Source: Atribacterota bacterium (GTDB taxonomy: Bacteria > Atribacterota > Phoenicimicrobiia > Phoenicimicrobiales > Stramentimicrobiaceae). From it: 37,678 nucleotides of DNA. Where the stretch lies: the NCBI GenBank assembly GCA_028717805.1, contig JAQUNC010000018.1:1-37678 (forward strand), in the 5' to 3' direction. Under the pieces are notes generated by a model, which did not search any database, was not told where the DNA came from, and saw only the letters and a list, made by a program, of their open reading frames with translations. Each line of letters begins with the position of its first letter. The first letter of the stretch is position 1. Below, in pieces: positions 1 to 37,678 of the stretch. The position numbers and the translations under genes are program-made.

Positions 1-126
1 GCCTGCTGCTACTAAGGCTGCGGCAATAGGTTCGTTGTCATACCCTTCCATCTTCTGGCCTTCGAAGGTGAAGGCGACCTTCTGGCCAGGCTGGAAGTGT
101 AAAATAGGGTGTTCTTTGATTCTCAT
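1..126 (-). CDS. (2Fe-2S)-binding protein, N-terminal part only
   Basis: The first 42 codons are present and the gene runs off the left edge. The translation starts MRIKEHPILHFQPGQKVAFT and continues through FEGQKMEGYDNEPIAAALVAAG. This is the opening of the ferredoxin-like fold (Fer2_4 type) found in the small 2Fe-2S subunits or domains of FAD-dependent oxidoreductases, such as the sarcosine oxidase alpha or HcnA-like families. The cluster cysteines would lie beyond the edge, so iron-sulfur binding is inferred from the family pattern. An AAGGTAAGG purine tract lies just upstream of the ATG at 126. These proteins usually sit in operons with NAD(P)/FAD amine dehydrogenase subunits, which would be to the left of this window. 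The family call is fairly sure; the substrate is unknown. Confidence 0.7.
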   Translation of the reverse strand, partial: MRIKEHPILHFQPGQKVAFTFEGQKMEGYDNEPIAAALVAAG

Positions 127-344
127 AACAATTTTCCTTACCTTAAGCAAACTATCAACTAATCAGGATACTCTAGAGGAAGGATTCCCCTGGAGAATCC
201 CTGAATTCGTATTTAATATTTAGTATTTAGTAAACCGTTAATTTAGTCGTCAGTAGTTAGTAGATAGTATTTAGTATCCGCATTCGGTTCTTAGTGCAAA
301 TTAGTTTAAAGTTTACAGTTTTTGGTTTTCGGTTCAAATCTCCT

Positions 345-585
345 CGGGTAAAGGTGGATGAGCTTGCCTCAATGCTTTGCTCCTGGCAATGACAGAAAAG
401 AGAAACGCTCCTCGAAATGACAATTTCGTTATGAGTCATTGCGTATTGCGGGAGTCATAAACAACAGCTATACCCAAAAGAAGTTTAACCAAAAACTAAA
501 AATCTTTAACTATAAAAACTATAAACTTCAAGGTCCTTGCGAGCACTGCTTAGGTAGTGCGTGGCAATCTCATGCCTGAATTCCC
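345..585. repeat. Degenerate dispersed intergenic repeat fragments
   Basis: Phrases such as CTCCTGGCAATGACA (about 380-394), GAGTCATTGCG (about 433-443) and CGTGGCAATCTCATGCC (about 560-576) look like worn copies of the 'TCATTGCGAG ... GCAATCTC' intergenic repeat common in many uncultivated bacterial genomes. They occur in both orientations. One piece has a small palindromic core, GCACTGC-TTAG-GTAGTGC, at about 545-562. Recognition is by eye from remembered patterns, so the family identity is tentative. Confidence 0.45.
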
Positions 586-874
586 CTATAAAAGTTATGC
601 TGTAAAAATTTAGTTATATTTTATGTTTATAGGATCCTGAGATTTATAATATCTGGTAGTAAATGTCCTCAGGATTTTTCAGCTTATCTTTACCAGGTTA
701 TAAAAATTATAGGAATTATATACTACATCTTAAATATATTAATAACTAATTTACCATATATCTTCTTAATTTAAAAAGAATACTTATAGTTATAAAATTA
801 CTAAAAAATTCCATTACCTATACTATACTATAAATATAACTAAGTTTATTTAATCAGAATTTTTGCTCTAAAAG

Positions 875-915
875 AAAAAGACAGAGAATGAAGAAATTCA
901 TTACTCTGCCTTTTT
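875..915. terminator. Bidirectional hairpin terminator
   Basis: The plus-strand arms are AAAAAGACAGAG and CTCTGCCTTTTT, with an inner ATGAA/TTCAT stem, a GAAA loop, one mismatch and one bulged base. Runs of A on one side and T on the other make it a rho-independent terminator readable in both directions. On the minus strand it lies about 275 nt after the nrdG stop and is the first good terminator for the nrd operon. Confidence 0.7.
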
Positions 916-998
916 CTTAATTAAATGGTTTATCATAAAAAAGGTGCCTATTTCCTGCCCTAATATTATATTATAATTACTAAGGTTTTGCACTGTAG

Positions 999-1189
999 AA
1001 AATTACTCCTCCTGATATTTTCTCTGCTTCTAGAAAGGCGGAATATGGAGTAAAGTATCTGATTTATATAGCAAAAACCTCTGTAATTATAACATCACTT
1101 TAATCAAAAAGACAACTTTTTTGTATCAATTACTTCTGATACCCTGGCAATTATTCTTCTGAGAATAGATTAAAAAAAGTTAAGTGGGT
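999..1189 (+). pseudogene. Rrf2-family regulator remnant
   Basis: This is the only plus-strand coding trace. One frame reads SRKAEYGVKYLIYIAKTS (1029-1082), which matches the first helices of Rrf2-type winged-helix regulators (compare the usual SRKAEYALRALLYLA opening), then stops at TSL. After a frame change, DNFFVSITSDTLAIILLRID (1111-1170), then a stop, then KKLSGF resembles the next Rrf2 segment (a PxxFLxKILxxLKKAG pattern). There is no ATG in front (an in-frame TAG at 996-998), and there are internal stops and a shift. I therefore read it as a dead gene fragment. Rrf2 proteins often sense redox state or iron-sulfur status. The match is by eye over about 45 residues. Confidence 0.4.
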
Positions 1190-1933
1190 TTATCTAACCT
1201 TACATCTTTCCACATAAGGTTCAATCTTGCTCCTGAACTCTTCGATTTTGTGCGGTGGATAAGGAACAATATCTACCAGTTGTTTATCTAACAATTGGCC
1301 GTTATTAATGAAATTCTGTAACACATATTGATTTGAACCCTTAATTTCTCGGGCAATTTCTTCTATAGTCTTTTCATCATGAAAAATCGGTATTACCGTT
1401 GTTCTAAATTCATATTCAATTCCAGCACATCTGATTAGATTAATACTCTTTTTTATTTTGCTAATAACCTGCTCATCATTAATACCAATGGCTTTTTTAT
1501 ATGCTTCCGGCTTCAAACAACTTTTAATATCCATAGCAATGAAATCAACCAGATTTCTCTCAATAATTTCCGCTAACCTCTCCGGTTGACTACCATTGGT
1601 ATCAAGTTTAATTTTTATATTATGTTTTCTGATCTTGACAAGAAATTCAGGTAAATCATCATAAATTGTTGGTTCTCCACCACTGAGGCATATTCCATCT
1701 AGAAAATCTTTCCTTTCCTTGAGGAAGGTAACTATATCTTCTTCTGGGATTATGGAAAACTGTTGAGGATTGGTGATTAAATCAACATTATAACAGAAAG
1801 GACATCGAAAATTACATCCTCCTACATACAAAGTTGATACAATCAGCCCCTCCCAATCTATTAAAGAGGTTGAAATTAGTTTCCTTATTCTAATTTTTTG
1901 ATTTACTTGGTATTTTTTTTCTAATACAGTCAA
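1190..1933 (-). CDS. nrdG: Anaerobic ribonucleoside-triphosphate reductase activating protein (radical SAM)
   Basis: This 247-aa radical SAM enzyme is expected to install the glycyl radical on NrdD using S-adenosylmethionine and a [4Fe-4S] cluster. The cluster motif is GGCNFRCPFCYN, a CxxxCxxC with Cys40, Cys44 and Cys47. A SAM-binding GGEP motif follows in CLSGGEPTIYDD. The layout (a SLIDWEGL segment just before the cysteines, about 230-250 aa) is that of the NrdG2 type (TIGR02495) rather than the shorter E. coli NrdG. The start is uncertain: the only plausible codon is TTG at 1933, and the purine tract upstream (GGAGG) is rather distant. The gene overlaps the thioredoxin-like gene by 44 nt, which suggests translational coupling. 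It is the last gene of the nrdR-nrdD-trx-nrdG operon. Confidence 0.9.
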   Translation of the reverse strand: MTVLEKKYQVNQKIRIRKLISTSLIDWEGLIVSTLYVGGCNFRCPFCYNVDLITNPQQFSIIPEEDIVTFLKERKDFLDGICLSGGEPTIYDDLPEFLVKIRKHNIKIKLDTNGSQPERLAEIIERNLVDFIAMDIKSCLKPEAYKKAIGINDEQVISKIKKSINLIRCAGIEYEFRTTVIPIFHDEKTIEEIAREIKGSNQYVLQNFINNGQLLDKQLVDIVPYPPHKIEEFRSKIEPYVERCKVR

Positions 1934-2159
1934 TTTCCGGTAATATCCCCCTCCAAGATTCTATTTCTTTTCCTTTCTCTGTTACAAGTACAATAGAAGG
2001 TGTACTCATAACCTGGTATATACATGCTTCAGCTAAACCATCCACTGTGTTGACATCATAATATTGCACTTCTAACTCTTCTTCTAATATTTTTCCTATG
2101 TCTTTTGCTCCAGGACAATTAGGGCAGTCCTTTTGCCAGAAAATTTTCATCTTCAACAT
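1890..2159 (-). CDS. Small thioredoxin/glutaredoxin-like protein, probable redox partner of NrdD
   Basis: This is an 89-aa cytosolic protein with a thioredoxin fold. The redox motif is CPNC (Cys12, Cys15) after a beta strand (MKIFWQKD), and the cis-proline segment is VMSTPSIVLV. The size and the CxxC close to the N-terminus fit NrdH/glutaredoxin-like or thioredoxin-family proteins. Its place between nrdD and nrdG suggests it supplies electrons to the reductase or keeps it reduced, though class III reductases often use formate. That role is inferred from context only. The start is ATG at 2159 with GGAAGGAG upstream; an in-frame ATG at 2150 is an alternative. It begins 34 nt after the nrdD stop. 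Confidence 0.8.
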   Translation of the reverse strand: MLKMKIFWQKDCPNCPGAKDIGKILEEELEVQYYDVNTVDGLAEACIYQVMSTPSIVLVTEKGKEIESWRGILPEIDCIRKKIPSKSKN

Positions 2160-2193
2160 TATATTAACTTAGCTCCTTCCATACTATCTCTCT

Positions 2194-4602
2194 TTAGTTA
2201 ATCTTATAATTACCCAGCTTTCTATCTTTTAATTCTCCTATCTTATTCTTATTCCAATTATTAATCTTGCTATAATAACCAACGATTCTAGTAATACCGT
2301 AAACATCATCACTATGACAATTGATACAAAAATCCTGTAAGCCTCTACTCACCTTGCGACAGCGATTGCAGACTGTAAATTCCGGTGAAATGGTAATTTG
2401 AGCGGCAGGAGTATTTTTCCATACTTTATATATCAGATTATAGATACTCTCAGCGGGAGGTTTTTTTTCACCTACAAAGGCATGAATAATTGCTCCGCTC
2501 TTAATTAAAGGATGGAACTTGCCCTGTTTAATAATCCTGATAATAAGATCTACATCGGCAGAAGCGGCAAAATGAATACTATTAGTATAGTAACACTCAT
2601 CATCCGCAATGCTTCCCTTTATCACCTTTTCACTTTCTGGAAACTCCCTTAAATCAATTTTAGCTAATCTTCCTGCAGCACTTTCTGCTGGTGACTCTTC
2701 TAAAGATAATATCATACCATATCTTTTACTATAATCCTTACATTTAAGATGTAAGAAAGAAACAGTCTTTAATCCCCACAAATAGGCATCATCATTTTCA
2801 TGAAGCTGATAGCCAGTTAAATATTGCATTGACTCATTTAATCCTATTAATCCTACCAAATAAGTACCTTTTTCCAAATCTACATAAGGTCTGCCATCAG
2901 GACTCATCTTACCTATTTGCCACAAAGGAGCTTCTGGTGAACTCATCAATTGTTGTAGGAATAATTTCTTTTCCTGATGTGCTTTAACTACTAATTGAAG
3001 AGCAGATTCAATTTGTTCAAAAAATTGATTAAATTTCTCTTGTTCACTATAGGATTTTCCTCGATCATTATTTTTTGTAGCCCGGTAAGCACATTGAGGA
3101 AGATTGATAGTAACATTTTGAATTCCGGCAAATCTTAATTTTTCGGGATGTCTAATCATTTCCATATCAGTTATCTCATTCTTTAATCTACAGCAGGCAG
3201 CAAGTGTTACACTATCCCGGTCAAAGATAAAATAGGGTGTACCGTTGTCTGAAGCAATCTGACAGGCATATTTAAGCAACTCTATTTCCTCAGGGTCCTG
3301 AAAAGATGCTTCATTGATATGCAAATCCATTTTAGGGAAAGCAAATACTTTCCCGCTTGAATCTCCTGCTGCCCACACCTCCATTAAAGCTCTTAGAAAT
3401 AACTGTGATTCTTTTTTATAATCTTGATATGTTTTCCCGGTATACTCTCCGCCTGGTCCAATAGCTGGAACATCTTTGAGATGTTCGGGTATTCCTAAAT
3501 GAACATTAAAGTCTAAAAATAAACTCTGTCCTCCTCTGGAAAAGGCATTCTGGGAACCGCTAAAAATAAGATACTGTGCTTCCTGCCTCATCTCCCGGTA
3601 AGATATTCCGGCTAAATAAGGAGCATAAAATATATTTAAATAGGCAATCCCCAATGCTCCTGCATAATAAGCCTGCATTGAAGATAAGAAGGTATTGAGA
3701 TGTCCGGTAAGGGTACGGGCATACCTTGCTGGCGAAGAAGAGGTATCGAGATTATCTAAATTCAAGCCGAATTTCTTGATATACTCCAGGGAATGCCCTG
3801 AACAATAAATACGAGGATATCCCAGATCATGAATATGTATTACACCTTTTAAATGGGCATCTGATACTTCTTGACTAAAAACTTCCTGCAGCATATACTG
3901 TTTTATGGTATTTTCTGCTATTGCTAAATTAATTGCTTCCGGATTGTTGGTAGCAATATTACTATTCTCTTTGGTTTTAGATAGAAATAATCTTTTTAAA
4001 TCATAGGTAGGCATACCAATAATCTTTTGTTTTCTCCATATCTTTTCATATCCTCTGGTAAATAATTCATTGTCTACCAGTTCCCTTATTAAAGCAGTGG
4101 AAACATTGGTAAAATTTAAACTCAAAATTTTTCCTTCTACCTTTTTAGCAATTTTCTCTGCTACTGCTGTGGAAAGCTTAGCCTCTTTAACCAGGGCATT
4201 AATTATTCTATTTCGATCCCAGGGAGTAACCGTTTCTTCAGTTGAAGTAGAAACCAGAAGTGACATCTCGGTGGTATTCTTATAAGATTTCTCTTCATTT
4301 CTTACAATTAGCTTTTTTCTCAGTTCATTTTTTTTGTTGCGATAAATAATGTAAGCTTTGGCTACTTTAGTCAAACTAGATGCAACAAGCTGTTCCTCTA
4401 CCATATCCTGAATCTCTTCCACAGAGGGAATCTTTTTCTCAAAGTTTACTTCCAGGTGATATATTACATGATCAGTTACCTTACGAGCTTGCAACTCGTC
4501 TTTTTCTCCCACCGCTTCCATTGCGGCCAAAATGGCATGGTATATCTTTTCTCTATCAAAAGGAACCAGATGACCTTCTCTCTTTTTGATTTTCTCCACC
4601 AT
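2194..4602 (-). CDS. nrdD: Anaerobic ribonucleoside-triphosphate reductase (class III)
   Basis: It reduces ribonucleotides to deoxyribonucleotides in the absence of oxygen. From the chosen start it is 802 aa. Residues about 1-95 form an ATP-cone allosteric domain (KKREGHLVPFDREKI). A second cone-like segment follows (TPWDRNRIINALVKEAKL). The barrel includes a cysteine-rich LAACCRLKN segment and a GLIGLNESMQYLTGYQ segment. Near the C-terminus are the zinc ribbon CNRC...CINC and the glycyl radical loop RIVGYYSKINNWNKNK. I chose ATG 4602 over ATG 4617 because GAGGGG sits 5 nt before it. The start lies inside the end of nrdR, so the two are coupled. NrdR would be expected to control it, with dATP/ATP sensed by the cones. 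Confidence 0.95.
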   Translation of the reverse strand: MVEKIKKREGHLVPFDREKIYHAILAAMEAVGEKDELQARKVTDHVIYHLEVNFEKKIPSVEEIQDMVEEQLVASSLTKVAKAYIIYRNKKNELRKKLIVRNEEKSYKNTTEMSLLVSTSTEETVTPWDRNRIINALVKEAKLSTAVAEKIAKKVEGKILSLNFTNVSTALIRELVDNELFTRGYEKIWRKQKIIGMPTYDLKRLFLSKTKENSNIATNNPEAINLAIAENTIKQYMLQEVFSQEVSDAHLKGVIHIHDLGYPRIYCSGHSLEYIKKFGLNLDNLDTSSSPARYARTLTGHLNTFLSSMQAYYAGALGIAYLNIFYAPYLAGISYREMRQEAQYLIFSGSQNAFSRGGQSLFLDFNVHLGIPEHLKDVPAIGPGGEYTGKTYQDYKKESQLFLRALMEVWAAGDSSGKVFAFPKMDLHINEASFQDPEEIELLKYACQIASDNGTPYFIFDRDSVTLAACCRLKNEITDMEMIRHPEKLRFAGIQNVTINLPQCAYRATKNNDRGKSYSEQEKFNQFFEQIESALQLVVKAHQEKKLFLQQLMSSPEAPLWQIGKMSPDGRPYVDLEKGTYLVGLIGLNESMQYLTGYQLHENDDAYLWGLKTVSFLHLKCKDYSKRYGMILSLEESPAESAAGRLAKIDLREFPESEKVIKGSIADDECYYTNSIHFAASADVDLIIRIIKQGKFHPLIKSGAIIHAFVGEKKPPAESIYNLIYKVWKNTPAAQITISPEFTVCNRCRKVSRGLQDFCINCHSDDVYGITRIVGYYSKINNWNKNKIGELKDRKLGNYKIN

Positions 4603-5077
4603 ATTTTCCCCTCTCATTCTTCTGTTTTAACATCTTGATTCGGTCAATCTCTTTTAAAAAGCTTCCTACGTCTTTAAAATGACGGTAAACGGAAGCAAAT
4701 CTAACATATGCAACTTCATCTAATTTCTTCAATCTATTCATAACCATTTGACCAATCACCTGAGTTTTTATTTCATTACTGGAGCTCTGTTTTAATTTTT
4801 CCTCAATCTGTTCCACAATCTGTTCCATCTGTGCCATACTGATTGGTCTTTTTTCGCAGGCTCGTAAAATCCCCCTGATAACCTTATCTCTGTTGAATGA
4901 TTCTCTACGTTCATCTTTCTTAATAACTACCAGTGGTATGAGTTCAATTCGTTCATGAGTAGTAAAACGTTTTTGACACTTTTTACAATATCTTCTCCGC
5001 CTTACTACCAGTTCATTTTCCATAGTCCTTGATTCAATTACTCCAGTATCAGGGTAGTTACAGAAGGGACATCTCAT
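4556..5077 (-). CDS. nrdR: Transcriptional repressor NrdR
   Basis: NrdR is a zinc-ribbon/ATP-cone repressor that senses (d)ATP and shuts off ribonucleotide reductase genes. The 173-aa protein has the zinc ribbon at its N-terminus (MRCPFC..., Cys3 and Cys6, then CKKC, Cys31 and Cys34). The DNA-binding basic stretch is VVRRRRY, and the ATP cone spans about residues 49-139 (IKKDERRESFNRDKVIRGIL). Usual NrdR length is about 150-160; the extra basic tail (residues about 150-173) overlaps the nrdD start. ATG at 5077 has GGAG 7 nt upstream. It is first in the nrd operon and has its own sigma70-like promoter and a palindrome (5089-5126) that may be its operator. Confidence 0.95.
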   Translation of the reverse strand: MRCPFCNYPDTGVIESRTMENELVVRRRRYCKKCQKRFTTHERIELIPLVVIKKDERRESFNRDKVIRGILRACEKRPISMAQMEQIVEQIEEKLKQSSSNEIKTQVIGQMVMNRLKKLDEVAYVRFASVYRHFKDVGSFLKEIDRIKMLKQKNERGKYGGENQKERRSSGSF

Positions 5078-5088
5078 AAAAAATCTCC

Positions 5089-5126
5089 ATATTTAGAGCT
5101 ATTATCAATAGTAATGCTCTAAATAT
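5089..5126 (-). promoter_or_regulatory. Inverted repeat over the nrdR promoter, possible operator
   Basis: Arms ATATTTAGAGC (5089-5099) and GCTCTAAATAT (5116-5126) are perfect inverted repeats of 11 bp, with a further CTATT/AATAG pairing inside. The element covers the -10 box and the expected start site of nrdR. Its position suits a repressor site, plausibly for NrdR itself. The arms do not obviously match the NrdR-box consensus I remember, so a different regulator, or an RNA hairpin in the leader, is possible. Confidence 0.5.
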
Positions 5127-5136
5127 ACAATGTCAA
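5108..5136 (-). promoter_or_regulatory. Promoter of the nrdR-nrdD operon
   Basis: On the minus strand there is TTGACA (5131-5136), a 17-nt spacer and TACTAT (5108-5113), a near-consensus sigma70-type promoter. The start site would be near 5101, giving a leader of about 25 nt before the nrdR ATG. Confidence 0.75.
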
Positions 5137-5281
5137 GTCAATTATTTATTCTAATCCTAATTTTATTTTAGAGAACAATAATAAAATCATTTTTATATAT
5201 CTAAACCGACTTGAACGGAACTAACGAGGAATGTCTATTTTTATGTGGTATAAAATAAAGAAGATGATATGGAATATTCCC

Positions 5282-5357
5282 CTAAATAATAAAATAATTG
5301 GATATAATTATTTTATTTAGAGAATTGAAGAGTTCAGGGGAGAATGCTCCCCTGAAC
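5282..5357 (-). terminator. Tandem hairpins after ftsZ
   Basis: Three nucleotides after the ftsZ stop there is a perfect 11-bp hairpin: GTTCAGGGGAG and CTCCCCTGAAC, plus-strand arms 5332-5342 and 5347-5357, loop AATG. A second, AU-rich hairpin follows at 5282-5320 (CTAAAT and AAAATAATT pairing with AATTATTTT and ATTTAG). There is no long T run, but the position and stability suggest the end of the dcw transcript. The GC-rich hairpin belongs to the same CAGGGGA...CCCTGAA repeat family seen around ftsQ. Confidence 0.6.
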
Positions 5358-5360
5358 ATA

Positions 5361-6476
5361 TTATCTATTTTTCCTTAAAAAGGTGGGTATCTCTAAATCA
5401 TCATAATTAAAGTCATTCTGAACAGATTCTTTAGTCGTTACTGTTTCTGCTTCAACCTTTTCTTCTTTAACTTTAGTTGGCTCTGCCATATTATCTTTTG
5501 ACTGTTCTTCTTCTGTAGGAGGCGCTTCTTCAAAACCGGTTGCAATAACCGTTATCCTAATATCTTCACCCAGAGCTTCATTTATTACTGCTCCAAAGAT
5601 AATATTGGCATCGGGATTGGCAGCTTCCTGAATTATTTCAGCAGACTGATTAATCTCATAGAGGGTCATATTTTTACCACCAGAAATATTAAACAAAATC
5701 CCCCGGGCATCAGTTATTTTAGTTCCTAACAAAGAGCTATTCACTGCATTATAAGCTGCCTCAGTAGCACGATTATCACCGGATGCCCGACCGATTCCCA
5801 TGATAGCAGTGCCAGCATTCTCCATAATCATCTTTACATCTGCAAAATCAACATTAATCAATCCTGGTTCGACCACTATCTCAGATATTCCCCTTATACC
5901 ATGCAATAAAATTTCATCAGCAACCTTAAATGCTTCCAGAACCGGAGTATCCTGAGCAATAATCTGTAATAATCGGTCATTAGGTATTACAATTAAAGTA
6001 TCAACATATTCTTTCAGTAATTTAATACCCTCCTCTGCCTGTTTCTTCCTTTTAATGCCTTCAAAAGAAAAAGGCTTGGTAACTACTGCTACCGTTAAAG
6101 CTCCCAGTTCTTTGGACAACTGGGCTATAACCGGGCTACCCCCGGTACCGGTTCCGCCTCCCATCCCGGCGGTAATAAACACCATATCTGATCCTTCTAA
6201 AACTTTGCTAATTTTATCTCGGTCTTCTTCCACAGCCCTTTTACCAATTTCAGGATTGGAGCCGCTACCTAAGCCCATTGTTATCCTGGCACCTATTTGA
6301 ATCTTTTGTTCAGCATTGGAAAGTGCCAGTACCTGGGCATCTGTGTTGGTAGAGATATACTTTACTCCGTTTATCCCTTCTTCAATCATCCGATTAACGG
6401 CATTACCACCTCCACCACCCACACCAATTACCTTAATATCAACAAATGATCCAGTTTTTTCTGGTATAATATTCAA
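5361..6476 (-). CDS. ftsZ: Cell division protein FtsZ
   Basis: This tubulin-like GTPase polymerises into the cytokinetic Z ring. The 371-aa protein has the N-terminal nucleotide-binding [13 protein letters not shown] segment, the tubulin signature GGGTGTGG (residues 106-113) and the T7-loop region [12 protein letters not shown] variable acidic linker (about 320-355) is followed by the C-terminal peptide [12 protein letters not shown], which should bind FtsA. The start is a TTG at 6476 with an excellent GGGAGG ribosome binding site 7 nt upstream, giving [11 protein letters not shown]. It is the last gene of the dcw cluster, 71 nt after ftsA and followed by tandem hairpins. It is complete and ordinary apart from the TTG start. 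Confidence 0.98.
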
Positions 6477-6547
6477 AATTAATCCTCCCTTCCTGATTTT
6501 TTGTATTATTTTTTAATAAATATTCTCCTTCATACATTTACTCTATT

Positions 6548-7780
6548 CTAAAAGAAGTCTCGTAACCAATTTACTGCTTTATTTAAAAAGGAAATGTTTT
6601 TCTTTCTTTTTGCCTTTCTATCAGTACCAATTGATATCTGTTCCAGAGAATAATCTAATAGTCCCATAACAGTAGAAAATCTGGGTTCATTAATCAAATC
6701 ACTTAATTCACCCTGGTAATTAGGCCTACCTATGCGAACATTGCTTTCAAATACTTTGCTTGCTAAATCATCAATACCAGGCAACAAAGCACATCCCCCT
6801 GTTAATACCACTCCCTGAGTAATGGTATTAAAATAATTTGATCTTTCTAATTCTTCCCGAATTAAACTGAATATTTCATGTACCCTTGGTTCAATGATAT
6901 CGACAAGACACTTCTTGGCAATTTTTTCTTTTTCTGCTTTATTTTCTCTACTTACCTCAATCACCTCTTCTGGTGAAACATAATTTTCCATCACATTACC
7001 ATATTTTACCTTCAATCTTTCTGCCTCTTCAATTGAAATTTTGAGACCAATGGCTAAATCATTAGTAATTTGAATCCCACCCAAAGGCAGTATAGAGGAG
7101 TAGACAATATTATCATTAATAAAAATTGATATATCTGAGGAACCGGCTCCCATATCAATGAGTAGTACACCTAATTCTTTTTCTGTCTTATTTAAAATAG
7201 CATTTCCACAGGCTAAATTACCAAAGATTATTTCATCCACTCCTATTTCTGAAATTTCCATACATTTTAACAAATTTTGAATAGCGGTAACTGAACCAGT
7301 TACTATATGGACCTTTCCTTCCAATCGGGAACCAGACATAGCCAAAGGATCTAAAATGCCTTTCTGGCCATCTAATATAAATTCACGTGGTAAAACATGA
7401 ATTAACTCTCTCTCGGGAGCAATTACTCCTGCTTTGGCAGCTTCAATTACTTTTTCAATATCGTCCTCTGTTATCTCTGGGTGCTCTTTAGAAATAGCTA
7501 TTACTCCCTGACTATTAAAAGAAGAAATGTGACTACCATTTACAGCTATAACAGCTGAATCTATTTGTACGCCTGCCATTCGTTCTGCATTCCTCACTGA
7601 TTCTCGAACTGCTTCTGCAGCTTGATCCAGATCAACAATAACACCTCTTTTAATCCCTACGGAGGGTACAGAGCCTACTCCAACAATGTCAATGTTATTA
7701 TCTTCTCCCAGCTCAGCTATAAGTGTATTAGTTTTATTAGTGCCAATATCTAAACCTGCTAATAATATCTCGCCTTTCAT
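6548..7780 (-). CDS. ftsA: Cell division protein FtsA
   Basis: This actin-like ATPase tethers FtsZ filaments to the membrane. The 410-aa protein opens with the phosphate-1 motif LAGLDIGTNKTNTLIAEL. The second phosphate loop is LLIDMGAGSSDISIF, and the adenosine motif is VVLTGGCALLPGID. The C-terminal NISFLNKAVNWLRDFF is the amphipathic membrane-targeting helix. ATG at 7780 has a strong GGAGG upstream. A 299-nt gap separates it from ftsQ, so it may have its own promoter; a 19-bp palindrome sits in that gap. It pairs directly with ftsZ. Confidence 0.97.
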   Translation of the reverse strand: MKGEILLAGLDIGTNKTNTLIAELGEDNNIDIVGVGSVPSVGIKRGVIVDLDQAAEAVRESVRNAERMAGVQIDSAVIAVNGSHISSFNSQGVIAISKEHPEITEDDIEKVIEAAKAGVIAPERELIHVLPREFILDGQKGILDPLAMSGSRLEGKVHIVTGSVTAIQNLLKCMEISEIGVDEIIFGNLACGNAILNKTEKELGVLLIDMGAGSSDISIFINDNIVYSSILPLGGIQITNDLAIGLKISIEEAERLKVKYGNVMENYVSPEEVIEVSRENKAEKEKIAKKCLVDIIEPRVHEIFSLIREELERSNYFNTITQGVVLTGGCALLPGIDDLASKVFESNVRIGRPNYQGELSDLINEPRFSTVMGLLDYSLEQISIGTDRKAKRKKNISFLNKAVNWLRDFF

Positions 7781-7862
7781 AAATATCCTCCTATCTGCTA
7801 AATCAAACGATCTTTTTCTTCCTTAATAATGCAAAGTTTTCATCCCTGTCTTTATATTTATT

Positions 7863-7881
7863 AGTAACAATTATTGTTACT
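7863..7881. promoter_or_regulatory. 19-bp perfect palindrome upstream of ftsA
   Basis: AGTAACAATTATTGTTACT is symmetrical around a central T, with arms of 9 bp. It lies 83-101 nt before the ftsA start. As RNA it would be a weak hairpin with almost no loop, so a dimeric DNA-binding protein site is more likely than a terminator. No regulator can be named. Confidence 0.45.
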
Positions 7882-8068
7882 TATAGCCATGCATATTTTT
7901 TAATAACTCTAATGTCATAACTATCTAACTCATCGTCAGAAAGCATCCTGCTATCTTAAAACATAGCAATTCCAAAAATCAGATGAGCAAAAATATATAT
8001 ATTTTTTCAAATAATACCAGCTTTTCAGATAAGTTTTATAGTAAATCGATTTGTTTCTAAATATAGAG

Positions 8069-8105
8069 ATAAAGGAGTTTCAGGGAAGTTCACTCTCCTG
8101 ATTAT
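8069..8105 (-). repeat. Palindromic repeat copy 1, overlapping the ftsQ 3' end
   Basis: Read on the minus strand this 37-bp stretch matches the plus-strand stretch 8937-8973 at 30 of 37 positions, including an unbroken TGAACTTCCCTGAAA. The two copies are inverted with respect to each other and bracket ftsQ. This copy encodes the last residues of FtsQ (QESELP and the stop). Each copy is itself roughly palindromic. Confidence 0.7.
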
Positions 8106-8913
8106 CTTGCAATATAATTAATAACCTTTCCTGGTATTTCATGTTAATTTCCTGCAGTGGTATTTTTTCTGCCTGGACTTTCTGTAGAGCTGATTCCAGC
8201 AAATACCACTCATCTATCAATTGATCCCCACCTTTTATTCTAACTTTTATCCTATTATTGTTATGAAATAAAACAAACTCCTCTTCTGAAATAATTTTAA
8301 TTTTATAAAATTGATCTGGAAAAAGATTTTCCAAAGCATATATTACTCTCTGTGCCTCTTCATATTCCTGGTTTTTAACCACTTCACCAGGTTTTTTAGA
8401 GCCAACATTAAGACCAGTTATTATATATTGCTTAAAATCACTATTCAACTGGGTAAAAATTGCCAGAATCACTCCTTCTGTAGTAACCAGATAATAAAGG
8501 TTATCACTATAAAGAAAGGCTGCCGGTTTACGTTCTTCAATGCTAATATCTAACTGGTTGGGATATATTTTTTTCATAGCTACGTCTTTAATCCAGGGAT
8601 TTTTTGATAATTTTTCACGGGTACTTTCAATATCAAAATGAAAAATATTAACAGGATCAAGAATATTTATCCCACCCTGGGCTAAAATAATATCCCTTGC
8701 CAGATAATTAGTGCCATGAATAGTAATTTTTGTTATACCAAACCTGGGGGAGGTAAAAAGAAAATAGAAAATATTCCAGCTTAAAAAACCTATAATTATA
8801 TAATATAACAAAACCCTGAATAAATTATATTTTCTACTATTTTCTTCCTTGCTCTCACTAATTATCCCTTCTTCACTCTCGTAATCATCTATAGCCTGGT
8901 TGTTAACTGTCAA
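8080..8913 (-). CDS. ftsQ: Cell division protein FtsQ/DivIB
   Basis: This bitopic inner-membrane divisome protein links early and late division proteins. Of 277 aa, residues 1-30 are cytoplasmic and acidic, and about 31-52 form one membrane span (LLYYIIIGFLSWNIFYFLF). A POTRA domain follows (FGITKITIHGTNYLARDIIL...NPWIKDVAMKKIYPNQLDISIEERKPAAFL), then the beta domain. Size and architecture are typical. The start is TTG at 8913; the upstream sequence is purine-rich but not a clear ribosome binding site, so the start is less certain. The C-terminal codons lie inside a palindromic repeat whose inverted partner sits just upstream of the gene. It is separated from murB by 194 nt and from ftsA by 299 nt. 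Confidence 0.9.
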   Translation of the reverse strand: MTVNNQAIDDYESEEGIISESKEENSRKYNLFRVLLYYIIIGFLSWNIFYFLFTSPRFGITKITIHGTNYLARDIILAQGGINILDPVNIFHFDIESTREKLSKNPWIKDVAMKKIYPNQLDISIEERKPAAFLYSDNLYYLVTTEGVILAIFTQLNSDFKQYIITGLNVGSKKPGEVVKNQEYEEAQRVIYALENLFPDQFYKIKIISEEEFVLFHNNNRIKVRIKGGDQLIDEWYLLESALQKVQAEKIPLQEINMKYQERLLIILQDNQESELP

Positions 8914-8936
8914 AACCGCTCACTCTTCTTTTCCAT

Positions 8937-8973
8937 ATTACCAGGGGAATGAACTTCCCTGAAATCCCTCTAT
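8937..8973 (+). repeat. Palindromic repeat copy 2, upstream of ftsQ
   Basis: This is the inverted partner of 8069-8105. It contains a hairpin CAGGGGAA-TGAA-CTTCCCTG. Being between murB and ftsQ it could act as a processing or attenuation hairpin in the transcript. A related palindrome is found at 5332-5357. Confidence 0.7.
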
Positions 8974-9107
8974 TTATTTATTGCTGTATTTTGAATTTTT
9001 TTTAAAGAATTATCTAACCACCTTGTGGGAAATACACATTCTAAGTATAATTTTAGCTCATCATGTTGTAAAAATTTTGATAAAAATAAATATTATTACC
9101 TATAAAA

Positions 9108-10037
9108 TCAACAGCTCTTAGTAAGACTAAGAAAGTCAATCTCTCTCTCCAGCTTGATACCAAATTTTCTTTCTACCATATCTTCAACTTTTTCAATTAA
9201 TTGTAATATATCGCTAGCAGTAGCCGAACCCCTATTAATGATAAAATTAGCATGCTTAGTAGAAACCTGAGCATCTCCTATAGTTAATCCTTTTGCACCC
9301 GATTTTTCAATAAGATAACCTGCTGGCTTGTTATCGGAATTTTTAAAAATACAACCAGCAGTTAAAAAGCTTACTGGCTGCCTTGTTCTCCTTTGCTCAT
9401 AAATTTTCTTTATCTTCGAAAATATTTTTTCCTTATCCTGTGTGGAAAGGATTAGGCTGGCTCCTAATAATACGAATTCCTTACAGCCTAAGTCAATGCC
9501 ACGATAGCAAAAAGAAAACTGTTTCTTATTAAGTGTCTTTATATGACCATTATTATAATCCAATAGAGTAATCTCATTTACAATATCAGAAATGGATTCG
9601 GTTCCAAAACTGGCATTATTCATGATGGCGCCACCTAAAGTTCCCGGTATGTGGGCAGCAAATTCAAGTCCACTAAGCTCTTTTCTCACTGTATCTTTAA
9701 CTAGAGCAGGCAGGAGGATGCCAGCACCTGCTTTTATCATTTTACCAGAATATTCCACTTTGTCGATAGTATGGGCGACTTTAACTACCAAGCCTCTGAT
9801 GCCTTCATCTGGCACCCAGATGTTAGAACCGTTACCAATAATGTATATCGGTAAACTGTGATTTAAGGCAAAGAGTAATACCTTCGTTAAACAGTCCTGA
9901 TGAGAGGGAATACAAAAAAAATCGGCATTACCACCGATTTTCCATGAGGTGTGATATTTCATAGGTTCATTACATCTAATTTCCTTTGCCAGGTCGCAAC
10001 TTATTATTTCTTTCCAGAGCAGGTCTTTATTGTACAT
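9108..10037 (-). CDS. murB: UDP-N-acetylenolpyruvoylglucosamine reductase MurB
   Basis: This FAD enzyme reduces UDP-GlcNAc-enolpyruvate to UDP-MurNAc with NADPH. Of 309 aa, the FAD-binding portion is residues about 25-195, with IIGNGSNIWVPDEGI and the HIPGTLGGAIMNNASFG loop. The substrate domain follows. The usual general-acid serine is replaced by cysteine (TAGCIFKN, Cys229), which some MurB proteins also have. No tyrosine-loop insertion is evident, so it is of the shorter type II form. Its ATG shares a base with the murC stop (TAATG), so the genes are translationally coupled. The start at 10037 is firm. Confidence 0.96.
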   Translation of the reverse strand: MYNKDLLWKEIISCDLAKEIRCNEPMKYHTSWKIGGNADFFCIPSHQDCLTKVLLFALNHSLPIYIIGNGSNIWVPDEGIRGLVVKVAHTIDKVEYSGKMIKAGAGILLPALVKDTVRKELSGLEFAAHIPGTLGGAIMNNASFGTESISDIVNEITLLDYNNGHIKTLNKKQFSFCYRGIDLGCKEFVLLGASLILSTQDKEKIFSKIKKIYEQRRTRQPVSFLTAGCIFKNSDNKPAGYLIEKSGAKGLTIGDAQVSTKHANFIINRGSATASDILQLIEKVEDMVERKFGIKLEREIDFLSLTKSC

Positions 10038-11446
10038 TAATAATCCATTCCTTTATTTGCATCAAGGCATTTAATTTTCTTAGCTAATTCTCTGCCAACT
10101 TTCCATACATCACCAGCACCCATAGTTATAACAATGTCTCCAGGAGAAATTATATCTTTTAAGAAAGTAACCGTTTTTTTCTTACCCGGAAGATAATAAA
10201 CATTTTCTCCCTGCTGCCTTTTTATTTCTTGATAGATTAATTTTGCTGAAATATTAGGAATAGGCGTTTCATTAGCTGGATAAATATCGTTGACAATAAC
10301 AAGATGAGAATCCTGAAAGGCAGAACCAAAATACTCTAATAATAATTTCGTTCTACTATAGCGATGTGGTTGAAACACAGTAATAATCCTGTGTTCAGGC
10401 CATCCCTGCCTGATTGCCAGAAGGGTCGCCTTTATCTCTGAAGGATGATGACCATAATCATCAATAATCATAATTTCATCATTAAGCTGAAAAACAATTT
10501 CCTGTCTTCTTTTCACACCCCTAAAATGAAATAGTATTTCTGCTATATCCTGAAATTTTAATCCCAGCTCCATGCCAGTGGTAATGGCAGCAAGCGCGTT
10601 GGAGACATTATGATAGCCGGGAATATTCAGTTTTAGACTACCCAATTTATGTTGCTTAAAATATATTTCTGAGATAGAAGTATTTCTTGAAAAACAGGGA
10701 TTTACTGCTCTCATCTGAGCATCCTGATGAAAACCATAGGAAACAAAATGTTTTTGGGCATCTATCCTTTCCGCAACCATCCTGGTATTGGGACAGTCCC
10801 AACCATATACAATATGTCCTTCTACGGGAATCTTCTCTACAAACAGCCTGAAGCTATCCATGGTTCTCTCAAGATTGGTAAAATAATCCAGGTGATCATT
10901 TTCAATATTGGTTATAATTACTATATTAGGATTAAGTAATAAAAAAGAGCCATCACTCTCATCAGCCTCCACTACCACATAGTCACCTCTCCCCAATTTA
11001 GCATTTCCGCCAATATCATTGACCTCACCTCCAATAGCAATAGTGGGATCCATATGCATACCCTCTAATAACATACTAATCATGGAGGTGGTGGTAGTCT
11101 TGCCGTGAGTACCTGAAACAGTAATACGATATTTTTGATTCATAATACGAGAGAGCATTTCCGCTCTGGGAATGATCTCTATATTATTTTCACGAGCAGC
11201 GAGAACTTCCTTATTTTTTTCATTAATTGCTGATGATATTACTACCAAATTTGCTCCTACTACATGACTTTCATTATGTCCCTTATAAATAAGGGCACCC
11301 TTATTTATTAATCTCTTGGTGGAAACATTGCTTTGTAAATCAGATCCACTTATCTGATAACCTAACTCCAGTAAAATTGAAGCGATTCCACTCATACCCG
11401 CTCCACCAATACCTATAAAATGAATGCGCTTTCCTGTATTAATCAT
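10037..11446 (-). CDS. murC: UDP-N-acetylmuramate--L-alanine ligase MurC
   Basis: This cytoplasmic ATP-dependent ligase adds the first peptide residue, L-alanine, to UDP-MurNAc. The 469-aa protein has the N-terminal Rossmann motif HFIGIGGAGMSGIA and the ATP loop SGTHGKTTTTS (residues 111-121). The conserved EADESDGSF and ITNIENDHLDYF segments follow. The C-terminal domain includes DDYGHHPSEIKAT and FQPHRYSRT. Length and motifs are standard. It lies between murG (72 nt upstream) and murB (1-base overlap). Confidence 0.97.
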   Translation of the reverse strand: MINTGKRIHFIGIGGAGMSGIASILLELGYQISGSDLQSNVSTKRLINKGALIYKGHNESHVVGANLVVISSAINEKNKEVLAARENNIEIIPRAEMLSRIMNQKYRITVSGTHGKTTTTSMISMLLEGMHMDPTIAIGGEVNDIGGNAKLGRGDYVVVEADESDGSFLLLNPNIVIITNIENDHLDYFTNLERTMDSFRLFVEKIPVEGHIVYGWDCPNTRMVAERIDAQKHFVSYGFHQDAQMRAVNPCFSRNTSISEIYFKQHKLGSLKLNIPGYHNVSNALAAITTGMELGLKFQDIAEILFHFRGVKRRQEIVFQLNDEIMIIDDYGHHPSEIKATLLAIRQGWPEHRIITVFQPHRYSRTKLLLEYFGSAFQDSHLVIVNDIYPANETPIPNISAKLIYQEIKRQQGENVYYLPGKKKTVTFLKDIISPGDIVITMGAGDVWKVGRELAKKIKCLDANKGMDY

Positions 11447-11518
11447 AACTAACCTTTCTAGTTTTGTTCATAGATCAACTATTTTTCATCTAATAGTTTA
11501 CCCTATTTTATATATTAT

Positions 11519-12649
11519 TTAAATAGTTTTTCCATGAGAAGTGTTGCTTTTTAAATAATTATAAATCGTATTTATAATATCCTGGGCTGCTTTTCGGTTA
11601 CCCAGATTTTTACTATTTTTTGCCAGTAAATCCAGTTTTTCGCTATCCTGCATTAATTTCGATAATTCATCTACTAATCTTTCCTTGGTTAGCTCCTCTT
11701 CCCTGATAACCAGAGCAGCCAGTTCACTCTCCAGAAACATAGCGTTATAGAGCTGATGATTTGCTGTGGCATAAGGATATGGTATTAATAACGCAGCTAA
11801 TCCCTTAGCTGTAAGCTCAGCTATGCTGGTAGCACCAGCCCGGCACACTACTAAATCAGCAAGGTCATAAGCATCTTCTATATGATGCAGGTAAGATATT
11901 ATCCGCACCTCTCCTTTATATTGAGAATTGGACACCTTTTCTATTAAGTTATCATAATCTTCTTCACCACTTATAATTAGTATCTGCCATTCCTGCCAGA
12001 TTGATTTATCAATCAAATCCAGGCTATCCAATATCATTTGATTAATACTGCTGGCTCCCTTACTACCCCCAAATACCAATATGGTTTTTTTGTCAATATT
12101 CAGATTGGTTTCTTTAATCAATTTTTTTTTATCACCCTGCCAGATATTTTCCCTAATTGGATTACCCAGAAATACCGTTCTGCTCCTCCTCCAGAAATAC
12201 TTTTTTGATTCTGGAAAACTGATGAATACCTTTTGACTGGTTAAAGATAAAATTTGATTGGTAATACCAGGAACAAGGTTTTGTTCATGAATAAAAGTAG
12301 GGATTCCCAATAGTGAGGAAACAAGAGCAACAGATCCGCTCACATACCCCCCGGTTCCTATTACCAGATCAGGCTTGAACCTTTTAATTATTCTGAAGGA
12401 CGTGACCAGGGAACGCAAAAACAGGAATAGGGCTGATAAATTACTCAGACTTATCTTTCTTTCCATTCCCCTAACCCTTAAACCGAAAAATTGAAATCCT
12501 TCCCGGGGAATGATATCAGACTCCATTTTCTGTTCTGCTCCCACAAACACAATCTGATTATCCTTATCTCTACTCTGAAATTCTCTTGCTAAGCTTATTC
12601 CCGGGTATATATGCCCTCCGGTTCCTCCACCGGTAATAATAATTTTCAT
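11519..12649 (-). CDS. murG: UDP-GlcNAc:lipid I N-acetylglucosaminyltransferase MurG
   Basis: This peripheral inner-membrane GT28 glycosyltransferase converts lipid I to lipid II. It is 376 aa from the chosen start. The N-terminal glycine loop is ITGGGTGGHIYPG (from residue 5), and the acceptor-side loop is VIGTGGYVSGS. The UDP-GlcNAc site includes VFGGSKGASSIN, CRAGATSIAEL and IPYPYATANHQ. ATG at 12649 gives the family-typical MKIIITGGGTGGH; an upstream in-frame ATG at 12667 would add six residues and overlap ftsW by 14 nt, which is possible. The chosen start lies 4 nt after the ftsW stop, and a GAGG tract sits within the ftsW end. Confidence 0.96.
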   Translation of the reverse strand: MKIIITGGGTGGHIYPGISLAREFQSRDKDNQIVFVGAEQKMESDIIPREGFQFFGLRVRGMERKISLSNLSALFLFLRSLVTSFRIIKRFKPDLVIGTGGYVSGSVALVSSLLGIPTFIHEQNLVPGITNQILSLTSQKVFISFPESKKYFWRRSRTVFLGNPIRENIWQGDKKKLIKETNLNIDKKTILVFGGSKGASSINQMILDSLDLIDKSIWQEWQILIISGEEDYDNLIEKVSNSQYKGEVRIISYLHHIEDAYDLADLVVCRAGATSIAELTAKGLAALLIPYPYATANHQLYNAMFLESELAALVIREEELTKERLVDELSKLMQDSEKLDLLAKNSKNLGNRKAAQDIINTIYNYLKSNTSHGKTI

Positions 12650-12653
12650 ATAA

Positions 12654-13775
12654 TTAAATAGCCTCATCTTTTACTATAACACTTTTAGAGATATTCAAAA
12701 GAATTCCACAACAAAACATATTAACAATAAGCGATGAACCACCATAACTGATAAAGGGTAGCGTAATTCCTGTAGTAGGAATTATCTTGGTAACTACGCT
12801 AATATTGACTACTGCCTGAAAGACGATCAAAGAAGTAATACCAGCAGCTAATAATGAACCAAAGGTATCTTTTGCTTTCCAGGCAATTAAAAAACCTCTC
12901 CATAAAAAGATAAGAAATAAAATAATAACAATAGCAGTACCTATAAATCCCAGTTCTTCTCCAATAATAGAAAAAATAAAATCAGTATGCTGATCGGGAA
13001 GATAAAAAAATTTTTGTCTACTCTGGGCAATTCCTACTCCACTTAATCCACCGCTACCCAGAGCTAATAGTGATTGAATAATATGAAATCCGCTTTTTAA
13101 CGGATCTTCCCAAGGATTTAAAAATGAGAGTAATCTAACCCTGCGGTATTCTTCTCCTAATAGAAGAACAATTCCGGGAGGAATTAGAAGAGTAATCAGG
13201 GCAAATAATTGAGTAATTTGGCTTCCACCGATAAAAAGCATAATAAAGCAACAGCCCAGAATAACAATACCGGTACTGAAATCCGGCTGAGCAAAAACTA
13301 ATAAGAAAATGAAGGCAGTTACAAGGAATACAGGCAAAATTCCTCGTATAAAAGTACCAATATCCTTAGCTGTTTTTCTGGTTAAACAATCCGCAATATA
13401 AAGAATTAGTGCTACTTTGGCTAATTCTGATGGCTGAAAAGGCAAAGGTCCTATATAAATCCATCTTCTGGCTCCCCTTATATATCTGGTAACTCCAGGT
13501 ATGTAAAGTACTAATAACAAAAATATGGAAATAATTAAAATAGGAATGGCAAATTTTCTCCAGTATTGATAATCAATCTTCATTGTTATCAAAAAAATAA
13601 CCGTTGCCATGAGAGCAGAGAAGGCCTGCTTGCTGAAAAAATAATAACTATCACCATACCATTTAAAAGCCATAATATAACTGGAACTAAAAACCATAAT
13701 TATTCCAAAGGAAATCAAGATAAAGATAACTGCTATTAAGATATAATCAGGTTGTTTCGCTGGTAATAAATTCAT
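12654..13775 (-). CDS. ftsW: Lipid II polymerase FtsW (SEDS family)
   Basis: This multi-span peptidoglycan glycosyltransferase of the divisome works with the transpeptidase encoded upstream. From ATG 13775 it is 373 aa with about ten membrane spans. SEDS landmarks are IMVFSSSY, RGARRWIYIGPLPFQPSELAK (residues 21+ abbreviated here), QPDFSTGIV, LPDQHTDFIFSIIGEELGF and the C-terminal ITLPFISYGGSS. The frame stays open upstream to 13910, but that part overlaps mraY and does not resemble FtsW. MNLLPAKQPDY is therefore the better start, with an AAAGGA tract upstream. murD, which normally precedes ftsW, is missing here. Confidence 0.95.
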   Translation of the reverse strand: MNLLPAKQPDYILIAVIFILISFGIIMVFSSSYIMAFKWYGDSYYFFSKQAFSALMATVIFLITMKIDYQYWRKFAIPILIISIFLLLVLYIPGVTRYIRGARRWIYIGPLPFQPSELAKVALILYIADCLTRKTAKDIGTFIRGILPVFLVTAFIFLLVFAQPDFSTGIVILGCCFIMLFIGGSQITQLFALITLLIPPGIVLLLGEEYRRVRLLSFLNPWEDPLKSGFHIIQSLLALGSGGLSGVGIAQSRQKFFYLPDQHTDFIFSIIGEELGFIGTAIVIILFLIFLWRGFLIAWKAKDTFGSLLAAGITSLIVFQAVVNISVVTKIIPTTGITLPFISYGGSSLIVNMFCCGILLNISKSVIVKDEAI

Positions 13776-13822
13776 CTGAATAGCTATTCCTTTCCCTTCT
13801 TTTTCTAGTTTTTTAGCAATAA

Positions 13823-14785
13823 TTAATAAAATTGATAGGCAAGTAATCCCAGTAAGGCAAATACCAGTCCAACTATCCAAAATATAATAACAATATGCAC
13901 TTCTTTCCACTTCATCATTTCAAAATGATGATGTAAGGGGCTCATCAGAAATACTGGCTTATGATTCAACTGTATGGATATGACCTGAATAATAACTGAT
14001 AGTGTTTCCAGAACAAAGACTCCACCTATAAGTAACAAGAATAATTCGGCATTACTAAAAACAGCTATGGTTGCCAGGACTCCCCCTAAGCCTAAAGAAC
14101 CAACATCACCCAGGAAAATCCGAGCCGGGTGAAAATTAAATAATAAAAAACCAGCACAAGAAAAGGTAATAATGAGAGTAAATATAGCCAGATTCTTCTT
14201 GCCCTGACTTAAAGCAATTAGAGCAAAGGTTAAAAGAGCAATAATAATTAGTCCGGTTGCTAATCCATCCAGCCCATCAGTAAGATTCACAGCATTGGTA
14301 GTAGATAAGAAAACAAGTATAACTAATGGTATATATATTATGGACGAAATAGGAAATGAGTTGGATTTAAATGGAATTATTATAGTTTGGTCAAATAATG
14401 CAGTTTGAAAATACCAGTATAAAAAAATAATACTTATTATTAATTGCAAAGCAATCTTATTCCGAGCTTTTAAACCTAAGGACCTTCCCTTGTAAAACTT
14501 TATTATATCATCAATAAATCCAACCAGCCCATAACTACACATTAGAATAAATGAAACATAAATTATAGTGTCTTCGGGATGAAAAAAGAGTAAAGAAAGA
14601 GCTACAGAAAAAAAAATTATTATTCCCCCCATAGTAGGGGTTCCACTCTTATGCTGGTGCAAATCAGGTCCTTCCTGTCGGATTCTTTGTCCTACTTTAT
14701 ATTTTTTCTGAATTTTGATAAAACAAGGAATCAGGGCAATTGGACTCAAAAAAGCAATGAGCAAAGTTACTATTACTCTAAGCAT
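13823..14785 (-). CDS. mraY: Phospho-N-acetylmuramoyl-pentapeptide transferase MraY
   Basis: This integral membrane enzyme transfers phospho-MurNAc-pentapeptide to undecaprenyl phosphate, making lipid I. From ATG 14785 it is 320 aa with about ten spans. Motifs are KSGTPTMGGIIIF, the aspartate pair GFIDDIIKF, NAVNLTDGLDGLATG, FLGDVGSLGLGG and the cytoplasmic PLHHHFEMMKW near the C-terminus. I chose 14785 because MLRVIV fits the family; it overlaps the murF stop by 8 nt (TATGCTTAG) and has AGGGG upstream. The longer frame to 14833 would overlap murF further without resembling MraY. Confidence 0.96.
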   Translation of the reverse strand: MLRVIVTLLIAFLSPIALIPCFIKIQKKYKVGQRIRQEGPDLHQHKSGTPTMGGIIIFFSVALSLLFFHPEDTIIYVSFILMCSYGLVGFIDDIIKFYKGRSLGLKARNKIALQLIISIIFLYWYFQTALFDQTIIIPFKSNSFPISSIIYIPLVILVFLSTTNAVNLTDGLDGLATGLIIIALLTFALIALSQGKKNLAIFTLIITFSCAGFLLFNFHPARIFLGDVGSLGLGGVLATIAVFSNAELFLLLIGGVFVLETLSVIIQVISIQLNHKPVFLMSPLHHHFEMMKWKEVHIVIIFWIVGLVFALLGLLAYQFY

Positions 14786-16217
14786 AATTGTAATTCCCCT
14801 TATTCTGTATATTTTCTTTCCAGTACCGTACAATATCTTCCATTTGCATATCTCTTGAACCCTTTAATAAGACAATGCTATTTTCGGGTGCCGATTGCAT
14901 TAACCATTGCCCTAATTTCCCCTTTTCCTCTTTTCCAAAATAGTAGATTTTATCCTTTTCCATCCCCCCTTCTAAAGCACCCTGGATGATAAAATTACCA
15001 TACTTGCCAAACGCAATGAGCATATCATAAGAAAGATAAGCTACTACTCTTCCTACTTCTTTGTGGTAATCAATTGAGTTATCTCCTAACTCCAGCATAT
15101 CTCCTAAAACAGCAATCCGAAATCTACCTTCAGCAATACTCGCTACACTCTGTAAAGCCTCTTTGGTAGCTGTTGGATTGGCATTATAATAATCTTGAAT
15201 CAATGCTATTCTCTTATCCAATAGCAAATACTCCATGTGCAAATCGGTCCCTTTGAAATTTGATATTTTCTCTATAATATCCCTGATAGATATTTTCATC
15301 TTTATGCCCACCGCTATTGCAGCCAGGGCATTTAACACGTTAAATTTACCCAGGAGAGGTAAAAAGACCTGAAAACTATCTTTATCCGATATCTGGAGTT
15401 CAAAATGGAGTTCCCTTTCATTTTTTTGCCAGAAATTCTTTGCTCTTACTTGGGCTTCGGGGTGAAATCCATAGCTGATTATCTCATTATGAGATGACAC
15501 GCAACCAACCAGGTAATCAAAATAGTCATCATCTCGATTCAGTATCGCTGTTCCCTTATCTTTTATTGACAGTATCAATTCAGATTTCTCCCGCGCAATA
15601 TTATCCTTATTTTCAAATAAGCCGATATGCGCTTCTCCAATATTAGTTATTACGGCAATATCAGGTCTCATAATAGCCGTTAATTCTTTTATTTCCCCAA
15701 TCTTTCGCGCCGCCATTTCCATCACCAACACGTCATGGTCAGATGCCAAATCCAGAACGGTAAGCGGTACACCTATTTCATTATTATAATTACCTTTAGA
15801 CTTTAATACGTGATATTTAGCAGATAATAAGTGTACGATCATCTCCTTGGTCGTAGTCTTGCCATTACTGCCGGTCACACAGATATTGAAAGGTCTAAAT
15901 AAAGAATGATAATAATGAGCCCAAAACTGGAAAGCCAACAGTGTGTTCTCTACTAATAATAAAGGCTGTTTAAGTTCTTTGAATAATGAGGAGTGTTGCT
16001 GAAAGAAATTCTTTTCTAAAACAACTCCCACGGCACCTTTTTCACAAGCAGTTTTGATGAAATCATGCCCGTCATATTTTTCCCCTTTTAAGGCAATAAA
16101 AAGTTCTCCAGCTTTTATTGTTCTGCTATCAATGGAAATATGTTGCCAGGTGATATCTTTATCTCCTAAGATGATTGAATTAGGAATTATCTTGGCAAAA
16201 TCATATAAATAAAACAT
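14778..16217 (-). CDS. murF: UDP-MurNAc-tripeptide--D-alanyl-D-alanine ligase MurF
   Basis: It adds D-Ala-D-Ala to UDP-MurNAc-tripeptide, completing the pentapeptide precursor. The 479-aa protein has the N-terminal substrate domain (SIDSRTIKAGELFIALKG), the ATP loop VTGSNGKTTTKEM (around Lys120), the central ITNIGEAHIGLFENKDNIAREK and the C-terminal DYYNANPTATKEAL and VLGDMLELGD. The ATG at 16217 directly abuts the murE stop (TAGATG), indicating coupling. A standalone ddl would be needed elsewhere for D-Ala-D-Ala, since none is in this cluster. Confidence 0.97.
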   Translation of the reverse strand: MFYLYDFAKIIPNSIILGDKDITWQHISIDSRTIKAGELFIALKGEKYDGHDFIKTACEKGAVGVVLEKNFFQQHSSLFKELKQPLLLVENTLLAFQFWAHYYHSLFRPFNICVTGSNGKTTTKEMIVHLLSAKYHVLKSKGNYNNEIGVPLTVLDLASDHDVLVMEMAARKIGEIKELTAIMRPDIAVITNIGEAHIGLFENKDNIAREKSELILSIKDKGTAILNRDDDYFDYLVGCVSSHNEIISYGFHPEAQVRAKNFWQKNERELHFELQISDKDSFQVFLPLLGKFNVLNALAAIAVGIKMKISIRDIIEKISNFKGTDLHMEYLLLDKRIALIQDYYNANPTATKEALQSVASIAEGRFRIAVLGDMLELGDNSIDYHKEVGRVVAYLSYDMLIAFGKYGNFIIQGALEGGMEKDKIYYFGKEEKGKLGQWLMQSAPENSIVLLKGSRDMQMEDIVRYWKENIQNKGNYNYA

Positions 16218-17711
16218 CTATTTCTTGTCCTTTTTGGCTAATATTTGGCGAACCACCTCTTCATCATTATGATAAATAACTTGATTATGATAAACCTGTT
16301 CATTCTCAGGACCCTTCCCGGCAATTAAGACAATATCATTTTCTTCAGCCATCTGAAGGGCAAAATTGATTGCTTTCACACGATCCAGAATTACTCTATA
16401 ATTACCATTTTCTACCTCTTGAAATCCACTTTCTATTTCTTTTGAGATTATTGCCGGATTTTCACTGCGAGGATTATCAGCTGTAATTATACTGTAATCA
16501 CTGTATTTTCCAACCACCTGTCCCATCTTTTTTCTTACTCGGTTATCCCTTTCTCCACCGTGACCAAAAATAGTAATAATCTTGTTTCTGGAGAACAGCC
16601 TCAGTGTTTTTAAAATATGCTCTAAACCATGAAAATTATGAGCAAAATCTACAATAATGGTATAAGGTTGTCCGTAATCCAGAATTTTATATCGGCCTGG
16701 AGCGCCAGAAAACTTTCGAAAAGCACTGGCAATGATATCTAAGGGGATCCCCTGACTTGTCGCAGCTGCAATAGCAGCCAGGGCATTATAAACATTATAA
16801 ATACCACTCATATTTAATAAAATATCCACTTCCCCCTGAGGAGTTTCCGCGGTAAAATGGATTTCTTTTAGATGTAAAACTATATTACGAGCATGAAACA
16901 TTGATTTTTGTTTTTTTATCCCATAAGTTAGTACATCAGTCTTCAGACAGTCCATAAATTTATGAGCATATTTCTCATCTATATTTATAATGCCTTTTTT
17001 GCTGGATATATCTTTGCAGGATTCATTCAAAGAAAGAAATAACCTCTTTTTGCTCTCTAAATAATTAGCAAAATTTTTATGAATTTCAAAATGTTCATCG
17101 CTAATATTGGTAAAAATGGCTATATCAAAATCACAGCCCTCTACCCTGGATAAACTCAGGGCATGTGATGATACCTCCATAATGGCATAATCGGTCTGAT
17201 AGGATAACATCTGGCAAAAAGTCTTTTGTAAATCAAGGGATTCCATAGTAGTCATCCTGGAATGAACAGTTTGATTATTGATAATATTCTCCACAGTTGT
17301 TAAAAGACCAATTTTTTTCTGAGCTTCCTCCAGAATTGCCTTAATCATGTAAGCCACTGTGGTCTTGCCGTTAGTACCAGTAATGCCTATCAATTTCAAT
17401 TTTCGAGAAGGATAATGGTAATAGCGATTAGCCAAAAAAGCCAGTGCTTTTCTGGTATCTTTAACTAATATGGTAGTAATATCTGAATTTATAGGAAGAT
17501 CTTTCTGTAGTAAAATAACCTTAGCTCCTCTGTTAATTGCCTCTGGTATGTAGTAATGGCCATCAGTTACAAAGCCAACAATGCAGACAAATAAATTTCC
17601 CGGTTCCACCGATTTAGAATTTTGCGATAAGCCGTTTATTTCTATTTCAATGCTTCCCTGTATTTTTTCAACAGGTAAATCCTGGATTAAAGTTGATAAT
17701 TTCATAATCAA
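16218..17711 (-). CDS. murE: UDP-MurNAc-L-Ala-D-Glu--2,6-diaminopimelate ligase MurE
   Basis: It adds the third stem-peptide residue. The 497-aa protein has the ATP loop GITGTNGKTTVAYM (residues 109-122). It also has MEVSSHALSLSRVEG, a TNISDEHFEIHKNFANYLESKK region holding the lysine normally carbamylated (quoted segments kept short), and HGGERDNRVRKKMG. The DNPR motif at residues 412-415 is the signature of meso-diaminopimelate specificity, which implies DAP-type peptidoglycan. The start is TTG 17711, with GAGG spaced 6 nt upstream; ATG 17705 is an alternative with poor spacing. The upstream gap to the PBP gene is 107 nt and contains a hairpin. Confidence 0.95.
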   Translation of the reverse strand: MIMKLSTLIQDLPVEKIQGSIEIEINGLSQNSKSVEPGNLFVCIVGFVTDGHYYIPEAINRGAKVILLQKDLPINSDITTILVKDTRKALAFLANRYYHYPSRKLKLIGITGTNGKTTVAYMIKAILEEAQKKIGLLTTVENIINNQTVHSRMTTMESLDLQKTFCQMLSYQTDYAIMEVSSHALSLSRVEGCDFDIAIFTNISDEHFEIHKNFANYLESKKRLFLSLNESCKDISSKKGIINIDEKYAHKFMDCLKTDVLTYGIKKQKSMFHARNIVLHLKEIHFTAETPQGEVDILLNMSGIYNVYNALAAIAAATSQGIPLDIIASAFRKFSGAPGRYKILDYGQPYTIIVDFAHNFHGLEHILKTLRLFSRNKIITIFGHGGERDNRVRKKMGQVVGKYSDYSIITADNPRSENPAIISKEIESGFQEVENGNYRVILDRVKAINFALQMAEENDIVLIAGKGPENEQVYHNQVIYHNDEEVVRQILAKKDKK

Positions 17712-17805
17712 TTTTTACCTCTGATATTATTCTTGCCCTGCTATTTTTTATCTAATTTCACTGACCAGGAATATCTTACTTGATATTAATTAAAAAGTAA
17801 ACTGT

Positions 17806-17840
17806 TCTTTCAATTCCTTTATTCAGGAGGAATTGAAAGA
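17806..17840 (-). promoter_or_regulatory. Hairpin spanning the PBP stop codon
   Basis: A perfect 12-bp inverted repeat, TCTTTCAATTCC and GGAATTGAAAGA (17806-17817 and 17829-17840), encloses the TAA of the upstream PBP gene in an 11-nt loop. A TTTACTTTTTAATT stretch follows within about 10 nt on the minus strand. It could be a leaky terminator or a processing site between the PBP gene and murE. Confidence 0.5.
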
Positions 17841-19516
17841 TAAGGCAATGTTTTTGAGGCAATTTCTTGGAAAACGGGCGCGGCAACTGTCCCTCCATAA
17901 TAACTACCTTTAGGCTCATCCAGCATAACTAAAATTGCTATTTCTGGCTCATCTACAGGTGCATACCCTGCAAACCAGGAAGTAAATTTTTCATTAGAAT
18001 ATCTTCCCAATGCAAAATCAAATTTCTGAGAGGTGCCAGTTTTCCCAGCCGCTGGGTAATGTTTTAATTTTGCTCTAGAACCGGTACCATTGTCCACCAC
18101 TTCCTGTAAAATGCGGGACATCGTCTTGGCAGTACGTGGTGAAATAACCTGCCGCACCTCTTCAGGATAATATTGTTTAACAATATTATCCTCTTCATCC
18201 AATATTTTACTGACTATTAAAGGTTTCATCAAAACACCATTATTGGCAATTGCCGCCACACCCATCACCAGTTGTAATGGTGTTACCGATATTTCCTGAC
18301 CAATAGATAAAGATGCGTTGGAAATCTTAGACCACTTACTTACCGGTCTGAATAAACCGTCAGATTCTCCGGGAAGATCTATCCCAGTTTTTTCACCAAA
18401 TCCAAACTTACTTATTGATTCAGCAAAAATATTTTTATCAATGCGAGTGCCAACTTCGATTACACCAACATTACAGGAATTTTTAACAATCTCTGTTAAA
18501 TCCTGATAGCCATGGGGATCAATATCACGAATTACTGTTCCCTGATACTTTATCCAGCCTTTACAGTTAAAATGATCCGATAAACTAGCATAACCGTGTT
18601 CTAAAGCAGTAGCTATAGTAAATATTTTGAAGGTTGAACCTGGTTCATAATTATCAGTAATAGCGCGGTTTCGTCGATAAGCTTCTGATGAATCCTGATA
18701 ATTATTGCTATTGAAGGAAGGCCTTACAGCTAAACTTAAAATTTCACCTGTTTTGGGATTAACAACAATAGCCACTGCTGATTTGGGTTGATATTGTTGG
18801 AAGGCTTTGTGGAGAGCCTCTTCAGTAATGTATTGTATTACTTCATCTATAGAAAGGACAATAGATAATCCATTTTTGGAAGGTTGTATCATTTCTGTGC
18901 TGAGGGGTATTTTTGCTCCGGAAGCGTCTCTTTCCATCACTATCAGGCCGGACTGGCTTTTTAATTTGTTATCAAAATATAATTCCAGACCTTCTAATCC
19001 TTGATTATCTATGCCCACAAAACCAATTAAATTGGCAGCAAGAGATTCTTTGGGATAGAATCTTTTATTTTCGGTTACAAAGTCAAGTCCTTCCAGATTT
19101 AAGCTTTTTATTTCTTCATATTTCTCCTGAGAAAGTTTACGATCAATCCAGACAAAGTATCTTTCTTTGGTTAATTCATTTTCTACATCCTGATAAGTTA
19201 AACCAAGTTTAGAAGAAAGTAATCGGGAGGTTTGCTCAGGTTGTTCAATTCTATAAGGAATGGCAAATAATGATTTTGACTCGACATTTGTGGCTAATTT
19301 TTTAAAATTCCGGTCAAAAATCATCCCTCTTTTACCATCTACAATATATGAGGTGACATGCTCTTTACGAGCAAGTTCATGCAAAACGCTACTTCCTAAC
19401 ACCTGTATGTTATAAAGTCGGTAGATAAGTAATAAAAAAATTAATATAAATACAATAAATAAAAAAAGGATTCTTTCTCTTTTTTCTAAAAAATGCACCA
19501 AAACAACATGCCTCAT
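17819..19516 (-). CDS. ftsI: Septal peptidoglycan D,D-transpeptidase (class B PBP, FtsI type)
   Basis: This class B penicillin-binding protein cross-links septal peptidoglycan as the partner of FtsW. Of 565 aa, the short cytoplasmic tail is followed by one membrane anchor (about residues 16-36) and a dimerisation domain (KRGMIFDRNFKKLATN). The transpeptidase domain carries the serine motif STFK (Ser294, Lys297), SCN (347-349) and KTG (492-494). There are no C-terminal PASTA repeats, so it is closer to FtsI than to SpoVD/PBP2X. ATG at 19516 is 17 nt after ftsL; its ribosome binding site is weak. Its stop codon sits in a hairpin loop. Confidence 0.95.
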   Translation of the reverse strand: MRHVVLVHFLEKRERILFLFIVFILIFLLLIYRLYNIQVLGSSVLHELARKEHVTSYIVDGKRGMIFDRNFKKLATNVESKSLFAIPYRIEQPEQTSRLLSSKLGLTYQDVENELTKERYFVWIDRKLSQEKYEEIKSLNLEGLDFVTENKRFYPKESLAANLIGFVGIDNQGLEGLELYFDNKLKSQSGLIVMERDASGAKIPLSTEMIQPSKNGLSIVLSIDEVIQYITEEALHKAFQQYQPKSAVAIVVNPKTGEILSLAVRPSFNSNNYQDSSEAYRRNRAITDNYEPGSTFKIFTIATALEHGYASLSDHFNCKGWIKYQGTVIRDIDPHGYQDLTEIVKNSCNVGVIEVGTRIDKNIFAESISKFGFGEKTGIDLPGESDGLFRPVSKWSKISNASLSIGQEISVTPLQLVMGVAAIANNGVLMKPLIVSKILDEEDNIVKQYYPEEVRQVISPRTAKTMSRILQEVVDNGTGSRAKLKHYPAAGKTGTSQKFDFALGRYSNEKFTSWFAGYAPVDEPEIAILVMLDEPKGSYYGGTVAAPVFQEIASKTLPYLSIPPE

Positions 19517-19533
19517 CCATTAAAAAATGATAT

Positions 19534-19974
19534 TTACTGATTGCGAAATATCTGTAAATTAGCAAACTCTTTGAAAAAAGTTCCGGCTTCTAAGAATTTG
19601 CCTCTCTGATCCAATTCTGAAGGTTGTTCTGCTGTCATATTGTTATTGATATAGCTGGGAAGCATAGCAATAAATTCTATTTTTTCTGGTCGGCACATAC
19701 CGAGTTCCTGAACCGCTATGTTTTCAACTCGGGTTAAAGAAGAAAGGCTTTCTACAGTAGATTCCAGTTGATATTTTTGTACCAGAAGTTCATCCTTTCT
19801 CTTCTCCAGATCAATAGACTGATAACCTAATTTCATCAGGATGATATTACTGCAAATATATCCAATAATCAGTAAACTTACCATAATAATGGAAAAAATA
19901 AAAAAAGAGAATGATAACCGGTGATGTTTTAACGGAAATTGTTCACTTTCCTCCATAGAAACAATGTCTTTCAT
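19534..19974 (-). CDS. ftsL: FtsL-like divisome protein
   Basis: This is a small bitopic membrane protein of 146 aa. Residues 1-21 are cytoplasmic, and about 22-45 form one hydrophobic span (FSFFIFSIIMVSLLIIGYI). A coiled-coil segment follows (about 56-85, DLEKRKDELLVQKYQLESTV), then a VENIAVQELGM segment typical of the FtsL/DivIC superfamily. Sequence similarity in this family is low, so identity rests on architecture and on its position between rsmH and the septal PBP, the canonical ftsL slot. It would form a complex with FtsQ and an FtsB/DivIC-like protein, which is not in the window. The ATG at 19974 lies 15 nt after rsmH. Confidence 0.88.
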   Translation of the reverse strand: MKDIVSMEESEQFPLKHHRLSFSFFIFSIIMVSLLIIGYICSNIILMKLGYQSIDLEKRKDELLVQKYQLESTVESLSSLTRVENIAVQELGMCRPEKIEFIAMLPSYINNNMTAEQPSELDQRGKFLEAGTFFKEFANLQIFRNQ

Positions 19975-19989
19975 TTTTTAGACACTTCC

Positions 19990-20907
19990 TTATACACATA
20001 TTTTTTCGGCTAACCTCATTCTTGCACTACGAGCTCTGGGATTTTGTCTGATTTCCTCCTCTACAGGATAAATCGGCTTTTTAAATAATCTTCTCAAACC
20101 ATAACCATACTGATTTATTATTTCCTGCTTTTCCCATTCTCGAAAGGTATTCTTAACCACTCTGTCTTCCAGGGAATGATATGATATTACTCCTATTCTG
20201 CCTCTTTGTTCTAAAAGCCTTATTGCTTGAAACAGAGCTTCCTTTAATACGGACAACTCTTTATTTACCTCGATTCTGATAGCTTGAAATACCTTAGTTG
20301 CCGGATGTAAGCGCCATTTTCCTTTCTTATGCTTGGCATAAAAATTGGTAATCAATTGTGCCAGCTGACTGGTAGTTTCTAAGGAATTCCTTTTTCTTTC
20401 CTCAACAATTATTCTAGCTAGAGAACGAGAAAAACGTTCTTCCCCATATCTGCTAAATATTTCTGCTAATTGCCTTTCCGAATAACGGTTTACTACATAG
20501 CGAGCATCTAATTCTTCGCTTAAATCCATTCTCATATCCAGCAAGCTTTCTTTGTTAAAACTAAATCCCCGGTATGGAGTGTCAACTTGATGAGAAGAGA
20601 TTCCCAGGTCAAAAAAGATACCGGATACTGCAGCAAATCCTAAGCTATGTAAGACTATTTCTAAATCAGAAAAGTTAGCTTTTACCAACACAATTCTATC
20701 CTGATAGTCTTTTAATTTTTCTCGGGTAAATTCCAGCGCTTCTATATCCTGATCAAATCCAACAAGCCATCCTTCTGGATAAATCTTCTCAATAATTTTT
20801 TGGGCATGACCACCTCCGCCAAGGGTACAATCAACATATATTCCTGTCTTCCTGGTAATCAGATTTACCAAAACTTGTTCTGGCATTACAGGAATATGAG
20901 AAGTCAT
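19990..20907 (-). CDS. rsmH: 16S rRNA (cytosine-1402-N4)-methyltransferase RsmH
   Basis: This SAM-dependent enzyme N4-methylates C1402 in the 16S rRNA decoding centre. The 305-aa protein opens with the characteristic HIPVMPEQVLVNL. The SAM-binding loop is YVDCTLGGGGHAQKI, followed by GFDQDIEAL, FFDLGISSHQVD and the RGFSFNKESLLDMRMD signature. The C-terminal ISYHSLEDRVVKNTFREWE is also diagnostic. It starts 2 nt after mraZ with an AGGA ribosome binding site. Its place as second gene of the dcw cluster is conserved across bacteria. Confidence 0.98.
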   Translation of the reverse strand: MTSHIPVMPEQVLVNLITRKTGIYVDCTLGGGGHAQKIIEKIYPEGWLVGFDQDIEALEFTREKLKDYQDRIVLVKANFSDLEIVLHSLGFAAVSGIFFDLGISSHQVDTPYRGFSFNKESLLDMRMDLSEELDARYVVNRYSERQLAEIFSRYGEERFSRSLARIIVEERKRNSLETTSQLAQLITNFYAKHKKGKWRLHPATKVFQAIRIEVNKELSVLKEALFQAIRLLEQRGRIGVISYHSLEDRVVKNTFREWEKQEIINQYGYGLRRLFKKPIYPVEEEIRQNPRARSARMRLAEKICV

Positions 20908-20909
20908 TA

Positions 20910-21347
20910 TTAATCCTGCCCTTCTTTTTCATAGATACGCTCAGCTATGTCTTCATATGACTGTTCTGTCTCTTCGGCATATCCATTCCATTGTTTTAAA
21001 TCCCATATTTCAATTCGTTCAAATACTCCTATGATTACTACATTCTTTTCTATCCCGGCATAATCTCTCAAGTGTTTAGCTATTACTACTCTTCCCTGTT
21101 GATCAAAACTACTTATCAATGCTCGGGAGGCTAAAGTTCTTTTAAAAGCCCTGGCATCCTTTTTCCCGAAGGGAAGATTCTGCAGGTTATGAGATAGTTT
21201 TTCCCATTCCTCCATAGGGTAGACAAACAGACATTTATCCAAACCGAAAGTTATAATAAAGTTATCCCCTAAATTCTCTCTAAACTTAGCAGGCATAATG
21301 ATTCTGCTCTTTTTATCTAAGGAATGTTCATATTGCCCTAGAAACAT
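20910..21347 (-). CDS. mraZ: Transcriptional regulator MraZ
   Basis: This AbrB-like DNA-binding protein forms ring oligomers and regulates the dcw cluster. From ATG 21347 it is 145 aa, with two SpoVT-AbrB half-domains: MFLGQYEHSLDKKSRIIMPA at the N-terminus and FDQQGRVVIAKHLRDYAG near residues 80-100. The frame is open to a GTG at 21368, but the family starts at M-F-x-G, and GGAG lies 5 nt before ATG 21347. Three 10-bp repeats containing GTGGAG run straight into that ribosome binding site, so MraZ probably represses its own transcription and perhaps translation initiation. Confidence 0.95.
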   Translation of the reverse strand: MFLGQYEHSLDKKSRIIMPAKFRENLGDNFIITFGLDKCLFVYPMEEWEKLSHNLQNLPFGKKDARAFKRTLASRALISSFDQQGRVVIAKHLRDYAGIEKNVVIIGVFERIEIWDLKQWNGYAEETEQSYEDIAERIYEKEGQD

Positions 21348-21350
21348 CAT

Positions 21351-21380
21351 TTCTCCACTTTTCTCCACTTTTCTCCACTT
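21351..21380 (-). promoter_or_regulatory. Triple 10-bp direct repeat, probable MraZ operator
   Basis: The unit AAGTGGAGAA (minus strand) occurs three times in perfect tandem, a period of about one helical turn. MraZ proteins are known to bind short direct repeats spaced at 10 bp upstream of mraZ (TGGG-type in Enterobacteria, AAAGTG-type in Mollicutes). The repeats begin 3 nt after the -10 box, and the last unit contains the GGAG ribosome binding site. Confidence 0.85.
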
Positions 21381-21383
21381 TTT

Positions 21384-21389
21384 ATTATA
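21384..21389 (-). promoter_or_regulatory. -10 box of the mraZ/dcw promoter
   Basis: TATAAT on the minus strand lies directly upstream of the triple repeat. No good -35 is visible 17 nt further up (a T-rich hexamer only). The start site would fall inside the first MraZ repeat, so binding there should block RNA polymerase. Confidence 0.6.
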
Positions 21390-21513
21390 GTATACTACAA
21401 TTTTCTAAAAAAATCCTCTTTTTTTTAAAAAAATTAAAAAATTTTTTATTACCTGAAAAGAATTTATGCTGAGAGAAAATTAGAAAAGTGGTATTAGTAG
21501 TATAAATAAATAA

Positions 21514-21534
21514 CGCACCCTTATTAGGAGTGCG
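21514..21534 (-). terminator. rnpB terminator
   Basis: On the minus strand CGCACTC and GGGTGCG form a 7-bp stem with loop CTAATAA, followed by TTATTTATTTAT. It lies 18 nt beyond the 3' end of rnpB. Confidence 0.75.
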
Positions 21535-21552
21535 TGAAGATAATCAAAAATT

Positions 21553-21914
21553 GGTAAGTAAATCATAAGCCGAGTTCTGTCACTGTATTTACCATCAGGT
21601 AAAAATAGTGTGGTAATCATCTATCTGGAGTATAAGTTACCTTATACTTCTAGCGATCTACCCGAAAACTTATAGCGGGCCACTATCTGTTCTCTTCTTG
21701 ATCTTACTCCAAGCGGGGTTTGCTAAGCTTATTGGTCGCCCAATAACTGGTAGGCTCTTACCCTGCCTTTTCACCATTGCCAGAATACTGGCTGTCTCTT
21801 TTCTGTAGCACTTTCCTGGGATCACTCCCACTGGGTATTACCCAGCACTCTGCCCTACGGAGCTCGGACTTTCCTCAGGTTTACAAAAACCTGCGATTAC
21901 CTGATTTACTTACC
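21553..21914 (-). ncRNA. rnpB: RNase P RNA, bacterial class A type
   Basis: This is the catalytic RNA that matures the 5' ends of tRNAs. Read on the minus strand it has the conserved 5' block GAGGAAAGTCCGAGCTCC (21859-21876) and the 3' block ACAGAACTCGGCTTATG (21564-21580). The ends pair perfectly as P1: GGTAAGTAAATC with GATTTACTTACC. This sets the limits and gives a length of about 362 nt. Internal landmarks include the CAGGGTAAGAGCCTACC region and the CCAATAAGCTT stretch. A TATACT box lies about 30 nt upstream of the mature 5' end. Plus-strand reading frames here are meaningless shadows. Confidence 0.95.
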
Positions 21915-22120
21915 ATAATATATTCGATGGGTTCTTCTCCTATAGTATACCATATATATATCATATCTGGTAGTATATTCTTCTTAGAGAGTAGTGTGTT
22001 TTTGCTTGTAAGTTTGTTACAATAAATTTATTTACTTTTTATAAAATTTTTAGAAAGAATATATTATTCATATTTAATTTATTTTTTCCTAAGGCTTATA
22101 TTCTAAGGTGATAACTACCT

Positions 22121-22840
22121 TCAGGATGTTTCTTTCCAGATTAATATTCTGTTACAATTAGGACATATTATCAAGCAATCATCCTTCTGTAAATGATAAA
22201 TAATATCACTGGGGAGTGAAAGATTGCAGCCAGCACATATAGGACCTTCAATCTCAACAATAGCTTCCCCTCTCTTTTCATTCCATAACATGAGATACCT
22301 TTCCATTAAGGAATTATCATTGATTTGATCGGTAATTTCTTTTCTTTCTCTTTCTTTTTTCTGGATATACTGCTGAATTGTATTCTCTTCCTGTTCAACT
22401 TGTCGCTGTATCTCTTTTAATTGCTCTTTTAATTCTGCCAGTTCTCTTTCTATCTCACTTATTTTCAATTTGGTGCTATCTTCTTCATCCATAATTATCA
22501 GCAAATCTTCTTCAACCTTATCTAACTCTACCTGTAAAGATTCTATTACCCTCTGTAGCTGTTTTAATTCTTTAATATCACTAATTTTACCGCCATAAAG
22601 TTCATTCTTGTTTTTTTCGATTTTATCATTTAGAGCCTTGCTATCAATCTCTTTTCTTTTTATTCTTATTTGCAACTCTTTTAAAACATTTTTCTCTTGT
22701 TGACATTTTTTTTCTAAATTAGCTATTTGTCTTTCCTTTTCTCGAATACGGACTGGTAAACTAATACGTCTGGTATTCTCTTTAGCAATCTCATTATCTA
22801 TCTTCTGAAGTAGCAATAATGAGTATAATTGTTCTTTCAA
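22121..22840 (-). CDS. Coiled-coil zinc-ribbon protein (DUF164/CT398-like)
   Basis: The 239-aa protein has a long, strongly charged alpha-helical coiled coil (about residues 10-175, rich in E, K, Q and L heptads). A C-terminal zinc ribbon, CAGCNLSLP...CLIICPNCNRIL, has the spacing CxxC-x20-CxxxCPxC-like. This arrangement defines the C4-type zinc-ribbon family once called DUF164. The cellular role is unclear; family members have been linked to nucleic-acid or flagellar export functions in other phyla. The start is TTG 22840, with an excellent GGAGG 6 nt upstream. It lies just before rnpB, a neighbourhood seen in other bacteria. Confidence 0.85.
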   Translation of the reverse strand: MKEQLYSLLLLQKIDNEIAKENTRRISLPVRIREKERQIANLEKKCQQEKNVLKELQIRIKRKEIDSKALNDKIEKNKNELYGGKISDIKELKQLQRVIESLQVELDKVEEDLLIIMDEEDSTKLKISEIERELAELKEQLKEIQRQVEQEENTIQQYIQKKERERKEITDQINDNSLMERYLMLWNEKRGEAIVEIEGPICAGCNLSLPSDIIYHLQKDDCLIICPNCNRILIWKETS

Positions 22841-23176
22841 CAGTTTCCTCCTTATTATCTTTGGGATAATCTTTTCATCTAAGCTCTTCTTGAAGTAATC
22901 ATTGTTCTCACAATGTTTGTCTCAAAAGTCTCAACTAACTTCCCAGAAGGTAATCATAATATTTAAATAAAAAAGCCTTACTTTATTATCAAATAAAGTA
23001 AGGCTAATAATAAGCACGAGCAACACTGCTCAATCTTTTCTTCTTTTAGTCTTTGCGGCAATTTATCTATTATATCCTTCATTTTTTCATTTTCATATAA
23101 TTAAATTTGCTAAATCCTAAGACTTTAGTAAAAAAATAATAGGCTTATAGGTCTTTGAGATTATGGTGACATAAAT
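22841..23176. other. Gap between tRNA and zinc-ribbon gene
   Basis: This 336-nt stretch contains the tRNA terminator (22974-23005). Beyond that I see only AT-rich sequence and the ribosome binding site of the zinc-ribbon gene. No RNA gene or reading frame stands out. Confidence 0.6.
22974..23005 (-). terminator. Terminator of the tRNA transcript
   Basis: A perfect 14-bp stem, AGCCTTACTTTATT against AATAAAGTAAGGCT with a 4-nt loop, is followed on the minus strand by TTTTTTATTT. It is a textbook rho-independent terminator about 170 nt after the tRNA. Confidence 0.9.
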
Positions 23177-23252
23177 TGGTGGGCCCACCCGGATTCGAAC
23201 CAGGGACCGGCCGGTTATGAGCCGGCTGCTCTACCAACTGAGCTATGGGCCC
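23177..23252 (-). tRNA. tRNA with CAU anticodon (Ile2 or elongator Met)
   Basis: This is a full 76-nt cloverleaf with encoded CCA. The acceptor GGGCCCA pairs with TGGGCCC, the D stem is GCTC/GAGC, the anticodon stem is GCCGG/CCGGC with loop CTCATAA (anticodon CAT at 34-36), and the T arm is CCTGG-TTCGAAT-CCGGG. The G1-C72 pair and the lack of three consecutive G-C pairs in the initiator style rule out initiator tRNA. The CTCATAA loop and CGGTC variable loop look more like the lysidine-modified tRNA-Ile2 (compare Bacillus) than elongator Met, but this cannot be settled by eye. Confidence 0.95.
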
Positions 23253-23272
23253 CATAAAAAATGTCCTTTAAA

Positions 23273-23300
23273 AGTATAGCAGATATCAAGAGAAAGTCAA
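23273..23300 (-). promoter_or_regulatory. Promoter of the tRNA gene
   Basis: TTGACT (23295-23300), a 16-nt spacer and TATACT (23273-23278) on the minus strand form a strong sigma70-type promoter. Transcription should start near 23266, about 14 nt before the mature tRNA. Confidence 0.85.
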
Positions 23301-23348
23301 GGATTTATCTATTGCTAAATTGTTAAACTTATAAGGAGTTAAGTTACA

Positions 23349-24386
23349 TTAGAGATACAGATAGGTACTCCTTAATTGTCCGCAGGCAGCTTTAATATCC
23401 TGCCCCCTGGAATATCTGACTGTTACAGGTATGTGTTTTTCTCTCAATATTTTCTGAAAAGCATTAACGGTGTGCTCATCAGACGGAAACAGGTTATTAA
23501 GTCCATCTACAGGGCTGTAGATAATTAAGTTTATCTTGGCATCAAAATCAAAAATCATCTGGCTTAATTTATTTGCCTGCTGGAGACTGTCGTTAATTCC
23601 TTTTAACATCAGATATTCAAAAGTTACCTGTCTATTTTTTTTCTCATAGTAAATCTTGCAGGCATCTATTAACTTTCTCAATGGGTATTTCTTATTAACA
23701 GGCATTAATGCCGTTCTGGTTTTTTCATCTGCTGCGTGTAATGAAACAGACAACTCTACTTGCAGGGGAAATTCAGTAAACCTTATAATACCAGGGATGA
23801 TACCGCAGGTTGATACGGTTATCTTCCTGGCACCAATATTTAAACCTTGTTTTTCATTTAGGATTTCAATTGCATTAATAACATTTTCATAATTATCAAA
23901 AGGCTCACCCATACCCATAAAAACTATATTCTGAATACTTTCACCTGTAATCCTCCGTACAGATAGGATTTGTTCAATTATTTCTCCTGTTGACAAATCC
24001 CTCTTATATCCTCCTTTGCCGCTTGCACAAAAAAGGCAGTTCCATAGGCATCCTACCTGTGATGATATACATAATGTATTTCTATTATTATTCCTTATCA
24101 AAACAGTTTCAATATACTCATTATCAGTTAACTGAAAAAGAAATTTTTCTGAACCATCATAGGATTTCTGATTTTTAAGACATTTTATATCGATAATTGT
24201 AAAAATTGAATTCAATTTTTCTGCTAATTCTTTTGGTAAATTTGACATTTCTCCGAAGGAATTTACGTTTTTTTGATAAATCCATTGAAAAATCTGTTGA
24301 GCATGAAATGACTGGTATCCTTCTTGGTAAATAATATTTTTTAAGTTATCAAACTTTATTCCTTTGATATCAACTTTATCTTTCAT
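23349..24386 (-). CDS. rlmN: Dual-specificity RNA methyltransferase RlmN
   Basis: This radical SAM enzyme methylates C2 of A2503 in 23S rRNA and A37 in some tRNAs. The 345-aa protein has the radical SAM cysteines CLWNCLFC (Cys113, Cys117, Cys120) and the conserved QVGC and GMGEPFDNYENV motifs. A VELSVSLHAADEKTR segment follows, and the C-terminal catalytic cysteine is in IKAACGQL (Cys335). RNA-binding N-terminal region: about residues 1-100. The start is ATG 24386. Length and motifs are complete. It stands between a terminator (24420-24467) and the tRNA promoter. Confidence 0.97.
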   Translation of the reverse strand: MKDKVDIKGIKFDNLKNIIYQEGYQSFHAQQIFQWIYQKNVNSFGEMSNLPKELAEKLNSIFTIIDIKCLKNQKSYDGSEKFLFQLTDNEYIETVLIRNNNRNTLCISSQVGCLWNCLFCASGKGGYKRDLSTGEIIEQILSVRRITGESIQNIVFMGMGEPFDNYENVINAIEILNEKQGLNIGARKITVSTCGIIPGIIRFTEFPLQVELSVSLHAADEKTRTALMPVNKKYPLRKLIDACKIYYEKKNRQVTFEYLMLKGINDSLQQANKLSQMIFDFDAKINLIIYSPVDGLNNLFPSDEHTVNAFQKILREKHIPVTVRYSRGQDIKAACGQLRSTYLYL

Positions 24387-24419
24387 TTTTTTCCCTGTTT
24401 TGTTATACAGAAACAGAAA

Positions 24420-24467
24420 GTCGATGGAATATAAATTATACTGGGTAATCTATTCTATTCCATCGAC
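24420..24467 (-). terminator. Hairpin between the LolA-like gene and rlmN
   Basis: Perfect 12-bp arms GTCGATGGAATA (24420-24431) and TATTCCATCGAC (24456-24467) enclose a 24-nt loop. On the minus strand a TTTCTGTTTCTG tract follows. It is a probable terminator of the LolA-like gene. Confidence 0.7.
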
Positions 24468-24519
24468 ATTTATTACATCTCTCCTACTATCTCTGTATAC
24501 TAAATCTACTATCTCCTTC

Positions 24520-25512
24520 CTAATCCTGGGGCATAAAATCTTTTAACATATCCATCATGCCTTCCATCATAGCGCCGAGGTCTTCTTCGGACATTGGTTT
24601 ACCTTCGCTGTAATCAGGTATATCCAGTGTCTCCTTGCTTTCTAAAAGAGTTCCATAAAAAAGTTCATCTGGCAATCCGGTATTTACTTCTACACTGGTA
24701 ACAACTATTTCCATTTTACCCATAGATTCCAAAAAGCCCGCAAATTCCTCTGATGAGAAATCATCTTCACCTTCTCCAGCCATTTCCGGGTCATCAAATT
24801 CATATTGAGTAGATATTGACATTTTATGGCAAAGCAGCATGGAACCAACAAGACGATAATCCAGAAAATCTACATCGGTAACCATATTCATTGTTACGGT
24901 TTTACCATCTTCTACTGTAGTTGTTTTGGTATAATTCTTGGCTTTCAAAGGTACTAATGTTTCCTTATCAATCCAGTATATCCCCTGTATTTCAATTTCA
25001 GAATCTTCCGGCATATCTGAACTTGCCATATCTTCCATACCCATCATCCATATCGCATCATCAAGCTGAAGCTTATAGGCATCCTTCCCATCCACAGCTT
25101 CATCACCCAGGTACATGGCTTGTTCAGGAGTAAACATTTTCCAGGCTTGTAATGAATCTATGCCCCCTTCTTCCTGTTCTATTTCACCAGTAACAGGATC
25201 ATTAGACCAGGTATATAAACCATCAAAAATGGTAACTGTATCCATTCCCATAACACCAGTTTCCATACGGGACATAAATACTTCTTCGTTGTTCACAACT
25301 GCTTTTTTATAATAAGTTGTTGTTACCACATTAAAAAATCCGCCTTTCATCTCCTGGACTACAGTTAAATCATGGATTCCGCTTAACTGTTTTTCATAAC
25401 TTTTTTCCATTTGTGCCATAATAGTATTTATATTAGTTGCTGCTAGAATAGAACAATGTGGCAGAAAAATTAACAATACCAAAACCGCCAGTAGTGTGAA
25501 TCTTTTGTTCAT
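24520..25512 (-). CDS. Secreted LolA-like outer-membrane lipoprotein-sorting protein
   Basis: The 330-aa protein has a signal peptide (MNKRFTLLAVLVLLIFLPHC, cleavage probably after SILA near residue 24). The mature part looks like the LolA/LolB half-barrel superfamily: repeated beta strands such as TIFDGLYTWSNDPVTGEIEQ, DAYKLQLDDAIW and IQGIYWIDKETLVPLKAKNY. It then has an acidic, methionine-rich C-terminal tail (EEDLGAMMEGMMDMLKDFM). It is longer than E. coli LolA (about 200 aa), so it may be one of the COG2834-like sorting proteins rather than the general lipoprotein chaperone. I chose ATG 25512 over 25518 because GGAG is then 8 nt away. It suggests a periplasm and outer membrane. Confidence 0.6.
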   Translation of the reverse strand: MNKRFTLLAVLVLLIFLPHCSILAATNINTIMAQMEKSYEKQLSGIHDLTVVQEMKGGFFNVVTTTYYKKAVVNNEEVFMSRMETGVMGMDTVTIFDGLYTWSNDPVTGEIEQEEGGIDSLQAWKMFTPEQAMYLGDEAVDGKDAYKLQLDDAIWMMGMEDMASSDMPEDSEIEIQGIYWIDKETLVPLKAKNYTKTTTVEDGKTVTMNMVTDVDFLDYRLVGSMLLCHKMSISTQYEFDDPEMAGEGEDDFSSEEFAGFLESMGKMEIVVTSVEVNTGLPDELFYGTLLESKETLDIPDYSEGKPMSEEDLGAMMEGMMDMLKDFMPQD

Positions 25513-25584
25513 AACCATTTCTCCTTTTATAAAATATTATTTTATTGATTGTGATTTTATCATTCTTGTTTATTCTTTGTTCAA

Positions 25585-26283
25585 TCAGGTAGTTTTCCTG
25601 GGACCAAAGATAGCTGTTCCAATTCTAATGAGGTTAGCGCCTTCTTCAATAGCAACTTTATAGGAATTGGTCATCCCCATGGATAAATATTTCATATTAA
25701 CTCTTTCTAATTCTAATCTTGCTAAATTGTCAAAAATATTTTTAACTTTTTTGAAATAGGGACGAATTTTTTCCGGGTCTCCAGTAAGCGGACCCATGGT
25801 CATCAATCCTTCCAGATGTATATGAGAAAGACTGGAAACATCTTTGGCTAACTCTTCCATATAAGCTTCAAAATCTTTATGTTCTGCTGGTTTTATCCCA
25901 TATTTAGTAAATTCACTTCCGATGTTGATTTCCAGTAAAATCGGTATAAAATCTTTCCCTGCCTTCTCAATCCTTTTATCAATTTCCCGGGCTAATTTTA
26001 TTGAATCAACACTCTGGATTAAATCAAAAATAGGCAGAGCCTTATTGATTTTATTTTTCTGTAGATGACCAATCAAATGCCAGTTAACCTTTTTTGTCAT
26101 TTCGGGATTTAATTTATTAACAATGTCTTCAGCCTCCTGAACATAATTTTCTCCAATATCAGTAGCGCCTGCTTCAATTAATTCCTCTATCTCGGTTGGT
26201 GTTCTGGTTTTGGTAGCAACTACAATCTTAACATAAGAAGGAATTTCTTTCCTTATTTTCAGATAATTTTCTCCAATAGTCAT
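25585..26283 (-). CDS. YggS-family pyridoxal phosphate-binding protein (PLPBP)
   Basis: The 232-aa PLP-carrying protein of the YggS/PROSC family is involved in PLP and amino-acid homeostasis and has no clear catalytic reaction. It has the fold-type III TIM-barrel pattern. The PLP lysine is in VVATKTRTP (Lys25), followed by ATDIGENYVQEA, WHLIGHLQKNK, LEINIGSEFTKYG, LEGLMTMGPLTGD and LSMGMTNSYKVAIEEGANLIRIGTAIFG (phosphate-binding region, shown in part). In Firmicutes and others it sits near the dcw cluster, as it does here at a distance. Upstream is the riboswitch-controlled unknown gene, 223 nt away. Confidence 0.95.
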   Translation of the reverse strand: MTIGENYLKIRKEIPSYVKIVVATKTRTPTEIEELIEAGATDIGENYVQEAEDIVNKLNPEMTKKVNWHLIGHLQKNKINKALPIFDLIQSVDSIKLAREIDKRIEKAGKDFIPILLEINIGSEFTKYGIKPAEHKDFEAYMEELAKDVSSLSHIHLEGLMTMGPLTGDPEKIRPYFKKVKNIFDNLARLELERVNMKYLSMGMTNSYKVAIEEGANLIRIGTAIFGPRKTT

Positions 26284-26506
26284 ATTTGATAACCTTCTTC
26301 TTTGAATGCTAATGTAATAAAGTAATTAATTTTTCTATTATCTTCTATTTTATGATACTTATTTATGAAAAAAAAGCAAACCAAGAACACAAAAATGATA
26401 TAGTAGCAAAAATCCAATAATTTGGTTTTCCTGAACTGACCAACCATTTCTAGGAGTATTTGATGAGACTTTTAGAAAGAAGTTTAAAATTCATTTCATG
26501 CTAAAT

Positions 26507-26941
26507 CTATTCATTGTTTTGACTAAATACTTTTTTTACCACATGTTCCAATCGGCTCTGTTCCTTGTTGCTGATAAATTTTTTCTTTGTCAGAGGCTTA
26601 TAAATATTATTTTTCTTTTCTATTTTTTTCACCGGAGACATTTTTACAGCTGGTAACTCTCGTTGAGAAGGAATATTGATTGGATCTGGTGATTCAGATT
26701 TGACTGGCATTTCCGGTTCTTCTATTTTTTTACTGATACGACGGTCAAAAGAAGTGCCCTCAACTAAGCGTCTGAATAATTCCGCACTGGGACAATAACT
26801 TTCTTTGGTTGGAGTATCTTTTTTTTCATCTGCGCTATAACTTTCTTCCCAATCAATGTTTATTTCGTATTGTTGTTCTACTTTGTTTTTCCCATTCCCA
26901 TTATCTGGATAATTCATCACTTTTCTATGGAATAGATTCAT
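26507..26941 (-). CDS. Unrecognised 144-aa protein under c-di-GMP riboswitch control
   Basis: I do not recognise this protein. It is 144 aa, hydrophilic and rich in K, E, S and P, with no signal peptide or membrane span. The N-terminus is MNLFHRKVMNYPDNGNGKNK. The middle part has a possible short helix, SAELFRRLVEGTSFDRRISK. A proline-rich low-complexity stretch (about 80-115) follows, and the tail is basic (KPLTKKKFISNKEQSRLEHV). It looks partly disordered. It is likely real: ATG 26941 has a GGGAG ribosome binding site at good spacing, and a c-di-GMP-I riboswitch lies 41 nt upstream. The gene product is therefore expected to act in a c-di-GMP-dependent process such as motility, adhesion or matrix control, but nothing in the sequence says which. 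Confidence 0.75.
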   Translation of the reverse strand: MNLFHRKVMNYPDNGNGKNKVEQQYEINIDWEESYSADEKKDTPTKESYCPSAELFRRLVEGTSFDRRISKKIEEPEMPVKSESPDPINIPSQRELPAVKMSPVKKIEKKNNIYKPLTKKKFISNKEQSRLEHVVKKVFSQNNE

Positions 26942-26982
26942 TTTTATCTCCCTGATTCTATTAATAATTAGAAATAAAAATT

Positions 26983-27070
26983 AAGTCGGCAACCTGGCAA
27001 TCATAGCATTTAGCTTTAGACCCAAGGCTTTGCGCCCTATCCTTTCGGTATAGTTTGCCCTTATCAACTT
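26983..27070 (-). promoter_or_regulatory. Cyclic di-GMP-I (GEMM-I) riboswitch
   Basis: The RNA read on the minus strand shows the GEMM-I core in order. These are GGGCAAAC (27053-27060), a small P2 hairpin with a GAAA tetraloop (CGAAAGG, 27041-27047), and GCGCAAAGCC (27026-27035). They are followed by a P3 arm with CTAAAGC...GCTATG, which suits the tetraloop receptor, and GGTTGCCGA (26986-26994). The ends close as P1: AAGTTG with CGACTT. The order and bases match the Vibrio Vc2-type aptamer closely. An AATTTTTATTTC tract follows at once, and the ribosome binding site is 30 nt further on. Whether control is by termination or by translation is not evident. Confidence 0.9.
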
Positions 27071-27185
27071 CTCATTAAGACATATTATTTTTTATTTATT
27101 ACAAAAAAAGCGTATATTTTCTGTCTTTACTTATATTATTCCCTATTTTCTAAATTTTATACGAATTTTTTAAAATTATCTCTTA

Positions 27186-27234
27186 CCCCAATGCCCATTG
27201 TGCCCATTGCCCATTGGGGTCAGGTCTTGAAAAA
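27186..27234. repeat. Palindrome with GGGGTCAGGTCTTG tail, mobile-element scar
   Basis: CCCCAATG (27186-27193) and CATTGGGG (27112-27119 plus window offset, i.e. ending 27219) enclose short tandem TGCCCAT units. The sequence GGGGTCAGGTCTTGAAAA follows. A GGGGTCAGGTCTTG phrase is, from memory, typical of the flanks of IS200/REP-associated (Y1) transposase units in many genomes. No transposase is present here, so this would be a solo end or REP-like copy. It may also end the transcript of the upstream HerA-like gene. Confidence 0.45.
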
Positions 27235-27362
27235 TCATTCTTTATATGTTTTATTATTTATATTTTCCAGCAAATAAATATAAAATCTCTATCTCTTGTC
27301 ACGCTTACATAATATCAACTATTAATTTGCTAAACAAGTTAATTAAGACAATAAATTAAGGA

Positions 27363-29753
27363 TTATTCGGTTTCCCATAACAGGGCAACACTGATGCCAA
27401 AAATATCACTCTTTTTAGGTTTAATGCTAATGGTTTCAATAGTATAATTGTCAATATCAAATTGACCAGCCATACTCTCAATACTCTGTTTTAATTCATC
27501 TTCCAATTTTTGAATATTCTCGCTGAGTGCTTCAATCTTCTTTTTTACCAATTCCACATCCTTTTTTTCTTTCATAATTCTACTTGCCCTACTCAAACCT
27601 GTAACACCAGTACTTAAAGTACCCACTTTCGTTCTCCCCAGTAAAGCACCCAGCACGCTTGATCCTAAAGACAAGGCGCTTTGGGTAGTTAAAGTCTTTA
27701 CATCTGCCTCTTCTTTTTCCAATTTCTCCTGCAGTTTAATGAATTCTTTTTCTAATTTTTCTTCCTTCTTAGCATATTGCTCAGTTAACTTCTCCACTGC
27801 TTTATCCTTATCTTCCCTGATAAGGTCTAATATACGGGACTTGAAATCAGCAAGTGCTTCATCCGGGCTCGATAAAAGTTTGAATTCTTTGCAGCTGAAA
27901 AGCTCAACTCTGGTATTATCATAAAGATAATTCTTGAACTTTTCTTCCAGGGCACTCATATCCTTCATCTTTTCTAAAAAGGGAGGTAATAAAGCAAAAC
28001 GAGACTTTTCGAATGCTTTACGGTCATAACTACTTATATCACCCTCATCAGGAATCGCCTCATTAAAATTAAACTCAACAGTATCTTGATATACAGGAAC
28101 CTTAAGAGAGATCTCCTTCTTCTGGTCAATTTTTTTAGATTCACTATAAAATCTTACCTTGCCGTTAAATATAATGCTGGGTTTATAAACCACCTTTTCT
28201 CTAAAAGGCGGGTGATGTAAAAAATATTGCCTTATCTTATCTGATAGAAATGGTTTTGTTCCACTTATTACTGACTCATCAATTTTTGCACCTACCTCAA
28301 CCTCAGAGACCTCTTCCTGTTGAGGAGCAACCATTGCTTGTTTATTCTCCATCAGCTTTTTTATCTCTATAACCGATAGAGGACCTCTTAAATAAGATAA
28401 TACCCATCTTGTTTCAAACAGAGGTAGGGAATCCAGATGAGCGCTCTTTAAAAGAAAGTTACGCTTTTTCATGTTGGCAAGCAAATTATCTACCTCACTC
28501 TTATTCATGGCTCCTACCGTGTTTTTCGCCAATCCATCCACCACTTTTTCTCTATCTTGTCTGGTCTGCAACCTACCTAAGAACCAGCTACCAATATTAG
28601 CCAGCCCTTTATAATCAAGATCGATAGGATTTTGAGTGGCTAAAACTACTCCTACGCCATAAGCCCTGGCTTGTTTTAATAAAATCAACATCGGCTGTTT
28701 GGAGGGCGGATTTGAAATCGCCGGAAAGAAACCGAATATTTCATCCATATAAATTAAAGTTCTCAAAGCAGGAGTCCCTGTTTGTTGCCTCATCCAGCTG
28801 ATATATTTATTTAAAAAAAGTGTCACAAAAAACATCTGCTGATTATGATCTAAATGAGACAGAGAAAGGACGCTAACCCTGGGCTGGCCATCTTCATTGT
28901 ATAAGAGGTTTTGAATATCTAATCTTTCTCCCTCCAGCCACATAGAAAATCCTGGACTTGATAGGATATTATTTAGAAGCATAGCCAGTTCAAATCTTTC
29001 CTTCTGGGGATAAAAACTATTTAAGCTTAAGACACCAATCTTCTCAAAAGGAGGATTGGTAATATAACCAATCAACTCCTCCAGAGTAAGGTTAATATTT
29101 TTCTTCCAGAAATAAGAAAATAGAGCAGCTATAAGAATATATTCTTTGCTGGTTAAAGCGTCAGCCTTGACATTAATCAGGGAAAGAAGCCCTGTTACTG
29201 TAGAATTAATCACGGCAGAATAGGTATCAGGGTCATTCATAATATCTTCAGGGGGTGCTTCAAAACTGCTTAATACAGATAAGGGAATACCTGCCGAACT
29301 ACCGGGAGTGTATATGGTAAAATCAGCACTATTTTTATAAAGACTGACTCTTTCCTTATCCTGCTGAAAACTTTTTAATCCTGCCTCCCAGTTCTGCGCT
29401 ACCTCCTCTGCATAGGCACTGGGCTGCATACCTTTGTTTTCTGCTTCAGCCGGGTCAATCCAATCCTGGAAATTTGCCGGTTTCAATCCCGGAAAAGCTA
29501 ATAAAAGGTTCCCCATATCTCCTTTGGGATCGATGACAATGGAGGGAATTTTATCAATAGTAGCTTCTTCAATTATAGCAATACCCAGACCGGTTTTCCC
29601 ACTCCCGGTCATACCAATTATGGCAGCATGGGTAGTAAAATCTTTTGATTTATAAAGAAAAGGTTCCTCCTTAGTTTGAAATGTCCTGGGATTAACTTCT
29701 TTTCCCAGATAAAACAAACCTAATTTTTCATATAAAGAAATATTATTTCCCAT
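27363..29753 (-). CDS. HerA/VirB4-like P-loop ATPase with C-terminal coiled coil
   Basis: The 796-aa protein resembles the bacterial HerA-type (DUF87/DUF853-like) ATPases of the FtsK-HerA superfamily, hexameric motors that move DNA or proteins. Walker A is IIGMTGSGKTGLG (residues 45-57), with IDPKGDMGNLL after it. Walker B is TLIYMDEIFGF (332-342), followed by the sensor LATQNPIDLDYKGL and the arginine-rich FLGRLQTRQDREKV. The C-terminal half has a beta-rich region and a long coiled coil (about 600-760). No NurA nuclease is adjacent, so a role in end resection is not supported. ATG 29753 has GAGGAAAGG upstream and is preferred to TTG 29795. Confidence 0.8.
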   Translation of the reverse strand: MGNNISLYEKLGLFYLGKEVNPRTFQTKEEPFLYKSKDFTTHAAIIGMTGSGKTGLGIAIIEEATIDKIPSIVIDPKGDMGNLLLAFPGLKPANFQDWIDPAEAENKGMQPSAYAEEVAQNWEAGLKSFQQDKERVSLYKNSADFTIYTPGSSAGIPLSVLSSFEAPPEDIMNDPDTYSAVINSTVTGLLSLINVKADALTSKEYILIAALFSYFWKKNINLTLEELIGYITNPPFEKIGVLSLNSFYPQKERFELAMLLNNILSSPGFSMWLEGERLDIQNLLYNEDGQPRVSVLSLSHLDHNQQMFFVTLFLNKYISWMRQQTGTPALRTLIYMDEIFGFFPAISNPPSKQPMLILLKQARAYGVGVVLATQNPIDLDYKGLANIGSWFLGRLQTRQDREKVVDGLAKNTVGAMNKSEVDNLLANMKKRNFLLKSAHLDSLPLFETRWVLSYLRGPLSVIEIKKLMENKQAMVAPQQEEVSEVEVGAKIDESVISGTKPFLSDKIRQYFLHHPPFREKVVYKPSIIFNGKVRFYSESKKIDQKKEISLKVPVYQDTVEFNFNEAIPDEGDISSYDRKAFEKSRFALLPPFLEKMKDMSALEEKFKNYLYDNTRVELFSCKEFKLLSSPDEALADFKSRILDLIREDKDKAVEKLTEQYAKKEEKLEKEFIKLQEKLEKEEADVKTLTTQSALSLGSSVLGALLGRTKVGTLSTGVTGLSRASRIMKEKKDVELVKKKIEALSENIQKLEDELKQSIESMAGQFDIDNYTIETISIKPKKSDIFGISVALLWETE

Positions 29754-30059
29754 TTTCCTTTCCTCTTCTTCTGATTTAGTAAAGAGTGCGTCCAATTATT
29801 GTTTATTCTTAAGAAGTATCAAAAGAGTTTTTACTTTTTTATTAACCACTTTTTACTATTTTTTTCGCTTTTCTTTTTATCCATCTTTTCACCTAATCTT
29901 TCTCAACAATATTACCTCTTTAAGTAATTTAAATTAAAGAATACTCAAATAGCATTCGTAGCACGTACATCTTAATCCTTCTAGTTAAATAAATAATCAG
30001 AAATCACACTCATACTCTAGTTTAATTTAATTAAATCTATTGATTTTATTGACTAAAAA
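29754..30059. other. Gap between DUF937 and HerA-like genes
   Basis: This is AT-rich sequence of 306 nt. It contains the strong GAGGAAAGG ribosome binding site of the HerA-like gene. I see no convincing promoter pair, hairpin or small gene. Confidence 0.5.
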
Positions 30060-30638
30060 CTATTTTTTCCTAAAAAGCATCCTAAATAAATCGTCAATAA
30101 AACTTCCATTTTTATTGGCATCCAGAAGTTTAGTTGCTAAAGAAAAGAGACTGCCTCCACTAGATTGCTGTAAATTTTGGGATAATAAAGCAGTTAGATT
30201 GGATATTCCGTTAGCATCTAAATTCTGCGCTTTTTTCTGATTTCCCAAAGCTCCCAACAAAAGTGGTGCCAGCCTTGATAGCAATGAGCCAATTTGATCC
30301 TGCTGTAAGCCTGTTGTTTTAGATAAATTCTTCTGCACTAATTCATTTTTATTGGAAAAGATATGCTGCAACATTTTTGCACCATCTTGCGTATCAACAT
30401 TGCTAAAAAAACTGAACAGATCGTCAACCTTATCATCTTGGTGCTTTTCTAAAGCTTTTACTAAAGACTGCGCACCTTCTGGATTATTAGTATTACGATT
30501 AAGAGCTTCCATAAGTAAGGGAATCCCTATTTGTACAGCCTTCTCTACTTTTTCTGGTTCTCCACCTACAGATTTATTTAGCTGCTTGATAACCTTTTGG
30601 TTACCAGTAAGCCCTGATAATATTTCCATAATATCCAT
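30060..30638 (-). CDS. DUF937 domain protein
   Basis: The 192-aa soluble protein belongs to DUF937 (YidB-related). It has repeated helical segments: an N-terminal unit with LSGLTGNQKVIKQLNKSVGG and GIPLLMEALNRNTNNPEGA, and a second unit with LSKTTGLQQDQIGSLLSRLA and PLLLGALGNQK. The C-terminus is basic (LFRMLFRKK). The biochemical function of the family is not known to me. I chose ATG 30638 because GAGG is 6 nt upstream; a TTG at 30650 is the longer alternative. It is transcribed towards the HerA-like gene across a 306-nt gap. Confidence 0.85.
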   Translation of the reverse strand: MDIMEILSGLTGNQKVIKQLNKSVGGEPEKVEKAVQIGIPLLMEALNRNTNNPEGAQSLVKALEKHQDDKVDDLFSFFSNVDTQDGAKMLQHIFSNKNELVQKNLSKTTGLQQDQIGSLLSRLAPLLLGALGNQKKAQNLDANGISNLTALLSQNLQQSSGGSLFSLATKLLDANKNGSFIDDLFRMLFRKK

Positions 30639-31146
30639 ATTTTGCCTCAATTAATAATTAGATTTATTTAATTATATCAGTTAACTCCTTCAATGTATAT
30701 GATGAATATTTTCAGGACCAAAATAACGGATTGGTTTCTAAATTATTTCATTTCACATTCATTATTTAATTCAGTCAGGTTATTTAATCTGCCTAAACTT
30801 ACTCCAGGTCTACAAATAAATATCCCTCAGTTAGCGAGTAGTGAGGTCATACTGTCTAATTCTAATGCCATTTGGTTATCTAAGAACTTATCAGCTTGAA
30901 TTTAAAGATAGACTTAGCAAAGCGTTTAATATTGTAGATTTATTTTATATATAATAAAGTATATTTAATTACCATTGAAGAATAGATTATCTTTTTAAAT
31001 CATTTTTATAAAAGTTTTTCATTTAAATTATGATTTTATTCTAAACAGCATTTAAGCTCTTGAAACATAAAAAGTTCTAATCTATAGCCTATTATTTTTT
31101 AAAATTGTTACAAAGATAAGTGAATTTAGATGATAGTCTTCTTTTA
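30639..31146. other. Gap between the TRAP operon and the DUF937 gene
   Basis: About 508 nt of AT-rich DNA. A plus-strand open frame at 30693-30899 has no ribosome binding site or recognisable motif and I do not accept it. No good terminator for the TRAP operon was found; one may be a weak AT hairpin. Confidence 0.5.
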
Positions 31147-31626
31147 CTATTTCTCTTCCTTTGAATTTGGAACTACTATGTTTATGAGCCTGCAAAATAT
31201 AAATAAAGTAGAAAATAATGCAAATATCGGAAGAGCCATAAAAGCATAAGTCATAGGAATATTAAGTACTACGAAATAAATTTGTCTTTTCATTAAAGCA
31301 GTTGCACATCCTGAAACAATAAGACTAATAAGGAAAGCTACAGTAATAGCAATGAGAAAAATCTGCACTATTTTTTTAACCTTTTTGGGAAATTTATCTA
31401 TTACAAATTCTATAGCTATATGACCCTTCATATAAAAAGCTACTGCCATACCAATAGCCAGCATCCACGCTGTAGATAGATATGTTACATCAGCTACCCA
31501 TAAAAGCGAAACATTTAAGAAAGTTCTACAAAAAATTCCCGCAATATTTATAATAAAAATAAACAAAAACAATAATCCTGCAATTGACTGTAATATTTTG
31601 GATAAAATATCTAAACTTTTTCTCAT
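31147..31626 (-). CDS. TRAP transporter small permease subunit (DctQ family)
   Basis: This 159-aa inner-membrane protein has four predicted spans (about 12-33, 45-65, 86-108, 126-148). It is the small membrane component of a tripartite ATP-independent periplasmic transporter, which uses an ion gradient. Family-like segments are NIAGIFCRTFLNVSLLW, YLSTAWMLAIGMAVAFY and GHIAIEFVIDKFPKK. It lies 12 nt after the large subunit. That M-before-Q order is the reverse of the common P-Q-M order. It is the last gene of the amino-sugar locus. Confidence 0.92.
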   Translation of the reverse strand: MRKSLDILSKILQSIAGLLFLFIFIINIAGIFCRTFLNVSLLWVADVTYLSTAWMLAIGMAVAFYMKGHIAIEFVIDKFPKKVKKIVQIFLIAITVAFLISLIVSGCATALMKRQIYFVVLNIPMTYAFMALPIFALFSTLFIFCRLINIVVPNSKEEK

Positions 31627-31638
31627 ATGATTAGCCTC

Positions 31639-32919
31639 CTAAAATAATATATTAGGTATAAAAGTGACCAGGGGAGGGAAAAAAGTCATTAAGAATACAA
31701 CCACAAAAAGCACTAATATAAATGGGATTATTTCTTTAACTAATAGATTAAAGGGTACATTAGCCATTTTGGCCTCTAAGAATAATAGTCCACCAACAGG
31801 GGGAGTTAATAAGCCAACCATAAGGTTAGTTACAATAACTACTCCAAGATGGATATGATCAATACCTAAAGCTGTGGCAATAGGAAGAAGTATAGGCACA
31901 AAAATAAGCATTGCAGGTATGGCATCTATGATCATTCCTAGAAACATAAATAATAGGTTTATAAAAATTAAGAACATTATCGGTGACATATTCATGGAAA
32001 GAACAAATTCTTGTAATTGTTTTCCTATACCTTCTACCGCTATAAACCAAGAAAAAATAAAGGCTATAGAAAATAGCGCCATAATTGAAGAAGAAAACAA
32101 GATTGAATCTTTAAATATTTTTAAAATATCTTTGATTAATATTGTTTTGTAGAAAAAGACACCAATAATAAAAACATATGCTGTCGACAGCATTGCTACC
32201 TCAGTCACCGTAACTAGACCGGTGATAACACCCAAGATAATAATAAGGGGGGCAATAAGAGCTAAAAAAGAGTCTTTAAATAATCCTAAAAAGATTCTGA
32301 ATGTTTTTTTATGTTCATATATCTTCAAATCCATTTTTTTTACTTTCCAGTAGCTAACTAATATGAGAGCGCCACCCATTAAAAAACCAGGAATTACCCC
32401 ACCCAGGAATAGCTTTCCAATAGACAAATTTGTAAGTAGTCCAATAAATACCATAGGTATGCTAGGTGGAATAATAGGTCCTATTGTGGCTGCGGAGGCG
32501 TTGATAGCTGCCGAAAAAGTGTCTGGATATCCTTCTTTTTTCATAGCTGGCAACAAAACTGAGGAAACTGCACTGCAATCAGCAGGAGCCGAACCGGATA
32601 CTCCTGCTGTAATTATATTCACAATAACACATGTATAGGCAAGACCTCCTTTCCATTTCCCAATAAAAAAACGAGCAAACTGTACAAGTCTCATTGTCAT
32701 TCCCGAAACATTCATTAACTCTCCTGTAAGTATAAAAAAGGGGATAGCTAACAAGGATGTACTGGTTATACCATTTATCATATTGGTTGGAATGAGAGTA
32801 AGTGGTGCATTGCCAGTTACAAGTAAGTAAACAGCAGCTGCTATACCCATAGATACAAATATTTCTATACCAAGAAACATCAGAACGAATAGAACTACAA
32901 ATAATAATAATATGTTCAT
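31639..32919 (-). CDS. TRAP transporter large permease subunit (DctM family)
   Basis: This 426-aa polytopic membrane protein, with about 12 spans, is the ion-coupled transport subunit. DctM landmarks: LLLFVVLFVLMFLGIEIFVS at the N-terminus; GVSGSAPADCSAVSSVLLP and INASAATIGPIIPPSIPMV in the first half; FLGMIIDAIPAMLIFVPILL and NLMVGLLTPPVGGLLFLEA in the second. ATG 32919 has AGAGGA upstream. It is 125 nt after nagA. With DctQ and the solute-binding protein at 35585-36622 it makes a complete TRAP system, probably for an N-acetylated amino sugar, judged only from the neighbours. Confidence 0.95.
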   Translation of the reverse strand: MNILLLFVVLFVLMFLGIEIFVSMGIAAAVYLLVTGNAPLTLIPTNMINGITSTSLLAIPFFILTGELMNVSGMTMRLVQFARFFIGKWKGGLAYTCVIVNIITAGVSGSAPADCSAVSSVLLPAMKKEGYPDTFSAAINASAATIGPIIPPSIPMVFIGLLTNLSIGKLFLGGVIPGFLMGGALILVSYWKVKKMDLKIYEHKKTFRIFLGLFKDSFLALIAPLIIILGVITGLVTVTEVAMLSTAYVFIIGVFFYKTILIKDILKIFKDSILFSSSIMALFSIAFIFSWFIAVEGIGKQLQEFVLSMNMSPIMFLIFINLLFMFLGMIIDAIPAMLIFVPILLPIATALGIDHIHLGVVIVTNLMVGLLTPPVGGLLFLEAKMANVPFNLLVKEIIPFILVLFVVVFLMTFFPPLVTFIPNILF

Positions 32920-33044
32920 TTTTTCCTCTTTCCAAAATTATACTTACAATATATAAATGATTAAATTAAATACTCTAAAATTAAAAAAATATTTACAAAC
33001 CAGGATAAGGCAAACTATTTGAACATACATTTCTATTATTTTAT

Positions 33045-34238
33045 TCAACCTTTATGAAAAGTCACTTTACCTCCCACCATGACCATTGAAATATTAATAT
33101 TTTCATCAAATATAATGATATCTGCGTCCTTTCCAATAGACAAAGAACCCTTCTTAGAGAACATGCCAATATTTTTAGCTGGAGTAGCGGTCATCATCTT
33201 AACCGCTTGATACAAAGGAACATCTGCTAATTTTTGCATAGTTCTTACTAATCTATCGGTTGTGGCAACACTTCCGGCAAAAGCTGATCTATCAGGAAGT
33301 TTTGCTACCTCATCTTCAATTATGATATTCGAACCACTCGTTTTGCTATATATCTCTCCTCCAAGATTTTCCATACCTGCTGCATCTATTGCATCAGTTA
33401 CTAAGCAAATTCTGTCAGGACCCTTTATTTTATACACCAATTTTAAAAGACTGGAAGGTAAATGTTTACCGTCAGCAATTATTTCTACCATCATGTCATC
33501 GAGTAAGAATGAAGCTTCAATAATTCCGGCATATCGATAAGCATTTACTCTTCTCACTGTCGAAGTGCAGGAGTAAAGGTGTGTTACGGTTGTAAAGCCA
33601 CACTCATAAGCTCTTATTGCTTCATGAAAGAGGGCATCAGAATGACCTATAGACATATGAATTCCACGCTTTCTAAGCTCTTTTGCCATTTCTAATCCAC
33701 CTGGAAGTTCTGGCGCTAGTGACCAACGCAAAATATTATCAAAATTCTCAATAATATACATATACTCCTCTTTTATAGGATTTCTCACATATTCTTGTGC
33801 CTGAGCTCCTCTCTGGTTCATAGCAAAATAAGGTCCCTCAAGGTGAACTCCCAGAATATCAGGTCCATTGCTCATAGTTAAAGTGGCTTTTTTTATATTC
33901 TGTAAGCTTTCTTTTATAAAATCGTTACTAGCAGTGGATATCGTTGCAACTATCGAGGTTGAACCATGCAGCATATGTGCCTTACTACATAAAATGACCT
34001 CATCAACACTACTGGCCAGAAATGAATAGCCACCACCTCCATGAACATGAATATCTATAAAACCAGGAGAGATATAATTCCCTTCTGCATCAATAACGAT
34101 CTCCTTAGACTTTGGAAACCTTTTCGTTCCTTCATAAATACCAGTGATTATTCCATCCGAGGTAGTAACGCTTCCCTCAGGAATAATTCTTTCTTGGGTA
34201 ATAATTTTCCCATTAATTATTATTTTTCTATCCGTCAA
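33045..34238 (-). CDS. nagA: N-acetylglucosamine-6-phosphate deacetylase NagA
   Basis: This amidohydrolase-superfamily enzyme removes acetate from GlcNAc-6-phosphate to give glucosamine-6-phosphate. The 397-aa protein has the metal motif SPGFIDIHVHGGGGYSF (His64, His66), the metal glutamate in LGVHLEGPYF, the histidines in SIGHSDA and TVTHLYS, and the catalytic aspartate in CLVTDAIDAAG. The C-terminal GKDADIIIFDENI closes the beta domain. The start is TTG 34238, with GAGG 6 nt upstream. It lies 54 nt after the SIS gene. A second, broken nagA start lies at 36944-37162 beside nagB. Confidence 0.95.
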   Translation of the reverse strand: MTDRKIIINGKIITQERIIPEGSVTTSDGIITGIYEGTKRFPKSKEIVIDAEGNYISPGFIDIHVHGGGGYSFLASSVDEVILCSKAHMLHGSTSIVATISTASNDFIKESLQNIKKATLTMSNGPDILGVHLEGPYFAMNQRGAQAQEYVRNPIKEEYMYIIENFDNILRWSLAPELPGGLEMAKELRKRGIHMSIGHSDALFHEAIRAYECGFTTVTHLYSCTSTVRRVNAYRYAGIIEASFLLDDMMVEIIADGKHLPSSLLKLVYKIKGPDRICLVTDAIDAAGMENLGGEIYSKTSGSNIIIEDEVAKLPDRSAFAGSVATTDRLVRTMQKLADVPLYQAVKMMTATPAKNIGMFSKKGSLSIGKDADIIIFDENINISMVMVGGKVTFHKG

Positions 34239-34292
34239 ATTTCACCTCATAAAATATTTCTAATATGTTCTGATAATTTAAGAAAAGATGCC

Positions 34293-35054
34293 TTAAAAAA
34301 GTAAAATTGCTTTGCCTGAGTATTTTTCAAATAATTTCTTATTGTATTCGCCACCGCCGGGAAGATTACCACTTCTAAATACTGGGGGAATATATCCCTT
34401 GGAAACTAAATATTTACAGGTTTCCAAAACTAAATAATTTGTGGCAAAACAATTACAAAAAGTAGAAGTTGGGCCTACATTCTGTTCGCATCCTTCAATT
34501 GAAATAATGGCATCTCCATAAGGAAGATGGTTATTGATAAATACATCTACCACTTGATATAAATTAGCTCCACTGGGATGCCTAGAAGGATGATCATGGG
34601 GTAATTTATCGGCGAAAGAGGTAGAGGTAATCCCAATTGTTTTTACACCTCGTTTTCTAGCTTCGTTAGCACAGTCTATGGTCATACAATTAACACCATA
34701 TGCATTGATAATAATTAATACTTCTCCAGGAGTCCTCCCTACCCGATAAGAATTTAATACTGGAATAGCATATCCAGGGGTTCTTTCAATGCTCATCGAT
34801 CGAAAGCCTCCATGACTCAGGTTAGTGCCAGGATCCAGAATAGCATTTATACAGGCAAATCCACCTGCTCGTGAAAACATCTCTTCAACTGCCATATTTG
34901 AATGACCTCCAGGTCCAATAACATGGATGACTTGATCCCTCATAATTGAGTCACCAACCAGGACTGCAGCTCTTTTAACCGAGTCCTCCTCTTTTAATAT
35001 TTCATCAATTAAAGATTTAATAATCTGGGCATATCCTATAGCTTCTTTGTTCAT
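34293..35054 (-). CDS. SIS-domain phosphosugar-binding protein
   Basis: The 253-aa protein of the COG4821/UPF0309 type is a single SIS (sugar isomerase) fold. The N-terminal helix is followed by VIHVIGPGGHSNMAVEEMFS, the phosphosugar-binding loop. Then come LIIINAYGVNCMTIDCANEA, a VKTIGITSTSFADKL strand-loop and HPSRHPSGANLYQVVDVFI. Related proteins bind or isomerise phosphorylated amino sugars. Its place between a TRAP solute receptor and nagA suggests a step converting an imported amino sugar phosphate. The reaction is not known. ATG 35054 has GGAG upstream. Confidence 0.85.
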   Translation of the reverse strand: MNKEAIGYAQIIKSLIDEILKEEDSVKRAAVLVGDSIMRDQVIHVIGPGGHSNMAVEEMFSRAGGFACINAILDPGTNLSHGGFRSMSIERTPGYAIPVLNSYRVGRTPGEVLIIINAYGVNCMTIDCANEARKRGVKTIGITSTSFADKLPHDHPSRHPSGANLYQVVDVFINNHLPYGDAIISIEGCEQNVGPTSTFCNCFATNYLVLETCKYLVSKGYIPPVFRSGNLPGGGEYNKKLFEKYSGKAILLF

Positions 35055-35079
35055 TATTTAAAACTCCTTTTTCTTAAAA

Positions 35080-35412
35080 TTAAGCAGCTGCATGAAAAAA
35101 GAATAATTTTATACAGCTGCATGATGTATCTTTCTTAATGGAATGATATTCACCTGGAGGTACAATAAAGCAAACGCCAGGCTGCAGAGAAAACTCCTCA
35201 CTTCCTACTATTGCACTTCCACTGCCAGAAAGTACAAAGAAACCTTCTTGGTCATTGTGCACTCCACCTTGTTTGTATTCTTCCTGGGTATATATAAGTA
35301 TTCCTGTCCGGCATCCTGCTAAACAACCGTCTTTCTTTCCCAGTAATTCTTTAACATAATATTCTTTATATTTCACTGGAATCACATATTTCTCATTTAT
35401 AAATACCTTCAT
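35080..35412 (-). CDS. Small cupin-domain protein
   Basis: The 110-aa single-domain cupin has motif 1 around GGVHNDQEGFFVLSGSGSAI and motif 2 around VCFIVPPGEYHSI. The histidines at HND and YHS and the glutamate in QEG are the usual metal ligands. Such proteins often act as sugar isomerases, mutarotases or sensors. In this operon it may bind or epimerise the imported sugar, which is inference only. It starts at ATG 35412, 172 nt after the solute-binding protein gene, with a long hairpin between. Confidence 0.82.
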   Translation of the reverse strand: MKVFINEKYVIPVKYKEYYVKELLGKKDGCLAGCRTGILIYTQEEYKQGGVHNDQEGFFVLSGSGSAIVGSEEFSLQPGVCFIVPPGEYHSIKKDTSCSCIKLFFFHAAA

Positions 35413-35498
35413 AGCTCATCTCATTTATTAAAAAATATTCCGCCAGAACTAATCAAAAAAATCAAGCAATAAAATCCGTTTTCAAAAATATAGACATA

Positions 35499-35548
35499 GG
35501 GAATCTCACCTACCTAACCAGCTCTACATTATATGTAGTGAGACTCCC
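35499..35548 (-). terminator. Intercistronic hairpin after the TRAP receptor gene
   Basis: The arms GGGAATCTCACCTAC (35499-35513) and GTAGTGAGACTCCC (35535-35548) pair along almost the whole length with one mismatch and one bulge. On the minus strand a TATATTTTTG tract follows within about 10 nt. It is probably a leaky terminator or RNA-stabilising hairpin that gives more solute-binding protein than downstream products, as is common in transport operons. Confidence 0.65.
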
Positions 35549-35584
35549 CCGAATTGTATAAATCTTTACTAAAGAATTTATTGT

Positions 35585-36622
35585 TTATTCAGTATAACCT
35601 TCCTTAAATTTAAGGGCATCATCCAGTGTTCCGGTAGGCCAACTTTTACCTTCTTTGTCAAACTCCTCATAAATACCGCTTCCAAGTTTTCCCCTTATTG
35701 ATTCAATATCTATGTCAACCTTGGTCATTTTACTAGAAAGGAAAGTAAGTACTTCGTCAAGAGAATCTGCTATCATTTTAGCTTCAAAATCAGTTGCTTC
35801 TTTCGCTGCATTTTTCATAATTTTCTTTTGTTCATCAGACATCTGGTTCCAAACGTTATTACTTATAAAAATTGCACTCACATCTCTTATATAATCAGTC
35901 TTCATAAAGTGGCTTTGAACCTCATATAAACTACTACTCTTGACTGTAAAGAAGTTATTTTCCTGGGCATCTACCACACCTGTTTTTAAAGCCATATAAA
36001 GATCAGCAAAAGGTATCACTATGGGAGTAGCTCCCAGTTTTTTCATAATGGTCATAACTAAGGTTGATTCGGCAGTTCTGATTTTCAAGCCTTCAAAATC
36101 GTCAGCATTTCTAATAGCTCTATTGGCAGTTAGCTGCCTAGGAATCAATTCACCATTTGCAATAAGTACCCGAACACCAGTTGAGTTTGCACCATCTTCA
36201 ATCCATTTCTGAACATAAGGAGAATCAATAAAGGCTTGAAGTTCTTTGTTGTCTTTCCAAAAGAAGGGAGCTGAAGTTATACCAAATTCCTTTGCGCCAG
36301 TACCAGAAAGCCAAGCATAGCAGGATATTGTATTATAAAGCATTTCCACAGTACCATTAATCATGCCGGTTAAAAGATCGTTTAAATTACCTAGAGCACT
36401 ATTAGTATATGTTTTAATAGTGATTGTACCATTGGAATCTTTATTCACTTTTTCTGCAAACAACATCATTGCTTTACTAGCAGGGTCATCATCATTCTTG
36501 ATACCTGCTAATTTCAAAGAAAAAGTTTTTTCAGCAGAAGTTTGGGCTATACTTTGACTACACACTAATATGCTCAGAAAGAGAAACAGAACCAATAATG
36601 TTAAAATGAATCTTCGCAACAT
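35585..36622 (-). CDS. TRAP transporter solute-binding protein (DctP family)
   Basis: This 345-aa periplasmic receptor has a signal peptide (MLRRFILTLLVLFLFLSILV, cleavage near CSQSIAQ). The mature protein has the DctP pattern: an early KLAGIKNDDDPASKAMMLFA, then NGTITIKTYTNSALGN and NADDFEGLKIRTAES. The arginine in KIRTAES corresponds to the conserved residue that binds substrate carboxylates. It ends with PFADLYMALKTGVVDAQENN. An arginine of this kind suggests an acidic ligand such as a sugar acid or sialic acid, but the operon (nagA, nagB, SIS) points to amino sugars. ATG 36622 has an excellent AAAGGAGG upstream. Confidence 0.93.
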   Translation of the reverse strand: MLRRFILTLLVLFLFLSILVCSQSIAQTSAEKTFSLKLAGIKNDDDPASKAMMLFAEKVNKDSNGTITIKTYTNSALGNLNDLLTGMINGTVEMLYNTISCYAWLSGTGAKEFGITSAPFFWKDNKELQAFIDSPYVQKWIEDGANSTGVRVLIANGELIPRQLTANRAIRNADDFEGLKIRTAESTLVMTIMKKLGATPIVIPFADLYMALKTGVVDAQENNFFTVKSSSLYEVQSHFMKTDYIRDVSAIFISNNVWNQMSDEQKKIMKNAAKEATDFEAKMIADSLDEVLTFLSSKMTKVDIDIESIRGKLGSGIYEEFDKEGKSWPTGTLDDALKFKEGYTE

Positions 36623-36943
36623 TTTAAAAAACCTCCTTTAAACTAAAAATATCTAATTATTTGGTTATACAATAATTACCCTGATTCTCTGCTCAATACA
36701 TTTAAGAATACGATAAAAGATCAATCTTACAATGCCCTTTAATTTAATTTTTCTTCACAATTTTTTCACCACCCATCAATATGAAATTCTTATTAATCCT
36801 TGCTTTAACTCGCTTTTATTTTAAAACATTAATTCTGCATTGGCATATTCAAGTTTTCTTCTTTCCCGAAGCATTGTCTAGAACTTTATTAAATTAATTA
36901 AAATTGACAAAACGCTTTTTTGTTTTCTGCTAAGATACCAATT
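36623..36943. other. Leader region of the TRAP operon
   Basis: A 321-nt AT-rich gap. The promoter of the TRAP receptor gene should be here, but only weak candidates are visible (for example TTGTAA with TATTCT about 16 nt apart). No riboswitch-like structure is recognised. The right end directly abuts the broken nagA remnant. Confidence 0.5.
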
Positions 36944-37162
36944 TCATCTTCCAGGTAAGGCTCCATGCAGTTGTGAGTCTATAAAACCAGGTCTAATATA
37001 AAGTCCTGTAACGTCAATAATCTGAGCGCCTTCAGGAATTACAGCTTCCCTTATCTGTCCTATCTTCTCAATTAGATCATCTTTAATTAAAACAAATCCC
37101 ATATCTATTTCGCGAAAAGGAGTAATCAGCTTTCCATTAAGAAGAGCAATGCGTTCTGCCAT
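36944..37162 (-). pseudogene. Truncated nagA-like gene (N-terminal fragment)
   Basis: A 72-codon frame opens like NagA: MAERIALLNGKLITPFREID, then GFVLIKDDLIEKIGQI, then YIRPGFIDSQLHGA, where the metal motif should read FIDxHxHG. It ends at once (LPGR, stop). The first metal histidine is lost (SQLHG instead of xHxHG), and no frame downstream continues the amidohydrolase fold. It follows nagB by 38 nt, the classical nagBA arrangement, so it is probably the original nagA of this operon, broken by deletion. The intact nagA at 33045-34238 would supply the activity. Confidence 0.75.
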
Positions 37163-37200
37163 CTTATTCTCTCCTATCTTATTTCTAGAACAGCTTTAAA

Positions 37201-37678
37201 TTATTTTAAATATATGGAAGACTGATCATCTAAGAAGACATGACAATGGTCGTGTTTTTTTAAAATGGAGGCTGGATGTTGTGGAGAAATCTCTTTACCA
37301 GCAAAACAATTCTTTACTGCCTGGGCTTTTCGTTTATCAGGTACTGTACAAATAATGGTCCTGGACTTCATAATCTGTTTTACGGACATAGAGATAGCTT
37401 TTCGGGGAACATCATCTATGGTTTCAAACCAGCCTTCTCCCAGCTGCTGTCTTCTACAGGCGGCATCCAATTCCACAATAATATATGGCCTTTCCGTCTC
37501 AAAATCAGCCGGAGGATCATTAAAAGCCAGATGTCCATTCTCACCTATACCCACAAAAGCGACATCTATCTCCTGCTGACTGATAATTTCATTTAACCGT
37601 TCGCATTCTTTTTCCGGATCCTGAGCATCACCTGCTATTAAATGGACTCTGCCAGGACGAACTTCATTTATCAATCTT
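37201..37678 (-). CDS. nagB: Glucosamine-6-phosphate deaminase NagB, C-terminal part
   Basis: The gene enters from the right edge; the last 158 or so codons are present. The enzyme converts glucosamine-6-phosphate to fructose-6-phosphate and ammonia. Diagnostic is VGIGENGHLAFNDPP, which contains the catalytic histidine, followed by AISMSVKQIMKSRTIICTVP and the C-terminal HPASILKKHDHCHVFLDD. The frame is open to the edge (an arginine codon precedes the TTG near 37674), so the true start is outside. Together with nagA it directs amino sugars to glycolysis. Confidence 0.93.
   Translation of the reverse strand, partial: RLINEVRPGRVHLIAGDAQDPEKECERLNEIISQQEIDVAFVGIGENGHLAFNDPPADFETERPYIIVELDAACRRQQLGEGWFETIDDVPRKAISMSVKQIMKSRTIICTVPDKRKAQAVKNCFAGKEISPQHPASILKKHDHCHVFLDDQSSIYLK

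Follow-up and report, generated by a model that had tools for sequence, protein, structure and literature searches.

A c-di-GMP-I riboswitch and a sigmaB/sigmaF-like promoter ahead of a lineage-restricted 144-aa gene in Atribacteria: a candidate member of a regulon of type IV pili and surface lipoproteins

The locus described here lies on a 37,678-nt stretch of DNA from an Atribacteria genome of 2.27 Mb in 92 contigs (G000); the whole stretch is referred to as the window. On its minus strand, a 144-aa ORF is preceded by a c-di-GMP-I (GEMM-I) aptamer, with 43 nt between the aptamer and the ATG, and followed by yggS. Upstream of the aptamer is a promoter-like element of the sigmaB/sigmaF type. 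In the direction of transcription, the features are:

27156..27162 (-), −35 element GTATAAA of a sigmaB/sigmaF-like promoter (consensus GTCTAAA; motif scans)
27137..27143 (-), −10 element GGGAATA, separated from GTATAAA by an N12 spacer (motif scans)
27127..27132 (-), approximate transcription start, placed from the −10 position only
27065..27070 (-), 5′ strand of stem P1, AAGUUG (comparison of aptamer and relatives)
26985..27069 (-), c-di-GMP-I (GEMM-I) aptamer (RF01051, 72.5 bits)
26983..26988 (-), 3′ strand of P1, CGACUU (comparison of aptamer and relatives)
26972..26984 (-), U-rich tract directly 3′ of P1, candidate aptamer-embedded terminator (tract count after P1)
26948..26952 (-), Shine-Dalgarno (SD) sequence GGGAG (direct reading)
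26507..26941 (-), 144-aa ORF (P0001), a new lineage-restricted protein family (ORF calls, orthologues, pN/pS)
26738..26797 (-), conserved central motif YxPxxxLFRxLxEGTSFDxR, residues 49-68, with a predicted helix at 53-62 (alignment, AlphaFold)
26516..26584 (-), conserved C-terminal motif KKFIxxxxxxRLxxxVxxV, residues 120-142, with a predicted helix at 125-142 and a pLDDT of about 80-87 (alignment, AlphaFold)
26347..26379 (-), probable promoter serving yggS itself, in the ORF–yggS gap (direct reading, suggestive only)
25585..26283 (-), yggS, encoding a PLP-binding protein (Ala_racemase_N), the conserved downstream neighbour (family match, gene order)

A first-pass annotation had recognised a GEMM-I aptamer with its core blocks and a closing P1, and had suggested checking it with Infernal against RF01051. 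Both points hold: in a cmscan of the window, the single c-di-GMP-I aptamer on the minus strand matches the model over its full length (1-87/87) with an E of 1.6e-12 and a score above the gathering cut-off of 35 bits, and AAGUUG and CGACUU form the P1. The aptamer has a G at the specificity position (AAGGGCAAAC), which we take to be the Hoogsteen contact G20 that separates the c-di-GMP from the cGAMP types (GEMM-Ia/Ib). An A replaces this G in the aptamers L075:11351-11434 and L071:2617-2706, the former being the orthologue of the window's aptamer in genome G001.

The ORF runs uninterrupted from ATG to stop, with GGGAG 6 nt ahead of the ATG. Protein searches found orthologues in three other Atribacteria MAGs, two from the same genus (G001 and G002, with 56% and 48% identity in an alignment of the four sequences) and one from another genus of the same family (G005, 32%). 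All indels among them are in-frame, the start MN[LI]F is conserved and pN/pS ranges from 0.39 to 0.76, staying below 0.8 for every pair. By these sequence measures, the ORF is a real gene under purifying selection, and its confinement to four MAGs speaks against an essential role. A profile built from the four sequences retrieved nothing else credible from 50 genomes of this phylum, and a pattern-based search of one genome per species, covering 84,980 species, returned only three loci, i.e. the known relatives. Two weak profile matches were judged to be due to chance: an internal stretch of an apparent L-aspartate oxidase in G011 (E 0.0025) and an isochorismatase-like ORF on contig C140 of G002 (E 0.02).

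Searches of Pfam, NCBIfam, PHROGs and the PDB gave no credible relative for the protein or its two motifs, nor did viral, plasmid and phage collections contain relatives of the protein. An AlphaFold model from the four sequences consists of the two short helices, the rest being of low confidence (mean pLDDT 63, pTM 0.19). The protein contains 28 K+R and 23 D+E, and residues 76-120 carry a net charge of +5. The first-pass description of a hydrophilic protein with proline in its middle and a basic tail was accordingly right, the second half being basic, as was the statement that it resembles nothing known: no family matches, and the prediction is largely unstructured. In Gram-positives, yggS adjoins sepF, which is why SepF came into consideration; this identity was dropped on reading, as the protein has no SepF core. 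We infer that the protein would be a disordered adaptor or regulator working through its two helical motifs.

Comparing the regions 5′ of the aptamers revealed a common element, GTCTAAA-N12/13-GGGAATA, the −10 part of which fits the sigmaB/sigmaF type. In the window, it reads GTATAAA-N12-GGGAATA and stands 67 nt 5′ of the aptamer, with 0.01 occurrences expected by chance in the window. All four ORF-carrying genomes have it (one mismatch each in the window and G001, none in G002, two in G005), and it is degenerate, with 4-5 mismatches, in the ORF-less genomes G006 and G007. A standard sigma-70 scan of the leader found no site above shuffle expectation, which is consistent with the use of a different sigma.

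Across the family, the element occurs with at most two mismatches within 260 nt upstream of 22 of 35 aptamers, compared with 0.4% of shuffles. Exact GTCTAAA-N10-16-GGGAATA sites number 38 in ten family genomes against one for a reversed-pattern control, and their spacing is always 12 or 13. An aptamer follows within 350 nt at 26 of these 38 sites (23/30 in the sister family), and about half of the remaining sites precede type IV pilins. In the whole of the window's own genome, the N12 form with at most one mismatch has five sites, whose positions place them before two type IV pilins, a C39-peptidase lipoprotein with tandem aptamers, a sirtuin and the 144-aa gene. The motif is present in 20 of 24 genomes of the order versus 3 of 26 outside it, the latter three with deviating spacing. 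The ORF appears to be a member of a regulon of pili and surface lipoproteins that is governed by a sigma factor together with c-di-GMP and confined to the order. What had been proposed as a new kind of riboswitch target is not an isolated case: its promoter groups it with type IV pilins and lipoproteins of the surface, the usual territory of c-di-GMP.

Other aptamer targets in the same genome (L066, L068, L069, L071) encode secreted proteins or lipoproteins that contain Big_2, InlB-type B-repeat, BspA-type LRR or transglutaminase domains. A molybdenum/tungsten cofactor riboswitch (RF01055) lies near a c-di-GMP-I aptamer in G009 (L130:2619-2737).

One aptamer of the family precedes a sigma gene (G000:C53), whose product finds its best PDB matches in SigF (1l0o) and Staphylococcus aureus SigB (8x6g). 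Downstream of this riboswitch-controlled gene is a PAS-GAF-HD gene of the HD-GYP type (L070:4108-6012), which likely encodes a c-di-GMP phosphodiesterase. Within the order, 17 of 24 genomes have sigma homologues, versus 1 of 26 outside, a co-occurrence with the motif that is confounded by common ancestry; none was detected in G005, a genome that is 68% complete. A pair of sigma genes, one of them short, stands behind pilC in G000, G001, G004, G006 and G009, with pilins next where the contig continues; the type IV pilus operon has the order pilB-pilC-sigma-sigma-DUF6982-pilins. In G000, Pfam confirmed pilB, pilC, both sigma genes and DUF6982 of this operon as well as a pilin on another contig. 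The known counterparts are SigF (sporulation) and SigB (general stress), matched by the aptamer-controlled sigma in the PDB and by GGGAATA as a −10 element of their type; a difference is that homologues of the Atribacteria sigma are encoded beside type IV pilus genes.

The tandem SigF/SigB-like pairs in pilus operons were seen at L188:850-5979 (G000:C43), L189, L190, L191 and L193; the first sigma of the pair is short (176-186 aa), with no region 4 detected in G000, and the two genes possibly form a two-part sigma. In the aptamer-controlled sigma, the region 4 helix-turn-helix has lost its end in G004 (L149), G009 (L151) and G008 (L152) and slightly so in G002 (L148), whereas the pilus-operon copies are intact in both genomes examined (G000 and G006). 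Because of this difference, the motif would most likely be read by the intact pilus-operon sigma (G000:C43:14827-15477 in the window's genome), a reading that draws on this intactness and on the co-occurrence of motif and sigma within the order.

As to the function of the aptamer, P1 covaries among the 41 aptamers of the family, its positions being paired in 92% of cases compared with 84% in shuffles (maximum 90%). In 34 of these 41 aptamers, U makes up at least eight of the 12 nt that follow P1 directly, versus 3 of 41 when counted thirty nt further on. The layout of P1 running into a U-tract, which nearly all aptamers of the family share and which hints at an embedded terminator in all of them, was noted order-wide, e.g. 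at L066:5468-5554, L069:6748-6835 and L076:3046-3129; most aptamers from more distant families of the phylum have no U-tract after P1. The window's own U-tract is imperfect (UUAAUUUUUAUUU). By direct reading, the 43 nt before the ATG leave no room for another hairpin or terminator. Since P1 runs straight into the U-tract, c-di-GMP probably terminates transcription: in the simplest reading, the aptamer stem would at the same time be the terminator stem and ligand binding would turn the gene OFF. This direction carries uncertainty because P1 comprises only 6 bp, is A/U-rich and is already present in the ligand-free minimum-energy fold.

Gene order bears on which gene the riboswitch would serve. 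The order aptamer–ORF–yggS is kept in all four ORF-carrying genomes, where the RF01051 aptamers ahead of the ORF score 66-81 bits; in G006 and G007, the aptamer (75.7 and 75.2 bits) stands before yggS with no ORF in between. Linkage holds in one direction: the ORF always comes with the aptamer, the aptamer sometimes without the ORF. The first-pass annotation had tied its proposal to an ORF that is conserved and aptamer-linked in related genomes, and this stands for the four genomes that have the ORF, but not for the aptamers of G006 and G007. The aptamers at L061:6860-6943 and L062:3472-3554 are intact, with P1 and U-tract, have no ORF before yggS and follow a degraded sigma promoter; they can be regarded as orphan or relic riboswitches. 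Elsewhere, a HerA-like gene, yggS and rlmN adjoin without aptamer or ORF (G004, G009), and G008 has the HerA-like gene next to yggS up to the contig end, again with no aptamer. In the window, yggS and rlmN (23349-26283) share 91-92% identity with G006, which belongs to another genus, and the HerA-like protein (27363-29795) only 73%, a contrast that points to recombination with a breakpoint close to where yggS starts.

That yggS lies 3′ of the aptamer in all six genomes with an aptamer at this locus, including the ORF-less G006 and G007, raises the alternative that yggS is the true target, or in some genomes the LolA-like gene, and the ORF a dispensable passenger of the leader. We consider this unlikely, as yggS has a promoter-like element of its own after the ORF or, in G006 and G007, after the aptamer (in these two its clearest form, TTGAAA-N17-CATAAT), is found in G004, G008 and G009 with no aptamer, and is separated from the ORF by a gap that reaches about 220-275 nt. 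As read in the sequence, the promoter-like element before yggS suggests that the ORF would be a separate single-gene unit. The LolA-like gene, which follows yggS in G000, G001, G006 and G007, is absent from G002, G004, G005 and G009 and therefore no constant target; G002 and G005 carry the ORF. Nor would a mere passenger be expected to have its own SD and to be under purifying selection. The more radical proposal that the ORF is no gene at all but simply open leader between aptamer and yggS could appeal to its occurrence in four MAGs only, with close relatives lacking it. It is scarcely credible and largely refuted by the frame, start, SD and two motifs that are kept down to 32% identity and by the pN/pS values of all pairs.

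The OFF assignment and the role of the protein each have a competitor as well. The switch could instead be ON, i.e. the unliganded RNA would terminate or mask the SD and c-di-GMP would permit expression, on the model of the pilM riboswitch of Geobacter. Aptamers closely related to this one can work in both directions (PMC9262584), and pili and adhesion are usually favoured by c-di-GMP (PMC6366702). Yet the only U-tract adjoins P1, an alternative hairpin does not fit between aptamer and ATG, and a weak leader–SD pairing in the predicted fold is not kept in G002, which makes an ON switch rather doubtful. For the protein, a possible model is FlgM (PF04316), a disordered anti-sigma factor made from the very promoter of the sigma that it inhibits. 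Like FlgM, the 144-aa protein is short and disordered, its helical motif closes with EGT, reminiscent of FlgM's GTY turn, and it is predicted to be expressed within a sigma regulon. Both families of the window's order lack FlgM, which is found in none of the order's listed genomes and in most genomes of the phylum's other families; this absence suggests that flagella were lost in the order. Against a FlgM-type anti-sigma factor stand the lack of detectable profile similarity, with an hhalign probability of 0.1% (E 0.52) and no Pfam match, by which homology was rejected, and the five family genomes that carry the sigma motif but not the ORF. While the identity is improbable, a FlgM-like mode of action by analogy may apply to the protein.

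Taken as a whole, it is reasonably probable that positions 27162-26507 (-) are transcribed as a single unit belonging to a regulon under sigma and c-di-GMP control, with an OFF switch and an adaptor or regulator protein as its product. Transcription would be started at GTATAAA-N12-GGGAATA by a sigmaB/sigmaF-type sigma, most likely the intact pilus-operon copy, and the leader would fold into the c-di-GMP-I aptamer, whose ligand is assigned from knowledge of the family. With c-di-GMP bound, P1 would close in front of the U-tract as a terminator stem and transcription would stop; at low c-di-GMP, P1 would stay open and RNA polymerase would continue. The 144-aa protein would then be made together with type IV pilins and surface lipoproteins and, mostly disordered and cytosolic, would most likely link a component of the pilus, the envelope or the sigma machinery to another partner. 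A bolder version, in which the family's members are disordered proteins dedicated to regulation that attach to the sigma of the pilus operon (or to its truncated partner) and thereby close a feedback loop through which this sigma and c-di-GMP together set type IV pili and surface proteins in Atribacteria, P1 acting as the terminator throughout the order, is speculative and probably wrong in at least some part.

Known riboswitches offer partial parallels. Cd1, ahead of the flgB operon of Clostridioides difficile, is an OFF switch that places the sigma gene sigD under c-di-GMP control (PMC6366702) and works through a separate downstream terminator and an antiterminator (PMC9262584). The Atribacteria system shares with it the aptamer class, as judged by the covariance model (RF01051), and a sigma gene under c-di-GMP control, but here P1 itself enters the U-tract, and the riboswitch is found on the sigma gene as well as on many transcripts with one common promoter motif. 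The pilM riboswitch of Geobacter metallireducens, a cGAMP-responsive ON switch of the GEMM-Ib type whose terminator uses the 3′ strand of P1 (PMC9262584), has a highly homologous aptamer tied to type IV pilus functions; it differs from the direction and ligand predicted for the window's aptamer, which keeps the G at the specificity position. The HMP-PP (thiS) riboswitch is reported to unite aptamer and intrinsic terminator likewise in one structure, with the ligand suppressing termination (PMC6478431), whereas in the window the ligand is expected to promote it.

The riboswitch is of a known class; its regulon, the arrangement with an embedded terminator and the family of the protein appear to lack a description in the literature searched, where neither such a regulon in the phylum nor a paper bringing together Atribacteria, c-di-GMP and type IV pili was found. 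The circuit of sigma promoter and aptamer–terminator fusion, which was absent from the first-pass annotation, is of greater interest than the aptamer alone. With a single promoter motif and a single class of riboswitch acting on shared transcripts, sigma activity and c-di-GMP would be read in series, and an aptamer stem that doubles as the terminator would be a very compact riboswitch design. Added to this is a protein family, itself new, that would belong to a pilus and surface regulon. For a phylum of the deep subsurface of which there are few cultures, the promoter motif and the riboswitch form a candidate for a global circuit that governs attachment to surfaces.
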